Shown here: positions 1 to 64,000 of the stretch, in pieces | How positions within the stretch are numbered: position 1 is the first letter of the stretch | Layout: each line of letters opens with the position of its first letter | DNA from: Pedobacter antarcticus | GTDB taxonomy: Bacteria; Bacteroidota; Bacteroidia; Sphingobacteriales; Sphingobacteriaceae | Direction of reading: 5' to 3' | DNA: 64,000 nucleotides | NCBI RefSeq assembly: GCF_900112985.1 | Contig: NZ_FONS01000003.1 | Span: forward strand, 248,001-312,000 | Notes under the pieces: model-generated | Seen by the model: the letters and a program-made list of their open reading frames with translations, nothing else | The model's database searches: none | Told to the model about the DNA's origin: nothing | Program-made: the position numbers and the translations under genes

Positions 1-8
1 TCACCTAT

Positions 9-884
9 ATGAAACAACAATTGCTTAGTCTGACTGCTGCTGCCTTATTATTCGGCGCAGGTTGCCAGTCCAAATCACAAGAGAAAAACACACTTACTGA
101 CAGCACCTCCGCTACCGTAGAAACGACAACCACAAATGCAGATCAACCGCAAACTCCTGTCAATACGGCCAATATAAAAGTTGCCGATGCTAAAACTATC
201 CTCGCACGCAAGCAAGTACCTGTTTTATGTTATCACCAGATTCGCGACTGGAGACCGAAAGATTCGAAATCGGCCAAAGACTATATCATTCCAATAGAAA
301 CTTTTAAAGCCCAGATGAAAATGCTGGCAGACAGCGGTTATCATACGATTCAGCCAGATGAGTTGTATGCCTATCTGAATGAAGGCGCCCCTCTTCCTGA
401 AAAACCGATCATGCTTACTTTTGATGATACAGACCTGGATCAGTTTACAATTGCTGAACCAACCATGAAAAAATATGGTTTTAAGGGAGTTTTCTTCATC
501 ATGACTGTTTCCATTGGCAGACCAAATTACATGAACAGAGAGCAGATCAAAACTCTTTCAGACCAGGGACACACAATAGGCTCCCATACCTGGGACCATC
601 AAAATGTTAAGAAATATCAGGGTAAAGACTGGGAAACCCAAATAGACAAACCAACTAAAACCCTGGAAGATATTACAGGAAAAGACATTCATCATTTCGC
701 TTATCCTTTTGGTCTGTGGAATCCGGAGGCTATCCCGGAACTCAAAAAACGAGGTTTTAAATCTGCCTTTATACTTTCCACAAAGAGAGATGAGAACGAT
801 CCTTTATTTACCATCCGCAGAATTATAGCAAGCGGTTACTGGACTCCAAAAACATTGAGCAACAGTATTAAAAATAGCTTTTAA
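9..884 (+). CDS. Polysaccharide deacetylase (NodB-fold) lipoprotein
   Basis: The 291-residue protein starts with a lipoprotein signal (hydrophobic stretch then LFGAGC, Cys at about residue 19), followed by a Ser/Thr-rich linker to about residue 60. The rest is a NodB/carbohydrate esterase 4 domain: LTFDD (about 137-141) supplies the catalytic and metal Asp, SHTWDH the His pair, and FAYPFG a later conserved block. Family members remove N-acetyl groups from peptidoglycan or exopolysaccharide amino sugars; the substrate here cannot be told. It is probably anchored in a membrane facing the periplasm. It stands alone with its own terminator just downstream. Start is the ATG preceding a normal signal peptide. 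Confidence 0.88.
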   Translation: MKQQLLSLTAAALLFGAGCQSKSQEKNTLTDSTSATVETTTTNADQPQTPVNTANIKVADAKTILARKQVPVLCYHQIRDWRPKDSKSAKDYIIPIETFKAQMKMLADSGYHTIQPDELYAYLNEGAPLPEKPIMLTFDDTDLDQFTIAEPTMKKYGFKGVFFIMTVSIGRPNYMNREQIKTLSDQGHTIGSHTWDHQNVKKYQGKDWETQIDKPTKTLEDITGKDIHHFAYPFGLWNPEAIPELKKRGFKSAFILSTKRDENDPLFTIRRIIASGYWTPKTLSNSIKNSF

Positions 885-885
885 T

Positions 886-917
886 AAAAAAGGCGGCCAT
901 TAATGGCCGCCTTTTTT
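886..917. terminator. Perfect palindromic terminator
   Basis: Two 15-base arms (A-run, GGCGGCCAT and its complement, T-run) flank a two-base centre. Because A-run and T-run are both present it can end transcription from the deacetylase gene and from the converging GreA-like gene. Confidence 0.9.
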
Positions 918-948
918 GTAATTCATCTTTATATAGTACCCGGATTAC

Positions 949-1401
949 TTAGCTGATCTTTTCAATCAGGTAATGATTCTGGTTGAAGCTAAAGCTTTCC
1001 CCTTCTTTCTTCCCCAGTAAAAGTTGCCCGATAGGCGATACTGCCGAAATTGCAAAAGCCTGAATACTGTCCAGCTTAATCTGACCAGCACTTATACTGA
1101 TATAAAAAACACCATTATCTGTGTGAACCAGACTTCCATTTTTAACCTGCAGACTCACCGGTACATCTTGCAGTGATTCCAGCATCTGTAAATTCTGCTG
1201 TGCATCTGCCAGCAGGCGTTTATTTCTGGAGATATCTTGTTGCATCATTTCACGTGTTGTTTCGAATTTGTCTCCCGCGCTACTCTTGGTATCGTCATTA
1301 CTCGCTTCTCTCGCCTGCTCCAGTGCAGTTTCAGCAGTTTGGATCCTTTGGTGTATAAAGTCCAGGCAGGCCTGGTATAATGCTATTTTCAAATCTTCCA
1401 T
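949..1401 (-). CDS. GreA/GreB-like transcription factor family protein
   Basis: The 150-residue protein has a helical, probably coiled-coil N-terminal half (to about residue 75) and a beta-rich C-terminal half with AISAVSPIGQLLLGKKEG, which resembles the GreA/GreB C-terminal block (S-P-hG-xALhGK-xxGD). True Gre factors rescue backtracked RNA polymerase with acidic residues at the coiled-coil tip; the matching tip here (about DDTKSSAGDKFE) contains acids, but function is not certain. From memory, orthologues in this phylum are often annotated as '3-oxoacyl-ACP synthase', which the sequence does not support. It lies 5 bp after the nitroreductase gene, so the two are probably co-transcribed. Confidence 0.7.
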   Translation of the reverse strand: MEDLKIALYQACLDFIHQRIQTAETALEQAREASNDDTKSSAGDKFETTREMMQQDISRNKRLLADAQQNLQMLESLQDVPVSLQVKNGSLVHTDNGVFYISISAGQIKLDSIQAFAISAVSPIGQLLLGKKEGESFSFNQNHYLIEKIS

Positions 1402-1406
1402 CTTCT

Positions 1407-1985
1407 TTAGTCCTCTAACCAGGTAATTTTGTGCTCAATTGCGGTACGCTTAGCGTCCCGCGGGACATCCTGATGATATCCCATATAAAAAAGTCCGTAA
1501 CACTTCTGGCCCTCCGGCAGGTTAAATACTGCGGGCAGGCTTTCAATCATTCCCGGAGAACTCCAGTATGCCCCGATCCGCAGGGCTTCGGCTGTTAGTG
1601 CCATATTTTGCACAGCGCAGGCCAATGCGGCAAGTTCCTCCCATTCAGGGATCAGCTCCGGATGTAACTGCACATTAAGCAGGATAATACAACTTGACTG
1701 CGCTGCCTTGCTGATTATACTATCATATTTTTTCTGCAGAAAATGATCTGCCGGAGTTTCTTCTTTATATAAACGTGCCAGCTCATTTCCCAGTCTGGTT
1801 TTAGCCTCTTTGCGGCAGACGACAAATCTCCAGGGTTGAGTTAGCTTATGAGTAGGTGCATAATTTGCACTTTCCAATACTCTTCTGATCTGCTCATCAG
1901 GTATTTCTTCAGCAGTATAGGAAACCGGAAAAATACTTCGCCGGCGTTTAATAATTGATTCAAGTATATCTATCTCTTTTTCCAT
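1407..1985 (-). CDS. Nitroreductase family protein (FMN-dependent)
   Basis: The 192-residue protein has the nitroreductase pattern: an N-terminal KRRRSI FMN-phosphate block, ANYAPTHKLTQPWRF (about 40-54) matching the family's A-P-S-xxNxQPW segment, and a C-terminal GLFYMGY block. The family uses NAD(P)H and flavin to reduce nitro compounds, quinones or enones; the substrate is not predictable. It is the first gene of a two-gene unit with the GreA-like gene. An inverted repeat (2008-2022) just upstream suggests control by a repressor encoded elsewhere. The C-terminus is ordinary and no truncation is seen. Confidence 0.85.
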   Translation of the reverse strand: MEKEIDILESIIKRRRSIFPVSYTAEEIPDEQIRRVLESANYAPTHKLTQPWRFVVCRKEAKTRLGNELARLYKEETPADHFLQKKYDSIISKAAQSSCIILLNVQLHPELIPEWEELAALACAVQNMALTAEALRIGAYWSSPGMIESLPAVFNLPEGQKCYGLFYMGYHQDVPRDAKRTAIEHKITWLED

Positions 1986-1999
1986 TTTAAATCAGTTTC

Positions 2000-2022
2000 A
2001 AATTTTGAACGGATGGTCCGTT
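2000..2022 (-). promoter_or_regulatory. Operator-like inverted repeats upstream of nitroreductase
   Basis: AACGGA (2008-2013) and TCCGTT (2017-2022) form a perfect 6-3-6 inverted repeat 22 bases before the nitroreductase ATG. It abuts a second palindrome, TTCAAA-T-TTTGAA (about 1997-2009). The shape fits a TetR-type operator; no such regulator is in the window. A wider 8-bp inverted repeat (CTCAGATC at 2027-2034, GATCTGAG at 2066-2073) lies beside it. Confidence 0.45.
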
Positions 2023-2158
2023 TAGGCTCAGATCAGGAAAATCTATCTAAATCAGACGAAGGGCCGATCTGAGAATTACAAGATTAAAAAAACAAATTGA
2101 ACAATTGCGTATGATCTAATGATTCTGAAGGCATTCGGGCATATTATGAAATATTCAT

Positions 2159-2166
2159 TACCTTTG
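2159..2166 (+). promoter_or_regulatory. Bacteroidota -7 promoter box for the ABC-F gene
   Basis: TACCTTTG matches TAnnTTTG exactly and lies 19 bases before the chosen ATG at 2186. The -33 region has only TTCG (2134-2137) in place of TTTG. The box supports the ATG at 2186 over the TTG at 2177. Confidence 0.6.
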
Positions 2167-2185
2167 CGGCTTATTTTTGTGCAAT

Positions 2186-3808
2186 ATGATTTCAGTTTCT
2201 AATTTATCCCTGCGTTATGGAAAACGCACCTTATTTGAAGATGTTAACCTTAAATTTACTCATGGCAACTGTTATGGCGTAATCGGGGCAAATGGTGCGG
2301 GTAAATCCACCTTTCTGAAGATCCTTTCCGGAGAAGTGAACCAAACCACTGGTAGCGTCGCTTTTACCCCTGGAGAGCGTATGGCGGTTTTAAAACAGAA
2401 TCATCATGAGTTTGATGATTTTTCTGTCTTAGAAACGGTTATGATCGGTCATAAAGAGCTTTATGACATCATGAAGGAGAAAGACGCTATCTATCTGAAG
2501 GAAGATTTTTCAGATAAAGACGGCGAACGTGCAGGAGAACTGGAAAACAGATTTGCAGAAATGGATGGCTGGAACATGGAAAGCAATGCAGCGACCATGT
2601 TAAGCAATCTGGGGATTAAAGAAGAATTCCATTATAAAGAACTGAAAGAACTGGACGGGAAGCAAAAAGTCCGCGTTTTGTTAGCGCAGGCCCTTTTTGG
2701 TAATCCTGATATTCTTTTACTGGATGAGCCAACGAATGACCTGGACATTGAAACTATTGCCTGGCTGGAAAACTTCCTGGCAGACTATCAGAATATCGTA
2801 CTGGTTGTATCTCACGACAGGCACTTTCTGGATGCGGTATGTACACATATCGTCGATATCGATTTCAGCAAAATGAATACTTATTCCGGTAACTATACTT
2901 TCTGGTATGAGTCCAGTCAGCTGGCGTTGAAACAAAGAAGTGACCAGAACAAAAAACTGGAAGAGAAAGTAAAGGAATTACAGGAATTTATTCAGCGTTT
3001 CAGTGCGAATGCCTCTAAATCCAAACAGGCAACCTCCAGAAAGAAAGCCCTTGATAAAATTGATTTAACGGAAATTAAACCATCCAGCCGTAAGTATCCG
3101 GCAATTATGTTTAATAACCTGGCCAGAGAGGCTGGAGATCAGATCCTGCAGGTAGAAAACCTGTCCAAATCTGTGAATGGTGAATTTCTGTTTAAAGGAG
3201 TGAACTTTATGGTTAACAAAGGCGATAAAATTGCCGTTGTTTCTCAGAACAGTTTAGCAACTACTGCATTCTATAACGTACTAACCGGACGTGATACCGA
3301 TTATACAGGTGAATTTAAATACGGTGTAACTATTAATATCGGTGATATTCCAAACGACAACTCTTCTTATTTCGAAGGGAAGGATATGAATCTTGTAGAT
3401 TGGCTGAGAGAATATTCAGATACCGATAAAGATGAACAATTCGTAAGAAGTTTCTTAGGCAGAATGCTGTTTTCAGGAGAAGAAGTACTAAAAAACTGTA
3501 AAGTATTATCCGGTGGTGAGAAGATGCGTTGTATGTTCTCTCAGATGATGCTGAAACAGGCTAACCTTCTACTATTTGATGAGCCAACGAATCACCTTGA
3601 TTTGGAGTCGATTACTGCATTGAATAACGGTATGAAAGATTTTAAAGGCACTATTCTGTTCACTTCACGTGACCATGCCCTAACCGAATCTGTTGCTACC
3701 CGCGTTATTGAACTGACGCCAAATGGCTCAATCGATAAAATGATGAGCTATGATGATTATATCAATAGTGATGATGTAGCACAATTGCGTGCTGACTTAT
3801 ATAAATAA
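2186..3808 (+). CDS. ABC-F family ATPase, YbiT-like
   Basis: The 540-residue cytosolic protein has two ABC domains joined by a charged linker (about 245-300) and no membrane segment, as in ABC-F proteins that act on the ribosome. Domain 1 has an intact Walker A, GANGAGKST (34-42), Walker B DILLLDEP and SHDR switch, but its signature is ELDGKQKVR instead of LSGGQ. Domain 2 has an intact LSGGEK signature and LLLFDEP, but at the Walker A position reads SQNSLATT (353-360) with no glycine-lysine core, and SRDH replaces SHDR. Hence only the composite site made from Walker A 1 and signature 2 looks able to hydrolyse ATP. The degenerate first signature also recalls E. coli YbiT. Its role could be translation factor or antibiotic protection. 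Confidence 0.88.
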   Translation: MISVSNLSLRYGKRTLFEDVNLKFTHGNCYGVIGANGAGKSTFLKILSGEVNQTTGSVAFTPGERMAVLKQNHHEFDDFSVLETVMIGHKELYDIMKEKDAIYLKEDFSDKDGERAGELENRFAEMDGWNMESNAATMLSNLGIKEEFHYKELKELDGKQKVRVLLAQALFGNPDILLLDEPTNDLDIETIAWLENFLADYQNIVLVVSHDRHFLDAVCTHIVDIDFSKMNTYSGNYTFWYESSQLALKQRSDQNKKLEEKVKELQEFIQRFSANASKSKQATSRKKALDKIDLTEIKPSSRKYPAIMFNNLAREAGDQILQVENLSKSVNGEFLFKGVNFMVNKGDKIAVVSQNSLATTAFYNVLTGRDTDYTGEFKYGVTINIGDIPNDNSSYFEGKDMNLVDWLREYSDTDKDEQFVRSFLGRMLFSGEEVLKNCKVLSGGEKMRCMFSQMMLKQANLLLFDEPTNHLDLESITALNNGMKDFKGTILFTSRDHALTESVATRVIELTPNGSIDKMMSYDDYINSDDVAQLRADLYK

Positions 3809-3846
3809 ATTTGATTTCTGAATACAGACATTAATCCCGTCTGTTT

Positions 3847-3876
3847 AAAAGAGCCACACAATGTGGCTCTTTTTTT
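3847..3876 (+). terminator. Terminator after the ABC-F gene
   Basis: AAAAGAGCCACA and its exact complement enclose a three-base loop and are followed by further T residues. Confidence 0.88.
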
Positions 3877-3904
3877 GTTTAATAGAAAATCAAAACTTAT
3901 AATC

Positions 3905-4093
3905 ATGGAAAGAGCAGAAATCAAAACACTATTAGAAACAATTGAACAACAAGTGAGCTCTTCTATCCTTGGAGGAATGGAAGATACTTATCAGGAACTG
4001 GCCGATCTGGGTTATGTAATTCTCCATGATGACAGTGCACATCCCTCTGCTACGATCACACAAAAAGGTATAGAATTCCTGGAAAATTACTAA
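3905..4093 (+). CDS. Small hypothetical protein, possible winged-helix fragment
   Basis: This 62-residue protein begins MERAEIKTL; a longer reading from 3863 would start inside the upstream terminator, so the ATG at 3905 is chosen. The C-terminal ATITQKGIEFLENY resembles the wing and last helix of winged-helix regulators (LT-xKG-xxFL), but no recognition helix is evident before it. Charged, soluble, no signal peptide. I do not recognise the family. It sits just ahead of the zinc-operon promoter but is separated from it by about 40 bases, so co-regulation is not implied. Confidence 0.6.
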   Translation: MERAEIKTLLETIEQQVSSSILGGMEDTYQELADLGYVILHDDSAHPSATITQKGIEFLENY

Positions 4094-4136
4094 TTCTCTC
4101 CAATCTTCATTTAACAAAGTATTTACATCCTGAGTT

Positions 4137-4166
4137 TTTGCAAATGTATTGCATTTAGTATATTTG
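4137..4166 (+). promoter_or_regulatory. Promoter with embedded Fur/Zur-type operator
   Basis: TTTG (4137-4140), an 18-base spacer and TATATTTG (4159-4166) match the Bacteroidota -33/-7 promoter. Within the spacer, 4142-4156 reads AAATGTA-T-TGCATTT, a 7-1-7 inverted repeat with one mismatched pair, the layout of Fur-family operators; the AAATGT half-site recalls proteobacterial Zur boxes. Since the operon it drives ends with a Fur-family gene, autoregulation by zinc is the simplest reading. Binding itself is inference. Confidence 0.65.
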
Positions 4167-4217
4167 TATGACCGCCTTTTCCGGGTTAGCCGGAATCTGT
4201 TAAAAAACAGGTCATAC
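4166..4217 (+). promoter_or_regulatory. Structured 5' leader of the zinc operon
   Basis: GTATGACC (4166-4173) pairs with GGTCATAC (4210-4217). Between them lie two hairpins, TTCCGG/CCGGAA (4179-4184 with 4190-4195) and CTGTT/AACAG (4197-4201 with 4206-4210; the last G is shared with the outer stem). Folded together they make a three-way junction ending 4 bases before the ATPase start. The expected transcript start (about 4170) may trim the outer stem. No known riboswitch class is recognised; the outer arms could instead be a DNA operator. Confidence 0.4.
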
Positions 4218-4221
4218 CCGT

Positions 4222-4857
4222 ATGCAGCAGATGATCAGTATTAAAGCTTTGGCACATGCCTATAACCAGGATAAGAAGATAAACTTCGACGACTGGCAGG
4301 TGAGCAAGGGAGAGCAATGGTTGCTGCTGGGTAATTCGGGTAGCGGAAAGAGTACGCTCCTGCATATTCTGACAGGTATCCTTTCCCCGTCAACCGGTCA
4401 GGTAGAGATTAATGAAACAGAAATCTATCAGTTAAAACCACGAGAGCTTGACCGTTTCAGGGCATTGCATATCGGGATTGTATTTCAGCGTCCGCATTTG
4501 ATCAAAAGCCTGACCATTCAGGAAAACCTGTTGATGGCCCAGAGTTTTGCCGGGCTGCCGGAAAACCGCAACAGGATTCAGGAAGTACTTGAATCGCTGG
4601 CAATTTCAGCTTCTTCACACCAATACCCTTCTACCCTCAGCCAGGGACAGCTACAACGTGCATCTATAGCCCGGGCTGTGATTAATAAGCCAGCCTTACT
4701 GATTGCTGATGAACCCACTTCCAGTCTCGATGACCAGAATGCCGGAACTGTTCTCCGCCTGTTAAAAGAACAAACTGAGCTGAACCAGTCTACATTGGTC
4801 ATTGCCACTCATGATCAGCGAATTAAAGAAGCGTTTACACATACTTATACCCTGTAA
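4222..4857 (+). CDS. ABC transporter ATP-binding protein, LolD/MacB type (zinc operon)
   Basis: The 211-residue protein is a single ABC domain with Walker A GNSGSGKST (about 39-47), signature LSQGQLQR, Walker B ALLIADEP and a THD switch. A second ATG at 4231 is possible. The LolD/FtsE/MacB class powers FtsX-like permeases that move substrates or extract lipoproteins across the periplasm instead of classic import. Its stop overlaps the permease start (TAATG at 4855-4859), so the two are translated together. The operon also holds a DUF3299 gene and a Zur-like regulator, which points to a role in zinc supply. The gene set resembles, from memory, the Zur-controlled MacB-like operons of Pseudomonas (PA4063-PA4066) and Vibrio (zrg). 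Confidence 0.88.
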   Translation: MQQMISIKALAHAYNQDKKINFDDWQVSKGEQWLLLGNSGSGKSTLLHILTGILSPSTGQVEINETEIYQLKPRELDRFRALHIGIVFQRPHLIKSLTIQENLLMAQSFAGLPENRNRIQEVLESLAISASSHQYPSTLSQGQLQRASIARAVINKPALLIADEPTSSLDDQNAGTVLRLLKEQTELNQSTLVIATHDQRIKEAFTHTYTL

Positions 4858-6074
4858 TGAGCCCTTTACAAATCAGCTGGAAAAGCTTAAAATCAAAACC
4901 GCTGTCCTCGGGACTAAATATATTGCTCATTGCATTTGGAACAGGCATACTTACTATTTTATTACTCGCTTCCAGACAGATCGGCGATAAATTAACACAA
5001 AACTCAAAAGATATCGACCTGGTTGTCGGTGCTAAAGGAAGTCCTTTGCAGCTCATCCTGAGCAGTATCTATTATATGGACAATCCTACCGGCAATATCC
5101 CTTTAGAAGATGCCCAGCGACTTTCCCGCAGCCCCTTTGTCAAAAGAGCTGTGCCATTAGCCATGGGCGATAATTACAAAGGCTTTAGGATTATCGGTAC
5201 AGACAGTAATTATATCGCACTTTACCAGTTGAAAAATGCATCAGGCCAGTTCTGGAAAAAAGATTTCGAAGTTTCCATTGGTGCTTCTGTTGCAGAACAG
5301 CAGCAGCTTAAAATCGGAGATACCTTTCTGGGTGCACATGGCTTAACGGAAAATACACACGTCCATGATCACCATGCCTATAAAGTAACGGGAATCCTTC
5401 AGAAACAAGGAAATGTAACCGATAATCTGATCCTTACCAACATAGCGAGTGTATGGAAGATGCATGAAGAACCGCAGCATGATCATGCCGATGAGAATGA
5501 ACATGAACACGCAGAAGAAGAGCCAGCCGGAAATAGGGAAATCACCTCTTTACTTATCCAGTACCGTTCGCCAATGTCTGTTGTCATGTTCCCAAGAATG
5601 GTTAATTCGGCTACCCAGCTACAGGCGGCCTCCCCTGCCATGGAAAGCACAAGACTGTTCTCCCTAATTGGCGTAGGGATTGACACCTTGCAGTGGTTTG
5701 CATTTCTGATCATGCTCATTGCGGCGGTTAGCGTTTTTGTAAACCTTTATAATTCATTAAAAGAAAGACAGTATGACCTGGCCATTATGCGGACACTGGG
5801 TGCCTCCAGGATCAAATTGTTCAGGATTGTAATAGAAGAAGGCCTCCTATTAACATTAACCGGCACAATTGCAGGCATCCTTCTTGGACATATCGCCGTA
5901 GAGCTGATTGGCTCAGGACAGGAAAGCAGCCAGGCAAGGCTTAGTGGGCTGGTTTTTCTGAAAGAAGAAATTTATTTATTTGCCGCTGGTCTGGCTATCG
6001 GTATATTTGCGGCTATTATCCCTGCCTGGCAAGCTTATCGTGCAGATATCGCTGCAATACTGGCTAAAAACTAA
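4857..6074 (+). CDS. FtsX/MacB-like permease with His-rich periplasmic loop
   Basis: The 405-residue protein has one N-terminal membrane helix (about 18-40), a large periplasmic domain and three C-terminal helices (about 280-400), the MacB_PCD plus FtsX layout. The periplasmic domain carries two His clusters: THVHDHHAY (about 167-175) and HDHADENEHEHAEEE (about 209-223). Such clusters commonly bind zinc or other transition metals. Together with the Zur-like gene downstream this suggests a metal-responsive transporter, though the transported species is unknown. In the gammaproteobacterial counterparts I recall the His-rich function as a separate protein; here it is built into the permease. The gene is coupled to the ATPase gene by a 1-base overlap. 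Confidence 0.85.
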   Translation: MSPLQISWKSLKSKPLSSGLNILLIAFGTGILTILLLASRQIGDKLTQNSKDIDLVVGAKGSPLQLILSSIYYMDNPTGNIPLEDAQRLSRSPFVKRAVPLAMGDNYKGFRIIGTDSNYIALYQLKNASGQFWKKDFEVSIGASVAEQQQLKIGDTFLGAHGLTENTHVHDHHAYKVTGILQKQGNVTDNLILTNIASVWKMHEEPQHDHADENEHEHAEEEPAGNREITSLLIQYRSPMSVVMFPRMVNSATQLQAASPAMESTRLFSLIGVGIDTLQWFAFLIMLIAAVSVFVNLYNSLKERQYDLAIMRTLGASRIKLFRIVIEEGLLLTLTGTIAGILLGHIAVELIGSGQESSQARLSGLVFLKEEIYLFAAGLAIGIFAAIIPAWQAYRADIAAILAKN

Positions 6075-6088
6075 CCTATAAACACCTC

Positions 6089-6526
6089 ATGAAAAAATTA
6101 TTTTTGATCTGCCTGTTATTTATTGGATTTAAAACCTACGCACAACATGATCCGAATGATCAGATCATGTCTCAGAACTGGGATATTATCGGCGGGGTGG
6201 ATTTCAAGATTATTAAGGACACGCATATGGTGGCGAAATTTACGCCTGAAATTAAAAAGTATGCTAACAAGCCATTTGAGTTGGAAGGATACCTCGTTCC
6301 TATCAAAGATGGAATGAAACAGACTAAGTTTATGTTGTCTACCCTTCCAATTAATCAGTGTTTCTTTTGCGGTCAGAATGGCGTACCGATTATGGTATTG
6401 GTAGAACTGGCCGAACCTATTAAATTTACCTACCACACTATTACAGTAAAAGGAACTCTCCGGTTAACTGAAGGCAATGCGATGGATAATCCGCCGGTTG
6501 CATTAATAAATGCCAAATCTATCTGA
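6089..6526 (+). CDS. DUF3299 family exported protein
   Basis: The 145-residue protein has a signal peptide (MKKLFLICLLFIGF..., likely cleaved after YAQ, residue 19). The mature part contains FELEGYLVPI, then NQCFFCGQNGVP with a CxxC pair, then IKFTYHTITVKGTLRL, matching the DUF3299 pattern (GYhhP, metal-like or redox Cys pair, V-xGxL). The biochemical role is not established. DUF3299 genes accompany MacB-like ABC genes in zinc-regulated operons of other bacteria, and the same pairing is seen here: 14 bases after the permease, with the Zur-like start 1 base after its stop. It may handle metal in the periplasm. Confidence 0.75.
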   Translation: MKKLFLICLLFIGFKTYAQHDPNDQIMSQNWDIIGGVDFKIIKDTHMVAKFTPEIKKYANKPFELEGYLVPIKDGMKQTKFMLSTLPINQCFFCGQNGVPIMVLVELAEPIKFTYHTITVKGTLRLTEGNAMDNPPVALINAKSI

Positions 6527-6527
6527 T

Positions 6528-6977
6528 ATGACTAAGATTAACCCCACAGCACTACTGAAAGAAAATGGTCTGAAACATACCAGACAAAGAGTAAGAGTGC
6601 TGGAAGAAATAGCACTGGACACCGTTGCAATATCGCAACCTGAACTGGAAAAGAAACTAGGAAAGGAAATTGACAGGGTCACTCTATACAGAATCCTGAA
6701 TATTTATCAGGATAAAGGCATCCTGCACAGGATTATGGATATAAATGGAACGGCAAATTACGCCATTTGCTCCGCTGCCTGTTCAGAAGATCATCACCAT
6801 GATGATCATGTGCATTTTAATTGCACTTGCTGCCTTAAGATCTATTGCCTGGAGGTTAAAGCTCCGCATTTAAAAATGCCACATGGCTTCAAAGCTGTCA
6901 CGACTAACACAACTGCTTACGGTATATGTGAGAAATGTGCTCAGCTGGAGACAGAATCCGGTACAGAGCTACAATAA
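6528..6977 (+). CDS. zur: Fur-family transcriptional regulator, probable Zur
   Basis: The 149-residue protein has the Fur winged helix (GLKHTRQRVRVLEEI, then RVTLYRILNIYQDKGILHRI) and a metal-sensing C-terminal half with a His-rich EDHHHDDHVHFNCTCC segment and a final GICEKC. The CxxC pairs form the structural zinc site of the family. A start at 6510 is open, but the ATG at 6528 directly after the DUF3299 stop gives the usual Fur length. Being the last gene of an operon with a His-rich permease and DUF3299 favours Zur over Fur or PerR. The 7-1-7 palindrome in the operon promoter is its likely target; that is inference. Confidence 0.78.
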   Translation: MTKINPTALLKENGLKHTRQRVRVLEEIALDTVAISQPELEKKLGKEIDRVTLYRILNIYQDKGILHRIMDINGTANYAICSAACSEDHHHDDHVHFNCTCCLKIYCLEVKAPHLKMPHGFKAVTTNTTAYGICEKCAQLETESGTELQ

Positions 6978-7015
6978 AAAAAGGCTGCAGATATCTGCAG
7001 CCTTTTTTTATTGTA
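6970..7015. terminator. 46-bp perfect palindrome, bidirectional terminator
   Basis: The arms (6970-6992 and 6993-7015) are exactly complementary with no loop bases, holding an A-run, GGCTGCAGAT and the mirror with a T-run. It contains the stop codon of the Zur gene and ends 14 bases from the slyD stop, so it serves both converging units. Confidence 0.92.
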
Positions 7016-7028
7016 TACCAATTCTGGA

Positions 7029-7529
7029 TTAGTGTCCAGCATGACCGTCAGCACCATGTGCATGACCGTGGCTTAATTCTTCTTCAGTTGCTTCACGTAC
7101 AGAAAGGATTTTTCCACCGAAAATCAGGTTTTTACCTGCCATCGGGTGGTTTAAATCTACAGCAATAGTTGTATCATTTACTGCAGTAACTCCTGCTCTG
7201 AAATGATTACCTTCATTGTCCTGTAAAGGAATAACATCACCTACATTAGGTAAATCCACTTCTTTAAACATGTCTTTTGGCAGATCTGCAAATGCACCAG
7301 GATCTTTCTCTCCGTATCCATCAGCGGCAGTTAGCTCAAAATTGTATTCATCACCAACATTCAGTCCAGCTAAATGCTCTTCAAATTTAGGCAACATCAT
7401 ACCAGTACCATACAAGAAAACCAATGCATTCTGCTCATCAGCTTTTTCTACGAAAACTTGTTGTCCTTCTTCATTAGTCGTATGCAGTTCATACGTTAAT
7501 GAAACTACTGTATTGGGTTTAATACTCAT
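7029..7529 (-). CDS. slyD: SlyD-type FKBP peptidyl-prolyl isomerase with His-rich tail
   Basis: The 166-residue protein follows SlyD: an N-terminal FKBP half (SIKPNTVVSLTYEL), the GTGMMLPKFEEHLAGL block, an inserted flap domain (about 70-125) and a return to the FKBP strand. The C-terminus is His-rich (SHGHAHGADGHAGH, about 153-166) and can be expected to bind nickel or zinc, as in E. coli SlyD. The enzyme catalyses proline isomerisation and acts as a chaperone in the cytosol. The canonical cysteines of the E. coli tail are absent. It converges on the zinc operon and shares its terminator. Confidence 0.88.
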   Translation of the reverse strand: MSIKPNTVVSLTYELHTTNEEGQQVFVEKADEQNALVFLYGTGMMLPKFEEHLAGLNVGDEYNFELTAADGYGEKDPGAFADLPKDMFKEVDLPNVGDVIPLQDNEGNHFRAGVTAVNDTTIAVDLNHPMAGKNLIFGGKILSVREATEEELSHGHAHGADGHAGH

Positions 7530-7533
7530 TGGA

Positions 7534-7960
7534 ATCTTGTTTTATTTTAATTTTATTGATTCTTCAACCTTTGTTACCTCCAGCCGATCTGATTTATTCA
7601 GGCAAATATATATTTTTGTTTTATTTCATCGCCTATGTTTTAACAACGGAAATATATAATTGTTCCCGCTTATTTCATATTCTATTGATTTACAATAGCC
7701 AACAATAAAAACATGCTCCTATACGCAGTTAATGAATCGTGTCCTCACGCCAGGTTTTCTTCTTTTGTTCTCTTTGGTTGCTATACCGTTGCCATACCCT
7801 TGGTATACCCTTCCTTTACCCAAAGGGTATACCAAGGGTATGGCAACGGTATAGCAAGGGTATCGCAACGGTATAGCAACCCCGAAGAAATGCAAAAGAG
7901 ACTTCACAAAAATCAAATGAAAAATCAGAAGCATTCAACTGCAGAATAAAAAGGATATAA
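7534..7960. other. Intergenic region between slyD and lysozyme
   Basis: No convincing gene is present. Frames open on both strands through 7713-7949 exist only because of the 11-bp repeat element at 7776-7881. The first 200 bases are AT-rich and probably hold the slyD promoter; I could not place it. Confidence 0.6.
7776..7881. repeat. Long hairpin built from 11-bp repeats
   Basis: Positions 7778-7812 and 7823-7857 are perfect 35-base inverted arms around a 10-base loop. The arms consist of 11-base units: the right side reads CCAAGGGTATG, GCAACGGTATA, GCAAGGGTATC, GCAACGGTATA from about 7833 to 7876, with a partial unit after. One and a half extra units follow the hairpin on the right. The 11-base period is not a codon multiple, so coding is unlikely. 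Confidence 0.85.
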
Positions 7961-8872
7961 TTACTTGATCAGCATTTGCTGAAAGCTGAGACTATCTCCG
8001 CGAAACACATTGAAATCTACCACATGGTTAATTCCACTGATTTTAGCGCGATCGGAATGCTGCCAGAAAAACCACTTGGTTTTCGCTCCAGCTTTGAGTT
8101 CTGCCTGATAATAATGAGCTATCCAAAGTGGATAGTCATCAAAATGGCCTTTTAAATAATCCCTGTAAAATACAAGCCCGGAATAAATGATGGGCCTTAC
8201 CTTGGTCTTCTGCTCAATATGATCCAGAAAATCCTTCAGCTCAGCACGCATTTTTTCGGGCTCTACCCCACTTAACTCTTCGACATCTACTACCGGAGGC
8301 AAATCGCCGGTATCGAATTTAACGGTCTGCAGAAAAAACCTGGCCTGCCATAAACCTGACTTCCTTGGAATGAAATAATGATATGCACCACAGACGACGC
8401 CAGCTTTCGGCGCCTCTCTCCAGTTCCGCTGAAAATAAGGGTCGACACCAGATATTCCCTGCGTAGCTTTAATAAATGCGAAATCAACTTTAACCTTATC
8501 CTCCTTCATTGCCCTAACCATTTTCCAATCTATTTTACCTTGGTAAGAAGAGACATCAATTCCATGAATTTCATATCCTTTTGGTATTCTGATTGCATAA
8601 CTTTTGTAGGACCGGTAATTTGGGTCTTCGCCAATATCCATTACCCACTGCTTCGCAGAGATAAACATTTTTAGAATATAGCCGTAATATAAAGGTGATG
8701 CCAGAACAAGAAGTAAAGCCGCTATAGCAAATTTAAGTGCAAGCGGAACAGGCTTCTTTTTCTTAGCCGGCGCTTTCCGCTTTCGTGTAGCTGGTTTATT
8801 GGGTTGTAAGACTTTTTTAGCTGAAGCCTGACGCTGGGCTGGGTTTGTTGTTTTCTTCTGAACTGGTGGCAC
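7961..8872 (-). CDS. GH25-family lysozyme, membrane-anchored
   Basis: The protein has a Lys/Arg/Pro-rich cytoplasmic N-terminus (about 45 residues), one membrane helix (about 47-70) and a GH25 muramidase domain. GH25 motifs are DVSSYQG (first catalytic-site strand), FIKATQG and PVVDVE, which carry the conserved acids. It should cleave the MurNAc-GlcNAc bond of peptidoglycan from the periplasmic side of the inner membrane. The start is uncertain: an ATG at 8887 overlaps the terminator of the upstream gene and a -7-like TATTTTTG (8877-8884), so I prefer the GTG at 8872 (303 residues, starting PPVQKK after the initiator). Confidence 0.85.
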   Translation of the reverse strand: MPPVQKKTTNPAQRQASAKKVLQPNKPATRKRKAPAKKKKPVPLALKFAIAALLLVLASPLYYGYILKMFISAKQWVMDIGEDPNYRSYKSYAIRIPKGYEIHGIDVSSYQGKIDWKMVRAMKEDKVKVDFAFIKATQGISGVDPYFQRNWREAPKAGVVCGAYHYFIPRKSGLWQARFFLQTVKFDTGDLPPVVDVEELSGVEPEKMRAELKDFLDHIEQKTKVRPIIYSGLVFYRDYLKGHFDDYPLWIAHYYQAELKAGAKTKWFFWQHSDRAKISGINHVVDFNVFRGDSLSFQQMLIK

Positions 8873-8885
8873 AGCACAAAAATAC

Positions 8886-8913
8886 AAAAGGGCAGCCTTA
8901 TGGCCACCCTTTT
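8886..8913 (-). terminator. Terminator after the M20 peptidase gene
   Basis: AAAAGGG-ca-GCC and GGC-ca-CCCTTTT pair around a TTAT loop with a two-base internal bulge; on the minus strand it ends in a T-run. It sits between the M20 stop and the lysozyme start. Confidence 0.75.
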
Positions 8914-8939
8914 TATAAAGATTAAATGTGGTACTGCTA

Positions 8940-10310
8940 TTATTTACTCAGTTCCGCGAAATATTTATGGAACAGAGGTAGTGTCTCAATACCCTTATAA
9001 TAGTTAAATATATCGTACTTTTCATTTGGTGAATGTAATGCATCGCTATCCAGACCGAAGCCTAACAATACAGACTTAATGCCTAATACGTCTTCAAACA
9101 AAGCTACAATCGGAATACTTCCACCTCCTCTTGTCGGGATTGGGTTCTTACCGAAACTATCAAAAATAGCTTTCTCCGCTGCGCGGTAAGCTATACTATC
9201 TGTTGGTGTAACTACGGGTTCGCCACCATGATGTGCCGTTACCTTTACTTTCACAAACTCCGGCGCTATAGACTCGAAATGTTTCTGGAAAATTGCAGAT
9301 ATCTCTTCAGAATTCTGATGCGGTACCAGACGCATGGAAATTTTCGCATTCGCTTTAGAAGGCAATACTGTTTTAGCTCCTTCACCAATATAACCACCCC
9401 AGATACCATTCACCTCCAATGTTGGTCTTGTACCAGTACGCTCTAATGTTGAATAGCCCTTTTCACCCCATTCTGCCTGAATATTCAGATCTTTTTTATA
9501 CTCGTCCAGATCAAAAGGAGCAGAATTTAAAGCTTCCTTTTCCGCTGGAGTTAATTCTACGACACGGTCATAAAATTCTGGAATTACGATATGGTTATTT
9601 TCATCATGAAGAGAAGCTATCATTTTACATAAAATGGTAATTGGATTCGCAACTGCACCACCATATACGCCAGAATGCAGGTCTCTGTTAGGTCCTGTTA
9701 CTTCTACTTCCATATAAGCTAGACCGCGTAAACCAGTCTCTATTGACGGATTTTCCATGCTGATCATCGAGGTATCAGAGATTAAAACCACATCTGCTTT
9801 CAGCTTTTCGGCATTTGCCTTCACAAAAACACCCAGGTTAGATGAACCCACTTCTTCTTCACCTTCAATCATGAATTTCACGTTGCAAGCCAGAGTACCG
9901 GTCTTCATCATCAGTTCAAATGCTTTAACATGCATATAAAACTGTCCTTTGTCATCACATGCACCACGCGCATAAATTTTACCATCGCGAATGGTAGGTT
10001 CGAACGGCGGAGTATCCCATAATTCAACAGGATCGGCAGGCTGTACATCATAATGCCCGTAAACCAGTACAGTAGGTAGAGAAGGATCGATTATTTTCTC
10101 TCCGTAAATAATCGGATAACCTGCAGTCTGACAGATTTCTACTTTATCTGCACCAGCTTCTTGCAACTTTGCTGCTACGAAATCGGCTGTTTTAAGTACA
10201 TCAGCTTTGTATTTCGGATCAGCACTGACTGACGGAAAACGTAACAATTCAAACAATTCATCCAGGAATCGTTGTTTATTGTCTTCTACATATTTTTTGA
10301 TCTCTTGCAT
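8940..10310 (-). CDS. M20 family dipeptidase / metallopeptidase
   Basis: The 456-residue protein has M20 motifs: VLVYGHYDVQPAD (metal His and nearby Asp), ARGACDDKGQ, EGEEEVGSS (catalytic and metal Glu) and a late HSPNEKYDI metal His. The lid domain lies between about residues 190 and 320. Members hydrolyse dipeptides or similar small peptides with two zinc ions in the cytosol. The open frame extends to 10367, but MQEIKKYVE at 10310 is the natural start and lies 17 bases after a TATATTTG box. It appears to be a single-gene unit closed by the hairpin at 8886-8913. Confidence 0.9.
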   Translation of the reverse strand: MQEIKKYVEDNKQRFLDELFELLRFPSVSADPKYKADVLKTADFVAAKLQEAGADKVEICQTAGYPIIYGEKIIDPSLPTVLVYGHYDVQPADPVELWDTPPFEPTIRDGKIYARGACDDKGQFYMHVKAFELMMKTGTLACNVKFMIEGEEEVGSSNLGVFVKANAEKLKADVVLISDTSMISMENPSIETGLRGLAYMEVEVTGPNRDLHSGVYGGAVANPITILCKMIASLHDENNHIVIPEFYDRVVELTPAEKEALNSAPFDLDEYKKDLNIQAEWGEKGYSTLERTGTRPTLEVNGIWGGYIGEGAKTVLPSKANAKISMRLVPHQNSEEISAIFQKHFESIAPEFVKVKVTAHHGGEPVVTPTDSIAYRAAEKAIFDSFGKNPIPTRGGGSIPIVALFEDVLGIKSVLLGFGLDSDALHSPNEKYDIFNYYKGIETLPLFHKYFAELSK

Positions 10311-10326
10311 AACAATTGAATTTCTG

Positions 10327-10334
10327 CAAATATA
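10327..10334 (-). promoter_or_regulatory. -7 promoter box of the M20 peptidase gene
   Basis: On the minus strand the bases read TATATTTG, an exact TAnnTTTG match 17 bases from the ATG at 10310. No clear -33 TTTG is seen. Confidence 0.5.
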
Positions 10335-10643
10335 TGGTATTTGTTTAAACGCGATTTTCCTGGACACATTTTCCGGTTCGCATCAAATTTTAATCCGCAT
10401 CAAAAATTGCTGCAGACTTCATTTGTAATATGCAATGCAACCAGATTATAATTTATTATTCTGCGGGGAAATCGCCCCTCGTTTAGTAGTCTGGTTCTAT
10501 GAACCCGCAACGTTAAGCGCATAAATTGTTTTTAACCTATTTTTCCATTATCCTTAAAATAAGAGAGCACGTTTTATTATTTTTGCATTTCATCTGCTGT
10601 TAAATTTAATTGACAGCGGCACATCAAGCAAAACAACAAAGAT
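10335..10643. other. Gap between divergent M20 and helicase genes
   Basis: No gene is visible. A stem-loop can form from AACCAGA (10439-10445) and TCTGGTT (10490-10496), enclosing GGGG/CCCC (10465-10468, 10475-10478). A -7-like TATTTTTG lies at 10578-10585, 58 bases before the helicase start. CGCATCAAA occurs twice near 10379-10412. Confidence 0.45.
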
Positions 10644-12944
10644 TTGGATTATTTAGCAGGATTAAACCCTCAGCAACGTGCAGCAGTAGAAAACACCCAG
10701 GGACCAGCAATGATTGTCGCGGGTGCGGGATCGGGAAAGACCAGGGTAATCACTTACCGTGTAGCCCATCTGATCGAAAAAGGAGTCGACGCATTTAATA
10801 TTCTCGTACTTACTTTTACGAATAAGGCTTCAAAAGACATGCGGGAACGTATTTCGAAAGTAGTTGGTACGGAAGCAAAAAACTTATGGATGGGTACTTT
10901 TCACTCGGTATTTGCTAAAATTCTGCGTGTGGAAGCCGAAAAAATAGGGTATCCGTCTAACTTCACAATTTATGATACTGATGACAGTAAAAGTCTGATC
11001 CGTGCCATTCTCCGTGAAATGCAGCTGGACGATAAATTGTACAATGCCAACTTTGTATATAACCGTATATCTTCTGCCAAAAACAATCTGGTGAGTCATG
11101 TGGAGTATATTAACAGTGCTGAAATACAGGCCGAAGATGTTTCTAATAAAAGGCCAATGCTTGGTGCTATTTATGAAACTTATACCAAACGTTGCTTTAA
11201 AGCTGGTGCAATGGACTTTGACGACTTACTGTTCAAAACCAACGTGCTGTTAAAGAATAATCCGGATGTGCTGAATAAGTATCAGCAGAAGTTTAAATAC
11301 CTGATGGTAGATGAGTATCAGGATACGAACTTCTCGCAGTATACAATTGTTAAAAAACTGGCAGCGGCATACCAGAACATCTGTGTTGTTGGTGATGACG
11401 CGCAGAGTATCTATGGATTCCGGGGTGCCAATATTCAGAATATCCTGAATTTCGAAAAGGATTATCCGGACTTAAAAGTTTATAAACTGGAGCAAAATTA
11501 CCGCTCTACACAAAATATAGTAGAAGTGGCGAATAGCATTATCGCCAACAATAAGAACCAACTGGAGAAAAATGTCTTTTCAGACAATGAATCTGGTGAC
11601 AGGATTAAAGTTTCCCGTGCTTTTACAGATAACGAAGAAGGCAAGATTGTTGCAGAATCCATTATGCAAGACCGAACTTCAAACGGGCTTAGCTATAGCG
11701 ATTTCGCGATCCTGTATCGTACAAATGCGCAATCAAGGGCAATGGAGGAAGCACTGAGAAAGCTCAATGTTCCTTATAAAATCTATGGCGGGCTATCTTT
11801 CTATCAGCGTAAGGAGATTAAAGATTTAATCGCTTATTTCCGTCTAACTTTCAATCCGAGTGATGAAGAAGCCATAAAAAGAGTAATCAACTATCCGCGA
11901 AGAGGACTTGGCGACACCACCGTTGATAAAATTATCGTGGCAGCCGACCAACATGATATTACCATGTGGGAAGTAATCTGTGACCCGCAAAAATATATTG
12001 CCGGCCGTATTGCCAATCAGCTGAATGATTTTTCGATGTTGATTAAGAGTTTTGCAGCTGAGTCTAAAAAACTGGATGCATATGAAACTGCTTTATACAT
12101 AGCACAACATTCAGGTATTCTTAAAGAACTACATATCGATGAAAGTGTCGAAGGCCGCAGTCGCTACGAGAATATTCAGGAATTACTGAATGGTATCAAA
12201 GAATTTGCAGAGCGTGAAGATATTGAAGACCGCAGCCTGGCTATTTTTATGCAGGATATCGCCCTTCTAACCAATGACGACCGGGCAGATGAGAAGGATA
12301 AAGAGACCGTTTCTCTCATGACAATCCACTCTGCAAAAGGTCTGGAATTTAAGAATGTATATGTCGTTGGACTGGAGGAAAACCTCTTTCCTTCGCAGAT
12401 GTCACTGAATTCCAGGACAGATCTGGAAGAAGAACGCCGTCTTTTCTATGTAGCTATCACGCGCGCCGAAAAGAAACTCACATTAACTTATGCCACCTCA
12501 AGATATCGCTGGGGCACATTGACAAATTGCGAGCCGAGCCGTTTTATTAGTGAAATTAACGCTAAATACCTCGAGCTGGAAGTGGTTAAAGCACCTAAAA
12601 CAAGTATAGATTCTGATAGTTTTGACGGGGAAAGAAGATCCTGGTCTCAGCAGCGGGATAGTTTCAGCAAGCCAAAACCTGCAGGACAAAGTTCCGGCTC
12701 AACTATTGCGAATCGTCCTAAACCGACGGTATTGCCTACAGCGCATATCCCCACTCCTGGTTTCACACCGGATGCGGCAGCCTCTTTCCAGAATGGTATG
12801 GAAGTTGAGCACGAGAAATTCGGGTTTGGTAAAATTGTGAATCTGGAGGGCAATTTACCGGATGTAAAGGCAACTGTATTTTTTCAGGGTCTGGGAAACA
12901 AGCAATTGTTATTAAAATTTGCTAAATTGCGCATTGTAAAATAA
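10644..12944 (+). CDS. UvrD/PcrA-type ATP-dependent DNA helicase
   Basis: The 766-residue SF1A helicase begins DYLAGLNPQQRAAV after a TTG start; the Q motif (LNPQQ), Walker A GAGSGKT (about 28-34), DEYQDT motif II, GDDAQSIYGFRGA motif III, QNYRST motif IV, TIHSAKGLEF motif V and VAITRAEKKL motif VI are all present. UvrD/PcrA unwinds DNA 3' to 5' in nucleotide excision and mismatch repair and clears RecA or polymerase. The C-terminal piece (about 705-766, with VEHEKFGFGKIV) matches the PcrA tudor-like polymerase-binding module, favouring PcrA-like function. No ATG lies near the N-terminus, so the TTG is used. Confidence 0.93.
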   Translation: MDYLAGLNPQQRAAVENTQGPAMIVAGAGSGKTRVITYRVAHLIEKGVDAFNILVLTFTNKASKDMRERISKVVGTEAKNLWMGTFHSVFAKILRVEAEKIGYPSNFTIYDTDDSKSLIRAILREMQLDDKLYNANFVYNRISSAKNNLVSHVEYINSAEIQAEDVSNKRPMLGAIYETYTKRCFKAGAMDFDDLLFKTNVLLKNNPDVLNKYQQKFKYLMVDEYQDTNFSQYTIVKKLAAAYQNICVVGDDAQSIYGFRGANIQNILNFEKDYPDLKVYKLEQNYRSTQNIVEVANSIIANNKNQLEKNVFSDNESGDRIKVSRAFTDNEEGKIVAESIMQDRTSNGLSYSDFAILYRTNAQSRAMEEALRKLNVPYKIYGGLSFYQRKEIKDLIAYFRLTFNPSDEEAIKRVINYPRRGLGDTTVDKIIVAADQHDITMWEVICDPQKYIAGRIANQLNDFSMLIKSFAAESKKLDAYETALYIAQHSGILKELHIDESVEGRSRYENIQELLNGIKEFAEREDIEDRSLAIFMQDIALLTNDDRADEKDKETVSLMTIHSAKGLEFKNVYVVGLEENLFPSQMSLNSRTDLEEERRLFYVAITRAEKKLTLTYATSRYRWGTLTNCEPSRFISEINAKYLELEVVKAPKTSIDSDSFDGERRSWSQQRDSFSKPKPAGQSSGSTIANRPKPTVLPTAHIPTPGFTPDAAASFQNGMEVEHEKFGFGKIVNLEGNLPDVKATVFFQGLGNKQLLLKFAKLRIVK

Positions 12945-13031
12945 GTCTTACCTTAAGACCATAATACGATAACAGGGCCCGAAGCGTTTATTAACCTCCC
13001 CTTCTGTTAGGGCCATTAGAAATAAATTTGA

Positions 13032-13718
13032 ATGAATTTCGATTATAATACCACAAGAAACGAATTAATTCTTGCTGAATACGGACGTAATGTGCAGAAT
13101 ATGGTCAAATATATCTGTGGCCTGTCCGATCTGGAAGAAAGAAACAAATACGCTCAGGCGGTGATTGATCTGATGGGTTTTCTAAACCCGCATTTAAGAG
13201 ACGTCGCAGATTTTAAACACAAATTATGGGATCACCTGCATATTATTTCAGGTTACCAGATTGAAGTTGACAGTCCTTACCCTAAACCAACTCCCGAAGC
13301 AGCATTGGTAAAACCTGCACATATTGGTTATCCTCAGCAACGTATAAAGTATAAACACTATGGTAAAACTGTGGAAGTTCTGATTGACAGGGCACTTGCT
13401 GTAGATGAACCGGAACGCAGAGCAGCCATGGTTCAGGGAATAGCTAATTTCATGAAAATGGCTTACGTAACCTGGAATAAGGATACAGTAGCTGATGAAA
13501 CTATCCTTAAAAACCTTTATGAACTTTCGGGAGGAAAACTGCAACTGGAAGAAAACATTAACCTGGCCAAGGTTGAATTCAGACCTCCGGTTAGCAGACC
13601 ATCTATGAATGCCGGCCGCGGTCGCAGTAATAATAACAATAACAACAAGGGCAGACAAAACAACAACAATAATAACCGCCCCAGAAGCAACAACAACAAT
13701 CCGAAGCAAAGGCACTAG
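13032..13718 (+). CDS. DUF4290 family protein with Asn-rich tail
   Basis: The 228-residue protein is mostly helical to about residue 185 and matches the Bacteroidota family DUF4290 (N-terminal FDYNTTRNELILAEYGRNVQ, later HLRDVADFKHKLWDH). The last 40 residues are low-complexity, made of Asn runs with Arg, Lys and Gly, and are probably disordered and perhaps nucleic-acid binding. Function is unknown. It lies 32 bases before murA in the same direction, an arrangement I recall as common in the phylum, which hints at a link with envelope synthesis. Confidence 0.8.
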   Translation: MNFDYNTTRNELILAEYGRNVQNMVKYICGLSDLEERNKYAQAVIDLMGFLNPHLRDVADFKHKLWDHLHIISGYQIEVDSPYPKPTPEAALVKPAHIGYPQQRIKYKHYGKTVEVLIDRALAVDEPERRAAMVQGIANFMKMAYVTWNKDTVADETILKNLYELSGGKLQLEENINLAKVEFRPPVSRPSMNAGRGRSNNNNNNKGRQNNNNNNRPRSNNNNPKQRH

Positions 13719-13750
13719 GAAGCAGATTTAAAATACGAGGTTAGCACAAT

Positions 13751-15076
13751 ATGAATGCATTTGAAATTATAGGCGGGAAGAAACTAAAGGGTGAGATACA
13801 CCCTCAGGGAGCCAAAAATGAAGCTTTACAAATTCTTTCGGCCGTCTTATTAACGGAGGAAAAGATTACAGTAAGTAATATTCCGGACATTAAAGATGTT
13901 AATAAACTGATTGAACTTTTAAGTGACCTCGGTGTAATGGTGGAGAGAATTTCAAAAGATACCTATACTTTTGAAGCCAAAAACATAAATCTGGAATTTT
14001 TTAAATCAGATGTATTTAAATCTAAAGGCGGAAGCCTGAGAGGCTCCATTATGATTGTAGGTCCATTACTGGCACGTTTCGGTAAGGCTGCAATCCCTAA
14101 ACCAGGTGGCGACAAAATTGGCCGCAGACGACTGGATACACATTTCCTGGGTTTTGAGAAACTGGGTGCTAAATTCGTTTACGACAGTAAAGCATCCTTT
14201 TTTAATGTTGATGCAACTAATCTTCAGGGTGCATATATCCTGCTGGATGAAGCTTCAGTAACCGGAACTGCCAATATTGTAATGGCAGCAGTACTGGCAA
14301 AAGGTGTAACTACGATTTATAATGCAGCATGTGAGCCTTATTTACAGCAATTATGTAAAATGCTGAATCGCATGGGTGCTAAAATTTCCGGCATTGGTTC
14401 CAACCTTCTTACTATCGAGGGAGTAACTAAACTGGGTGGTACAGAACATAGAATGTTACCTGATATGATTGAAATCGGTTCATTTATAGGCCTGGCGGCA
14501 ATGACTGAATCAGAGATTACGATCAAAAACGTTTGTTATGACGAATTAGGTGTTATACCTGATGTTTTCCGTAAACTGGGTATCAAATTTGAACGCAGAG
14601 GCGATGATATCTATATCCCTTCTCAGAAACATTATATCATCGATACTTTTATTGATGGTTCGATTCTGACTATAGCAGACTCTCCCTGGCCAGGATTTAC
14701 TCCTGATTTACTGAGCATTGTACTTGTCGTAGCTACACAGGCTAAAGGATCGATATTAATCCACCAGAAAATGTTTGAAAGCCGCCTGTTTTTTGTAGAC
14801 AAGCTAATTGAAATGGGCGCACAGATTATTCTTTGCGATCCACACAGAGCTACGGTTAATGGAATTAACAAACAATACCAGTTAAAAGGTATCAGTATGA
14901 CATCTCCCGACATTCGTGCAGGTGTCTCTCTATTAATCGCAGCACTTTCAGCGGAAGGTAAATCGACTATATTTAATATCGAACAGATAGAAAGAGGCTA
15001 TCAGGATATCGACACCCGTTTAAGAGCAATAGGTGCGCAGATTAAGCGTGTAGATGCTTCTGCACCAAGTCATTAA
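13751..15076 (+). CDS. murA: UDP-N-acetylglucosamine 1-carboxyvinyltransferase
   Basis: MurA transfers enolpyruvate from PEP to UDP-GlcNAc, the first committed step of peptidoglycan synthesis, in the cytosol. The 441-residue length and motifs fit: QGAKNEAL with the Lys22-Asn23 pair, GSLRGSIMIVGPLLA, and LPDMIEIGSFIGLAA. At the loop that normally holds catalytic Cys115 (PGGC) the sequence reads PKPGGDKIGRRR, with Asp121 in place of Cys. Cys-to-Asp at this site is known to keep activity and give fosfomycin resistance. The gene is co-directional with the DUF4290 gene and ends at a terminator shared with the CBS gene. Confidence 0.95.
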   Translation: MNAFEIIGGKKLKGEIHPQGAKNEALQILSAVLLTEEKITVSNIPDIKDVNKLIELLSDLGVMVERISKDTYTFEAKNINLEFFKSDVFKSKGGSLRGSIMIVGPLLARFGKAAIPKPGGDKIGRRRLDTHFLGFEKLGAKFVYDSKASFFNVDATNLQGAYILLDEASVTGTANIVMAAVLAKGVTTIYNAACEPYLQQLCKMLNRMGAKISGIGSNLLTIEGVTKLGGTEHRMLPDMIEIGSFIGLAAMTESEITIKNVCYDELGVIPDVFRKLGIKFERRGDDIYIPSQKHYIIDTFIDGSILTIADSPWPGFTPDLLSIVLVVATQAKGSILIHQKMFESRLFFVDKLIEMGAQIILCDPHRATVNGINKQYQLKGISMTSPDIRAGVSLLIAALSAEGKSTIFNIEQIERGYQDIDTRLRAIGAQIKRVDASAPSH

Positions 15077-15103
15077 TTTATATTAAGAGTATTAACTCTA
15101 AAC

Positions 15104-15142
15104 AAAAAGGCTTCCTGAATAAAAATCAGGAAGCCTTTTTTT
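15104..15142. terminator. Bidirectional terminator, murA / CBS
   Basis: AAAAAGGCTTCCTGA (15104-15118) pairs with TCAGGAAGCCTTTTT (15126-15140) around a 7-base loop. A-run and T-run serve both converging genes. Confidence 0.92.
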
Positions 15143-15175
15143 GTATCTATCTAATAGAATTACAAATTATTAGAC

Positions 15176-16537
15176 TTAAGCGGAGATAGCGTTAATGATA
15201 TCATATTGGGTGATAATATCAAAATTGCCTTGCTCATCTTCAACTAACACGGCACTATTTTCTTTATTGATCAGCGCCGAAATCTTATCTATTGACGTAT
15301 TAAGATCAACAAATGGGAAAGTCGCAGACATAATTTCTTTTACCGGAGATGACTTCAAAGCCGGGTTCTCCATCAATGCTCTTAAGATATCTCCTTCTGC
15401 CAGTTTACCGACAACCATGCCTTTTTGAGTAACTGGTATCTGCGAAATATTTAAAGCATTCATCGTATTGATCGCTTCTACAATCGTCTTTTCACAATCT
15501 ACAGTCACAATTTCCAATTTTTCCTTCTTGGCAAGAATAGATTTTGCAGTTAGCTTCTCATCTTTCAAGAAACCTCGTTCTCTCAACCAGTCTTCATTAT
15601 ACATTTTACCCATATAACGGCTACCATGATCGTGGAAAATAACTACAACAAGATCACCTTCTTTTAGCTGATCTTTAAGCTGCATAAGTCCTGCAACTGC
15701 AGATCCCGCCGAATTTCCGGCGAAGATACCTTCCTTCCGGGCAATATCACGGGTCATCAAAGCAGCATCTTTATCTGTTACTTTCTCAAAAAGGTCAATG
15801 ACATCGAAGTTCACATTCTCAGGAAGAAAATCTTCACCAATTCCTTCTGTGATATACGGGTATATTTCGTTTTTATCCAGAATACCAGTCTCTTTGTATT
15901 TTTTGAACACAGAACCATAGGTATCTATACCCCAAACTTTAATTGCCGGGTTCTTCTCCTTCAAATACTTTCCGGCACCGGAAATAGTCCCTCCTGTTCC
16001 GACACCCACCACAAGGTGCGTGATCTTACCTTCGGTCTGTTCCCAGATTTCGGGGCCTGTCTGCTCATAATGAGCTAAAGAATTGGCAAGGTTATCATAT
16101 TGATTAGGCTTCCATGAATTAGGAACCTCTCTCTCCAAACGGGAAGAAACGGAATAATAAGAGCGTGGATCTTCTGGTTCTACATTTGTAGGGCAGACAA
16201 TAACTTCTGCACCAAATGCCCTTAAGGCATCTACCTTTTCTTTGGATTGTTTATCTGTTGTTGTAAAAATACACTTATACCCTTTAATAATGGCAGCCAT
16301 AGCCAGACCCATTCCGGTATTCCCGGAAGTACCTTCTATAATGGTTCCACCAGGTTTCAGCTGCCCATTTTTCTCCGCTACCTCGATCATCTTTAAAGCC
16401 ATACGGTCTTTAATAGAGTTACCCGGGTTAGTAGTTTCTATTTTAGCCAGCACAGTAGCCGGAATATCTTTTGTAATTGTATTCAACCTCACCAACGGTG
16501 TGTTGCCTATAGTTTCCAATATATTGTTATACCACAT
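15176..16537 (-). CDS. Cystathionine beta-synthase (PLP enzyme with CBS pair)
   Basis: The 453-residue protein begins MWYNNILETIGNTPLVRL. The PLP lysine lies in NPGNSIKDRMA (Lys about 42) and phosphate is bound by GTSGNTG. After about residue 330 comes a pair of CBS domains. Family members condense serine (or O-acetylserine) with homocysteine or sulfide; the CBS pair favours cystathionine beta-synthase over plain cysteine synthase. The CBS pair may sense an adenosyl ligand. The open frame reaches 16576, but the ATG at 16537 is the family start. A TATTTTTG box ends 4 bases before it, so the mRNA may be leaderless. Confidence 0.9.
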   Translation of the reverse strand: MWYNNILETIGNTPLVRLNTITKDIPATVLAKIETTNPGNSIKDRMALKMIEVAEKNGQLKPGGTIIEGTSGNTGMGLAMAAIIKGYKCIFTTTDKQSKEKVDALRAFGAEVIVCPTNVEPEDPRSYYSVSSRLEREVPNSWKPNQYDNLANSLAHYEQTGPEIWEQTEGKITHLVVGVGTGGTISGAGKYLKEKNPAIKVWGIDTYGSVFKKYKETGILDKNEIYPYITEGIGEDFLPENVNFDVIDLFEKVTDKDAALMTRDIARKEGIFAGNSAGSAVAGLMQLKDQLKEGDLVVVIFHDHGSRYMGKMYNEDWLRERGFLKDEKLTAKSILAKKEKLEIVTVDCEKTIVEAINTMNALNISQIPVTQKGMVVGKLAEGDILRALMENPALKSSPVKEIMSATFPFVDLNTSIDKISALINKENSAVLVEDEQGNFDIITQYDIINAISA

Positions 16538-16541
16538 ATTA

Positions 16542-16549
16542 CAAAAATA
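16542..16549 (-). promoter_or_regulatory. -7 box abutting the CBS start codon
   Basis: On the minus strand TATTTTTG is followed by TAAT and the ATG. With transcription starting about 5 bases after the box, the message would have almost no leader. No -33 TTTG sits at the usual distance. Confidence 0.45.
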
Positions 16550-16687
16550 CGACTTGATTCCTAGATATTTAATCAATACAAATAATCATTACATTATTCC
16601 GAATAATCAATCTATACCGCATATAATTCTGATTAGCCCCGTCATATTGATTGATAGGCAACAATTATATGGCATTTTTCACAATCC

Positions 16688-17806
16688 TTAATGCAATAGC
16701 TGATACAATCCACCTGGTTTCACGCAGATTAAACCCTTCATTTCCAGATCAAGTAAGGTTAGCGCTAATGCGCCGGCTCCCAATTTAAGTGCGGCTGAAA
16801 GTTGATCTGCCTGCAATCCTTTTTCGCTCAGTGCGTTAAATACAGCGCGCTGCTCTGCTGTTAATAATATTTTTTGCTGGTTAGCCTTTTCGTTTTCTTT
16901 GGCAAGCTGCGCTTCCTGTTGCCGCTTATGAACTTTATTCCAGCCCATTGCTTCCATTACTTCTGCTGTATGCTGCAATAAAATTGCCTGATTTGTCCTG
17001 ATCAGATAATTACAGCCCGCCGATCCCACATCTGTAATTCTGCCAGGAACGGCATAAACATCTCTATGATAAGAGTTTGCCAGGTCGGCAGTAATCAAGG
17101 CGCCACCCTTTTCTGCTGCTTCCACAACGATCGTCACTGCGGCAATACCAGCAATAATTCTATTTCTCCGGGGAAAATTCTCCGGCCTGCACGAAGTTTT
17201 AAATGGAAACTCTGAAAGAAGACCACCACAGTTTAACATTTCAACGGCAGTTTCCCGGTGTACAGCCGGATAAATCCGGTCCAGGCCATGCCCCAAAACG
17301 CCGACTGTAGGAATATTTAGACGCAGACACTCGCGGTGGACACAAACATCAATACCATAAGCCAGCCCGGAAACCACCATTACATCGTAATCCTGCAAGA
17401 CCTCAGCGATCGCAGCACAGCTTTGCAACCCATATGCGGTGGTCTTTCTGGAACCCACGATACTAATAATGCGATCCTGTTCTAGCTGCGCATTGCCCTT
17501 GCTATAAAGTAACAGGGGTGCATCATGACACTGATTCAGGTTCTTTGGATATAAAGGGTCTGTAAAAAATAGTGGGCGGCAGCCGTATTTATTGAGCAGC
17601 AGAAGCTGCTCTTCTGCCAACTGCAGCGGTAAGGAACTACATATTTGCGCCGCCATCGCAGCGCTCATCCCTGTTTCTGAAATTAATGCGGAAGATCCTG
17701 CCTTAAAGATATTTGAAGCATCTTTGAAGTGACTGATTAGCTTTCTCGCATTTACGGGACCGACTGACGGGATCAGTGTAAGTGCTATCTGATGTATAAG
17801 GCTCAT
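16688..17806 (-). CDS. dprA: DNA-processing protein DprA
   Basis: DprA protects incoming single-stranded DNA and loads RecA during natural transformation. The 372-residue protein has a helical N-terminal SAM/HhH-like region (to about 70), the Rossmann core with SIVGSRKTTAYG and VVSGLAYGIDVCVHR, LLSEFPF, and RPENFPRRNRIIAG with EAAEKGGALITA, and a C-terminal winged-helix domain (about 305-372). All core motifs are intact. It stands between rsmG and the CBS gene on the minus strand, 80 bases after rsmG. Its presence alone does not prove competence, as dprA is widespread. Confidence 0.93.
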   Translation of the reverse strand: MSLIHQIALTLIPSVGPVNARKLISHFKDASNIFKAGSSALISETGMSAAMAAQICSSLPLQLAEEQLLLLNKYGCRPLFFTDPLYPKNLNQCHDAPLLLYSKGNAQLEQDRIISIVGSRKTTAYGLQSCAAIAEVLQDYDVMVVSGLAYGIDVCVHRECLRLNIPTVGVLGHGLDRIYPAVHRETAVEMLNCGGLLSEFPFKTSCRPENFPRRNRIIAGIAAVTIVVEAAEKGGALITADLANSYHRDVYAVPGRITDVGSAGCNYLIRTNQAILLQHTAEVMEAMGWNKVHKRQQEAQLAKENEKANQQKILLTAEQRAVFNALSEKGLQADQLSAALKLGAGALALTLLDLEMKGLICVKPGGLYQLLH

Positions 17807-17886
17807 CTGCTAAATTAGTTTATAGCAGACGAAACCTGTTAAATTTCTTTAAGCGACGTTTGAACGGATCAGCATTTTATGTGTGA

Positions 17887-18519
17887 TTAACTCGGTATAT
17901 ATACGACGTATTTAGTCTCAAAAAATTCTTCATCAAAATATTCAGAGAGCGGATATAATTCTGCTTTTAACCTGGATTCCTTAATTTCTTCTGCCAGATC
18001 ACCTCCTTTGAGGTAAAGGATGCCATTTGGGATCGCATGAATAGAGTCTTTTTTAAACTTATCTGCAATCCATGGATAAAAATCGATGAGCCTGGTTACT
18101 GCTCTGGAAACTACAAAATCATACTTCCCTTCTACCTGTTCTGCCCGGGAATGCGTCGCCTTAATGTTTTTGAGGCCTAAAGCCGCCGCTACCTCATTTA
18201 CAACCTTTATCTTTTTGCCGATAGAATCGACCAGATGGAAATTAGTTTCAGGGAATAATATGGCTAGGGGGATTCCGGGGAAACCACCACCTGTACCAAC
18301 ATCCAGGATGGATGCGCCTGGCTGGAATGTACAGAATTTAGCTATTCCCAGTGAGTGTAAAATATGTCTTTCGTATAATTCTTCGATATCTTTCCTGGAA
18401 ATCACATTGATCTGTGCATTCCAGAATACATATAAATCATACAACTGTTCAAATTTTTGTTGCTGATCTTCTGTTAGATTTGTAAAATACCTCTGCAGTA
18501 GGGCTGATTTTATTTCCAC
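17887..18519 (-). CDS. rsmG: 16S rRNA (guanine527-N7)-methyltransferase
   Basis: RsmG methylates N7 of G527 in 16S rRNA with S-adenosylmethionine. The 210-residue protein has the family marks: NVISRKDIEELYERHILHS in the N-terminal part, SAM loop DVGTGGGFPGIPLAI (about 69-83), then VDSIGKK and VSRAV. The start overlaps the end of the upstream glycosyltransferase gene by 10 bases, so the two are likely co-transcribed. Loss of this enzyme gives low-level streptomycin resistance in other species. Confidence 0.93.
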   Translation of the reverse strand: MEIKSALLQRYFTNLTEDQQQKFEQLYDLYVFWNAQINVISRKDIEELYERHILHSLGIAKFCTFQPGASILDVGTGGGFPGIPLAILFPETNFHLVDSIGKKIKVVNEVAAALGLKNIKATHSRAEQVEGKYDFVVSRAVTRLIDFYPWIADKFKKDSIHAIPNGILYLKGGDLAEEIKESRLKAELYPLSEYFDEEFFETKYVVYIPS

Positions 18520-19655
18520 TTGACTTTTTTAATAAATATAGAGAGAATGCCGTTAATTATCAGGAAAACAAACAATAGTATGTCCAGAACCGGGAACCAC
18601 CAGCGTAATTCTGCATAATTAAGGCGTTTTAATAAACGGGGATAAATCAGGCATCTGATTAACAGGCTCAGGCCAAAAACCCCTCCCGCAACCAAAATTC
18701 CTGACTTGAAAAAACAAAGCGCAGTCAGCAAGGCATAAAATAGGAACTGTGCTATAATCTGAAGACTGAGTATAAACTGATGACTCTTCTTATAAAACTT
18801 ACCCGCCCCGAAATGACGTTTCTTCTGACGAAGATAGGCGCCTAGCGTTGTATTCGGAACAGACCAGACGTGTGCATCTGGATTAATTCTGATCTCCGTA
18901 TTACGTGATGTTGCATTTGCGTTTACAAAGAGATCGTCATCACCTGAAGGGATATGCATATGTGCAGCAAACCCTCTATTCTTAAAGAATAGCGACCTTT
19001 TATAAGCCATATTTCTGCCTACCCCCATATAGGGCATGCCTTTTAAAGCAAAAGAAAGATAATTAATAGCGGTAAAAAAGGTCTCGAAACGGATAAGGCT
19101 GTTTAAAATCCCCCTGCTACGCATATAAGGTGAGTAACCCAGAACGATAGAAACCTGCTCATCTGCAGGCTGCTGCATGCCCAAAAGCCAGTTTGGCGAC
19201 GCTGGAGAACAATCTGCATCTGTGAAAACCAACCATTCGTTCGAAGCTGCTTTTATACCCATAGTTACGGCAAACTTCTTGCCCGCAATAAACTTTTCAC
19301 CTTCGGGAACCTTCACTATTTTTAGGTTTTTATATTGCTCACTCAAGGTTTCCAGAACTTCGCGGGTTCGATCCCACGAGCGGTCATTGACGACAATAAC
19401 CTCGAAATTGGGATAGTTCTGCTCCAGCACCAGAGGTAAATACTGGCTGAGATTATCGGCTTCATTTCTGGCACAAATAATTACACTGATCGGTTCTAAT
19501 GACTGGTCGGGAATTTCTTCCACGCTAACAGTGACTAGTTTCAGGTGTACAAAAAGACTGAAATAGAGTTGAATAGCAAAGCAAAAAAGGAGAGCGCCGG
19601 TTAAACAGCTTTCAATAAGAGTTAATTCCACATTGATGTTTTTGACAGCTGCCAA
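18510..19655 (-). CDS. Family 2 glycosyltransferase, membrane protein
   Basis: The 381-residue protein has an N-terminal membrane helix (about 15-37), a GT2 domain with SVIICARNEADNL, VIVVNDRSWDRT and the DxD site FTDADCSP (about 145-152), and two or three C-terminal helices (about 290-375). A later region with SGDDDLFVNA and RQKKRHFGAGK resembles the (Q/R)xxRW acceptor block of processive GT2 enzymes, here RQKKRHF. The product cannot be named; related proteins make membrane glycolipids, carotenoid glycosides or polysaccharides. It overlaps rsmG. Confidence 0.85.
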   Translation of the reverse strand: MAAVKNINVELTLIESCLTGALLFCFAIQLYFSLFVHLKLVTVSVEEIPDQSLEPISVIICARNEADNLSQYLPLVLEQNYPNFEVIVVNDRSWDRTREVLETLSEQYKNLKIVKVPEGEKFIAGKKFAVTMGIKAASNEWLVFTDADCSPASPNWLLGMQQPADEQVSIVLGYSPYMRSRGILNSLIRFETFFTAINYLSFALKGMPYMGVGRNMAYKRSLFFKNRGFAAHMHIPSGDDDLFVNANATSRNTEIRINPDAHVWSVPNTTLGAYLRQKKRHFGAGKFYKKSHQFILSLQIIAQFLFYALLTALCFFKSGILVAGGVFGLSLLIRCLIYPRLLKRLNYAELRWWFPVLDILLFVFLIINGILSIFIKKVKWK

Positions 19656-19728
19656 ATTTCAGGTTTTTAATCTGTATTGCAGCCCTTTGTTGATAAAAAA
19701 TTTAGGCGGTAAACCGGCTGTTTTTTGC

Positions 19729-19736
19729 TACTTTTG
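19729..19736 (+). promoter_or_regulatory. -7 promoter box of the tgt unit
   Basis: TACTTTTG matches TAnnTTTG and lies 27 bases before the tgt ATG. It would drive tgt, the LptF/G gene and the EamA gene, which follow with no gaps. Confidence 0.55.
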
Positions 19737-19763
19737 CCGAGATTTTAGGAAGCGTATATATAA

Positions 19764-20894
19764 ATGAAATTTACTTTACAGGCAAACGATATCCACTCTA
19801 AAGCTAGAGCCGGAACAGTTACTACCGCTCATGGCGAGATTCAAACACCCATTTTCATGCCTGTGGGCACTGCCGGAACGGTTAAAGCTGTTCATCAGCG
19901 TGAATTGGAAAATGATATCAATGCACAAATTATACTGGGAAACACCTACCACCTGTACCTCAGACCGGGACTTGATGTTCTGGAAAGGGCCGGTGGTTTG
20001 CATAAATTTATAGGTTGGGACCGTCCTATTCTAACGGATAGCGGTGGTTATCAGGTATATTCCCTGAGTAAGGTGAATAAGATTAAAGAAGAAGGTGTTA
20101 CATTCCGCTCCCATATTGACGGATCAAAACACTTGTTCACGCCTGAAAATGCAATGGACATTCAGCGCACTATCGGAGCTGATATTATCATGGCTTTTGA
20201 TGAGTGCACACCATATCCCTGTGACTACAAATACGCAGCAAATTCCATTAACATGACCCACAGGTGGTTAAGGAGGTGCTGCAAGCGTTTTGATGAGACT
20301 ACACCAAAGTATGGTTTTGAGCAAACCCTGTTCCCTATCGTGCAAGGCTCTGTTTATAAAGATCTGCGTGTAAAGTCTGCAGAGTTTATTGCCAGCATGG
20401 GCCGCGAAGGTAATGCAATTGGTGGTTTGTCGGTGGGCGAGCCTGCAGAAGAGATGTATGGTATGACTGAAGTGGTCTGCAATGTACTTCCAGAAGATAA
20501 ACCACGTTATCTTATGGGTGTTGGCACACCAATTAATATCCTGGAAAACATCGCTTTAGGCATTGACATGTTTGATTGTGTAATGCCAACAAGAAATGCA
20601 AGAAACGGTATGCTTTTTACCCGCAACGGGATTATTAATATCGGGAATAAAAAATGGGCAGATGATTTCTCTCCTATTGACGCAGATAGTGATCTGTATG
20701 CGGATCAGGTTTATTCGAAAGCATATTTGCGTCACCTGATGCATTCTAAAGAAATGCTTGGTGCACAAATTGCAACACTGCACAATCTACATTTTTACCT
20801 TTGGCTGGTTAAAGAAGCAAGGGAAAAAATTATTAGCGGCGAGTTTTACGCCTGGAAAAATAAAATGGTAACTATATTAGGTAATAAACTGTAA
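19764..20894 (+). CDS. tgt: tRNA-guanine transglycosylase (queuosine pathway)
   Basis: Tgt exchanges guanine 34 of GU(N) anticodon tRNAs for preQ1. The 376-residue protein has LTDSGGYQV with the catalytic-region Asp92, FPIVQGS, GGLSVGEP and nucleophile Asp271 in MFDCVMPTR. The zinc site is abnormal. The usual CxCxxC before YSRAYLRHL is replaced: SDLYAD places Ser309, Leu311 and Asp314 at the three Cys positions, while the fourth ligand His340 (HNLHF) is kept. So the structural zinc is probably missing or held differently. Catalytic residues are intact, so activity is still expected. The LptF/G gene starts immediately after the stop. Confidence 0.93.
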   Translation: MKFTLQANDIHSKARAGTVTTAHGEIQTPIFMPVGTAGTVKAVHQRELENDINAQIILGNTYHLYLRPGLDVLERAGGLHKFIGWDRPILTDSGGYQVYSLSKVNKIKEEGVTFRSHIDGSKHLFTPENAMDIQRTIGADIIMAFDECTPYPCDYKYAANSINMTHRWLRRCCKRFDETTPKYGFEQTLFPIVQGSVYKDLRVKSAEFIASMGREGNAIGGLSVGEPAEEMYGMTEVVCNVLPEDKPRYLMGVGTPINILENIALGIDMFDCVMPTRNARNGMLFTRNGIINIGNKKWADDFSPIDADSDLYADQVYSKAYLRHLMHSKEMLGAQIATLHNLHFYLWLVKEAREKIISGEFYAWKNKMVTILGNKL

Positions 20895-21998
20895 ATGAAC
20901 TTCCTGAAAGGCAGAATTAAGATTATTGACGGCTATATCATTGGCAAATATCTGGGTACGTTTATCTATACCCTGACTTTGTTCGTGGTTATCATTGTAA
21001 TCTTTGACCTTTCAGAGAAACTGGATGATTTTTTAGGCAACAACCTTACGCTCTGGCAAGTTATATCACTTTATTACGCGGGTTCAATTCCTTTCTATGT
21101 GAATATGCTGTCCCCGCTGATCAATTTTATTGCTGTGATTTTTTTCACAGCAAAAATGGCCGATCAGACAGAGATCGTACCTATCCTCAGCGGTGGTGTA
21201 AGCTTTAACCGGTTCCTGCAGCCCTACCTGATCTCAGCATTTATCATTTTCGCTGCTAACCTGGGTTCTAATCTTTATATTTTACCCTACACTAATCAGT
21301 TAAAGACTACCTTCGAAAATACATACGTAAAGAAAAATGACCCATCCAGTAAGCTGAATATTCATATGAAGCTCGATGACAACACCTATATCTATATCGA
21401 ATCTTTCGAAAACAAAAGTAAATCCGGGTATAAATTTATGCTGGATAACTTTAAAGGTGATGTTCTGGTTAAAAAATTAGTTGCGGAAAATATTAAGTGG
21501 GATTCCTTAAAACGAAGCTGGAAAATAACCAATTATACGGTACGCCATATCAACGGATTAAAAGAAAGCTTTGAAAACGGGCTAACCAAAACCAAAGATA
21601 CTGTTCTGGACATGAGTCCAAACGATTTCTCAGCCTATGAGAATGTATACGAAACACTTACGAATAGAGAGTTAGTCGATAAAATAGAGAAGGAAAAGAC
21701 CAGGGGAACTGGTATAAGGAATGACCTGCTTTTTGAACAATACAAAAGGTGGTTACAGCCATTATCGGCCTTTGTATTGACGCTCATAGGGGTTGCGCTT
21801 TCGTCCAGAAAGGTTCGCGGAGGTGTTGGCCTGCCACTCGGAGTGGGTATTATTCTGAGTTTCGCATATATCGTATTAAACCAGTTTGCCAAGATGTTTT
21901 CCATTAAAGGTGGAATTCCTCCGCTACTCGCTGTCCTGGTGCCAACCATTTTCTTCGGATTACTAGGCTACTATCTTTTAAGAAAAGCTCCAAAATAA
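20895..21998 (+). CDS. LptF/LptG family permease (YjgP/YjgQ)
   Basis: The 367-residue membrane protein has three N-terminal helices (about 15-110), a periplasmic beta-jellyroll-like domain (about 130-270) and three C-terminal helices (about 285-365), the LptF/LptG layout. These proteins pair with LptB ATPase to pull lipopolysaccharide out of the inner membrane. Which of the two paralogues this is cannot be decided from sequence alone. It starts directly after the tgt stop and the EamA gene starts directly after its own stop. Confidence 0.9.
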   Translation: MNFLKGRIKIIDGYIIGKYLGTFIYTLTLFVVIIVIFDLSEKLDDFLGNNLTLWQVISLYYAGSIPFYVNMLSPLINFIAVIFFTAKMADQTEIVPILSGGVSFNRFLQPYLISAFIIFAANLGSNLYILPYTNQLKTTFENTYVKKNDPSSKLNIHMKLDDNTYIYIESFENKSKSGYKFMLDNFKGDVLVKKLVAENIKWDSLKRSWKITNYTVRHINGLKESFENGLTKTKDTVLDMSPNDFSAYENVYETLTNRELVDKIEKEKTRGTGIRNDLLFEQYKRWLQPLSAFVLTLIGVALSSRKVRGGVGLPLGVGIILSFAYIVLNQFAKMFSIKGGIPPLLAVLVPTIFFGLLGYYLLRKAPK

Positions 21999-22904
21999 AT
22001 GACAAAGCCCGCTCTCAACGAAGAAAACAGAAGTTTACTGATACTTCATGGTACAATTTTAATCTGGGGCTTCACGGGGATCCTGGGTGCCTTAATATCG
22101 ATAGATCCGGTACGAATGGTCTGGTATAGGGTTATGATTGCCAGCATCACCCTTTTTTTCTATTTTAAAGCGAGTAAGTTTAACCTTAAAATAAGCCGGA
22201 AAGAATTTCTGCAATTCTTCTTTACAGGAAGTATTGTAGCACTGCACTGGATCCTTTTCTTCGAGGCTATTAAAGTATCCACCGTCTCCGTCGCCCTGGT
22301 CTGCCTGTCTGCATTCACATTATTTACAGCCATTTTAGAACCTTTTTTCAGAAAAACAAAGATCCAGCTAAGTGATATTATCATCGGTCTGGTAATTATT
22401 GCCGGCATTTACATGATCTTTAAATTTGAAAGCAATTACACAATGGGTATCATTGTGGGTTTATCTGCTGCACTTTGCTCGGCAACATTTTCTGTTTTCA
22501 ACTCTATGTTTGCCCAAAAAAGCGATGCCAAAATCATTGGGTTTTATGAGATATCCGGCGCATTTGTATGGATAACATTATATAGAATTTTCGATGGAAC
22601 ATTGTCTCATGAAACGTTTAACCTGAGCACATCCGATTGGATTTACCTGTTCATATTAGGAACTGTTTGTACTGCACTGGCCTACATTGCCGGCGTATCT
22701 GTGATGCGTACATTGTCTGCTTTCCGCGTTGCATTAATCACAAATCTGGAGCCGGTATACGGCATCATATTAGCCTATTTATTCTTTGATCATAAAGAGA
22801 CAATGTCGCTTGGATTTTACGGTGGAACTGTCCTTATTCTGGGTGCAGTTTTTCTTTATCCAATCTATAAAAAAAGACAAAGTCAACTCGGACCCTCCAA
22901 ATAA
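21999..22904 (+). CDS. EamA/DMT family transporter
   Basis: The 301-residue protein has about ten hydrophobic helices arranged as two EamA repeats (about 10-145 and 150-292), as in drug/metabolite transporters such as RhaT or RarD-like exporters. Typical marks are LHGTILIWGFTGILG in the first helix and NLEPVYGIILAYL in the ninth. The substrate is unknown. It is the last gene of the tgt unit and is followed by a terminator. Confidence 0.88.
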   Translation: MTKPALNEENRSLLILHGTILIWGFTGILGALISIDPVRMVWYRVMIASITLFFYFKASKFNLKISRKEFLQFFFTGSIVALHWILFFEAIKVSTVSVALVCLSAFTLFTAILEPFFRKTKIQLSDIIIGLVIIAGIYMIFKFESNYTMGIIVGLSAALCSATFSVFNSMFAQKSDAKIIGFYEISGAFVWITLYRIFDGTLSHETFNLSTSDWIYLFILGTVCTALAYIAGVSVMRTLSAFRVALITNLEPVYGIILAYLFFDHKETMSLGFYGGTVLILGAVFLYPIYKKRQSQLGPSK

Positions 22905-22930
22905 AAACAAGCTTAATATTATATTGACCG

Positions 22931-22951
22931 GGCCTCTTTGAGGCCTTTTTT
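22931..22951 (+). terminator. Terminator of the tgt-lpt-EamA unit
   Basis: GGCCTC and GAGGCC pair around TTT and are followed by a six-base T-run. Confidence 0.88.
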
Positions 22952-23482
22952 ATGCGCGCTCAAAACTCATATCTTAAGATTTAAGCCCAGCATCCGAAAG
23001 GAAATCTTCAATCAATACGACAGTTAATACAGGTGCCAATTTTCAAATAGAATTCAGAAAAAAATAAGGCGATCAGACTGATGAAACAGCGCTCCGCAGC
23101 GGAATAAAACAAGCACAAACAAAGGGGTCCATACTCAGTTTATCCGGCAGAAGAAGTATGGAAACTCCGTGAGGGTAGGGGAAGCAGGAGTCGTAGAAAG
23201 CCATCTTATTTCAAACTGGAATAAACAAAATCATTCTATTTATTTTCTAATATTAGTGTATATTCATCAAATTTTATTTCCAAATAAAAAGATAGAATAA
23301 AACAAATACAAACTACGGGAGAACGGCATTAAAAAAAGAAAATACCTTATAAAATACTCGAATAAAATATTTAAATATTTACACTAACTATCAGATATTT
23401 AAACTAAACAAATAAAGTTAAACATCATATAATAATGGATTTAATTTTTAAATTTTACTAATTATTTTAGCACAACTCTTGA
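22952..23482. other. 530-bp gap with a structured island
   Basis: No gene is recognised. Most is very AT-rich, but 23085-23210 is richer in G and C and holds several inverted repeats: TCCGC-A-GCGGA near 23093-23103, CCATACT/AGTATGG (23129-23135, 23155-23161) and ACTCC/GGAGT (23164-23168, 23187-23191). This could be a small RNA gene or a decayed element. The AT-rich stretch after 23220 probably carries the promoter of the next gene. Confidence 0.5.
23129..23191. ncRNA. Candidate structured RNA: two adjacent stem-loops
   Basis: Stem 1 is CCATACT with AGTATGG (18-base loop region plus one); stem 2 is ACTCC with GGAGT around a purine-rich GTGAGGGTAGGGGAAGCA loop. The stems are separated by only two bases. 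I do not recognise an RNA family. No T-run follows, which argues against a simple terminator-ended small RNA. Confidence 0.25.
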
Positions 23483-26296
23483 ATGCGTTTTTTTACACTA
23501 AATAAATATTTAATAATCAGCAAAATAGTACTACTGACTTCCATATGTACATCACATACGGCGATCGGACAGGTATATTCTGGGGAACAGAACCCACTTA
23601 GTGTAAAATGGAAGCAAATTACCAGCGGAAGTTTCCGCATCATTTATCCCTTGGAAATGGAGGCAGATGCACAGCGTATGGCTAATACTTTCCAACATAT
23701 TGCCCCTGCCATCGGAAATAGCCTTAACGTAAAGATTTCGCCCATTCCGATACTCCTGCAAAATCGCGGAGTAATCGCTAATGGCTTCGTCCAGCTAGGT
23801 CCTAAAAAATCCGAATTCTTCAGCACACCTCCTCAGAATTTCGACAGCCAGGACTGGTTGAATAACCTGGCTGTTCACGAGCTCCGGCATGCTGCACAGT
23901 TCGACAAATTAACCGGAAGCAGACCCTACCCCTTCCCTGAACAAGTATATTTTGCCTGGATGGGAGCCAGCATCCCAATGTGGTTTTTTGAAGGTGATGC
24001 CGTAACGACAGAAACAGCCCTTACCTACTCCGGTCGCGGCAGGCAACCTGCATGGATCATGCCCTACAGAACAGCCTTACTGGAGGGTAGAAAGTTCAGC
24101 TACAGCAAGGCAAATTTCGGATCGGAAAAAGACATTACCCCCGGCTATTATCAGCTAGGCTACCTGCTGTCTTCAGGCATCCGCAAATCGGCTGGTAAAT
24201 TTGTATTTGATAGTGTACTGACAGACATTAAAAAGAGACCATTCAGGCTTTATCCTTTTGCAGGCAGCCTGCAAAAATTCACCGGTAAAACCGGCCGTCA
24301 ATGGTACGATGCTGTCAACAGTGAAATTGGAAAAGAGTGGCTGCAGCAGGACCGGAAGAACTTATCGGAGACTTATCCTCAGCTCAGCCCGCCTGCTACA
24401 TTCGAGACTAACTACATGCTGCCGGTTCAACTGAAGAACGGCAATATTTTAAGTCTGCTGCAAAGTAAAGCAGAAACTCCGGCTTTTGTACTTCTGACAC
24501 CTGAAGGTAAACAGACAAGACTTAAATCAATTGGTCAGCAGGAAGAACCCTGGTTCAGTTATTCAGCAGGCAAGATCGTTTGGAATGAAATCCGTTACGA
24601 TATGAGATTCCGCCAGCGAAGTTATAGCGTGGTCTGTATCTACGATCTGGAAACCAAAAAAGTTAAACAGCTAACAACCAGGACAAGAATCTTCTCCCCC
24701 ACCCTTTCTGCCAACGGACTCAAAATAGCTGCAGTGGAAATTGATCTTTCTAACAAAATTAACCTGATCGAACTGGATGCAGCTACAGGAAAAATTATCA
24801 GAACTTTTCCTAATCCAAAGAATCTGCAGATCCAGACGCCAGCCTACAATGATAAAGGGACCCTGATTGCCTACATAACCGGTAGCGAAGCAGGAAAAAC
24901 TTTAAATACTGTGGATAGCAGCGGAAAAACCACGATTCTCATACCAGAAACCAGACAGCAGCTAACAAGACCGGTATTCATTAAATCCTCAATCGCATTT
25001 AACGCGCATTACAATGGAATAAACAACATTTACAGCATAGACTCAGCCGGCAAGAAGATAATGGCACTGAGCGCCTCTAAATACGGCGCATTTAATGTTT
25101 CGGCCATTCCTGGTAAAGACAGTTTAATCTTCAACGATTATCGCTCTTATGGTTATGCGATCGCAAAAATGGGCAATAAGCCTAAAGAAACCGGAACCAA
25201 TACTTTCGTTTACTTTGGTCAGGCTGCTGAAAAACAGGAAAATACGGGCAGTGTGTTCGAAAACATCCCTGACAGCACCTACACCAGCAAGCGATATAAT
25301 GCCCTGGGAAACCTTTTCCGCATACATAGTGTAATTCCGGTTATTGAAGATGAACACAAAGGCGGTATCCAGCTCGTCTCGAATAACCTGCTGAACACTG
25401 TAGATTCCTACGCAGGGATTGCTTATCAGAGTGACCTTGGCAGATTCGAGTATAATGCCGGAATAAGTTTAAAAACCTTCTACCCTATTTTCAACCTGAC
25501 CTACCGTAACAGAGCACGCAGAACTTTCTACAGCACTCCGCCCACCGGAATTAAACAAGGAGACTGGCGGGAGAATTATGTTAAACTGGAAGCACTGGTT
25601 CCTTTTAACTTTAGCAGTGGCCACCACAACTACGGCATAAGTGTAAGAGCGGGCACTAGTTACACGCAACGTTATATGCCTGAACAGATGCCGCAAAACT
25701 ATATTACCAGAATCAGATTCCCACTGGAGACCGGAGTTTCTTTTTCTCATATCGTGCGCTCTTCAGCCAGAGATGTTGCACCGCGCTGGGCACAAATTCT
25801 GAGACTAACTTATCTTGGCCAGCCATTTGATGCATTGCTGAGTGGAGATGTGTTCGCAGCGGAGGGTTTTCTTTATTTCCCCGGAATACTGCGCAACCAC
25901 AGTTTTATGGCTAATTTTAATTATCAGTCTGCTTCCGGAATCCGTAGCTTTAACAATGAGGTTAGCACGGTCTATGGCTATAATAATATCCGGGCAAAAA
26001 GTCTGATGAAAAATTCGTTGCTGATGAATTACAGATTCCCGTTATTCTTTCCTGACGCAGAATTAAGCTCGCTGGCCTATATCCGCAGTGTGAGAGCGGG
26101 CCTGTTTGCACATTACGAGAATCTGGGCAGGGAATCAAATCTGGGGCAGCCCAAAACATATGGCTTTGAGGTATTCAGCAGCATGAATCTACTGCGTTAC
26201 CAGCCGATAGTGGATGTGGGTACCAGATTTATTTTTGTAAACCGGGAATACCATCAGAATCCTATATTTGAATTGATTGTCAACTATACATTTTAA
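23483..26296 (+). CDS. Metallopeptidase-like / beta-propeller / outer-membrane barrel protein
   Basis: The 937-residue protein has a signal peptide (to about residue 30). An N-terminal domain carries HELRH (132-136), an HExxH zinc motif, with a possible third ligand Glu170 in FFEGDAVTTE, 33 residues on, as in gluzincin peptidases. From about 320 to 600 there are TolB/WD40-like repeats (GKIVWNEIRYD, ANGLKIAAVEID, DKGTLIAYIT). From about 630 the sequence is rich in alternating aromatic and polar strands and ends NYTF, typical of an outer-membrane barrel. The likely location is the outer membrane, with the enzyme domain attached. Substrate and orientation are unknown. Confidence 0.72.
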   Translation: MRFFTLNKYLIISKIVLLTSICTSHTAIGQVYSGEQNPLSVKWKQITSGSFRIIYPLEMEADAQRMANTFQHIAPAIGNSLNVKISPIPILLQNRGVIANGFVQLGPKKSEFFSTPPQNFDSQDWLNNLAVHELRHAAQFDKLTGSRPYPFPEQVYFAWMGASIPMWFFEGDAVTTETALTYSGRGRQPAWIMPYRTALLEGRKFSYSKANFGSEKDITPGYYQLGYLLSSGIRKSAGKFVFDSVLTDIKKRPFRLYPFAGSLQKFTGKTGRQWYDAVNSEIGKEWLQQDRKNLSETYPQLSPPATFETNYMLPVQLKNGNILSLLQSKAETPAFVLLTPEGKQTRLKSIGQQEEPWFSYSAGKIVWNEIRYDMRFRQRSYSVVCIYDLETKKVKQLTTRTRIFSPTLSANGLKIAAVEIDLSNKINLIELDAATGKIIRTFPNPKNLQIQTPAYNDKGTLIAYITGSEAGKTLNTVDSSGKTTILIPETRQQLTRPVFIKSSIAFNAHYNGINNIYSIDSAGKKIMALSASKYGAFNVSAIPGKDSLIFNDYRSYGYAIAKMGNKPKETGTNTFVYFGQAAEKQENTGSVFENIPDSTYTSKRYNALGNLFRIHSVIPVIEDEHKGGIQLVSNNLLNTVDSYAGIAYQSDLGRFEYNAGISLKTFYPIFNLTYRNRARRTFYSTPPTGIKQGDWRENYVKLEALVPFNFSSGHHNYGISVRAGTSYTQRYMPEQMPQNYITRIRFPLETGVSFSHIVRSSARDVAPRWAQILRLTYLGQPFDALLSGDVFAAEGFLYFPGILRNHSFMANFNYQSASGIRSFNNEVSTVYGYNNIRAKSLMKNSLLMNYRFPLFFPDAELSSLAYIRSVRAGLFAHYENLGRESNLGQPKTYGFEVFSSMNLLRYQPIVDVGTRFIFVNREYHQNPIFELIVNYTF

Positions 26297-26299
26297 CCT

Positions 26300-26611
26300 A
26301 TGCGCTTTAAAACTATTCTAATCATCATTTTCACAGTCCTGATCACAATCTTCCTGATGATGAATACAGAGGCTGTCGAATTCAACTTTATTTTCGGAAC
26401 TGGTGAAATCTCTAAGCTCCTTGTAGTGGGGATCTGCACTTTTGTTGGATTTATACTGGGATATTGGGTGGGAAGGCCTAAAACTGTAATCAGCACTTAT
26501 GATAATCGTTTCGATGATAACCAGCTTGAAAAAGGCAGGTATGAAGATGGTCATCTTCAGGAAAACCCAAAAAACACACTTTCAGACGAAGACCGGGATT
26601 ATATCAGCTAA
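26300..26611 (+). CDS. LapA-domain (DUF1049) membrane protein
   Basis: The 103-residue protein has two membrane helices (about 5-22 and 40-60) with NTEAVEFNFIFG between them, the LapA/DUF1049 pattern, followed by a charged cytoplasmic tail (DNRFDDNQLEKGRYED...). LapA proteins in enterobacteria work with LapB in controlling lipopolysaccharide synthesis; a similar role here is only a suggestion. It begins 3 bases after the stop of the peptidase-barrel gene, so it is likely co-transcribed with it. Confidence 0.78.
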   Translation: MRFKTILIIIFTVLITIFLMMNTEAVEFNFIFGTGEISKLLVVGICTFVGFILGYWVGRPKTVISTYDNRFDDNQLEKGRYEDGHLQENPKNTLSDEDRDYIS

Positions 26612-26632
26612 GCTGGATCTGATTCAAAATGA

Positions 26633-26687
26633 ATTCAATAAAAAAATGCCGGTCCTCCATTAGGAAACCGGCATTTTTTTATTGAAT
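26633..26687. terminator. Bidirectional terminator with 21-bp perfect arms
   Basis: Arms 26633-26653 and 26667-26687 are exactly complementary and hold A7 and T7 runs around ATGCCGGT and its mirror; the loop is 13 bases. It separates the converging LapA-like and metZ genes. Confidence 0.92.
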
Positions 26688-26708
26688 ATTAAAATTTAAA
26701 TTAACAAA

Positions 26709-27881
26709 TTAATCAACCTGTAATGCCTGACTGATATCTGCAATTATATCATCAATGTGCTCCAGACCAATAGAAAGCCTTACTGTACCCTGCTCAATGC
26801 CGACTTCCAGTCTCTGCTCTTCAGTTAATTTGGAATGTGTACTGGTTGCAGGATGTGTGGCAATCGAACGGGTATCTCCCAAGTTGGCAGAGATAGAGAA
26901 CATTTTCAGACGGTCCATAAAACGACCAGCAGCCGCTCCACCACCATTAATCACTAGTGTAACAATCCCACCGCCCTGCTTCATCTGCTTTTTAGCAATG
27001 TCGTATTGTGGGTGGGATGGTAAAAATGGATATCTGACCTGTTTGATCTCCTCACGTGCTTCCAAAAAGTTCGCAACTTTCAGCGCATTTTCACAATGTC
27101 TGTCCATTCTGACAGCCAGTGTTTCCAGGCTTTTAGAAAGTATCCATGCATTAAACGGTGACATTGCCGGCCCACTATGCCTGGCGAAGCCCTCAATCTG
27201 ACGAATCAGTTCGTCCGACCCCAGGATAATCCCGCCGAGTGTACGGCCTTGTCCGTCAATAAATTTAGTAGCAGAGTGTATGGAAAGGTCTGCACCATAT
27301 TTTAGTGGCTGCTGCAGGTAAGGTGTAGCGAAACAATTATCTACTACCAGCAGGATACCGTGCTTTTTAGCAAGTGCCCCGATCCACTCCAGATCAATGA
27401 TATCGATCCCTGGATTGGAAGGTGTTTCTACAAAGATCATTTTAGTATTCTCCTGGATTCCATTTTCCCATTGCTCTTTTTTATCAAGGTCTGCATAGGA
27501 ATAGCTGATATTCCATTTTGGGAAAATATTATTCAGTAACTGATGTGTGGAGCCAAAAACTGAGCGGCTGGACAATACATGGTCACCTGCAGCCAGGAAA
27601 GCTGCGAAAGTAGTGAACAGGGCAGCCATTCCTGTCGCTGTCACCCATCCCGTCTGCGCACCTTCAAGTGCTGCCATTTTTTCAATCAGTTCGGTTGTAT
27701 TCGGATTAGCATAGCGGCTGTAAACATTTCCTTCTTTTTCATTCGCGAAAAGCGCGCGCATTTCTTCTGCATCATCAAATTTATAGCTTGAAGTCAGATA
27801 GAGCGGAACTGAATGTTCTTTATACTGACTGCGTTCCGTCTGCAGCCGTATAGCAATGGTTTCAAAGTTATCGTTCGGCAT
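26709..27881 (-). CDS. metZ: Trans-sulfuration PLP enzyme, probable O-succinylhomoserine sulfhydrylase
   Basis: The 390-residue protein belongs to the Cys/Met metabolism PLP family: YSRYANPNT, GMAALFTTFAAFL, VDNCFATPYLQQP and the PLP lysine in SIHSATKFIDGQGR. The family includes cystathionine gamma-synthase, gamma-lyase and O-acyl-homoserine sulfhydrylase. The GQGR stretch after the lysine and the overall form are closest to MetZ, which makes homocysteine from O-succinylhomoserine and sulfide, but cystathionine gamma-synthase is not excluded. It lies 2 bases after an OsmC-like gene and that after ispE, forming a three-gene unit. Confidence 0.83.
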   Translation of the reverse strand: MPNDNFETIAIRLQTERSQYKEHSVPLYLTSSYKFDDAEEMRALFANEKEGNVYSRYANPNTTELIEKMAALEGAQTGWVTATGMAALFTTFAAFLAAGDHVLSSRSVFGSTHQLLNNIFPKWNISYSYADLDKKEQWENGIQENTKMIFVETPSNPGIDIIDLEWIGALAKKHGILLVVDNCFATPYLQQPLKYGADLSIHSATKFIDGQGRTLGGIILGSDELIRQIEGFARHSGPAMSPFNAWILSKSLETLAVRMDRHCENALKVANFLEAREEIKQVRYPFLPSHPQYDIAKKQMKQGGGIVTLVINGGGAAAGRFMDRLKMFSISANLGDTRSIATHPATSTHSKLTEEQRLEVGIEQGTVRLSIGLEHIDDIIADISQALQVD

Positions 27882-27883
27882 GG

Positions 27884-28303
27884 TTATGTTGTATGGATGG
27901 TATAGGTGAAGTTAATTTTCGCTGAATGCCCCAGAATATGGGATACGGAGCAATATTTTTCAAATGTCAGATCGAGTGCACGCTCTGCTTTCTGTGCGCT
28001 AAGTGATCCGTATAGGTCGAAGTGAATATTGATCACCTCAAAAATCGCTGGAACTTCCTTTTCTTTCCGGGTGGCATTAATCCGGATACGGATATCCGAA
28101 AGTTCTTCTTTTTGTTTGCTGAGGATATTGACCATATCAATTCCGCTGCAACCACCGAGTCCTACCAGAAGCATCTCCATTGGCCTGAATCCTTTTCCGT
28201 CACCACCGATTGCTGGATTAGCATCTAATTCTACTTTAAATCCAGATGAATTTTCCGCTTCAAAATTGAATTTATTATTTTTTCTGGTCAGGTTGATTTC
28301 CAT
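27884..28303 (-). CDS. OsmC family protein
   Basis: The 139-residue protein has the OsmC/Ohr fold pattern: an N-terminal beta region, GKGFRPMEMLLVGLGGCSGIDM (family 'P-x-E-hhhxALxxCh-xhD' with one Cys, about 56) and a C-terminal segment EKYCSVSHILGHSAKI with the second Cys. The two cysteines would give thiol peroxidase activity against organic peroxides, as in Ohr and OsmC. It sits between ispE and metZ with 3- and 2-base gaps; the link to sulfur metabolism is suggestive only. Confidence 0.87.
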   Translation of the reverse strand: MEINLTRKNNKFNFEAENSSGFKVELDANPAIGGDGKGFRPMEMLLVGLGGCSGIDMVNILSKQKEELSDIRIRINATRKEKEVPAIFEVINIHFDLYGSLSAQKAERALDLTFEKYCSVSHILGHSAKINFTYTIHTT

Positions 28304-28306
28304 AAT

Positions 28307-29113
28307 TTAAGGTCTGGTGTAAAATATTAGGTTATTTTGCTCAAGCTCCGGCAGTTTTACGTTATTTTCGAATATCCCAAAAACGCTGGATCCACTACCA
28401 CTCATCAAGGCAAATGTAGCACCTGAGTCGTAAAGCATTTGTTTGATTTGTGCAATTTCAGGATATTTTTGAAAAACAGGTGATTCAAAGTCGTTTTTGA
28501 CTTTGCCTTTCCATTCACTTACCGGCAGGTTAATTACGTCTTTAAGTGATATCGGTGGGGCTGCCGGCCGGACTGCACCATAAGCTTCGGCAGTTGAAAT
28601 ATGAACAGGTGGTTTGACGATGGTTATGTGATAGCCGGACAAATCCACATTCACTGCAGAGAATTCATCTCCTATACCTGCAGCATAAACTGCTTTATTT
28701 TGAATAAAAAAAGGGCAGTCGGCACCTAAAGTCCCTGCATAGCGCTCCAGCTCCGTTTCTGTGATACCTAAACTAAATTTTGAATTGATCAGCTTCAGCA
28801 AAAACGCGGCGTCTGCTGAACCACCTCCTAAACCTGCACCTATCGGTATATTTTTCAGTAAAGTAATCTGCTGCTCCGGAAGATCGAATTCCTTTTGCAG
28901 TAAGCGGAAGGCTTTAAGACAGAGATTGTCTTCACCGCTGCCAGGAATGTCAAGTCCCCTAATCTGGCAACTGGTATTTTCCGCCGCATTGAGCTCTACG
29001 ACATCATAAAGTTTTACCGGATAGAATATGGTTTCCAGCTCATGATATCCATCAGCCCGGCGTGCAGTAATATTTAAACCTAAATTAATTTTACAGTTGG
29101 CAAATGCGAGCAT
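28307..29113 (-). CDS. ispE: 4-diphosphocytidyl-2-C-methyl-D-erythritol kinase
   Basis: IspE phosphorylates CDP-methylerythritol in the non-mevalonate isoprenoid pathway. The 268-residue protein starts MLAFANCKINLGLNI and has the GHMP-kinase ATP loop PIGAGLGGGSADAA (about 90-103) and C-terminal LMSGSGSSVFGIF. The open frame reaches 29191, but the ATG at 29113 is the family start. It heads a unit with the OsmC-like and metZ genes and faces away from thyA. Confidence 0.94.
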   Translation of the reverse strand: MLAFANCKINLGLNITARRADGYHELETIFYPVKLYDVVELNAAENTSCQIRGLDIPGSGEDNLCLKAFRLLQKEFDLPEQQITLLKNIPIGAGLGGGSADAAFLLKLINSKFSLGITETELERYAGTLGADCPFFIQNKAVYAAGIGDEFSAVNVDLSGYHITIVKPPVHISTAEAYGAVRPAAPPISLKDVINLPVSEWKGKVKNDFESPVFQKYPEIAQIKQMLYDSGATFALMSGSGSSVFGIFENNVKLPELEQNNLIFYTRP

Positions 29114-29299
29114 AGCAGGTCGTTTCTGCTGCAAACTTACAAAAACCAAAAAGCGCGAAGGCATCTGCCCTGAAAAATAAATTAATAGCATTCTTGTAAT
29201 TTTTACCTTGTAATAGCCAAAATTAAATGATCATGTCCCTGGTATTTTGGGTGTCTGTGTTTTTTTTATGTTATTTTGCGGAAACATTAAATACTACAC

Positions 29300-30094
29300 A
29301 TGAAACAATATCTGGACTTGATGCAGCATGTGCTGGATCACGGAACGCAGAAACATGACCGCACCGGTACAGGAACAATCAGTGTCTTCGGCTACCAGAT
29401 GCGATTTAACCTGCAGGATGGTTTTCCGATGGTCACCACCAAGAAATTACACCTCAAATCTATCATTCATGAATTGATCTGGTTCCTGAGCGGGGATACG
29501 AACATAGCCTACCTCAAAGATAACCAGGTGAAAATATGGGATGAATGGGCAGACGAACAGGGTAACCTGGGACCTGTATATGGATCACAATGGCGTTCAT
29601 GGCCGCGCCCGGACGGTACACATATCGATCAGATCAGCCAGATTATCCAGACCATCAAGACTAATCCGGATTCAAGAAGGATTATTGTTTCTGCCTGGAA
29701 TGTCGCAGAAATTGACCAGATGGCCCTTCCACCCTGCCACGCTTTCTTTCAATTCTATGTTGCCGATGGTAAATTAAGCTGCCAGCTTTACCAGCGCAGT
29801 GCCGACATCTTCCTCGGGGTACCGTTTAATATTGCTTCTTATGCACTGCTGACTATGATGGTGGCACAGGTTTGCGGATTACAATATGGCGACTTCATTC
29901 ATACCCTTGGTGACGCACATTTATACAATAACCATATTGAACAGGCCAAACTTCAACTGACCAGAACTCCTTTTGCATTACCACAGATGGACATAAATCC
30001 TGACGTAAAGGATATTTTCGATTTCAAATATGAAGATTTCAGTTTGAAAAATTATGAGGCCCATCCCCATATTAAAGGAGCCGTAGCCGTATGA
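29300..30094 (+). CDS. thyA: Thymidylate synthase
   Basis: ThyA makes dTMP from dUMP with methylene-tetrahydrofolate, producing dihydrofolate. The 264-residue length and motifs match: [15 protein letters not shown], nucleophile Cys146 in [25 protein letters not shown] and a C-terminal IKGAVAV. The stop overlaps the folA start by 4 bases (ATGATG), so the two enzymes of the folate cycle are made together. Confidence 0.97.
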
Positions 30095-30576
30095 TGTTAA
30101 CTATAGTTGTCGCCATGGCCACAAACAGGGCTATCGGAAAGGATAATAAATTACTATGGCATCTGCCTGCCGATCTGAAACATTTCAAATCCCTGACTAG
30201 CGGCCATACCGTAATCATGGGCAGAAAAACTTATGACTCCATCGGGAAACCACTGCCTAACCGCAGAAATATTGTGATTAGCAGACAACAGGATCTGGAA
30301 ATACCGGGGATAGAAGTCGTTTCATGCCTGGAAGATGCGACTGCATTGTGCAATAGCGAAGAAGAAGTTTTCATTATTGGCGGCGCACAAATATACACAG
30401 CTGCTTTAGCAGTTACAGGAAAACTAGAGATCACTATTGTGGAAGGAGATTTTGAGGCAGATACATTCTTCCCGGAAACAGATCCTGCACAATGGAAAGA
30501 AGTGTCGAGAACGGCTTTTCCGGCGGACGAAAAGAATCAATTGAATTATACTTTTTTAACCCTGATACGCAGATAA
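30091..30576 (+). CDS. folA: Dihydrofolate reductase
   Basis: FolA reduces the dihydrofolate made by ThyA with NADPH and is the trimethoprim target. The 161-residue protein shows [23 protein letters not shown]-type N-terminal blocks (split here: [19 protein letters not shown]), [15 protein letters not shown] and [12 protein letters not shown]. All typical active-site residues, including the acidic residue after WHLPA, are present. It overlaps thyA by 4 bases and is translationally coupled. Confidence 0.96.
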
Positions 30577-30630
30577 TTAATTTAAATGATCTGCCCGTTC
30601 AAAATGTCCAAACCGTAAAAATGGCTTAAA

Positions 30631-30649
30631 ATGCAGCTAAAAGCTGCAT
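30631..30649. other. Stem-loop after folA
   Basis: ATGCAGCT and AGCTGCAT pair around AAA about 55 bases after the folA stop. No T-run follows, so it may be an mRNA 3' end structure instead of a full terminator. Confidence 0.4.
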
Positions 30650-30716
30650 AAGAAATTAAATTCAATTAAACGGTCCGAATATTATATTAGGCTGACTATT
30701 AAATTAAAAATTTAAT

Positions 30717-30724
30717 TAGATTTG
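30717..30724 (+). promoter_or_regulatory. -7 promoter box of secDF
   Basis: TAGATTTG matches TAnnTTTG and lies 50 bases before the secDF ATG in an AT-rich stretch; no clear -33 TTTG is seen. Confidence 0.45.
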
Positions 30725-30774
30725 CCGACTTGTTGAAAAATAATACAGCATAGACAAATAATTACAAACAAAAA

Positions 30775-33732
30775 ATGCAAGGTAAAGGTTTCATTAAATT
30801 TATGGCAATACTATTAGGTATTGTCTGTGTGTATTCACTCTCGTTCAATCTAGTCACCTCGAAGGTAGAAAAAGACGCCAAAGCGTATGCCAAAGGTGAC
30901 CTGGTTAAAGAAAAAGCTTACTTAGACTCCATGTCTAGTGTACCTGTCTATCCGGTCTTCGGTTTCGACTACGAATTCTGTAAAGGCAAAGAGATCAACC
31001 TTGGTCTTGACCTTAAAGGTGGTATGAACGTTACTATGGAAATTTCATTAGGCGAACTGGTTAAATCTTTAGCTGGTAACCCGGATGATGCTAATTTCAA
31101 CAAAGCTATCACAACAGCACAAAATCAGATGAATGCCGGTGGTAAAGATTTTATCAACCTGTTTGTAAATGAATTTGAAAAACTTAGCCCCAACGTTAAG
31201 TTAGCTGATTATTTCTCCAATCAGGATAATGCACAACAGCTGAAAGCTAACGCCAGCAACTCTGACGTTAAGACTTACCTTTCTAAAGAAGCTAACAGTG
31301 CTATTGACCGCTCTTTCATTATTATCAGAAGCCGTATCGATGGTTTTGGTGTAGTAAGTCCGAACATGCAGAAACAAGAAGGTACTAACCGTATCCTGAT
31401 TGAGATGCCGGGTGTTCAGGATAAAGAAAGGGTTCATAAATTATTACAGGGTTCTGCAGAATTACAATTCTGGCAGGTTTATCAGAATGAAGAAGTTTAT
31501 TCTGTGATGGAAAACATCAACAAAACCCTTGCCTCCACTTTAAAAGACACTACAGCTACTGCTGCAGTAAAAACTGATACAGCGGCAAAAAGCGGAAGTG
31601 CTTTAGCAAACCTGGCAAAGAAAGCCGGATCTAAAGACTCTGTTGATGCTAAAACAGCCGACCTCGCTAAAAGCAACCCACTGTTCTCTGTTTTAAACAT
31701 CCCGACTTACCAGGCTGAAAATGGACAACCTTCTTTACGCCCAGGCCCGACTGTTGGCTGGGTAGCTCAAAAAGATACTGCCAAAGTAAATGCCTATTTC
31801 AATTTACCTGAAGTAAAATCTATCATTCCACAAAGTTTCAAATTCATGTGGAGTGTAAGACCGATGGACGGCACTAAAGTATTTGAATTATACGCAATCA
31901 AATCTTTATCTCCAGATGGCAAACCAGATTTAGGTGGTGAAGCAATCAGTGATGCCCGTCATGATTACGATCAGAAAGGTAAACCTGAGGTAACAATGTA
32001 CATGACTGGCGATGGCGCTCAGAAATGGAAAAAAATCACAGCTGAAGCTTCTGCAGATCCTAACAATAAAAAATCAATCGCTATTGTCCTTGATAATGCA
32101 GTTTATTCTGCACCTACTGTTCAGAACGAAATTCCAAACGGTATCTCTTCAATCACCGGTAACTTTACAGTGAATGAAACTCAGGATTTAGCCAATATCT
32201 TAAAAGCTGGTAAATTACCTGCGCCTGCACGTATCGTTGGTGAATTTGTTGTTGGTCCTTCTTTAGGCCAGGCTGCAATTGATAATGGTTTACTTTCATT
32301 TGTACTTGCATTTGTGGTAATCCTGGTGTTCATGGCTTTATATTACAACAAAGCCGGATGGGTAGCTAACCTTGCATTGGTTATCAACTTATTCTTCATT
32401 ATGGGTATCCTGGTTTCGCTGGGTGCTGTATTAACTTTACCTGGTATTGCTGGTATCATTCTGGTAATCGGTCTGTCGGTCGATGCAAACATTCTGATCT
32501 TTGAGCGTGTAAGGGAAGAACTAAATCATGGGAAATCTGTTTCTGCTTCTATTAGCGAAGGTTTCAAACATGCAATGCCTTCTATTATTGACTCGAACGT
32601 TACAGTATTAATCCTCGGTGTTATTCTTTACGTTTTTGGTAGCGGCCCGGTTCAGGGTTTTGCAACTACTTTATGTATCGGTATTCTTTCGTCCCTATTC
32701 TGTGCGGTATTAATCTCACGTCTGGTTTTCGACTCACTGCTTGGTAAAAATGCAAATATCACTTTCGGTAATAAATACACCATTCACGCCTTCAAAAATA
32801 TTGCATTCAACTTTGTTGGACACAGAAAGATCTACTATACTATTTCTTCAATCATCATCGTATTAGGTTTCGTCTTCTACTTTAAAAATGGTGGTTTAAG
32901 ATTAGGTATTGATTTTAAAGGTGGCCGTACTTATATCGTTCATTTCGATAAAGGCATGAATACCGAAGATGTAAAAGAGGTCCTTGCGCCAAGCTTTGAA
33001 CATGAAGAAATTCAGGTTAAAACGGCAGGTAATGACAATGAACTTAAAATCACTACAACTTATCATATTACTGATCAGGATGCCGGTGCAGACAAACTTG
33101 TCGAAAACGCACTGAAAGCAGGTCTGGATAAAACAAACGTTAAATATTCAATCGAAAGTAACCAGAAGGTAGGACCGATCATCGCAAGTGATTTAGTATA
33201 CAGCGCTTATGGTGCCATTCTTTTCTCTTGTCTGCTGATGTTTATCTATATCATCGTAAGGTTCAAAAAACTAAACTATGGTTTAGGTGCAGTTATCGCA
33301 TTATTTCATGATGTACTGCTTGTTCTTTCATTCTATACAATCCTGGACGGGGTGTTACCATTCTCTCTAGAAATTGGTCAGGATTTCATCGCTGCAATCT
33401 TAACAGTTATGTCTTACACAATGACAGAAACGGTTGTTGTATTTGACCGTATCCGTGAGAAACTTGCTGAATCTGGTAAAGACGATCTTTACGGTGAAGA
33501 GCGTAATCAATTAATCAACTTTGCACTGAACAGTACTTTAAGCCGTACCATTTTAACATCTTTAACTGTATTCTTTGTATTACTGGTTATCTTCATCTTC
33601 GGTGGAGAAAGCATCAGAGGGTTCATCTTCGCCTTGTTAATCGGACGTGTTATCGGTACTTATTCGTCACTGTGTATCTCTACTCCTATTGTTATTGACT
33701 TAGGAAAAGGAGAGAAACATCCGGCGCATTAA
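30775..33732 (+). CDS. secDF: Fused protein translocase subunit SecDF
   Basis: The 985-residue protein joins SecD (to about 665) and SecF (about 670-985), as is usual in Bacteroidota. SecDF uses the proton gradient to pull proteins out of the SecYEG channel on the periplasmic side. SecD parts: N-terminal helix, LGLDLKGGMNV, a large periplasmic domain and five helices with VIGLSVDANILIFERVREE. SecF parts: LGIDFKGGRTYIV, then VMSYTMTETVVVFDRIREK. A Lys/Ala/Asp-rich stretch (about 255-305) within the periplasmic domain looks like a low-complexity insert. It is a single-gene unit. Confidence 0.97.
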   Translation: MQGKGFIKFMAILLGIVCVYSLSFNLVTSKVEKDAKAYAKGDLVKEKAYLDSMSSVPVYPVFGFDYEFCKGKEINLGLDLKGGMNVTMEISLGELVKSLAGNPDDANFNKAITTAQNQMNAGGKDFINLFVNEFEKLSPNVKLADYFSNQDNAQQLKANASNSDVKTYLSKEANSAIDRSFIIIRSRIDGFGVVSPNMQKQEGTNRILIEMPGVQDKERVHKLLQGSAELQFWQVYQNEEVYSVMENINKTLASTLKDTTATAAVKTDTAAKSGSALANLAKKAGSKDSVDAKTADLAKSNPLFSVLNIPTYQAENGQPSLRPGPTVGWVAQKDTAKVNAYFNLPEVKSIIPQSFKFMWSVRPMDGTKVFELYAIKSLSPDGKPDLGGEAISDARHDYDQKGKPEVTMYMTGDGAQKWKKITAEASADPNNKKSIAIVLDNAVYSAPTVQNEIPNGISSITGNFTVNETQDLANILKAGKLPAPARIVGEFVVGPSLGQAAIDNGLLSFVLAFVVILVFMALYYNKAGWVANLALVINLFFIMGILVSLGAVLTLPGIAGIILVIGLSVDANILIFERVREELNHGKSVSASISEGFKHAMPSIIDSNVTVLILGVILYVFGSGPVQGFATTLCIGILSSLFCAVLISRLVFDSLLGKNANITFGNKYTIHAFKNIAFNFVGHRKIYYTISSIIIVLGFVFYFKNGGLRLGIDFKGGRTYIVHFDKGMNTEDVKEVLAPSFEHEEIQVKTAGNDNELKITTTYHITDQDAGADKLVENALKAGLDKTNVKYSIESNQKVGPIIASDLVYSAYGAILFSCLLMFIYIIVRFKKLNYGLGAVIALFHDVLLVLSFYTILDGVLPFSLEIGQDFIAAILTVMSYTMTETVVVFDRIREKLAESGKDDLYGEERNQLINFALNSTLSRTILTSLTVFFVLLVIFIFGGESIRGFIFALLIGRVIGTYSSLCISTPIVIDLGKGEKHPAH

Positions 33733-33748
33733 TTCATAATAAATGCAT

Positions 33749-33779
33749 AAAAAAGGCATCCCCAGGGATGCCTTTTTTT
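33749..33779 (+). terminator. Terminator of secDF
   Basis: GGCATCCC and GGGATGCC pair around a CA loop, flanked by A6 and T7. Confidence 0.92.
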
Positions 33780-33832
33780 GTTACACACATTTTTTGATAC
33801 CTTGTGTGAAACACCTGATCAGTCAAAAACAT

Positions 33833-34702
33833 ATGAATACAGAAAACACTTTGAAATTGGTAGAATGTCCAAGAGATGCCATGCAGGGAATTCATGAATT
33901 TATACCAACGGCACTCAAGGCTGCTTATATTAACCTGTTACTGAAAGCCGGATTTGACACGCTTGATTTTGGAAGTTTTGTTTCGTCAAAGGCTATTCCT
34001 CAAATGCAGGACACTAAAGATGTGCTTGAAAAACTTGATCTGAGCAGTACTTCTACAAAATTACTTGCAATTGCTGCTAATCTCCGGGGGGCTGAGGAAG
34101 CGGTAGCTTGTCCAGAGATCAGTTATGTAGGTTTCCCCTTCTCCATCTCAGAAACGTTTCAGCACCGGAATACGAATTCGAGCATGCTTGCTTCTCTCAA
34201 CACGGTAGATCAGATTCTGGAACTTTGTGACAGGCATCAAAAGACTGCGGTAATCTATTTGTCGATGGGTTTTGGCAATCCATATGGAGACCCATATAGT
34301 TTCGATATCGTCGGAGAATGGGCTTCCAGTTTAGCAGGCTTGGGGACAAAGATACTTTCACTGGCCGATACAACCGGAGTATCTACTGCCGAGCAGATCC
34401 GCATACTCATGCCTATGCTTCAGAAACAATTTCCGGATATTGAATGTGGACTGCATCTGCACAGTACGCCTGAAAAAAGAATTGAAAAAATAACGGCAGC
34501 TTATGAATCCGGATGCAGACGCTTCGACAGTGCTCTAAGGGGTTTTGGTGGCTGCCCTATGGCAAAGGATGACCTGACAGGTAACATAGCCACAGAAGAG
34601 CTGCTGGCGTTTCTGGAAAGCAGAAAGGAATCAACCGGGATAAATGATTATTACTGGAATGAAGCGTTACAATTATCTACTGAAGTATTTAGCTATAATT
34701 AA
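33833..34702 (+). CDS. Hydroxymethylglutaryl-CoA lyase family
   Basis: The 289-residue TIM-barrel enzyme matches HMG-CoA lyase: VECPRDAMQG (catalytic Arg-Asp and metal Asp), LSLADTTGVST, metal-binding HLHS and FGGCPMAKDDLTGN with the active-site loop Cys. The reaction splits HMG-CoA to acetyl-CoA and acetoacetate at the end of leucine breakdown. The frame is open from 33743, but that start lies within the secDF terminator; the ATG at 33833 is chosen. No other leucine pathway gene is adjacent, although a leucine-type dehydrogenase lies at 49.4 kb. Confidence 0.88.
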   Translation: MNTENTLKLVECPRDAMQGIHEFIPTALKAAYINLLLKAGFDTLDFGSFVSSKAIPQMQDTKDVLEKLDLSSTSTKLLAIAANLRGAEEAVACPEISYVGFPFSISETFQHRNTNSSMLASLNTVDQILELCDRHQKTAVIYLSMGFGNPYGDPYSFDIVGEWASSLAGLGTKILSLADTTGVSTAEQIRILMPMLQKQFPDIECGLHLHSTPEKRIEKITAAYESGCRRFDSALRGFGGCPMAKDDLTGNIATEELLAFLESRKESTGINDYYWNEALQLSTEVFSYN

Positions 34703-34706
34703 TGCG

Positions 34707-35132
34707 TTATACCTTAACCATTCGATACTGCTGTATACCGTCTTCTTCAAAAAGATCTCCTTCTATTGCGAAACCAAAACGGGCGTAAAGCCCAACCGCG
34801 TCCGCTTGTGCATTGAGGTAAATTAACTCTGAGTTCTGAGGGATGTCAGCCAGCGCAGCAGCCAGCAAAGCTTGCCCTACCCTTTTATTACGGAATTCAG
34901 GTAAAACCGCAAACTGTTCCAGTTTATAGCCATCTTCAGTTTTACGCCAGCGACAAGCGCCGCATGGATTATTGTCCATCAAAGCAATATAATGCACTGC
35001 ATCATTATCATCTGAAGACTCCATTGCTGCAGGAGACCCCTGCTCCCCGGCAAAGATCTGATTTCGGATTGCGAAGACCGTTTCCAGTTCTTCTTTAGTT
35101 CTGGCTTTATTGACTTGGAGTATTTCCATCAC
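34707..35132 (-). CDS. GNAT family N-acetyltransferase
   Basis: The 141-residue protein has an acetyl-CoA loop in RNKRVGQALLAAAL (about 83-96) and a C-terminal LYARFGFAIEGD, the ElaA/GNAT pattern. The acceptor is unknown. Its start overlaps the end of the upstream iron-permease-like gene by 26 bases, so the two are co-transcribed. It converges on the HMG-CoA lyase gene with only 4 bases between stops. Confidence 0.87.
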   Translation of the reverse strand: MMEILQVNKARTKEELETVFAIRNQIFAGEQGSPAAMESSDDNDAVHYIALMDNNPCGACRWRKTEDGYKLEQFAVLPEFRNKRVGQALLAAALADIPQNSELIYLNAQADAVGLYARFGFAIEGDLFEEDGIQQYRMVKV

Positions 35133-35592
35133 TTTTGTGTTTATAAATATGCTTTTTCTTATTCTGATCCACGACTATGGCTGCATCTATAGAATGAGAA
35201 CAATGAATATCTGTTTCTTGTTTCGCCAGAGTTGACAATGTGACATAAAACTTATGCAACTGGTCCAATTCTGCCTCCGTCAGATCTTCGATGTCGACCA
35301 TTCGGTTACTTGCCCTTTCATGTGCCGCAATCAATTCATTTAATTTTAGTTGTATTGCTTTACCATCCTTGTTTTGTGCCTTCTGAATCAGGAACACCAT
35401 TAGAAAGGTAATAATAGTTGTACCGGTATTGATAACCAGCTGCCAGGTCTCTGAGTATTTGAATAGCGGCCCGGAAACTGCCCATATGATTACTATCATC
35501 AATGCGATAATAAATGCAGCTGAACTGCCGGTAAATCTAGTAGCAGCATTGGCGAATCTTTCGAACACAAAATTTTTATCACTGTTTTTCAT
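35107..35592 (-). CDS. Low-affinity iron permease family protein
   Basis: The 161-residue protein has two membrane helices (about 22-42 and 52-72) and a cytoplasmic C-terminal half. FAIIAL-type first helix with IWAVSGPLF and the WQLVINTGTTIITFLMVFLIQ block with NKD match the bacterial members of the low-affinity iron permease family (PF04120). Despite the name, transport by the short bacterial proteins is not proven. It overlaps the acetyltransferase gene. Confidence 0.8.
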   Translation of the reverse strand: MKNSDKNFVFERFANAATRFTGSSAAFIIALMIVIIWAVSGPLFKYSETWQLVINTGTTIITFLMVFLIQKAQNKDGKAIQLKLNELIAAHERASNRMVDIEDLTEAELDQLHKFYVTLSTLAKQETDIHCSHSIDAAIVVDQNKKKHIYKHKSDGNTPSQ

Positions 35593-35667
35593 ATTTTTTT
35601 ATGCTAAATGTCAGTAATAATAAACACTATTTCATATAAATAATGTGGGTTATCCGGGGTCCGGAAT

Positions 35668-35700
35668 AAAAAAAAAGCCCCGGTAGAATACCGGGGCCTT
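35668..35700 (-). terminator. Terminator of the aldolase gene
   Basis: GCCCCGGTA and TACCGGGGC pair around GAA; on the minus strand a nine-base T-run follows. Confidence 0.9.
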
Positions 35701-35741
35701 TAGAATAACATTTACCTGAAATTACAGGTTAATGGGTTAAA

Positions 35742-36821
35742 TTATAATTTGTCACTTGCGTCTCTGCAGTTCAGGTCTTCAAAAGCTTGAGTTAAACGTT
35801 TAACAAATGCTTCTTCACCTTTACGCAACCATACACGTGGATCATAAAATTTCTTATTTGGTTTATCGTCGCCATCTGGATTACCAATCTGCGCCTGAAG
35901 ATAAGCTTCATTTGCTTTGTAGTAGTCTAATACACCTTCCCATAATGCCCATTGCATATCAGTATCGATGTTCATTTTAACCGCGCCGTAAGAGATTGCT
36001 TCTCTGATTTCTTCCTGAGAAGAGCCTGAACCACCATGGAAAACAAAATTAATTGGTTTCTCTGCAGTCAGTCCAAATTTCTCTTTTACATATTCCTGAG
36101 AATTTTTCAGAATTACCGGTTGTAATTTCACGTTTCCTGGTTTGTAAACACCATGAACGTTACCGAAAGCAGCTGCAACAGTAAATTTATCACTCACTTT
36201 ACTCAATTCTTCATAAGAATAAGCTACTTCTGAAGGTTGTGTATATAATTTAGAACTATCTACATCACTGTTATCCACACCATCTTCCTCGCCACCAGTT
36301 ACACCCAGTTCAATTTCGATAGTCATACCTATTTTAGCCATACGTGCCAGGTATTTTGTAGAAATCTCCATGTTCTCTTCAATGCTCTCTTCAGAAAGAT
36401 CGAGCATGTGCGATGAGAAAAGAGGTTTACCATGTTCAGCAAAGAATTTCTCTCCGTGATCAAGTAAGCCGTCAATCCATGGTAATAACTTTTTAGCAGC
36501 GTGATCAGTGTGCAATACTACAGCAACACCATAATGTTCTGCCAGTAAATGCACATGCTTAGCTGCAGAAACTGCGCCTAGTACACAAGCCTGAAGATTA
36601 TCATTATTCAGGGTTTTTCCTGCATAGAACTGTGCACCACCATTCGATAATTGAATAATCACCGGTGAATTCACTGCTTTAGCAGTTTCCATAACTGCAT
36701 TAATCGTATTTGTACCGGTAACATTTACTGCTGGTAAAGCAAATTGATGTTTTTTAGCCTGCTCAAATAATTCCTGAACGGCATCTCCGTAAATTACGCC
36801 TTTATAGCCTTTTAAACTCAT
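35742..36821 (-). CDS. fbaA: Class II fructose-bisphosphate aldolase
   Basis: The 359-residue protein matches the long class IIA type: PVIIQLSNGGAQFYAG near the N-terminus, zinc His in VLHTDHAAKK, metal Glu in IEIELGVTGGEEDG, NVHGVYKPGNV, and FVFHGGSGSS. It interconverts fructose-1,6-bisphosphate with the two triose phosphates in glycolysis and gluconeogenesis. The frame is open to 36872, but MSLKGYKGV at 36821 is chosen as the family N-terminus. It is monocistronic with its own terminator and faces away from accD. Confidence 0.95.
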   Translation of the reverse strand: MSLKGYKGVIYGDAVQELFEQAKKHQFALPAVNVTGTNTINAVMETAKAVNSPVIIQLSNGGAQFYAGKTLNNDNLQACVLGAVSAAKHVHLLAEHYGVAVVLHTDHAAKKLLPWIDGLLDHGEKFFAEHGKPLFSSHMLDLSEESIEENMEISTKYLARMAKIGMTIEIELGVTGGEEDGVDNSDVDSSKLYTQPSEVAYSYEELSKVSDKFTVAAAFGNVHGVYKPGNVKLQPVILKNSQEYVKEKFGLTAEKPINFVFHGGSGSSQEEIREAISYGAVKMNIDTDMQWALWEGVLDYYKANEAYLQAQIGNPDGDDKPNKKFYDPRVWLRKGEEAFVKRLTQAFEDLNCRDASDKL

Positions 36822-36974
36822 TATTATTAGATTTATGTTAGCCGAAGTTAGGAAAAATATCAGGCCGGGCAAATCTCCGGGGCTAAATAATTCATCAGAA
36901 AGGATTTGTCAGCGTGAGATTAAACTGTTCTGATTTTTTTTTGTTTCTTTGTAATCGCATTTTTCATACATAAC

Positions 36975-37820
36975 ATGGCTTGGTTTAAGAGAGAAAAAAA
37001 AGGTATCAGTACGCTGACAGAAGAAAAGAAAGAAGCGCCGGATGGCTTATGGAACAAGTGTCCTAATTGTAAAAAAGCATTACACAGTGCAGATTTAACT
37101 GAACATCAGTACGTTTGCCACTATTGCAACTATCATTTAAGAGTAGGTTCCAAAGAATATTTCCAGGTTCTTTTTGATCAAAATGAATTTACTGAACTTT
37201 TCAGCAATCTTACATCGGGAGATCCGCTTCACTTTACAGATAGCAAACCATATACAGAACGATTGGTCGACACCCAAGCTAAAACAGGGTTAAAAGACGC
37301 AATTCGCGCTGCTGTAGGAAAAATTGATGGTGAAGAGCTAGTAATTGCCTGCATGGACTTTAATTTTATTGGAGGTTCCATGGGATCTGTAGTTGGTGAA
37401 AAAATAGCGAGATCTATTGATTACAGCATTAAACATAAAATTCCTTTCCTGATGATTTCAAAATCTGGTGGTGCAAGGATGATGGAAGCAGCTTTTTCTT
37501 TAATGCAGATGGCAAAAACTTCTGCTAAACTTGCGCTCCTTAGTCAGGCGAAAATCCCATATATATCATTATTAACAGATCCAACAACGGGCGGCGTTAC
37601 CGCTTCCTACGCTATGCTTGGAGATATTAATATTGCAGAACCAGGTGCTTTAATTGGTTTTGCAGGTCCCCGGGTAATTAAAGAAACCATAAAAAAAGAC
37701 TTACCAAAAGGATTTCAGACTGCTGAGTTTGTTCAGGAACACGGTTTCCTTGACTTCATTGTCGACAGACGAGAGATGAAGGCCAAACTGGCGAACTTCC
37801 TTAAAATGGTTAAGAACTAA
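36975..37820 (+). CDS. accD: Acetyl-CoA carboxylase carboxyltransferase subunit beta
   Basis: AccD, with AccA, transfers carboxyl from biotin to acetyl-CoA to start fatty acid synthesis. The 281-residue protein has the N-terminal zinc ribbon ([11 protein letters not shown] ... YVCHYCNYH, cysteines at about 29, 32, 48, 51) and the crotonase-like core with [23 protein letters not shown] and [12 protein letters not shown]. accA is not in the window. The gene ends at a 62-bp palindrome shared with the next gene. Confidence 0.96.
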
Positions 37821-37882
37821 TAAAATTATTGCATAAAAAAAGCTCCGTTGATCAACGGAGCTTTTTTTATGCAATAATTTTA
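37821..37882. terminator. 62-bp perfect palindrome, shared terminator
   Basis: The arms 37821-37851 and 37852-37882 are exactly complementary with no loop. The core AGCTCCGTTGA with its mirror is flanked by A7/T7 and then TTATTGCA and TGCAATAA. It begins right after the accD stop and contains the stop of the converging peptidase gene. Confidence 0.93.
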
Positions 37883-38569
37883 GATTGCTGGATTGGCCTG
37901 GTATGCCGTCCAAAGTTCATCTAAACTCTTTTTGGTGATATCTCTCCAGGTTGATTCTGTATAAGTATGTGCCCTCATATTTTTATCCATGGATTTAACA
38001 AAATTAGGATACCCGTTTTTCTCAAGCCATACGAAGAACCTTGCGGTGATGCGGTAACCCTGATCATATTTCTGACCTGCTTTATATGCTGGTAAGGTCC
38101 AGTCTGCCCCTGCATTGTCAACACCATATGTGTATCGTACATAATCTGCAATACCTTCTGTTACCCACCAAGGACCGCTGTTGGAACCATAATCCTGAAC
38201 AATATGCATAACTTCATGTGTAACCACATCGATGTCACCTGGTTTTTTCCCAAACCAGCTTGGACTGAAAAGTACTCTTCCATTGGAGGCTTCAGCAACT
38301 GCTTTATAAGCTGTATCAATTACAAAAGTGACTTCGCTTGCTGTATTTTTATTGTATTGTTTTTTCAACACCGGATAAACTTTAAAAAAAGTTTCCGTCA
38401 TCCGCGTTTTAAGTGCTGAGGGAAAATTGGGGTCTTTGATCTCCCAGTTTAGAGTAAATCCATTTTTCTTAATAACTTCCTTGTCTTGAGCTACAGCAGT
38501 AAAACCAGTCGCCAGCAATAAAGAGGTGATACCAGTAATTACTCCAAAAAATTCACGTTTCATCTTCAT
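37880..38569 (-). CDS. Basic secretory protein (BSP) family metallopeptidase
   Basis: The 229-residue protein has a signal peptide (MKMKREFFGVITGI..., likely cut after AVAQ, about residue 26). HEVMHIVQDYG gives an HExxH zinc site, followed by WVTEGIADYVRYTYG, which supplies further family residues; together they match the plant and bacterial BSP family (PF04450). It is secreted or periplasmic, with substrate unknown. The frame is open to 38704, but the signal peptide fixes the start at 38569 or 38563. The stop lies inside the palindrome shared with accD. Confidence 0.85.
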   Translation of the reverse strand: MKMKREFFGVITGITSLLLATGFTAVAQDKEVIKKNGFTLNWEIKDPNFPSALKTRMTETFFKVYPVLKKQYNKNTASEVTFVIDTAYKAVAEASNGRVLFSPSWFGKKPGDIDVVTHEVMHIVQDYGSNSGPWWVTEGIADYVRYTYGVDNAGADWTLPAYKAGQKYDQGYRITARFFVWLEKNGYPNFVKSMDKNMRAHTYTESTWRDITKKSLDELWTAYQANPAI

Positions 38570-38685
38570 ATATATATCGGATAGAAATTTAACCTTTATC
38601 CGGCAGCTAATGTACCCGAATTGATATGGACAAGCTAAAATGAAACTGAATTGTGACGATAAATGACAACCTATCCCAGAACGGA

Positions 38686-38715
38686 AGAAGCCCATATTTT
38701 TCAATATGGGCTTCT
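38686..38715 (-). terminator. Stem-loop after the small acidic-protein gene
   Basis: AGAAGCCCATATT and AATATGGGCTTCT pair around four bases, just after the stop of the 81-residue gene. There is no good T-run on either side, so termination strength is uncertain. Confidence 0.65.
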
Positions 38716-38723
38716 GTTATATC

Positions 38724-38969
38724 TTAGAAATCACTGCCGGGTGTTACTCCAGGTTCATGCCCGGAGCCCAGTGGCTTGTTCTTCCTTTGCGGCTGATTAC
38801 TGAATTCCGAACGTCCGGAATGTCTTGTAGAGGATGTTTCTCCACTGCTTAGCGTCTCATCTTCGTCTGTCGTATTCTCTTTATAAACAGTTTTCTTTTC
38901 CTCTTCAGTATTATGCTGTTGATTCAGCTTATCTCTATCATTGCGGTTTAATTCTTCCTGATTTCCCAT
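38724..38969 (-). CDS. Small hydrophilic, probably disordered protein
   Basis: The 81-residue protein is made almost wholly of charged and polar residues (Asn, Glu, Lys, Thr, Ser), has no hydrophobic core, signal or membrane segment, and ends GHEPGVTPGSDF. Composition suggests an intrinsically disordered protein. I do not recognise a domain. An ordinary codon pattern, a normal ATG and its own 3' stem-loop support it as a gene. It may be stress-related, but nothing in the sequence shows this. Confidence 0.65.
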   Translation of the reverse strand: MGNQEELNRNDRDKLNQQHNTEEEKKTVYKENTTDEDETLSSGETSSTRHSGRSEFSNQPQRKNKPLGSGHEPGVTPGSDF

Positions 38970-39064
38970 TTAAGTAAAATTTAATATTAGCAATTAGACT
39001 AGTTATCAGGAGAACACCCGCATAAACCTATTGTTTGTCAAAAAAACAGATTAAAGAAAAAAAC

Positions 39065-39598
39065 CTACTGCCTGCCATATACTTTTTCTTTGATTTCTTT
39101 AATCACTGAAAGGTATAAATCCACACTCTCCTGCGGATAATTACTCATTAATATCAATTTGTATTCCCTTTCGGGATCCCGGTAACAAGGTTGCTGGTAA
39201 GGTACTTCCAGGCAATAGAGACCGAGCTTTTCATAAAAGCGAATTCTGCGTACGGCATCTGTCGTTTCCGGCGGTTCCACTTCCAAAATCAAACGCGTAT
39301 CCTTTAACAGCATCTGCATAACCTTTTCTCCATAACTTTTCCCTCTTTGATCCGGATCGATGGCGAAATGTTCAATATAATCCCAACCTCTAAGATGCCA
39401 GAGAATAACAAATCCTATGATCCGGTCACCTTCCAGAATGAGATTTAAATCCATCTCGCGCCTATTACCGATCATACTGAGCAATTGCGGCCAGTCCCTG
39501 CGTTCGCTGATTGGGAATGCCGACGTGTACAACTTAAAAACATAATCCAGATTTGGATCTTGAGCGGAATCAACAGATTGAAAATACATCTGATTCAT
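39065..39598 (-). CDS. GNAT family N-acetyltransferase
   Basis: The 177-residue protein has a central GNAT core: EHFAIDPDQRGKSYGEKVMQMLL (acetyl-CoA loop Q/R-x-x-G-x-G/A, about 93-104) and IRFYEKLGLYCLEVPYQQPCY, a block common in this subfamily. The acceptor is unknown. It begins 21 bases after the terminator of the cysteine desulfurase gene and appears to be separately transcribed. Confidence 0.85.
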   Translation of the reverse strand: MNQMYFQSVDSAQDPNLDYVFKLYTSAFPISERRDWPQLLSMIGNRREMDLNLILEGDRIIGFVILWHLRGWDYIEHFAIDPDQRGKSYGEKVMQMLLKDTRLILEVEPPETTDAVRRIRFYEKLGLYCLEVPYQQPCYRDPEREYKLILMSNYPQESVDLYLSVIKEIKEKVYGRQ

Positions 39599-39614
39599 AT
39601 TTTGGTTATAAAAA

Positions 39615-39644
39615 AACGCTGGCCTTTCAGAGAAAACCAGCGTT
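39615..39644 (-). terminator. Terminator of the glmM-cysteine desulfurase unit
   Basis: AACGCTGG and CCAGCGTT pair around 14 bases; on the minus strand T residues follow the hairpin. Confidence 0.8.
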
Positions 39645-39675
39645 ATAATATTATAATAAATGGAATTGAGTCGTA

Positions 39676-40824
39676 TTAAACAGCAATATTCTGTTCTACG
39701 ATATGTTTAACTTTTTCCACTACAAAATCAATTTCTTCTTTCGTATTCAATTTTGAAAACGAGAAACGAACGGATGGACGATTAGGATCTGCACCAATAC
39801 CTGTCAGCACATGTGATCCAATATTGGACCCCGATGAACAGGCACTGCCACCTGATGCCGAAATACCATTGATGTCTAGATTAAATAGTAACATATCTAC
39901 CATTTCCATTTCCGGGAATGAAACATTGAGTACTGTATACAGGCTTTTTTCCGGTTCGGTCTCCCCATTAAAGGAAATACCAGGAACTTCTTCCTCCAGG
40001 CGTGTTTTCATATAAGATTTTAATTCCTGAATAACCTGCTGATGAGCTCCCATATCTTGATATGCCATCTCCAGAGCTTTAGCAAGCCCGACAATACCGT
40101 ATACGTTTTCAGTACCTCCACGCATATTTCGCTCCTGTGCACCACCAAAAATCAAAGGGTTTATTTTAACCTTATGGCTAACATAAATAAACCCAACACC
40201 TTTAGGTCCATGCAGTTTATGCGCAGCACATACCATAAAATGAGCCTTTAATTTTTTGGCATCATGTACATAATGTCCCATAGTCTGTACCGTGTCGCAA
40301 TGCAAAATAGCATCATACTTTTCACAGATATCACCTACGCGTTCCAAATCTGTTAAAGTACCCAGTTCGTTGTTAGCATGCATTAGCGAAACGAAAGTAC
40401 GCGGGTTGTTCTCTAACAATTCTTCCAGATGAGCATAATCGATATTCCCTTTGCTGTCAATATTTACAAAACTAAGTTTATCAATAACGCCCTTCTTTAA
40501 TAATTCATCCAGTGTATGCTCAACAGCATGGTGTTCAATTTTAGACGTAATGGCGTGTTTAAGACCATATGCCGCAATACCGCATCTGATTGCTGTATTG
40601 TCAGCCTCAGTACCTCCGGAAGTAAAAAATACTTCTGCAGGTGCCGCGTTAAGCAAACCGGAAACAGACTTACGTGCCTTCTCAATCAAAGTACGGACCT
40701 CGCGGCCCTGAGCATGAATAGAAGATGGATTACCATAGTAGTTTTCCATTACGTTAACCATTTCCGCTATGACCTCTTTATCAAGAGGTGTCGTTGCGGC
40801 ATTATCTAAATAGATCCTGTTCAT
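39676..40824 (-). CDS. Cysteine desulfurase (NifS/IscS class)
   Basis: The 382-residue PLP enzyme starts MNRIYLDNAATTPLD, carries the PLP lysine in CAAHKLHGPKG, and the catalytic Cys in a class I loop, SGGSACSSGS (about 327-336). It takes sulfur from cysteine, leaving alanine, for iron-sulfur clusters or thio-tRNA. The loop length is that of IscS/NifS rather than SufS. No iscU, iscR or mnmA lies next to it. It starts 5 bases after the glmM stop and is probably co-transcribed with it. Confidence 0.93.
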   Translation of the reverse strand: MNRIYLDNAATTPLDKEVIAEMVNVMENYYGNPSSIHAQGREVRTLIEKARKSVSGLLNAAPAEVFFTSGGTEADNTAIRCGIAAYGLKHAITSKIEHHAVEHTLDELLKKGVIDKLSFVNIDSKGNIDYAHLEELLENNPRTFVSLMHANNELGTLTDLERVGDICEKYDAILHCDTVQTMGHYVHDAKKLKAHFMVCAAHKLHGPKGVGFIYVSHKVKINPLIFGGAQERNMRGGTENVYGIVGLAKALEMAYQDMGAHQQVIQELKSYMKTRLEEEVPGISFNGETEPEKSLYTVLNVSFPEMEMVDMLLFNLDINGISASGGSACSSGSNIGSHVLTGIGADPNRPSVRFSFSKLNTKEEIDFVVEKVKHIVEQNIAV

Positions 40825-40829
40825 TTGAA

Positions 40830-42218
40830 TTAATTCAATTTTAAAATTTCTTTGATATCTGCAATGATTTTGGCAGCCAGATTTTCAGCCACTGTTTCGT
40901 TGACAGCTTCACTGTAAATCCTGATAATCGGCTCCGTGTTCGAGCGTCTTAAATGTACCCACTCATTCTCAAATTCAATTTTCAACCCATCGATTGTACT
41001 CAATGGTTGATTTTTATATTTCTCCTGAACTTTTAGCAATAAAGCATCAATATCCATTTCAGGAGTCAGGGTAATTTTATTTTTCGATATGTGGTAAGAA
41101 GGATAAGTACTTTTAAGCCTGGATATAGTTAAACCTGTTTTCGCCAGATGGGTTAGAAATAAAGCGATCCCAACTAAGGCATCTCTTCCATAGTGCAGCT
41201 CCGGGTATATAATACCACCATTGCCTTCTCCGCCGATAACTGCATTTACAGCCTTCATCTGATTGACAACGTTTACCTCTCCTACTGCAGCAGCATGATA
41301 CTCGCCACCAGCTTTCACCGTCACATCTTTCAATGCACGTGTTGAAGAAAGGTTGGATACTGTATTTCCCTTAGTATTCTGCAGCACATAATCTGCCACA
41401 GCTACCAGTGTATACTCTTCACCGAACATTGTACCGTCTTCGCAAACGAAACACAATCTATCCACATCAGGATCTACAACAATACCCAGATTTGCATTTT
41501 TCTGTTGAACGACTTTGGCTATTTCCGTCAGGTTCTCCGGAAGCGGTTCCGGGTTGTGCGGAAACTCACCATCAGGCGTACAGTATAGTTCGTAAACCGT
41601 ATTTACTCCTAGTGCCTTTAACAAAGCCGGAATAAATATACCCCCGGTTGAATTCACACAGTCGATCGCAACTTTAAAATCTGCTTTACGGATCAATTCT
41701 ACATCTACCAGTGGTAACGCAAGAATAGCATCAATATGTTTTTGAAGATAAGAATCGTCCTGAATGACCTTACCTAAGCTATTTACTTCAGCAAAGTTAA
41801 AATCAGACTGCTCTGCCATGTCAAGAACTTCTTTTCCATCTGCGTCGCTGATAAATTCACCTTTTGCATTCAAGAGTTTTAAAGCGTTCCATTGTTTTGG
41901 ATTATGACTCGCAGTAAGTATGATTCCACCTCCTGCCCCTTCCATAGGCACCGCTATTTCCACAGTTGGAGTGGTCGACAAACCAAGATCAATAACTTCG
42001 ATTCCTAGTCCCATTAAGGTTCCAGTAACGAGATGATTGACCATTTCACCAGAAATACGCGCATCGCGGCCCAGGACTATTTTCTTAATATTGGTATTTT
42101 TGATTACCCACGCGCCATAAGCAGCGGTAAATTTTACGATATCGACAGGGGTTAATCCATTTCCGGCTAATCCGCCAATGGTTCCCCTGATTCCAGAGAT
42201 TGATTTTATCAGTGTCAA
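40830..42218 (-). CDS. glmM: Phosphoglucosamine mutase family
   Basis: The 462-residue phosphohexomutase has SISGIRGTIGG at the N-terminus, the phosphoserine loop ILTASHNPKQWNALKLL (Ser about 101), the metal loop DPDVDRLCFV and the sugar loop GGEGNGGIIYPE, with phosphate-binding RRSNTEPIIRIYSEA near the end. GlmM converts glucosamine-6-phosphate to the 1-phosphate for UDP-GlcNAc; a phosphomannomutase role is not excluded. The frame is open to 42296 but family N-termini begin near TLIKSISGIRG, so a TTG at 42218 is chosen; a promoter box 20 bases upstream supports this. Confidence 0.88.
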   Translation of the reverse strand: MTLIKSISGIRGTIGGLAGNGLTPVDIVKFTAAYGAWVIKNTNIKKIVLGRDARISGEMVNHLVTGTLMGLGIEVIDLGLSTTPTVEIAVPMEGAGGGIILTASHNPKQWNALKLLNAKGEFISDADGKEVLDMAEQSDFNFAEVNSLGKVIQDDSYLQKHIDAILALPLVDVELIRKADFKVAIDCVNSTGGIFIPALLKALGVNTVYELYCTPDGEFPHNPEPLPENLTEIAKVVQQKNANLGIVVDPDVDRLCFVCEDGTMFGEEYTLVAVADYVLQNTKGNTVSNLSSTRALKDVTVKAGGEYHAAAVGEVNVVNQMKAVNAVIGGEGNGGIIYPELHYGRDALVGIALFLTHLAKTGLTISRLKSTYPSYHISKNKITLTPEMDIDALLLKVQEKYKNQPLSTIDGLKIEFENEWVHLRRSNTEPIIRIYSEAVNETVAENLAAKIIADIKEILKLN

Positions 42219-42237
42219 TGTTATAATTTTTGTTTCC

Positions 42238-42270
42238 CAAAAATAGTAAAAATTAAGAAGGGAACCCAAA
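42238..42270 (-). promoter_or_regulatory. Promoter of glmM
   Basis: On the minus strand TTTG (42267-42270) and TATTTTTG (42238-42245) are separated by 21 bases, a -33/-7 pair with slightly long spacing. The expected transcript begins about 15 bases before the TTG start. Confidence 0.6.
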
Positions 42271-42315
42271 TAAACAATATCAGATCGAATATCCACTTCG
42301 TTGCATCTAAATCAC

Positions 42316-42323
42316 TATATTTG
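42316..42323 (+). promoter_or_regulatory. -7 promoter box of the methyltransferase unit
   Basis: TATATTTG matches TAnnTTTG and lies 28 bases before the ATG at 42352. It faces away from the glmM promoter. Confidence 0.55.
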
Positions 42324-42351
42324 CTCCCATATTTTTAAATCCTGAATATTT

Positions 42352-43083
42352 ATGCAGCGTAAATGGTTTCAATATTGGTTTAACTCCCCTTATTATCATA
42401 TCCTTTATAGTCAGCGGAATGATGCCGAGGCCGAGTATCTGATAGACAATTTAACAGCCCATTTAAAGCCTGCTCTACACGCCAGGATACTAGACATCGC
42501 TTGCGGAAGAGGAAGACATGCTGTATACCTGAACAAAAAAGGGTTTGATGTGACGGGAATTGATCTCTCTGAACAAAGTATCCGTTACGCCCGGCAGTTT
42601 GAACAAAAGCACCTGCATTTTTATGTGCATGACATGCGTAAACTGAGTTACATCAATTATTATGACATTGCGCTGAATTTATTTACCAGCTTCGGATATT
42701 TTGATACCGAAAAAGACCATGTTAATGCCCTGAAATCGTTCCGTAAAAGCATAAAAGAAGACGGTACCTTGGTACTGGATTATTTCAATACCAAAAAGAT
42801 CATAAGCAATCTGACTCACCGGGAAAGCAAGACCCTTGAAGGTATAGAATTCGATATTCATAAATTCGTTGCCGACGGAAAAATCATCAAACAGATTAAT
42901 TTTGAACACAAGCAGAAGAACTTTGCTTTTGAAGAACGCGTACAAGCCTTCCTTCTGGCAGACTTCGAAAGGATGATGGAAAAAAGCGGTTTAAAAATAA
43001 CAGAGATTTTTGGAAGTTATAATCTGGAACCATTTGACGAGATTAAATCTGATAGATTGATACTTCTCTGCAAAAAAATATGA
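42352..43083 (+). CDS. Class I SAM-dependent methyltransferase
   Basis: The 243-residue protein has the SAM-binding motif I ILDIACGRGRHAVYL (about 46-60), GFDVTGIDLS as motif II, and YDIALNLFTSFGYF as the motif IV region. The substrate is unknown. Its stop overlaps the start of the PAP2 gene by 4 bases, beginning a three-gene run with PAP2 and ZIP genes. Confidence 0.86.
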   Translation: MQRKWFQYWFNSPYYHILYSQRNDAEAEYLIDNLTAHLKPALHARILDIACGRGRHAVYLNKKGFDVTGIDLSEQSIRYARQFEQKHLHFYVHDMRKLSYINYYDIALNLFTSFGYFDTEKDHVNALKSFRKSIKEDGTLVLDYFNTKKIISNLTHRESKTLEGIEFDIHKFVADGKIIKQINFEHKQKNFAFEERVQAFLLADFERMMEKSGLKITEIFGSYNLEPFDEIKSDRLILLCKKI

Positions 43084-43643
43084 TCGAGCAGCTGCATACC
43101 TTCGATGTGGAGCTTTTTATGCGCATCCACCGCGGATTATCCAATGGGTTTTTCGACTGGCTGCTGCCATTAACCAGAAACAGGTTTTTCTGGTCACCAT
43201 TGTATCTTTTCATCATTATATTCTGCATTAAAGAATATAAAAAAAGGGGATTGTATATTGTTGGAGGTGTGCTGCTCACATTTGCGATCGGAGATCTGAT
43301 TTCATCCAGGCTGATCAAACCCTTTATTTCCCGTATCAGGCCTTGCAATGAAATTACCCTTGCAGATGAGATTATCCGCCGGGTTCCCTGTGGAAGCGGT
43401 TTTAGTTTCCCCTCTGCACATGCCACTAACCATTTTGGAATCGCTATATTCCTGATCCTGGTTTTTTACCCGAAATGGAAGCCTATCCTCCCTATCGGCC
43501 TGGCCTGGGCTTTTATTATCTCCTTTGCACAGATCTATGTAGGTGTGCATTATCCTATAGACACCATAGCAGGAGCAGCACTGGGCACAAGTATAGGCCT
43601 GCTGACGTTTCAAATTTATAAATACGTTATCAAAAGATATTAA
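43080..43643 (+). CDS. PAP2 family phosphatase
   Basis: The 187-residue membrane protein has five or six helices and the PAP2 three-part site: KPFISRIRP (KxxxxxxRP), PSAHATN (PSxxH) and SFAQIYVGVHYPIDTIAG (SRxxxxxHxxxD, with Gln in place of the usual Arg at the second position: S-F-A-Q-IYVGVHYPID). Members remove phosphate from undecaprenyl pyrophosphate or phosphatidic acid. It overlaps the methyltransferase gene by 4 bases and touches the ZIP gene. Confidence 0.88.
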   Translation: MIEQLHTFDVELFMRIHRGLSNGFFDWLLPLTRNRFFWSPLYLFIIIFCIKEYKKRGLYIVGGVLLTFAIGDLISSRLIKPFISRIRPCNEITLADEIIRRVPCGSGFSFPSAHATNHFGIAIFLILVFYPKWKPILPIGLAWAFIISFAQIYVGVHYPIDTIAGAALGTSIGLLTFQIYKYVIKRY

Positions 43644-44380
43644 TGGAATCCTGGAAGCTGCTCGTTTTATTTTTATGTGCCTTTTTAGGGGGCTTAACTA
43701 TTTTCCTAGTCAGAAGTGATAAGTCAAAATTGCTAAAACTGATCCTTTCATTTAGTGGTGCATATCTTTTTGCCATTACAGTTTTACATCTGATTCCCGA
43801 TGCGTACAGCGGCCCTGACCATCAGCAAATAGGTATTTACATTCTGATCGGTTTTTTGCTGCAGGTACTGCTTGAACAATTTTCTGAAGGTGTAGAGCAC
43901 GGCCATATCCACAGTCATCACCATGAACAGGTTTTCCCATACGGAATTATGATCAGTTTGTGCCTTCATGCTTTTCTGGAGGGAATGCCTTTAGCCGCAG
44001 ATCAGCATAATGCACTTATATTTGGTATTGCACTGCATCATATTCCTGCAGCCTTTGCACTGGCAAGTATTCTGATGCAGAATAAATTCAAACCGGGAGG
44101 AATCGTGTTTTACTTAGCTGTGTTTGCTGTGATGGCTCCCCTTGGATTCTGGGTGAGCAATGGAATAAGTACCGGACGTATCGGTGGAATAGAGATCTAT
44201 TTCAATAAAATGATGGGTATTGTAATCGGTATTTTCCTACATATCTCCACCACTATCTTATTTGAATCCAGTGTTGACCATAAAGTAACAAGAAGAAAAA
44301 TGATAGCGGTATTATTAGGTATCGCTGTTGCATTGATCGGATATTATACCACAGGACAGGGGCATAGCCACGCGCATTAG
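43643..44380 (+). CDS. ZIP family zinc transporter
   Basis: The 245-residue protein has eight likely helices. The binuclear metal site appears as SLCLHAFLEGMPLA (helix 4) and ALHHIPAAFALAS (helix 5). A His-rich loop, VEHGHIHSHHHEQ (about 84-96), lies between helices 3 and 4, and the C-terminus is GHSHAH. ZIP proteins move zinc or other divalent metal into the cytosol. It shares one base with the PAP2 gene. Direct control by the Zur-like regulator at 6.5 kb is possible but no operator is visible nearby. Confidence 0.9.
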   Translation: MESWKLLVLFLCAFLGGLTIFLVRSDKSKLLKLILSFSGAYLFAITVLHLIPDAYSGPDHQQIGIYILIGFLLQVLLEQFSEGVEHGHIHSHHHEQVFPYGIMISLCLHAFLEGMPLAADQHNALIFGIALHHIPAAFALASILMQNKFKPGGIVFYLAVFAVMAPLGFWVSNGISTGRIGGIEIYFNKMMGIVIGIFLHISTTILFESSVDHKVTRRKMIAVLLGIAVALIGYYTTGQGHSHAH

Positions 44381-44829
44381 CCCCCTTTTGCTTTCTTTAG
44401 CAGCTGCACCAATTGCTCGGCCTCAACCGCAGTAAGATGAGAAGATAATACTCCCGACAGATTCAGATCCGCATCCATCCTGTCCAGTAAATCCAATCCT
44501 TTTTTACTAATCAGTATATCAACAGAGCGCTTATCTTTTGAATTTAGCCGCTTAACAACTAACTCTTTCTGAAGTAAACGTTCTACAATCCTCGAGGCGT
44601 CACACATCTTGTCCAGCATTTTACATCTCAACAGATTTATGGTTGACGGACTCGGGTACTGGCCACGTAATATTCTCAGCACATTAAATTGCTGTGCTGT
44701 AATTTCAAACGGCTGTACCGCATTTTTAAGTTGCTCACTGCACCAATTGTGGGTAAATGCAACGTTAACCATTGCTTCGTGGAAAACGCTTTCATAGCGT
44801 GGTAATCTGACCTCTTTTTCAATTTGCAT
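44377..44829 (-). CDS. MarR family transcriptional regulator
   Basis: The 150-residue winged-helix protein has the MarR core: ITAQQFNVLRILRGQ, CKMLDKMCDASRIVERLLQKELVVKRLNSKDKRSVDILISKKG (family D-x-R-hhxhxLT-xxG block, cited here in parts). The inducer is unknown. Its ATG overlaps the stop of the DUF5522 gene (TAATG), making it the last gene of the nusB-to-marR run, and its own end overlaps the converging ZIP gene by 4 bases. Confidence 0.88.
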   Translation of the reverse strand: MQIEKEVRLPRYESVFHEAMVNVAFTHNWCSEQLKNAVQPFEITAQQFNVLRILRGQYPSPSTINLLRCKMLDKMCDASRIVERLLQKELVVKRLNSKDKRSVDILISKKGLDLLDRMDADLNLSGVLSSHLTAVEAEQLVQLLKKAKGG

Positions 44830-45002
44830 TACTCGTCAATTTTGGCATCCTTGTCGGGATGTGTATCTTGTTTAGGTTTACCATAGTTCCAGGGGCAATG
44901 TCGGCATTTGTTTTTGCAGCAGTATCCCCTTTTCAGGTGATAGGCAGCAGTAAACACCATTAATCCATCTTCATTGAAATAAAAGTCAATGCCCTCTGTC
45001 AT
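44829..45002 (-). CDS. DUF5522 family small cysteine-rich protein
   Basis: This 57-residue gene fills an otherwise empty 170-bp gap. Its sequence begins MTEGIDFYFNEDGLMVFT and contains YHLKRGYCCKNKCRHCPWNYG: four cysteines in a CC-x3-C-x2-C pattern that may bind metal. The CRHCPW block is typical of the small DUF5522 family. Its start overlaps the stop of the MBL exonuclease gene and its stop overlaps the marR start, both as TAATG, which strongly supports translation. Function is unknown. Confidence 0.85.
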   Translation of the reverse strand: MTEGIDFYFNEDGLMVFTAAYHLKRGYCCKNKCRHCPWNYGKPKQDTHPDKDAKIDE

Positions 45003-45943
45003 TAATTAAGCAATTTAACAATTAAATTGTTTACATAATAATCCTGCAATTGAGACCCGTTTCCATGTATTGTCCAGACTTCTGACGGTTTTATCTGATC
45101 GATTGTATAGATGATATCGTTCCAGTCCACATGATCAGAGATCAAAAGTTCCATTCCGTTACTCCGCTGGAGGTTCTTCCATCCACTTGCAAATACCCTG
45201 ATCACATTAACCGCACGGATATAGCTTCTGAAGACTAAAGGAGGTACAAGATAAATCAGGTTTTCCTGATTATTCTTCATTACCTTTCTATCATAGACCT
45301 CATAATTGCCCAGACTGAATCCTTCCTGTTCATAGATCCGGACAAAAGGAATAATATTATGATGTACCAGAATACGCTTTTCAGGGCAAAAATCATTAAT
45401 CATGCGAATCAGACGCTGGCTTTTACCTAAGGCATAAGCACCAAGCATAATATTACCAGTCGTTGTACTCAATTTACGAATCTCCTGTTCCGGATCCGGA
45501 TGTAATACTTCAGGATCTGCAAAAGTAGTCTCGGTAATTAGTACATCTGCCATAGGAAAAACTATAGGTTCGCAAGTAGGATCCGGTTGCAGCTTATAAT
45601 CACCAGTATACAAATAAGATACCCCTTTATATTCCATCAGCACCATTGCTGATCCCAGCATATGGCCGGCAGACAAAAATGTAATTTTCACATCATTCAA
45701 TGTAAAAGATTCATTAAAATCAATCAGATGAAATTCACCGGCAGCAAATTTTTTATACCGGTGCAACATAAATAAAGAAGTAGGTTTGGTACAGTATACA
45801 TTTTGATTACCACTCACTGCGTGATCGCCATGTGCATGTGAAATCACGGCATCCCTGACCATCTCTTTAGGATCAAGGTAGAACTTTCCGTAGCTGCAAT
45901 ACAGCCCGGTTGTGGTTAAAACCACAAAATCGTTTAATATCAT
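45002..45943 (-). CDS. MBL-fold exonuclease (ligase-associated / mRNA 3'-end processing-like)
   Basis: The 313-residue metallo-beta-lactamase-fold protein has SHAHGDHAVSG (motif 2), SAGHMLGSAMV (motif 3), YLYTGDY (motif 4) and C-terminal LLISDHVDW with TIHGNG, the beta-CASP-like pattern of DNA exonucleases that accompany ATP-dependent ligases. No ligase or Lhr helicase gene is nearby; instead it lies between coaE and DUF5522. It should cut nucleic acid using two zinc ions; the natural substrate is uncertain. It overlaps coaE by 4 bases. Confidence 0.82.
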   Translation of the reverse strand: MILNDFVVLTTTGLYCSYGKFYLDPKEMVRDAVISHAHGDHAVSGNQNVYCTKPTSLFMLHRYKKFAAGEFHLIDFNESFTLNDVKITFLSAGHMLGSAMVLMEYKGVSYLYTGDYKLQPDPTCEPIVFPMADVLITETTFADPEVLHPDPEQEIRKLSTTTGNIMLGAYALGKSQRLIRMINDFCPEKRILVHHNIIPFVRIYEQEGFSLGNYEVYDRKVMKNNQENLIYLVPPLVFRSYIRAVNVIRVFASGWKNLQRSNGMELLISDHVDWNDIIYTIDQIKPSEVWTIHGNGSQLQDYYVNNLIVKLLN

Positions 45944-46536
45944 TTAGAATTTTTCGCTATAAATTGTTGGTGCAGATCGAGCACCTGTAAGATAACCGAT
46001 GTAGAATCATCGTTGTGTATTATGTGGTCGGCCATTTCAAGTTTCTTCTTTTCAGGCCATTGTTTATCCATTCGTGCCATAATCTGGGCTCGGCTAAGCC
46101 CATCTCTTTTTTCTACCCAGGACAACCTGGATTCCAGCGGAGCGGTAACCACCACGTTAAGATCGCATTGCCGATAAGAACCACTTTCAAAAAGCAGTGC
46201 TGCCTCTTTAAGCAGGTAAGGCAGTGAAATATCCTGTATCCCGGCCCAGCTGTCAAAAGCACGCGCTACGGCCGGATGTACTAATGCATTGAGTTTTTTT
46301 AGTTCTGCCTCGTCCTGGAAAACTATTGCTGAGATATGTTTATTATTAAGCGCACCACTCTCCAGGTAACTCTCTTCGCCGAATGTACTTATTACGCCAG
46401 ATACCAGTTCTACGTCACTAACCATAATTTGTTTGGCGACAGTATCTGCATAAAAAACAGGGATACCCAATGTTTCAAAAACACGGCAAACTGTACTTTT
46501 TCCACTCCCTATCCCGCCAGTTATTCCTATTTTCAT
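45940..46536 (-). CDS. coaE: Dephospho-CoA kinase
   Basis: CoaE performs the last step of coenzyme A synthesis. The 198-residue protein begins MKIGITGGIGSGKSTV (P-loop, about 7-15), has FYADTVAKQIM (D-x-h-a), LLKEAALLFESG and VVTAPLESRLSWVEKRDG with the lid. Length and all motifs are normal. It follows the YbbR-like gene by 9 bases and overlaps the MBL exonuclease gene. Confidence 0.95.
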   Translation of the reverse strand: MKIGITGGIGSGKSTVCRVFETLGIPVFYADTVAKQIMVSDVELVSGVISTFGEESYLESGALNNKHISAIVFQDEAELKKLNALVHPAVARAFDSWAGIQDISLPYLLKEAALLFESGSYRQCDLNVVVTAPLESRLSWVEKRDGLSRAQIMARMDKQWPEKKKLEMADHIIHNDDSTSVILQVLDLHQQFIAKNSK

Positions 46537-46545
46537 TTGTATGAT

Positions 46546-47493
46546 CTATTTTTCGATAATAAAATCCACCTTACCTGGCGTAAGCATAACCTTTTTGCAG
46601 TACTCTGGGAATCTGGTCAACCGCACCGTCAGTTGGCCATGGTGGTTTTCCTTCCATTCATTCAAATCAACTGCAGCTTCGATAAAATCTTCATTAACCT
46701 GCTGATAGCTTGACAAGGCAACTAAAAATGTCACTTTTACCTTTTTAGGGAAAAGTTTCACATTGTAGAATTCCTTATTGTTTAATATTTTCAACGGAAC
46801 TTCGACCGTCTTTTCTGTAAACTCATCCACGGGGAGCCTCACTTCGACCACTCCGGGGAAGACGCTGATGTTTTTCATTACATTTTGCTTCACCGCAATC
46901 CTGCTAACCCGGTTACTATGAATATCCTGTAGACGGAGCGTATCCGTTTTCCAGAAATCTATTTTCTCCAGCTCCTCCTGCGGACCAGAAACCGTAACAT
47001 AATTCGGTGTAAATTCTATCGGTCCTGAAATATCAAACTGCCTGGAGAACTTAAGATCAGGAACCAAAACTACAGGCACCTTTTTAACGGTTCTCTTAGA
47101 AAAATCAAAATAGAGGGTATCGGGTCTTACAGATATAATTTTCTGGGAGGTTTCCAGCTGGTTATTAACTGCATATAGCTGTTCCGAGAACAAAACGTAG
47201 TTTCTGTTATTTAGTTTATCCAGGCTGATACTAATATATTGGGGGTTAATCCTCAGCCGGGCAAATAATAATTGCCAGCCGGTTCCTTCTACTAAAAGAT
47301 CGACTGTATCTGACTGCAGTGGATGAAATGCTTTTTTCTGAGGGAAATTCTTATACATCAGCACAGTTTTTGCCGTGTATACGTATTTATTATTGAGGGC
47401 AAGGAATAACCACCCCGCGATTGCCAGCAGCACACAAGTAAGCAGCACCAAGAAACGTTTCCGCTCTATTTTTGTCAGTTTAATGAATGGCAT
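46546..47493 (-). CDS. YbbR/CdaR-like domain protein
   Basis: The 315-residue protein has one N-terminal membrane helix (about 14-35) and a periplasmic beta-rich region with YbbR-like repeats (FTPNYVTVSGPQEELEKIDF and KTVEVPLKILNN). In Firmicutes such proteins regulate the di-AMP cyclase CdaA, but no cdaA gene is adjacent here, so that link is unproven. It lies between yajC and coaE, after a terminator-like hairpin (47521-47553), so it may have its own promoter or depend on read-through. Confidence 0.8.
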   Translation of the reverse strand: MPFIKLTKIERKRFLVLLTCVLLAIAGWLFLALNNKYVYTAKTVLMYKNFPQKKAFHPLQSDTVDLLVEGTGWQLLFARLRINPQYISISLDKLNNRNYVLFSEQLYAVNNQLETSQKIISVRPDTLYFDFSKRTVKKVPVVLVPDLKFSRQFDISGPIEFTPNYVTVSGPQEELEKIDFWKTDTLRLQDIHSNRVSRIAVKQNVMKNISVFPGVVEVRLPVDEFTEKTVEVPLKILNNKEFYNVKLFPKKVKVTFLVALSSYQQVNEDFIEAAVDLNEWKENHHGQLTVRLTRFPEYCKKVMLTPGKVDFIIEK

Positions 47494-47520
47494 GGCTGAA
47501 AGTAATCAAATTTAATAAAA

Positions 47521-47553
47521 CAAAAAAGCCGCACCAATACTGGAGCGGCTTTT
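47521..47553 (-). terminator. Terminator within the nusB operon, after yajC
   Basis: AAAAGCCGC and GCGGCTTTT pair around 12 bases with extra T residues on the minus strand. It lies between yajC and the YbbR-like gene and may attenuate the downstream genes. Confidence 0.78.
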
Positions 47554-47568
47554 ACTAATAGCATTAAA

Positions 47569-47886
47569 TTAAGCTTTTGGCAACTCTGTAGAAGCTTTTG
47601 TAGCATCAAGCGAGATTGCAGACTTATCAAAGCGGATTTTAGTTCCACCCTCAACTTCAATTAAGAATGTTAATTCATTCATATCAACGATTCTGCCGTG
47701 GATACCAGCTGTGGTCACTATTTTATCACCTTTTTTCAGGTCAGCAACTAATTTTTTGTGATCTTTTGCTTTTTTTACCTGAGGTCTGATCATGAAGAAA
47801 TAGAAAACAACCATGATTAAAACCATTGGAACCAGGGTGCTCAGCATGCTGCTTTGGCCTGCTTGTAAAATTACTGTAGCTGTCAT
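47569..47886 (-). CDS. yajC: Preprotein translocase subunit YajC
   Basis: The 105-residue protein has one membrane helix (about 13-35), the conserved FYFFMIRPQVKKAKDHKKL segment and GDKIVTTAGIHGRIV, the YajC signature. It is an accessory of SecDF-YidC in the inner membrane; secDF is elsewhere in this window (30.8 kb). It follows the DUF1573 gene by 24 bases. Confidence 0.95.
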   Translation of the reverse strand: MTATVILQAGQSSMLSTLVPMVLIMVVFYFFMIRPQVKKAKDHKKLVADLKKGDKIVTTAGIHGRIVDMNELTFLIEVEGGTKIRFDKSAISLDATKASTELPKA

Positions 47887-47910
47887 AAAATTATTATATT
47901 GAAAAATAAA

Positions 47911-48393
47911 TTATTTAGAACCAACTTCCTTCACGTCACCAATCATGTGAACTTCAGAAATTGACGGGTTTGCATTAGAAGTGATTGTGATGATTTTATC
48001 CTGTAATCCTATTTTACCTGCACTATTAAATACAACTTTGATCACTCCTGTTTCACCTGGTTTAATAGGTGCAGTAGGTTTTTCAGGAACTGTACAGCCA
48101 CAAGTAGCTGTTGCATTCGTGATTATCAAAGGAGTTTTTCCTGTATTTTTGAATTTAAATTCATGTGTTGCAGACTCCCCTTGCTGAATAGCGCCGAAAT
48201 TATGCAACCCTTGTTCAAAACTCATCACAGGAGCATCAGGTGAAGCCACTGCATTTACCGTTTGTCCAGGTGCCGCTTCAGCATGCGCTGCGTGATCATG
48301 ACCTTCATGACTATCATGTGCAGCTTCCGGTTGAGATTGTTGACAAGCTGTAAAAGCAAAAGCCGCAATGGCCATTAATACAATTTTCTTCAT
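47911..48393 (-). CDS. DUF1573 lipoprotein
   Basis: The 160-residue protein starts MKKIVLMAIAAFAFTAC, a lipoprotein signal with Cys at about residue 17. A His/Ala-rich stretch (AHDSHEGHDHAAHAE) follows, then an immunoglobulin-like DUF1573 domain with NFGAIQQGESATHEFKFKNTG and ATATCGCTVPEKPTAP (cited in parts). The domain is frequent in this phylum and of unknown function. An ATG at 48411 overlaps nusB, but the one at 48393 gives a normal signal. Confidence 0.85.
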   Translation of the reverse strand: MKKIVLMAIAAFAFTACQQSQPEAAHDSHEGHDHAAHAEAAPGQTVNAVASPDAPVMSFEQGLHNFGAIQQGESATHEFKFKNTGKTPLIITNATATCGCTVPEKPTAPIKPGETGVIKVVFNSAGKIGLQDKIITITSNANPSISEVHMIGDVKEVGSK

Positions 48394-48403
48394 GGAATTA
48401 ATT

Positions 48404-49354
48404 TTATTCATCTATTAAACCGCGGCCTATTTTTTTAATACTGTTTGTACGTTTCAGGTCGCCTAAAATTTTGTCCAAGATACCGTTAATAAATGAATTA
48501 CTTTTCGGAGTACTGTAATCTTTTGATAGATCAAGATACTCATTAATCGTCACTTTAACTGGAATGGAAGGGAAATTCAGCAATTCACAGATAGCCATTT
48601 TCATTAAGATTGTATCCATGAGGGCTATCCTTTCAGATTCCCAGTTTTTGGTTCTTTCGGCAATAAGCTCCTGGTATTCTTTATTATTTTTGACAGTATA
48701 AACAAATAGATTTTCAACGAATTTGCTATCTTCTTTCCAGTCTCCGCTAATTGGGGTAAGCTTATTCTGGAACGGGTCTTCTGAAACAAAATTCTTTAAT
48801 GTTTTAGCAACCATTCCCTGCATTACTTCTTTGTCAACAGACCAGTTTATAAAACGGTCTTCAAAAGCCTGGATAATATTCTGACTTTTCAGGATAATTT
48901 TACGGAAGATAAATTTGATGATTTCTTTAGAACCTTCCAGACTTTCATCGGGATCGTTCAGATAGGCCGTGTATTCAGGCGTAGTTTTAAGTTTATTGTA
49001 GATTGTACGGATAAACTCAGGATCTGCATGCCAGTTAATCTGGTATTTATTTACAGCAGATTTAAATTCAGGATTTCCCTGCAGGAGCACGATGAATTTA
49101 TTGTGCAATAATTTCTTATTCGGATTCAGGTCATCCGCAGTAGGAAAATGTTTGTGAGATCTTTCGATGGCGTCGATTTCTGTATATTCCGTGATTTCTG
49201 AAAGTAATGCCAGCATTCTGACATACATTTCATACACCTGGTCAATACTGTGCATGACCTCTTTCTTTGCAGAAATAAGATCTTTCTTCTCTGTCATTTG
49301 CCACGCAAAGATATTTTGCAGGACTTTGATTCTTAAGTGCCTTCTATTTAACAT
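48404..49354 (-). CDS. nusB: Transcription antitermination factor NusB, long form
   Basis: The 316-residue protein is much longer than E. coli NusB (about 140). It begins MLNRRHLRIKVLQNIFAWQ, the NusB first helix, has a long middle region, and ends with the canonical half: MAICELLNFPSIPVKVTINEYLDLSKDYSTPKSNSFINGILD (cited in parts), as in NusB. The extended form is usual in Bacteroidota. NusB binds boxA RNA with NusE in rRNA antitermination. It heads the operon that runs to marR. Confidence 0.92.
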   Translation of the reverse strand: MLNRRHLRIKVLQNIFAWQMTEKKDLISAKKEVMHSIDQVYEMYVRMLALLSEITEYTEIDAIERSHKHFPTADDLNPNKKLLHNKFIVLLQGNPEFKSAVNKYQINWHADPEFIRTIYNKLKTTPEYTAYLNDPDESLEGSKEIIKFIFRKIILKSQNIIQAFEDRFINWSVDKEVMQGMVAKTLKNFVSEDPFQNKLTPISGDWKEDSKFVENLFVYTVKNNKEYQELIAERTKNWESERIALMDTILMKMAICELLNFPSIPVKVTINEYLDLSKDYSTPKSNSFINGILDKILGDLKRTNSIKKIGRGLIDE

Positions 49355-49388
49355 GAATGTAAGAACGATTTGGTATAAATACCGGTTA

Positions 49389-50477
49389 TTAAAATGATGA
49401 TTTTATTTTTTTGATGTCTATTATTCTTTGTTCAGCTATCCGGTTTGCTGCCAGGATAGTTGGGATATTATCTGTTTTGGATAAACGTATTACGTTTCTG
49501 GTTGCCTCGTAAATATTTTCAGTCAGCTGCATAGTTCTTTTCTTTCCAAAACCTGTCAGTTCTGAATAACAATTAATCAATCCACCTGCATTGATCAGGT
49601 AATCAGGCGCAAAAAGTATATTCTTTTCAAGCAATAACTGACCGTTTGCCTGTTCATCTGCCAGCTGGTTGTTTGCAGAACCTGCAATAATTGCAAATTT
49701 CATTTTCGGAATAGTTCTCTCGTTTACTGTAGCACCCAGAGCACATGGAGCGTAGATATCTGCATCAAGACCGAAAATTTTGTCTGCGCTTACAGGCTTA
49801 GCTTTATACTTCCTGGCCACCTCAGCAAGCCTTTCCTCATTAATGTCGCTGATAAATACCTCTACATTATCTTTTCTGAGCAATTCTACCAGCTGTTCGC
49901 CGACATTACCGATTCCCTGAACGACCACAGAACGGCCAGCCAGAATATCGGTACCAAAAACTTCCTTTACACAGGCTTTGATTCCGAGGTAAACGCCTTT
50001 AGCAGTAGTTGGAGAAGGGTCGCCCATTCCACCGATAGATTCAGGAACCCCGGTAACATGTTTGGTCTCCATACGAATGTATTCCATGTCTTTGGTCGTT
50101 GTACCCAAATCTTCGGCAGTGATATATTCACCATTTAGATTTTGGATAAAACGGCCGTAACTACGCATCATGGCTTCAGATTTCCCTTTACGGGAATCAC
50201 CTATGATTACCGCCTTACCACCACCCAGGTTTAAACCCGTAATAGCGGCTTTGTAAGTCATACTTCTTGACAAACGCAAAACATCCTGCAACGCTTCATT
50301 CTCTGTAGCATAACTCCACATCCTGGTTCCACCCAGAGCTGGTCCGAGTGTAGTATCATGAATAGCAATAATGGCTTTTAATCCGGTGTCAGGATCATTA
50401 CAAAAAACAACCTTTTTATGCCCAAGGGCACTGAGCTGATCTAAAATTGAGTTTACCGCAGAACTATTACCAGTCAT
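49389..50477 (-). CDS. Glu/Leu/Phe/Val dehydrogenase family (leucine dehydrogenase type)
   Basis: The 362-residue protein has substrate lysines in LGGTRMWSY...MTYKAAITGLNLGGGKAVI (cited in parts) and the NAD-binding GIGNVGEQLVELL loop (about 180-192), and C-terminal YLINAGGLINCYSE. Length is nearer to leucine/valine dehydrogenase than to glutamate dehydrogenase (about 420-450). It would interconvert branched amino acids and keto acids with NAD. The frame is open to 50525; the ATG at 50477 is chosen, 27 bases after a TAGTTTTG box (50504-50511). Confidence 0.88.
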   Translation of the reverse strand: MTGNSSAVNSILDQLSALGHKKVVFCNDPDTGLKAIIAIHDTTLGPALGGTRMWSYATENEALQDVLRLSRSMTYKAAITGLNLGGGKAVIIGDSRKGKSEAMMRSYGRFIQNLNGEYITAEDLGTTTKDMEYIRMETKHVTGVPESIGGMGDPSPTTAKGVYLGIKACVKEVFGTDILAGRSVVVQGIGNVGEQLVELLRKDNVEVFISDINEERLAEVARKYKAKPVSADKIFGLDADIYAPCALGATVNERTIPKMKFAIIAGSANNQLADEQANGQLLLEKNILFAPDYLINAGGLINCYSELTGFGKKRTMQLTENIYEATRNVIRLSKTDNIPTILAANRIAEQRIIDIKKIKSSF

Positions 50478-50503
50478 AAGAAATGTGTTTATCAGACAGG
50501 CCG

Positions 50504-50511
50504 CAAAACTA
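50504..50511 (-). promoter_or_regulatory. -7 promoter box of the amino acid dehydrogenase gene
   Basis: On the minus strand TAGTTTTG matches TAnnTTTG and lies 26 bases before the ATG at 50477; no clear -33 TTTG. Confidence 0.45.
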
Positions 50512-50590
50512 ACGATAAAAAACATTAATTACATTGTTTTAACGAAACAGTTTACAAAAATCATACTCAATTGGCTAACTTTACCAGCTC

Positions 50591-52381
50591 ATGAAACACC
50601 TCCGTTTTCTTAACAAACATTTCTATAAATACAAATGGTGGATCATCCCAGGCGTGTTTTTTGTCGTGATTTCGAATATATTTGGTGTCATCCCAGCCCA
50701 GGTAATCGGTCATGCTTTTAACCTGATCACGGAAAACATCCAGATCTACGGTTTATTCAATGGATTTGACAGGCAGCAGCTTGTTTATGATATTTTCAGT
50801 TACAGCCTGTTTTACTTCGGCATGCTTGTACTCCTGCTTTATTTACTCCGCGGACTCTTTCTTTTCTTTATGCGCCAAACCCTTATTCTCATGTCCAGAC
50901 ATATTGAGTTCGACATGAAGAATGAAATCTATGCACATTACCAGAAACTGAGTATGGGTTTTTACCGGCGTAACAATACAGGCGACCTGATGAACCGTGC
51001 TACAGAAGACGTTAACCGTGTCCGAATGTATGTAGGGCCTGCCATTATGTATGCAATCAATACTATTGTGCTGTTCCTGCTAATCATCAGCGCCATGTAT
51101 TCTGTAAATGCGAAACTGGCAACCTTCAGCCTTTTGCCCCTCCCGGCACTGGTTATTATCATATATATGGTCAATACCAAGATCAATCAGAAAAGCGAGC
51201 AGATTCAGGAGCAACTATCCAGTCTGTCCAGCTTTGTGCAGGAACGCTTTTCAGGAATCCGGGTTATCAAGTCCTATGTAAGAGAAAATTACACCCGGAA
51301 AATCTTTGCTCAGGAAAGTGAAAACTATAAAGAAAGCTCTATGAGCCTGGTTAGAGTTCAGGCGCTTTTCTATCCTACCATGCTTTTACTCGTCGGATTA
51401 AGCACCATCTTAACCGTATATATAGGGGGAGAACAAGTACTGGACGGCTCTATCACTGCCGGAAACATCGCAGAATTTATTGTTTATGTAACTCAGTTAA
51501 CCTTCCCTGTGACCATGCTTGGCTGGGTGACCACACTCATACAGCGGGCATCTGCTTCTCAGAAAAGGATTAATGAATTTCTGGAACTGCAGCCCGACAT
51601 ACAATCAGGGGATTTGGCTATTGACAACTTCAAAGGCAATATCCGCTTTGAAAATGTAAGCTTTACTTACCCGGACACTGGCATCACTGCGTTAAAAGAT
51701 CTGAATTTCGAAATTAAATCCGGGCAGTTTGTTGCTATCATCGGGAGAACAGGCTCAGGGAAGTCTACCCTCGCGAACTTAATTATGCGTATGTATGACA
51801 CTGATCAGGGCACCATTTACGTAGATGAGAAGCCACTCCCCTCGGTTCAGTTACAACCTTATCGTAACCATATCGGCTTTGTACCGCAGGAAGTTTTCCT
51901 TTTTTCCGACCACATATATAACAATATCGCATTCGGACTGGACAGCACCACAGATGAACAAGTTGAACAGGCTGCGAAAGATGCTGCCGTATATCATAAT
52001 ATTAAAGGCTTCGAACTCGGGTTTCAAACGATGCTTGGAGAGCGGGGAATTACACTTTCCGGCGGACAAAAACAAAGAGTATCCATTGCCAGAGCACTTA
52101 TTAAATCTCCTCAGCTGCTTATTTTCGATGACTGTCTTTCCGCGGTCGATACCCGCACAGAAGAGGAAATACTGCAAAATCTAGGTAGGGTAATGCATAA
52201 AAAAACCAGTATTCTCATTGCGCACCGGATCTCTACAATTCAGAAAGCAGATCTTATAATCGTGCTAGACAAAGGCAGCGTAGCCGAAAAAGGAACACAC
52301 AAAGAGCTACTTGCAGTAAATGGGATCTATGAAGAAATGTATAGAAACCAGTTGCTTGAAGAAGAAAAAAAATCACTTTAA
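50591..52381 (+). CDS. ABC exporter, fused membrane and ATPase domains
   Basis: The 596-residue protein has six membrane helices (about 15-330) and a C-terminal ATPase with Walker A GRTGSGKST (about 389-397), signature LSGGQKQR, Walker B LLIFDDCLS and AHR switch. The DDCLSAVD form, with Asp in place of Glu after the Walker B Asp, changes the usual catalytic Glu. It is an MsbA/heterodimer-type half exporter; a second half with an intact Glu could be its partner, but none is in the window. Substrate unknown. Confidence 0.9.
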   Translation: MKHLRFLNKHFYKYKWWIIPGVFFVVISNIFGVIPAQVIGHAFNLITENIQIYGLFNGFDRQQLVYDIFSYSLFYFGMLVLLLYLLRGLFLFFMRQTLILMSRHIEFDMKNEIYAHYQKLSMGFYRRNNTGDLMNRATEDVNRVRMYVGPAIMYAINTIVLFLLIISAMYSVNAKLATFSLLPLPALVIIIYMVNTKINQKSEQIQEQLSSLSSFVQERFSGIRVIKSYVRENYTRKIFAQESENYKESSMSLVRVQALFYPTMLLLVGLSTILTVYIGGEQVLDGSITAGNIAEFIVYVTQLTFPVTMLGWVTTLIQRASASQKRINEFLELQPDIQSGDLAIDNFKGNIRFENVSFTYPDTGITALKDLNFEIKSGQFVAIIGRTGSGKSTLANLIMRMYDTDQGTIYVDEKPLPSVQLQPYRNHIGFVPQEVFLFSDHIYNNIAFGLDSTTDEQVEQAAKDAAVYHNIKGFELGFQTMLGERGITLSGGQKQRVSIARALIKSPQLLIFDDCLSAVDTRTEEEILQNLGRVMHKKTSILIAHRISTIQKADLIIVLDKGSVAEKGTHKELLAVNGIYEEMYRNQLLEEEKKSL

Positions 52382-52450
52382 TTTCTATTTTGAAGTTTAC
52401 TGATTAATACTTTATATTTACCCAAACCAAAACCAACAGTAATACCAAAC

Positions 52451-52777
52451 ATGGGAGAATTTGACAACAAAGAGAGAGAAGAAGTTTTTTCGAAGAAAGT
52501 AAGGGCTGGTAAACGAACTTATTTTTTTGATGTGAAAGCGACACGTTCAGGCGATTATTATCTGACCCTTACCGAAAGCAAAAAAAGGCTTGAAGACGGA
52601 GTATTCGTAAAGCATAAAATCTTTTTATATAAAGAAGACTTCGAAAAGTTTGCTGAAGGTCTGAATGAAACTGTGGATTATATTAAAAACCATCAGGATG
52701 TAGTAGAAAAACGCTACGAATATTCAGAAAACCATGAAGGTACTAGCAGAAACAACAGTGAAGATTTCTCCCTCTAA
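52451..52777 (+). CDS. DUF3276 / PUR-domain nucleic-acid-binding protein
   Basis: The 108-residue protein matches the PUR-alpha-like DUF3276 family: EEVFSKKVRAGKRTYFFDVK, DYYLTLTESKK and a C-terminal helix region FEKFAEGLNETVDYI. Members in this phylum and in spirochaetes (BpuR) bind RNA and single-stranded DNA. A disordered tail follows from about residue 90. It lies 69 bases after the ABC exporter and is closed by a strong terminator. Confidence 0.88.
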   Translation: MGEFDNKEREEVFSKKVRAGKRTYFFDVKATRSGDYYLTLTESKKRLEDGVFVKHKIFLYKEDFEKFAEGLNETVDYIKNHQDVVEKRYEYSENHEGTSRNNSEDFSL

Positions 52778-52801
52778 TCATAGGCATACATACACACCTT
52801 T

Positions 52802-52835
52802 AAAAAAAAGCTCCTCTTTAAGGAGCTTTTTTTTT
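52802..52835. terminator. Bidirectional terminator after the PUR-like gene
   Basis: A8-GCTCCT and AGGAGC-T9 pair around CTTTA, between converging genes. Confidence 0.92.
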
Positions 52836-52846
52836 GCATGCAGCTT

Positions 52847-53248
52847 TTAAGATTCACAAACCTTAATTTCGACACTGCTTAATGTAATCCAGGAATCTTG
52901 CTCGGAGACGTTACAACCCAATATAAGTGTATTGCTGTGGCTTAGGTACTCCTTTAATTCCGCAAGAGCCTCTGCAGGTATACTTTTATTTAGAATCCTG
53001 ACAGGCTCATCAAGTGCGGTCGTCCGGATCTCCAGGTCGTAAATTCCCTGTACCTGTGTATGGCAGACCAGTAATGAAATTTCATCAGATATCTTCTTCA
53101 GCTCCTGAAAAGCAAGAATTACCTGATCGGTATGTGCAGCCTTAAAACCTAAAACTAAAGCGCAGGAAGAATCAGCCTGCGGCTGTGCACCGTCAAACTG
53201 AATCTGATCTGCTTCTGCCAGTATTGATTCGATTACTAACCTATCCAT
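52847..53248 (-). CDS. Hypothetical protein, 133 residues
   Basis: The protein starts MDRLVIESILAEADQ (ATG at 53248; an open frame to 53344 would add an unlikely N-terminus). It is soluble and mixed alpha/beta, with a strand-rich end (DSWITLSSVEIKVCES) and two cysteines in the middle. No motif is recognised. It faces the PUR-like gene and diverges from a tiny membrane-protein gene at 53380. Confidence 0.65.
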   Translation of the reverse strand: MDRLVIESILAEADQIQFDGAQPQADSSCALVLGFKAAHTDQVILAFQELKKISDEISLLVCHTQVQGIYDLEIRTTALDEPVRILNKSIPAEALAELKEYLSHSNTLILGCNVSEQDSWITLSSVEIKVCES

Positions 53249-53379
53249 AATTGCGTGTTTAGAAATGTATATACATAAAAGGAATACCAGGGATAATTGT
53301 TTGATGGATATCAAAAATATTGCCCGATACCGTATACAGAACACTACCTTAAGCTAATTCCAAACTAATCTAGATTAAA

Positions 53380-53511
53380 ATGTTCAATTCCCTTTTTGTT
53401 TTATACGGTATAAACGTCGGCCTTTCCGAGATTATGATTATTCTACTCGGTTTATTTGTGCTTGCACTGATCTTGAGAAATATACTAATACAGCCCAGAA
53501 TTAAACCTTAA
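53380..53511 (+). CDS. Putative 43-residue membrane protein
   Basis: An ATG-started frame encodes MFNSLFVLYGINVGLSEIMIILLGLFVLAL... (one membrane helix, about 17-36), ending in RNILIQPRIKP before TAA. It fills the gap between two divergent-to-convergent genes and its stop abuts the end of the MFS gene at 53512. A short form starting at Met19 is possible. No promoter box is evident. Small single-helix proteins are often missed; support is the clean hydrophobic helix with a basic end. Confidence 0.4.
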   Translation: MFNSLFVLYGINVGLSEIMIILLGLFVLALILRNILIQPRIKP

Positions 53512-54735
53512 TTAATAGTCCATCCTTCTACCAAGTAAGCGGAAACCGTTTGCGCATAGCAGAAGCAGAACGATGATCATGACCCATAGCCAGCTATACC
53601 CTAATCTTTCTGCCAGGTAAAATCCAGCCGAGGGGCCGATTACCTGTGCAACTGACCAGCTTAAGGTATATCCTGCGGCATACTGCCCACGGTTATAACT
53701 ATTAGATCTGCTCATAACGAAAGTGTTGATGAAGGGAAGCGCAAACATTTCACCCATCGTAAACAGCACTATAGAAATCAGTGCGACCATTACCGGTGTA
53801 AATCCAGGAAGCATAAGCATCAGATAGGCCAGCGCGATTAAGAGCACACCTTTCACAATGTAGTAAGTTCCTGAACGTTTATTTTGGATCTTGCTAATCA
53901 TGACCATTTCGAAAGCAGCTATGATTAACCCATTAAATCCAAGTATCAGCCCGATATGCAGCTCATTAATATGCCACACTGTTTTGTAATACAGAGGCAC
54001 TACTCGGAACATTAGAAAAAAACAAGTGGTGAGCATTGTAGTCAGCAGCAGAAATTTCACAAAAAGCACGTCTTTCCAGGGCTTCATTATTTCTGTTCCC
54101 AACATCTCCTGATCACTGGGCTCCGGTTTATCTATTGCAACTCTGGCAACTGCAGCTGGCAATAAAATCACAATCAGCAGGCCCGAAAGCATACTCACGG
54201 TACCATCCAAAATAAATAACATAGGATAACTGAATGAAGCAACAATGCCGCCTATTCCACTCCCCACTGCCCATCCTAGGTTTGTAGCAAGCCGGTTCAG
54301 ACTATAAGAACGTGTTTGCGTTCCGGGAGCAGCATAAGTCGCAATCGCTGCAAAATTTGCAGGTCTGAATGCTTCAGAAAAAAAGCTGATTACCAGCGTT
54401 AGTAAACACAAAGTATCAAAATGGATGATGGAAGCGTAAAGAATAAAAAAAAGTCCCCCGATCACAGACGCCAGAATCTGAACCAGCCGGAAACCAATCA
54501 TATCAGTTAACTTACCTCCGGCGGCAGCACCTGCGATCGAGCCAACACCAAAAAGAGTGATAATCAGACCTGCATCCGAAGGTGACCGGTCGAGATACTG
54601 GGTCATATACAAACTCATAAAAGGCACAGCCATACTGCTGCTCCTGTTAATTAGCATTACAGTACTCAAGAGCCAGGTTTCCCTGCTCAATCCGGAAAAC
54701 GAAGTTTTATAGGTAGTAATTATTTTGGTTAGCAT
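53512..54735 (-). CDS. Major facilitator superfamily transporter
   Basis: The 407-residue protein has twelve helices and the MFS loop 2-3 motif as AGGKLTDMIGFRLV (G-x-x-x-D-x-x-G-x-R, about 73-86). Helix 4-5 marks and a pause at about residue 200 split it into two halves. The layout is that of DHA1-type exporters, but the substrate is unknown. A TAGATTTG promoter box lies 17 bases upstream of the ATG. It ends at the putative 43-residue gene. Confidence 0.9.
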   Translation of the reverse strand: MLTKIITTYKTSFSGLSRETWLLSTVMLINRSSSMAVPFMSLYMTQYLDRSPSDAGLIITLFGVGSIAGAAAGGKLTDMIGFRLVQILASVIGGLFFILYASIIHFDTLCLLTLVISFFSEAFRPANFAAIATYAAPGTQTRSYSLNRLATNLGWAVGSGIGGIVASFSYPMLFILDGTVSMLSGLLIVILLPAAVARVAIDKPEPSDQEMLGTEIMKPWKDVLFVKFLLLTTMLTTCFFLMFRVVPLYYKTVWHINELHIGLILGFNGLIIAAFEMVMISKIQNKRSGTYYIVKGVLLIALAYLMLMLPGFTPVMVALISIVLFTMGEMFALPFINTFVMSRSNSYNRGQYAAGYTLSWSVAQVIGPSAGFYLAERLGYSWLWVMIIVLLLLCANGFRLLGRRMDY

Positions 54736-54751
54736 GGCTTTATCATTAGCA

Positions 54752-54759
54752 CAAATCTA
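54752..54759 (-). promoter_or_regulatory. -7 promoter box of the MFS gene
   Basis: On the minus strand TAGATTTG matches TAnnTTTG, 16 bases before the ATG at 54735. Confidence 0.5.
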
Positions 54760-54822
54760 ACCTCTTTTTACCAAGATTCGCCTAAATATCCCTGGAATGA
54801 ATGATTCCCAGTAAAATCTCTC

Positions 54823-55002
54823 TTAGAATTTATGCTGGGCTGCAACCGGTTTTACGGGTTCGTAAGCACGCTGTCTCGGCTTATCGCTACACTGGCCCAA
54901 AGCCATATAAATTACAATAAAAATTACGATAGTAGAGAGACAACCTCCTCCTAGTTTTTTTGCTCCGTAACCGGCAATAATAGTTTTGAAAAATGAATTC
55001 AT
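54823..55002 (-). CDS. Putative small membrane protein, 59 residues
   Basis: The frame starts MNSFFKTIIAGYGAKKLGGG, has one membrane helix (about 20-37) ending YMALGQCS, then a polar tail DKPRQRAYEPVKPVAAQHKF. GAKKLGGG followed by a Cys-headed hydrophobic stretch (CLSTIVIFIVIYMALG) gives a cytoplasmic N-terminus with one crossing. It fills a gap between the MFS gene and a secreted-protein gene and is too short for default gene calling. Function unknown. Confidence 0.6.
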   Translation of the reverse strand: MNSFFKTIIAGYGAKKLGGGCLSTIVIFIVIYMALGQCSDKPRQRAYEPVKPVAAQHKF

Positions 55003-55073
55003 AGGTGAAATTTATTACAGAACATGTAACAACCGGATTAGTTTGCTCTATCTAGTAAAAAACTATGCTACGC

Positions 55074-55102
55074 AAAAAGCCGGCAGTCTGACCTGCCGGC
55101 TT
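55074..55102 (-). terminator. Terminator of the small secreted-protein gene
   Basis: AAGCCGGCAG and CTGCCGGCTT pair around six bases; a T-run follows on the minus strand. Confidence 0.85.
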
Positions 55103-55139
55103 CTATTATTGTGTTTGTGCTAGTTTTTTTATGCGAATA

Positions 55140-55448
55140 CTATTGTACAACCACACCTTCTTTGCTAATTTTAATAAAAGCTACTTCAGTACCTTTTTTA
55201 ACATCGATATGGTAATATTGAGATTTGTCGGCATTAGTAACCAGAAACGCTGCACTTGGAGCCCATTCTTTATACGCATCTGTTTGAAGCGTAGTTGTGA
55301 CAGGAGCTGGAAGCTCTTCCAATTTAACTGGAACCTTCTGTGTACTATCCTGCTGAATAATTACCGGAGTGGAGATATTTTCGTTTGCTTTTACTGTCGT
55401 GATACCTGCCATTGCAATAAAGGCAGCGGATAAAATTAAATTTTTCAT
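55140..55448 (-). CDS. Small exported protein, PepSY/BLIP-like
   Basis: The 102-residue protein has a signal peptide (MKNLILSAAFIAMAGITTVKA, cut about residue 21). The mature 80 residues contain LEELPAPVTTTL, YKEWAPSAAFLV and YYHIDVKKGTEVAFIKISKEG, a beta-meander pattern seen in small PepSY-like periplasmic proteins of this phylum. No catalytic residues are apparent. It is monocistronic. Confidence 0.75.
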   Translation of the reverse strand: MKNLILSAAFIAMAGITTVKANENISTPVIIQQDSTQKVPVKLEELPAPVTTTLQTDAYKEWAPSAAFLVTNADKSQYYHIDVKKGTEVAFIKISKEGVVVQ

Positions 55449-55655
55449 GTCTATATAATTTAAGTTTAACTGTTAATGAAAGATCATGGATCACATCCGC
55501 AGAGCAGTTTAGCTCCATGATTTCAAAATAATTTGTTGGTATTATAATAAGGTATATAACAAATACATGCCAAACCATAACAACATAAACAAGACATTGT
55601 TTTACAGACAGTTAACTATAATCCTTGTGGTTATAACCTGTAGACATTCTCCACA

Positions 55656-55695
55656 ATATGCCCGGTATACACGCGATATGCCCGGTATACAAGTG
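55656..55695. repeat. Two tandem 20-bp repeats
   Basis: ATATGCCCGGTATACACGCG (55656-55675) is followed directly by ATATGCCCGGTATACAAGTG (55676-55695); they differ at two positions. They lie just outside the 3' end of the SnoaL-like gene. A palindrome GGTTATAACC (55629-55638) lies upstream. Confidence 0.8.
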
Positions 55696-55701
55696 ATGCG
55701 G

Positions 55702-56076
55702 TTAATCGAGCGACACAAAAAGTTCTGATTGAATAAGCCATCTATTACCAATTTTACGCCACATGGCTGCATAAAAGCCACGGAAGGGAGCTGTCTGATA
55801 ACTCCAATTGCCTTTTTCCCAGGCCAGAATGCCGCTTTCGCCAAGAATTACCTCCTCGGGGTTCCGGGCGAATAAAGGCGGATCTTTTTTAAACATTGAA
55901 AAAAATATCTGTTCCAACTCTTTCTTTCCCTTATACTGTCCACCCTCACCGGATTGCACATGGATATCGTCCATCCAGAAAGCCGCTACTGCTTTTGCGT
56001 CGGCAGCTGCTATCGCCGCATTACTTGCTGCCCTGGCCGCGAAAATGTCCAGGACATCCTTACTCGTTTGCTCCAT
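55702..56076 (-). CDS. SnoaL/DUF4440-like protein
   Basis: The 124-residue protein begins MEQTSKDVLDIFAARAAS and shows the NTF2/SnoaL cone-fold pattern: AAFWMDDIHVQSGEGGQYKGKKELEQIFFSMF, then GILAWEKGNWSYQ and AAMWRKIGNRWLIQSELFV (cited in parts). Such proteins bind small hydrophobic ligands or act as isomerases; function is unknown. The frame is open to 56154, but the ATG at 56076 gives the family N-terminus. It diverges from the tyrA gene. Confidence 0.82.
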   Translation of the reverse strand: MEQTSKDVLDIFAARAASNAAIAAADAKAVAAFWMDDIHVQSGEGGQYKGKKELEQIFFSMFKKDPPLFARNPEEVILGESGILAWEKGNWSYQTAPFRGFYAAMWRKIGNRWLIQSELFVSLD

Positions 56077-56178
56077 ATTGTAAATATAAATTAGTTTTAC
56101 ACCTCTACCTAGATTTAAACCTTGAAAACGTTTTATTTTCGCCAAAAAAATCACTTATTTGCCACATATTAATAAATA

Positions 56179-57441
56179 ATGCAAATAGGAATAATCGGCC
56201 TTGGAGACATGGGCAAACTTTACGCGAAACATTTCGCTAAAGCGGGATATGATGTATGTGGATCGGATTTGCCTCATCTTAATGAAAAACTGAGTGAAGA
56301 ACTGGCTCCATCCGGCATTCAGGTATTGGTAGATGGCAATGCAGTGTCACGCAGAAGCGATGTTATCTTCTACGCTGTTGAGGCGGAGAAGATAGATGAA
56401 GTGGCGGCAAAGTTCGGTCCGTCTACAAAATACGGGGCAATCGTTGCCGGCCAGACCTCAGTTAAGACACCTGAAATAGCAGCTTTTGAAAAACATCTTC
56501 CAAAAGACGTGCAAATAATTACCTGTCATTCTTTACACGGGCCGGGCTTTGCACCTGTAGGACAGACGCTGATTGTTATCCCACATCGTTGTAGCGCGGA
56601 AGCGTATATGCGTATGGTAGATCTTTTAACCGTTTTAGGTTCTGAGCTTGTAGAAATATCCGACTATCATACTCACGATAAAATAGTGGCAGATACTCAG
56701 GCTGTAACCCATATGGGTTTTGAAAGTATGGGAACAGCCTGGAAGGAAGCAGGTATATTTCCCTGGGAAAATGGCGCCTATAAAGGCGGGATCGACAATG
56801 TGAAAATTTTAACTATGCTGCGGATCTTCAGTTATAAATCACACATTTATGCAGGCCTGGCTATTTTAAACCCATACGCGAAATTGCAGGTCAAAAAATA
56901 CGCACAATCAGAGTCTGACTTGTTTAAGATGATGATTATGGAGAAGGAAGACGATTTTCGCAAACGGATTTATAAAGTGCGGGATTATCTTTTCCCTGAT
57001 GACAAACAGTTCTTACTGCTGGATAATCAGATCATGAAAGAATATTCACTTTCAGGATTAGGAACGCAACACACGGCAAACTCACACTTGAGTTTACTGA
57101 GTATGGCAGATGCCTGGTATCGCCTGCAGATCAATCCGTATGACAATCTGATTTGCCAGACTCCCCCTTTCCGGTTAAGACTGGGAATAGTAGAATACCT
57201 TTTCAGAGATAAAGATTTGCTGGAAGAATCTATAGCAGCTGCTATTTATGATAAACAGATCAGAGCAGACGATCTGGAATTCCATTCTGCGGTGAGAGAA
57301 TGGTCTTCGATAATAGGTTATGGTGACTTAAACGGTTACAAACAACATTTCGATGCGGCAAAAGCATTTTTTGCAGACAGATTGGAAGAAGGTCGCATAC
57401 AAAGTGCGGAGATGATCAGCAGGCTGAATAAAAACAACTGA
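56179..57441 (+). CDS. tyrA: Prephenate dehydrogenase, fungal TYR1-like type
   Basis: The 420-residue protein starts MQIGIIGLGDMGKLYAKHF (NAD(P) Rossmann loop, GxGxxG form) and contains CHSLHGPG (substrate His), ADTQAVTHMGF and SHLSLLSMADAW. Bacterial TyrA proteins are typically about 280-370 residues; this longer form aligns from memory block by block with Saccharomyces TYR1 (GLGDMG, AGQTS, EAFEKHLPKD-like, HSLHGP, ADTQAVTH, NSHLSLL, REWSS). It would turn prephenate into 4-hydroxyphenylpyruvate for tyrosine. No other aromatic gene is adjacent. C-terminal parts (about 290-420) match the fungal-specific helical region. Confidence 0.85.
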   Translation: MQIGIIGLGDMGKLYAKHFAKAGYDVCGSDLPHLNEKLSEELAPSGIQVLVDGNAVSRRSDVIFYAVEAEKIDEVAAKFGPSTKYGAIVAGQTSVKTPEIAAFEKHLPKDVQIITCHSLHGPGFAPVGQTLIVIPHRCSAEAYMRMVDLLTVLGSELVEISDYHTHDKIVADTQAVTHMGFESMGTAWKEAGIFPWENGAYKGGIDNVKILTMLRIFSYKSHIYAGLAILNPYAKLQVKKYAQSESDLFKMMIMEKEDDFRKRIYKVRDYLFPDDKQFLLLDNQIMKEYSLSGLGTQHTANSHLSLLSMADAWYRLQINPYDNLICQTPPFRLRLGIVEYLFRDKDLLEESIAAAIYDKQIRADDLEFHSAVREWSSIIGYGDLNGYKQHFDAAKAFFADRLEEGRIQSAEMISRLNKNN

Positions 57442-57452
57442 TACGAATTCAA

Positions 57453-57489
57453 ATGCGTTTAAACCCAATAATCACGGGTTTAAGCGCAT
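57453..57489. terminator. Hairpin between converging tyrA and trxA
   Basis: ATGCGTTTAAACCC and GGGTTTAAGCGCAT pair (one G-T) around nine bases. It has no strong T-run and overlaps the first base of the trxA stop codon; a weak shared terminator is the likely role. Confidence 0.6.
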
Positions 57490-57785
57490 TAAATGTACCG
57501 GCGAATAATTTCCTGGAGCTGAGCAGCAGGAATCACGCCTGACTGCCGCCATTTAATCTGTCCGTTTTTAAACAGAATCAAAGTCGGAACACCCTGAATC
57601 TGGTATTGCGCAGAAACAGCAGGATTCTTGTCCACATCAACTTTAAGGATCTTAGCATCCTCTCCTATCATTTCTTTGAGCTGCTTGAGTATAGGCGCCA
57701 TCATTTTACATGGACCACACCACTCAGCAGAAAAATCGACCAGCACCGGCTGATCTGCCTGGATAATTGAATTAAAATTCGACAT
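57489..57785 (-). CDS. trxA: Thioredoxin
   Basis: The 98-residue protein has the active site WCGPC (Cys23, Cys26), the buried Asp (LVDFSAEW), the cis-Pro loop [11 protein letters not shown] and a normal length without signal peptide. It reduces disulfides in the cytosol, with electrons from thioredoxin reductase. The C-terminal part reads [10 protein letters not shown]. Confidence 0.94.
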
Positions 57786-57996
57786 GCGCAGAAATTTTAA
57801 AAATGCAATATTTAATATAGGAATTTTTCGCTGTTAAACCTGTGAACCGGAGAGAAAACTGAAAAACCCCTTAAAATAAGAAGCGGAGATATTCCAGAAG
57901 AATATCCCCGCCATCTAATTAACGCTCTCCATATAAAGACGCGTTATTTATCCTTTTATTGTGTAGTAATTATTTTTTTTCAAAAAAAGATCGAGA

Positions 57997-59142
57997 TTAT
58001 ACACCCAGCGTTTTCCGATGTCTGAAAAACATCTGTGAGATTGGTATGAGCATTAATCCGCATAAGCCGAAAATTATAAAAGAAACTCTTAGATTAAAAG
58101 CATGAGCAAGGTAACCGATTAAAGGTGGCCCGAGCAGCATACCTGTAATGGAATAGGTTGCAATAATTGAGATAGCCATGCCAGGAGAATATTTAGATGA
58201 AGCACCGGCCAGTGCATAAGACATAGGCACTACAGCTGCCGTTCCAAAACCCACTAGCGAGAAGCCAATCATTGCTGTCCAGAATGTAGGGACAATAATA
58301 GCCATTGCAATACCGGCCACGATGAATAATGCGCTCATAATATAAGTGGCAGGCATCCCGAACCGGGCAATAATCAGATCAGAAAGAAATCTCGACAACG
58401 CCATAAAGGTCATGAAGATCAGATATCCATAAGTGAAGATCTTCACATTCAGAACTTCCTGGAAATATATCCCACTCCAGTCAAACATTCCACCCTCGCA
58501 AATTGCAGAACAAAAAACAACCAGTCCAAGATAAAGAATATATGGATCTGGTTTACCCATAATTATTTTGTTTCCAGTTGAAGACCTGTCATCTTTCAAC
58601 AGGTATTTAAAGGCATAACATGTCAGCGCCAGCGCAATAACTGCTACAATAACCAGATGCAGCTGCAGAGATATGTTCAGCGCAATCAATAAAGTAGAGA
58701 ATGCTACTCCGGCAATTCCGCCAGTACTCCAGAAACCGTGAAATGAACCGATAATTTTTTGTTCAAACTGTTGCTGCAGCGTTATAGCCTGTGTGTTAAC
58801 CGAGATATTAAAAATACGGGTGGTAAAGGCAAAAAGAACTACAGCAATTACCAAAGAATACGTTTGCTGGGTAAATCCGATCAGGGCCAGCGACAATGCG
58901 TTTAACCCATAACCGATTGCCAGTGGTACCCGGCTGTTATATTTTGCTACAAGCCAACCTGAAATTGGAAGACCAATCAACGAGCCCACGGGCATCGCCA
59001 GTAATATAGCACCGAGTTCGGCCTCGTTAAAACCAAATGCTGTTTTAATAGTTGGAATACGGGAAGCCCAGGTCGCAAAGCTGAATCCCGACATGAAGAA
59101 AAACAAACTTAGAAAAATGCGGTGTTTACTTTTAGAAATCAT
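57997..59142 (-). CDS. Major facilitator superfamily transporter
   Basis: The 381-residue protein has twelve helices. The first repeat includes SFATWASRIPTIKTAF and the loop SGWLVAKYNSRVPL; the second repeat begins after a loop at about 190. FATWASRIP near the N-terminus is typical of the YbjJ/FucP-like group. The substrate cannot be named. A TATCTTTG promoter box (59159-59166) lies 16 bases upstream. Confidence 0.88.
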   Translation of the reverse strand: MISKSKHRIFLSLFFFMSGFSFATWASRIPTIKTAFGFNEAELGAILLAMPVGSLIGLPISGWLVAKYNSRVPLAIGYGLNALSLALIGFTQQTYSLVIAVVLFAFTTRIFNISVNTQAITLQQQFEQKIIGSFHGFWSTGGIAGVAFSTLLIALNISLQLHLVIVAVIALALTCYAFKYLLKDDRSSTGNKIIMGKPDPYILYLGLVVFCSAICEGGMFDWSGIYFQEVLNVKIFTYGYLIFMTFMALSRFLSDLIIARFGMPATYIMSALFIVAGIAMAIIVPTFWTAMIGFSLVGFGTAAVVPMSYALAGASSKYSPGMAISIIATYSITGMLLGPPLIGYLAHAFNLRVSFIIFGLCGLMLIPISQMFFRHRKTLGV

Positions 59143-59158
59143 TATCGTAAGAAAGCCG

Positions 59159-59166
59159 CAAAGATA
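59159..59166 (-). promoter_or_regulatory. -7 promoter box of the second MFS gene
   Basis: On the minus strand TATCTTTG matches TAnnTTTG. It lies just before the MFS ATG (59142) and near the end of the DNA glycosylase gene. Confidence 0.5.
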
Positions 59167-59167
59167 A

Positions 59168-59668
59168 CTATATATACAATAATAGTTCCTGCCAGGCCTC
59201 TAGCTTTTGTTCAAATGTTTTACCCGCGTTAGCCCGGCTTGGTGAAGGAAGTAAATGGTAACTTTTATCGGCGCTAAATCCTACCTGCTTTCGATAGAAC
59301 TCTTCTGCCTTTTTACTATCAAAAAAGATATGCTTCAGATTCGGATAAGCCAGATAAAATCGGGCAAAATCATTTACAGTGGCATTTCTGATCTGACTGT
59401 CGAGACTTCCAACACAAGTACAGGATTCTAACACATCCCAAAGCGCAATTCCGTGACCGAGTAAAAAAGAAGTACGTTCAGTATATTCCAGGCTTGGCTG
59501 CAAATTAAAAAGACCATAAATAAGCTTCCAAAAATGATTACCCGCATGTCCATAATATTGTCCCAGCTGTAATGAACGCTCTCCCGGCATGGTTCCTAAA
59601 AGTAAAACTGTGCAATCCTGATGAATGATTGGAGGGAAAGCTATTTTGAGTGAATTATTCTTATCCAT
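59168..59668 (-). CDS. DNA glycosylase, hypoxanthine/uracil-DNA glycosylase family
   Basis: The 166-residue protein starts MDKNNSLKIAFPPI and has VLLLGTMPGERSLQLGQYYGHAGNHFWKLI (motif 1 region, cited in parts: GTMPGERS, YYGHAGNHFW) and a C-terminal HLLPSPSRANAG, where HxxPSPS is the family leucine-loop motif. This is the pattern of the DNA-deoxyinosine / Mug-like group in the uracil-DNA glycosylase superfamily. It would remove deaminated bases such as hypoxanthine or uracil. The frame is open to 59683, but a TATCTTTG box (59686-59693) supports the ATG at 59668. Confidence 0.87.
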   Translation of the reverse strand: MDKNNSLKIAFPPIIHQDCTVLLLGTMPGERSLQLGQYYGHAGNHFWKLIYGLFNLQPSLEYTERTSFLLGHGIALWDVLESCTCVGSLDSQIRNATVNDFARFYLAYPNLKHIFFDSKKAEEFYRKQVGFSADKSYHLLPSPSRANAGKTFEQKLEAWQELLLYI

Positions 59669-59685
59669 TGATACTTTTAACAACG

Positions 59686-59693
59686 CAAAGATA
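59686..59693 (-). promoter_or_regulatory. -7 promoter box of the DNA glycosylase gene
   Basis: On the minus strand TATCTTTG matches TAnnTTTG, 17 bases before the chosen ATG (59668). Confidence 0.5.
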
Positions 59694-59754
59694 AAAATGT
59701 TCCCCTGAGCACAGATCCCGTTAAGAACCTGTAAGGTTTAAGCCCGGATAATGC

Positions 59755-59762
59755 TACCTTTG
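59755..59762 (+). promoter_or_regulatory. -7 promoter box of the CvfB-like gene
   Basis: TACCTTTG matches TAnnTTTG and lies 23 bases before the ATG at 59786. Confidence 0.55.
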
Positions 59763-59785
59763 CAGAAGTTATACCAAAATTACCC

Positions 59786-60619
59786 ATGATACAAATCGGA
59801 CAATACAACGAACTGAGAATAATCAATAAAACTGAAGCGGGCCTGATTCTCTCTGATGGAGACAAAGAGGCACTTCTTCCTTATAACCATGTATCTGCGG
59901 ATGCAGTAGTAGGAGAAAACATCAATGTGTTTGTCTATATGCATAAAGACGGAAAGCTTCATGCGACATCTCAAAAACCATTGGCCTGCGTTGGTGACTT
60001 TGCTTATCTGACAGTAGTTGAAGCCGGAGAAAATGGTGTTTTCATGTCTATAGGAATCGATAAAGATGTTTATGTCCCTGAAAAAGAACAAAAAAGACCT
60101 ATGTTCAAAGGAGATAAACATGTTGTTTATGTTTTCCTTGATGACAGTAATGACCGGATGGTAGCCTCTTCCAGGCTGACCAATTTCGTGGAAGAAGAAG
60201 AGATCAATTTTGAAGAAGGTGATGAAGTCAGCTTGTTAATAGCCGACCGCAGTGACCTGGGATATAATGCGATCGTTGATAATAAATATATCGGATTACT
60301 GTACACAAATGAATTATTTGATCAGTTAAATCCAGGTGAAGTACGTAAAGGATGGATCAAAAAAGTACGCGTTGAAGGTAAAATAGATCTTAGCCTGCAG
60401 CCAATGGGTTACGGCCACATCCTGGACATGAAAGAAATCTTGCTAAAAATGCTGGAAGAAAACCAGGGAATTATCCACCTTGGCGATAAAAGTTCACCTG
60501 ATGATATTTACGACCTCTTAAAAATCAGTAAAAAAGCATTCAAGAAAACAACAGGGGCTTTATATAAAGAACGGATTATTACAATTGGTGATCATGAGAT
60601 CAGATTGTTATCTGAATAA
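59786..60619 (+). CDS. CvfB/YitL-like S1-domain RNA-binding protein
   Basis: The 277-residue protein has three S1-like beta-barrel domains (about 1-60, 65-130, 140-210) and a C-terminal winged-helix-like domain (about 215-277) with SPDDIYDLLKISKKAFKKTTGALYK (cited in parts), matching CvfB. YNHVSADAVVGENINVFVYMHKDGKLHATSQKP (in parts) is the first S1 domain pattern. CvfB affects RNA turnover and virulence gene expression in staphylococci; the role here is unknown. It is monocistronic. Confidence 0.88.
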   Translation: MIQIGQYNELRIINKTEAGLILSDGDKEALLPYNHVSADAVVGENINVFVYMHKDGKLHATSQKPLACVGDFAYLTVVEAGENGVFMSIGIDKDVYVPEKEQKRPMFKGDKHVVYVFLDDSNDRMVASSRLTNFVEEEEINFEEGDEVSLLIADRSDLGYNAIVDNKYIGLLYTNELFDQLNPGEVRKGWIKKVRVEGKIDLSLQPMGYGHILDMKEILLKMLEENQGIIHLGDKSSPDDIYDLLKISKKAFKKTTGALYKERIITIGDHEIRLLSE

Positions 60620-60636
60620 AGAACAGATTATAATAT

Positions 60637-60679
60637 AAAACATGAGGCCGGATATTTAATATTCGGCCTCATGTTTTTT
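60637..60679. terminator. Bidirectional terminator after the CvfB-like gene
   Basis: AAAACATGAGGCCG (60637-60650) pairs with CGGCCTCATGTTTT (60664-60677) around 13 bases, with further T residues. It serves the CvfB-like gene and the converging acetyltransferase gene. Confidence 0.9.
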
Positions 60680-60707
60680 GAAAGCAATAATTAATTACGG
60701 GTACGTC

Positions 60708-61199
60708 TCAGGCTTCAACTTCATACAACATCCAGATAGTACAAGAATAATGACCCGTATTGCCGATTGGTTTGTCTAATAAGCGGAAACCTAGTTTCTC
60801 ATACACGCCTACTGCAGTTTTCAATTCGGTTAAGGATTCAAGATAAATATACCGGTAACCCAGATTCTGAGCCTGCCCTATACATTTACGAATGAGCAGC
60901 TTGCCTAAACCCTGTCCCCTATACTCAGGAAGCAGATACATTTTTACCAATTCGACAGTATCCGGCGGCAGGCCTGCAGAAGGGAAAACACCTACTCCTC
61001 CGATAATTTTATCTCCATCCAGCGCTATAAAATACTGGCTTGATGCTTCGCGAAATGCCTCATACATATAATCAAGACTCTCATCAAAATAAGCTGTCCC
61101 TGGGAGATTTAACCCATATTCCTCTAAACTGCTTCTGATAATAGCAGCTATCGCCTCATTGTCCTGCGGTTCTATGGTTCTAATAGTGATCTGCGTCAT
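60708..61199 (-). CDS. GNAT family N-acetyltransferase
   Basis: The 163-residue protein starts MTQITIRTIEPQDNEAI and has YLLPEYRGQGLGKLLIRKCI (acetyl-CoA loop RGQGLG, about 96-101) and YEKLGFRLLDKPIGNTGHYSC near the end (in parts), matching the MarR-fused and stand-alone GNAT group. The acceptor is unknown. The frame is open to 61217; a TATTTTTG box at 61219-61226 supports the ATG at 61199. Confidence 0.88.
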   Translation of the reverse strand: MTQITIRTIEPQDNEAIAAIIRSSLEEYGLNLPGTAYFDESLDYMYEAFREASSQYFIALDGDKIIGGVGVFPSAGLPPDTVELVKMYLLPEYRGQGLGKLLIRKCIGQAQNLGYRYIYLESLTELKTAVGVYEKLGFRLLDKPIGNTGHYSCTIWMLYEVEA

Positions 61200-61218
61200 T
61201 GGTGAAATTTTAAACAAA

Positions 61219-61226
61219 CAAAAATA
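61219..61226 (-). promoter_or_regulatory. -7 promoter box of the acetyltransferase gene
   Basis: On the minus strand TATTTTTG matches TAnnTTTG, 19 bases before the ATG at 61199. Confidence 0.5.
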
Positions 61227-61355
61227 AACAATCTGAAATTGTTCAGAACATTTTTACTCAAAATACGTTGTAACAGATTGAGCTCGAATGACCGCTTAGG
61301 CATTCCTTATAAACAGGCCTGGCGGACAATGTATAAAAAATAAACAACAATTGAA

Positions 61356-61946
61356 ATGCACATAAAAATTGGCTTATTCTTGCTTCTGACAAGCCTTACA
61401 AATCTGGTTACTGCGCAAAACATCACCTACCAGCTCCAAAATCCAAAAGATGGGTCATCAAATACTGTATCAGTTAGCAAAACCGGCGATGAAATTCAAA
61501 TCAATATCCTGGCACGCTGGAATGATCAGGCCGAAACATATGGACAATTTAATGGCAAAGGAAAACTAGAACACGGGCAGGCTGTGATCAGCAGCGATAG
61601 TAATGCTTGTAAAGTCAAACTAAACTTCACGGAAACTGGTCTTCAGATTGAATTTATGAATTGTGACGCTAACAGGATTCCTGAACACTTCTCAGGTACC
61701 TATACTAAAATCGCCGATCAGGTGACCGGCGATTATCAGGTTAGTGCGAATATCTCTTATTATTTCAGCAAACCAAACCTACAATCCAGAAAGAAAGGCT
61801 TCCTGAAAGCCGGTGACCAATGGCAGATTGAAGAAGTATTCCCTGGAAACTGGGCATTTGCAACCCTCCGTTCCGGAGATAAAACGCTTTTCGGTTATGT
61901 AAGGCTGCAAGATTTACGCTTTGTAAGAACGTATCTTTTTGATTGA
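61356..61946 (+). CDS. Exported hypothetical protein with SH3-like C-terminus
   Basis: The 196-residue protein has a signal peptide (MHIKIGLFLLLTSLTNLVTAQ, about 21 residues). The middle is beta-rich with two cysteines (ACKVKLNF, FMNCDAN) that may form a disulfide. The last 60 residues (FLKAGDQWQIEEVFPGNWAFATL..., GYVRLQDL) resemble a bacterial SH3 domain. Function is unknown. Its 3' end overlaps the converging DUF3050 gene by 33 bases. Confidence 0.72.
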   Translation: MHIKIGLFLLLTSLTNLVTAQNITYQLQNPKDGSSNTVSVSKTGDEIQINILARWNDQAETYGQFNGKGKLEHGQAVISSDSNACKVKLNFTETGLQIEFMNCDANRIPEHFSGTYTKIADQVTGDYQVSANISYYFSKPNLQSRKKGFLKAGDQWQIEEVFPGNWAFATLRSGDKTLFGYVRLQDLRFVRTYLFD

Positions 61947-62702
61947 GTCATAAACTCCGTCCCATAGTTTCACTCGCTGCTGCAACGCCTCTATAGTCAC
62001 CTGCTGCGCTTTTGACCAGACTTCCGCGTTTTCACCACAAAGCTCGGCCGTCATCTCCAGCGCAAGGTTACTGTGATGATCACCATCTACTTCAATATGT
62101 CTTTCCATATAATATTTGAGAATCCCCAGCTGATCAGGAAATTTCTGATTCAGATCTGCAACGATTGAAATGAACATATTGGGAATCAGGTCTTCACGAC
62201 CAAAAGTAAAAGCAGCCGATTGAAGCGGATAGTCAAGGCTGTCAATCAAACTGAAAGTAAACTTCATAAATTCCTGTGCCGCCAAAGGCACCTCTGCTAT
62301 CTGGCAGGCTTCTTCTATGGAGTGTCCGGATTGTAAATGAGAAAGGAAAGTCTTAACAGGAGCTGTATTTGCCTTACACTGATCCATAGCTTCCAGATAT
62401 AATTCAAAGTGACTTTTACGGACCCCCAGGTGATCGAGATCTGATTCTTCACCTGTTACAATTTCATTGATCAGGTAGCGGGTATTTGGGTTACCCACAG
62501 GAAACCAGGGTGTAGTAGTACAAGTCAGGCCTTGTTGCAAAGCTTTAAGCAGCGACATAAAATCCCAAACTGCATATACATGAAACTCCATAAATACCCT
62601 TAGAGATTCCAGATCTTCTATCTCATTATAGACATGGTGATGGATAATTTCCTGCCTTAAAGGCTCAATATGTTCCTGTATTTTTACTATTCCTGAATGC
62701 AT
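61914..62702 (-). CDS. DUF3050 family protein (heme-oxygenase-like fold)
   Basis: The 262-residue all-helical protein matches DUF3050: HHHVYNEIEDLESLRVFMEFHVYAVWDFMSLLKALQ (in parts), then PNTRYLINEIVTGEESD, and HIEVDGDHHSNLALEM. The many conserved His and Glu residues suggest an iron-binding, heme-oxygenase-like di-metal oxidase, but activity is unproven. A TACCTTTG box (62723-62730) precedes the ATG. The 3' end overlaps the exported-protein gene. Confidence 0.85.
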   Translation of the reverse strand: MHSGIVKIQEHIEPLRQEIIHHHVYNEIEDLESLRVFMEFHVYAVWDFMSLLKALQQGLTCTTTPWFPVGNPNTRYLINEIVTGEESDLDHLGVRKSHFELYLEAMDQCKANTAPVKTFLSHLQSGHSIEEACQIAEVPLAAQEFMKFTFSLIDSLDYPLQSAAFTFGREDLIPNMFISIVADLNQKFPDQLGILKYYMERHIEVDGDHHSNLALEMTAELCGENAEVWSKAQQVTIEALQQRVKLWDGVYDSIKKIRSYKA

Positions 62703-62722
62703 TGTGTTTTCAATATTTAGCG

Positions 62723-62730
62723 CAAAGGTA
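62723..62730 (-). promoter_or_regulatory. -7 promoter box of the DUF3050 gene
   Basis: On the minus strand TACCTTTG matches TAnnTTTG, 20 bases before the ATG. Confidence 0.5.
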
Positions 62731-62820
62731 TTTCAATATATCACTGATGCTATCAACGGCTTTATTTTTTACATTTCAAAAGCAATCTCCTCCTTGCCTT
62801 GTTCGGGCCATGTTAGAGTC

Positions 62821-62909
62821 TTGGTTTACCGTTGGTTTAGGTTAACCCAGTGTTGACCCGAGTTTTAAGGGGGTTGACCCGATGTTGTTCGAAGAAAGAT
62901 GGGTCAACC
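62821..62909. repeat. Degenerate repeat element with hairpin
   Basis: TTGGTTTACCG and TTGGTTTAGG start 11 bases apart (62821, 62832); GTTAACCC and GTTGACCC also start 11 apart (62841, 62852), and GTTGACCC recurs at 62873. GGTTGACCC (62872-62880) pairs with GGGTCAACC (62901-62909) around 20 bases. It lies between cydB and DUF3050, both on the minus strand. Confidence 0.7.
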
Positions 62910-62967
62910 TTATTTAACGACAATAAAAATAGCTTGGATTGTAAAGGAAAACTAGAGTAATAGCCTC

Positions 62968-63984
62968 TCAATCATGCTGTTCACTCTTTTTAGTTCTGAA
63001 ACTGTAAATCAGATAAAAAAGTGCCGGCAAAATAAAAACACTACCGATTAACAGTGCCCAGCCCAGACCTGCAATGGTCTTATATTGCCCCTGATGAGTT
63101 AAAAGGCTCAGATTTTCGCCGCCTTTTAGTAAAACAATATCTGGAAAGTGGCTATAGGTTGCCGCAAAAAGAATCATACTTACCTGAAAGCCAGCAAAGA
63201 ACCGGAGTATAATTGCATGCCCCTTATTCAATTCGATAAAAGTAAGTATTAAGGAGATGGTAGCCAGTATCAGAGCGATTACGCCTGGATAATCACTAAA
63301 AATCCAATCCAGCAATGGGATATTCTCTGCATAGGCAGCCATAAACACCAGTGCACCAGCTCCCATAACGACAAAGATTACCCGCCTGGCTTTTCTAATA
63401 AATAAAGCACGGTCGTCAGGATGTGTGGTTTCACCAATAATGAATATAGTTGCCAGATAGGCGCATATTGTTACGGTAAAAAGTCCCACACTCAGTGAGA
63501 ACCAATTCAGCCAGCTAAAGATATAGGCAGATACAAAGTCTGCAGCCTGAAGATCTATCTGACCAGAGACCGAACTGGCCGCAATAATCCCCAGAAAGAA
63601 AGGAGTAACCACGCTGGATATCACAAAAATAGGTGTATACACCTTCTGCATCCCGTCTTTTACTGCATCATAATTTCTAAAAACGAAGGCTGTTCCTCTG
63701 GCGATAATACCCAGCAACATACAAACAAGTGGAATATGAAGGTAGACAGAGACAGTGGTATAGATCTTTGGAAAACCAACAAAAAGTATAACAATCACAA
63801 TAATCAGCCACATATGATTTGCTTCCCAGACCGGCCCAATAGCTTCATACATATTTCTTCGGGTACGGTGCCTGTTCTTTTTTGAAGTAAAAAGCTCCAT
63901 GATTCCTGCGCCAAAATCAGCCCCGCCCAGTAAGATGTATAATAAAATGGCTGTCCAGAGAAAAACAATAACTACATATACCAT
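62968..63984 (-). CDS. cydB: Cytochrome d ubiquinol oxidase subunit II
   Basis: The 338-residue protein has about eight or nine helices and the CydB marks: GGADFGAGIMELF at the N-terminus, GPVWEANHMWLI, and RGTAFVFRNY. With CydA it forms the bd oxidase that reduces oxygen at low levels using quinol. The ATG at 63984 lies 16 bases from the window edge; cydA would be expected just upstream, outside the window. A TAA (TTAAG on the plus strand) precedes the start closely and may be its end. Confidence 0.93.
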   Translation of the reverse strand: MVYVVIVFLWTAILLYILLGGADFGAGIMELFTSKKNRHRTRRNMYEAIGPVWEANHMWLIIVIVILFVGFPKIYTTVSVYLHIPLVCMLLGIIARGTAFVFRNYDAVKDGMQKVYTPIFVISSVVTPFFLGIIAASSVSGQIDLQAADFVSAYIFSWLNWFSLSVGLFTVTICAYLATIFIIGETTHPDDRALFIRKARRVIFVVMGAGALVFMAAYAENIPLLDWIFSDYPGVIALILATISLILTFIELNKGHAIILRFFAGFQVSMILFAATYSHFPDIVLLKGGENLSLLTHQGQYKTIAGLGWALLIGSVFILPALFYLIYSFRTKKSEQHD

Positions 63985-64000
63985 GACTTAAGAATTGTTT

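Follow-up and report, generated by a model that had tools for sequence, protein, structure and literature searches.

We analysed a 64,000-nucleotide stretch of the genome of Pedobacter antarcticus (the window), a member of a genus of soil bacteria; the host genome is 4.57 Mb in size. Positions 4222 to 6977 of the window hold an operon of four genes in the same direction, encoding an ABC ATPase, a permease, a DUF3299-like protein and a regulator, and a terminator ends the operon. The features of the region are as follows.

4137–4140, + strand: -33 box TTTG of a Bacteroidota-type promoter (direct reading)
4137–4155, + strand: Zur-like putative operator TTTGCAAATGTATTGCATT, a 12/14 match to a motif conserved in relatives
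4142–4156, + strand: palindrome AAATGTATTGCATTT of an earlier reading, overlapping the operator in the wrong register
4159–4166, + strand: -7 box TATATTTG, 5 nt past the operator core
4166–4217, + strand: 5′ leader, predicted three-way junction (-19.9 kcal/mol, z -3.2)
4222–4857, + strand: ABC ATPase of the LolD/FtsE/MacB type, a separate polypeptide (PF00005, E 4e-34)
4857–6074, + strand: MacB/LolCE-like permease with MacB_PCD and FtsX domains (PF12704, PF02687; AlphaFold2 pLDDT 84.9)
5337–5378, + strand: first His cluster of the permease, residues 161–174, with H161 and H170 invariant
5463–5522, + strand: second His/acid cluster of the permease, residues 203–222, with invariant H203 and, after it, a loop whose length varies
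6089–6526, + strand: secreted DUF3299/PA4066-like protein with a conserved CxxCG motif
6528–6977, + strand: Zur-like Fur-family regulator, the last operon gene (PF01475, E 3.4e-8; ligand residues)
6980–7009, strand not given: terminator hairpin with a T-run (direct reading)

A sequence-only reading of this DNA had named all four gene products, and the genes are indeed present at the positions listed. It had also described them as tightly packed, which holds for the TAATG overlap of the ATPase and permease genes and for the 1-base joint between the DUF3299-like and regulator genes, but not for the permease and DUF3299-like genes, which are 14 nt apart. The regulator gene does close the operon, an arrangement taken to be peculiar to this locus but usual in Pedobacter.

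For the ATPase, every listed NCBIfam model gives a score under its cut-off, and the LolC/E and LolD equivalog scores are likewise too low (66.8 versus 362 bits and 158.5 versus 308 bits, respectively). The AlphaFold2 model of the permease matches the structures of MacB and LolE, and a mechanotransmission-type fold such as that of the LolCDE and MacAB-TolC permeases is predicted. The window system nonetheless differs from both in that its ATPase and permease are unfused, there is no MacA and no second Lol permease, and its proteins miss all curated Lol and MacB cut-offs. The two His clusters previously assigned to the periplasmic domain of the permease could be located at residues 161–174 and 203–222, with residues 206–223 forming a loop that is a low-confidence part of the model. 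Among family permeases the loop after H203 ranges from almost nothing to ~40 residues, mostly with many His and acidic residues; the His-rich part inside the permease seen here is shared by much of the family, though some members have almost none of it. The His loop is probably zinc-binding.

Taken alone, the third gene product is a weak DUF3299 match (PF11736, E 0.07, 13.7 bits, with a gathering cut-off of 22 bits), but 19 of 20 members of its family match PF11736 (best E 1.9e-5). The best solved structure for the family profile is 4hsp (E 0.004), that of P. aeruginosa PA4066 (PMC8561739). Residues C91, C94 and G95 are kept in all aligned copies. When the model of the protein is compared with the PDB it gives weak OB-fold-like matches (best E 0.015; 4hsp is not among the 50 matches listed), which would agree with the OB-like description of PA4066 without amounting to proof. 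Two or three DUF3299-like copies are found in many Pedobacter operons, and tandem DUF3299-like genes, two to four per operon (L046, L190, L192-L201), differ in the surroundings of the CxxCG motif.

The window regulator has a Fur domain, with PF01475 above its cut-off, and can be aligned with structurally solved Fur and Zur proteins. The structural zinc site CxxC...CxxC (C98, C101, C133 and C136, in alignment numbering from 6531) is invariant in 12 sequences, and the Zur-type regulatory ligands H66, C80/C84, H93 and H95 are conserved in nine window-type regulators. The regulatory-site ligands of M. tuberculosis FurB are D62/C76/H81/H83; those of the window regulator align with them, but His replaces Asp as the first ligand. 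The ligand pattern supports a Zur-like identity, and we say Zur-like because the protein reaches the curated cut-off of no NCBIfam regulator model; it is not a member of the Zur equivalog NF008646 (28.7 versus a cut-off of 167 bits). Control by a Fur-type (iron) or peroxide regulator and operator, instead of by zinc, might be read from the best NCBIfam score, which is to the Fur model (43.9 bits, versus 28.7 for Zur, both below cut-off), and from the annotation of the two closest solved structures as Fur. We consider such control very improbable, however, as the regulatory site has a Zur-like Cys that is missing from the aligned Fur sequences, the box discussed below has COG0523 and MerC genes as targets and a sibling box at zinc exporters, and a separate strong PF01475 match in the genome (L001, 105 bits) is a likelier candidate for the iron or peroxide regulator.

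Bacteroidota promoters have the consensus TTTG/TAnnTTTG, and in the window 18 nt lie between the -33 TTTG and the -7 box. A Fur-type operator had been proposed within this spacer as a 7-1-7 palindrome. The palindrome is present at 4142–4156 as described, but a 7-1-7 palindrome with one mismatch at most occurs in 998 of 5000 shuffles of the 128-nt intergenic region, and because ~20% of shuffles give one as good, this register is no evidence alone. We rejected it as the operator on register, the conserved motif lying three bases upstream. The operator core TGCAAATGTATTGCA (TGCAA-N5-TTGCA), at 4139–4153, takes in the end of the -33 box and occupies most of the spacer, and it matches the consensus AATGCAA-N5-TTGCATT, which was read from promoters of relatives. 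The window operator is identical in a sister genome (G188). Shuffling of the window intergenic region gave a 12/14 match in 32 of 20,000 cases and the exact core in 3 of 20,000, figures that are partly post hoc in that the motif was found by inspecting such promoters, while the consensus came from relatives.

The conservation of the motif was scored in 73 named operons, counting as a match any site with 12 or more of the 14 motif positions in the 800 nt preceding the ATPase gene. All 30 operons with an adjacent regulator gene contain it, versus one of the 43 without, and the reversed motif is found in neither group; the 30 regulator-bearing operons are mostly from Pedobacter and interrelated, such that the counts do not represent independent events. 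At the level of whole genomes, the exact motif is found in 38 of 151 family genomes and the reversed motif in three. Control of the operon by this operator and regulator is therefore well supported at the sequence level, and the expectation that the palindrome would be conserved across species is borne out by the motif kept upstream of related operons, though in another register. The idea of an operator between the -33 and -7 boxes holds as well, because the motif sits just 5′ of TAnnTTTG at a near-fixed distance: the core ends 2 nt before TAnnTTTG in 26 of the 30 operons, where the box is further upstream and most have merC as their first gene, and in four a site near the ATPase gene lies 5 nt before it, as in the window. 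An operator that overlaps the promoter in this way fits repression by steric block.

Alternatively, the palindrome could have arisen by chance and control of the operon could be exerted by other means, such as its structured leader. The frequency of the earlier palindrome in shuffles speaks for this, as does the strong folding of the leader; yet shuffled sequences seldom yield the shifted motif, relatives keep it at near-fixed spacing, and the promoter and leader together occur in only 2 of 99 genus genomes (one sister genome besides the window) as a single copy, leaving this explanation barely credible. The sister genome (L162) keeps the outer arms GTATGAC/GTCATAC and the CCGG stem of the leader, with changes. 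No Rfam match exceeded the gathering score, and none was found in the leader at E ≤1; we rejected the leader as a repeat or known RNA, as it is single-copy and free of such matches.

The association with a Zur-like regulator is not universal. In Algoriphagus, Dyadobacter, Cyclobacteriaceae and other genomes, Cytophagales cases included, the ATPase-permease-DUF3299 core occurs without an adjacent regulator or the motif, and the machine is therefore not tied to Zur everywhere and is older or wider than zinc control. A further element, GTAGCAAATACTTTACA, is near-unique and conserved upstream of the operon in many Pedobacter (upstream of the ATPase gene in L036-L043, L164-L176, L178-L186), often ~65 nt before the start codon; it also lies upstream of several Pedobacter operons without an adjacent regulator, and the window has a diverged form of it at 4111–4127.

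Pattern searches with the motif across the genome show the same box at the COG0523 GTPase gene (AATGCAACTAAGATGCATTT, with the core 6 nt before TAGATTTG), and in relatives COG0523 and MerC genes are among its targets. Elsewhere in this genome, exact matches to TGCAA-N5-TTGCA comprise one 5′ of a Czc-type cluster (L068) and several within genes (for example L066, L069, L159 and L160). No match to MerC was found in this genome, nor any to the family of ZnuA, the binding protein of ZnuABC. In relatives the ATPase gene is often preceded by merC and a lipoprotein-like ORF of about 45–55 aa with an LNPxCKHG motif; both are absent from the window (ORF loci: L172, L184, L189, L190, L192-L203, L038).

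A second Zur-like regulator (L003; ~36% identical) is encoded immediately 5′ of a gene for a zinc-type P-type ATPase (L003:1465-3306, G000:C24), and TGCAATAGCATTGCG lies between the two genes. Genes of the P-type ATPase, CDF and Czc kinds (L003, L067 and L068, and in relatives L127, L139, L140, L142, L144 and L149) have a sibling box, TGCAATnnnATTGCA, which lies 12–14 nt from the -7 box. The corresponding distance is 2–7 nt in ABC and MerC promoters as well as in the COG0523 promoter of this genome, and 16–18 nt in the COG0523 promoters of relatives. The different placing, seen at few sites, could mean activation instead of repression, with a Fur-family activator of zinc efflux as a possibility; there is precedent for Zur-activated efflux in Caulobacter (PMC4176598) and elsewhere (PMC6103462). 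Because its box is very similar, the related paralogue could also bind the window site, in addition to or instead of the operon's own regulator. The Zur regulon of Caulobacter crescentus resembles the present one in that Zur represses scarcity genes, among them zrpW, a putative transporter of an uncharacterised family, and the same protein activates RND and P-type efflux (PMC4176598); but a single Zur plays both roles in Caulobacter, whereas here the tasks appear to be divided between two Zur-like paralogues whose boxes are siblings.

The likeness to Zur-regulated operons of Pseudomonas and Vibrio, which the sequence-only reading had drawn, is supported by the link of the DUF3299 family to 4hsp (PA4066) and by matching published gene sets. 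Like the window operon, P. aeruginosa PA4063-PA4066 encodes a separate LolD/MacB-type ATPase, a 4-TM MacB-like permease and a PA4066/DUF3299 homologue, and its regulation is linked to Zur, as is predicted for the window operon (PMC11481552, PMC8561739). The window operon differs in lacking a PA4063-like gene for a His-rich periplasmic protein, the permease having the His-rich loop instead, and in including the regulator gene. Vibrio ZrgABCDE shares the ATPase (ZrgC), permease (ZrgB) and DUF3299 protein (ZrgE), and the genes for these are induced 76- to 148-fold by zinc limitation in V. parahaemolyticus (PMC9817125); genes for ZrgA (DUF2796) and ZrgD (DUF2607) are missing from the window operon, and its operator, TGCAA-N5-TTGCA, differs from the Vibrio type, TGAGTGTTATATTATAACACCCG. 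Because there is no separate PA4063/ZrgA-type gene, we regard the window operon as a variant rather than a member of the PA4063-PA4066/ZrgABCDE type.

We consider it very probable, from the sequence comparisons, that this is an autoregulated, Zur-controlled zinc-scarcity operon, a Bacteroidota variant of PA4063-PA4066/ZrgABCDE, with zinc as the presumed signal acting through repression and autoregulation. When zinc is sufficient, the Zur-like repressor would occupy TGCAAATGTATTGCA in the promoter spacer, between the -33 box and the -7 box, and so exclude RNA polymerase; as zinc falls, the site would be freed and the four proteins made. ATP hydrolysis by the ATPase with its MacB/LolCE-like permease would then move the periplasmic domain with its His loop, the secreted PA4066-like protein would serve as a helper, and extra repressor from the last gene would close the regulatory loop. 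The description of the operon as an autoregulated zinc system fits the co-occurrence of operator and regulator and the COG0523 and MerC neighbours, but the term zinc system leaves the direction of transport open.

Published relatives disagree on function: ZrgA of V. parahaemolyticus is reported to aid zinc acquisition (PMC9817125), and PA4063-PA4066 has been argued to export a pyochelin-cobalt complex (PMC11481552). A Zur-controlled MacB-like exporter, with a metallophore, a complex of metal and ligand or a competing metal (cobalt, for example) as its cargo, would share the proposed control of the operon; it would suit the closeness of the modelled permease fold to MacB and LolE and the report on PA4063-PA4066, but the operon has no gene for a MacA-like adaptor or a metallophore, the ZrgA report points the other way, and the His-rich loop and the company of MerC and COG0523 point to zinc supply. 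We hold an exporter to be a tentative, minority possibility. We favour a role at the periplasmic face, where the complex would relieve zinc shortage through mechanotransmission; the machine would most likely handle periplasmic zinc, or a zinc-linked molecule, in a cell with no detectable ZnuA. A stronger version, in which the MacB-like complex is itself a main zinc-supply machine of the ZnuA-less cell and ATP-driven motion of its periplasmic His-loop domain, aided by the PA4066-like protein, causes zinc to be mobilised or handed over instead of being carried through the permease, seems rather unlikely; if true, it would amount to metal acquisition unlike that of known ABC importers.

Bacteroidota are not mentioned in the text of a 2018 review of Zur regulons. 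The analysis provides a testable Zur box, AATGCAA-N5-TTGCATT, a rule for its position in Bacteroidota promoters, and a putative target set for the Sphingobacteriaceae. A transporter of the PA4063-PA4066/Zrg type, the direction of which is disputed, is now placed in genomes beside its own regulator, COG0523 and MerC, and because of this company the question of its function may be easier to attack.
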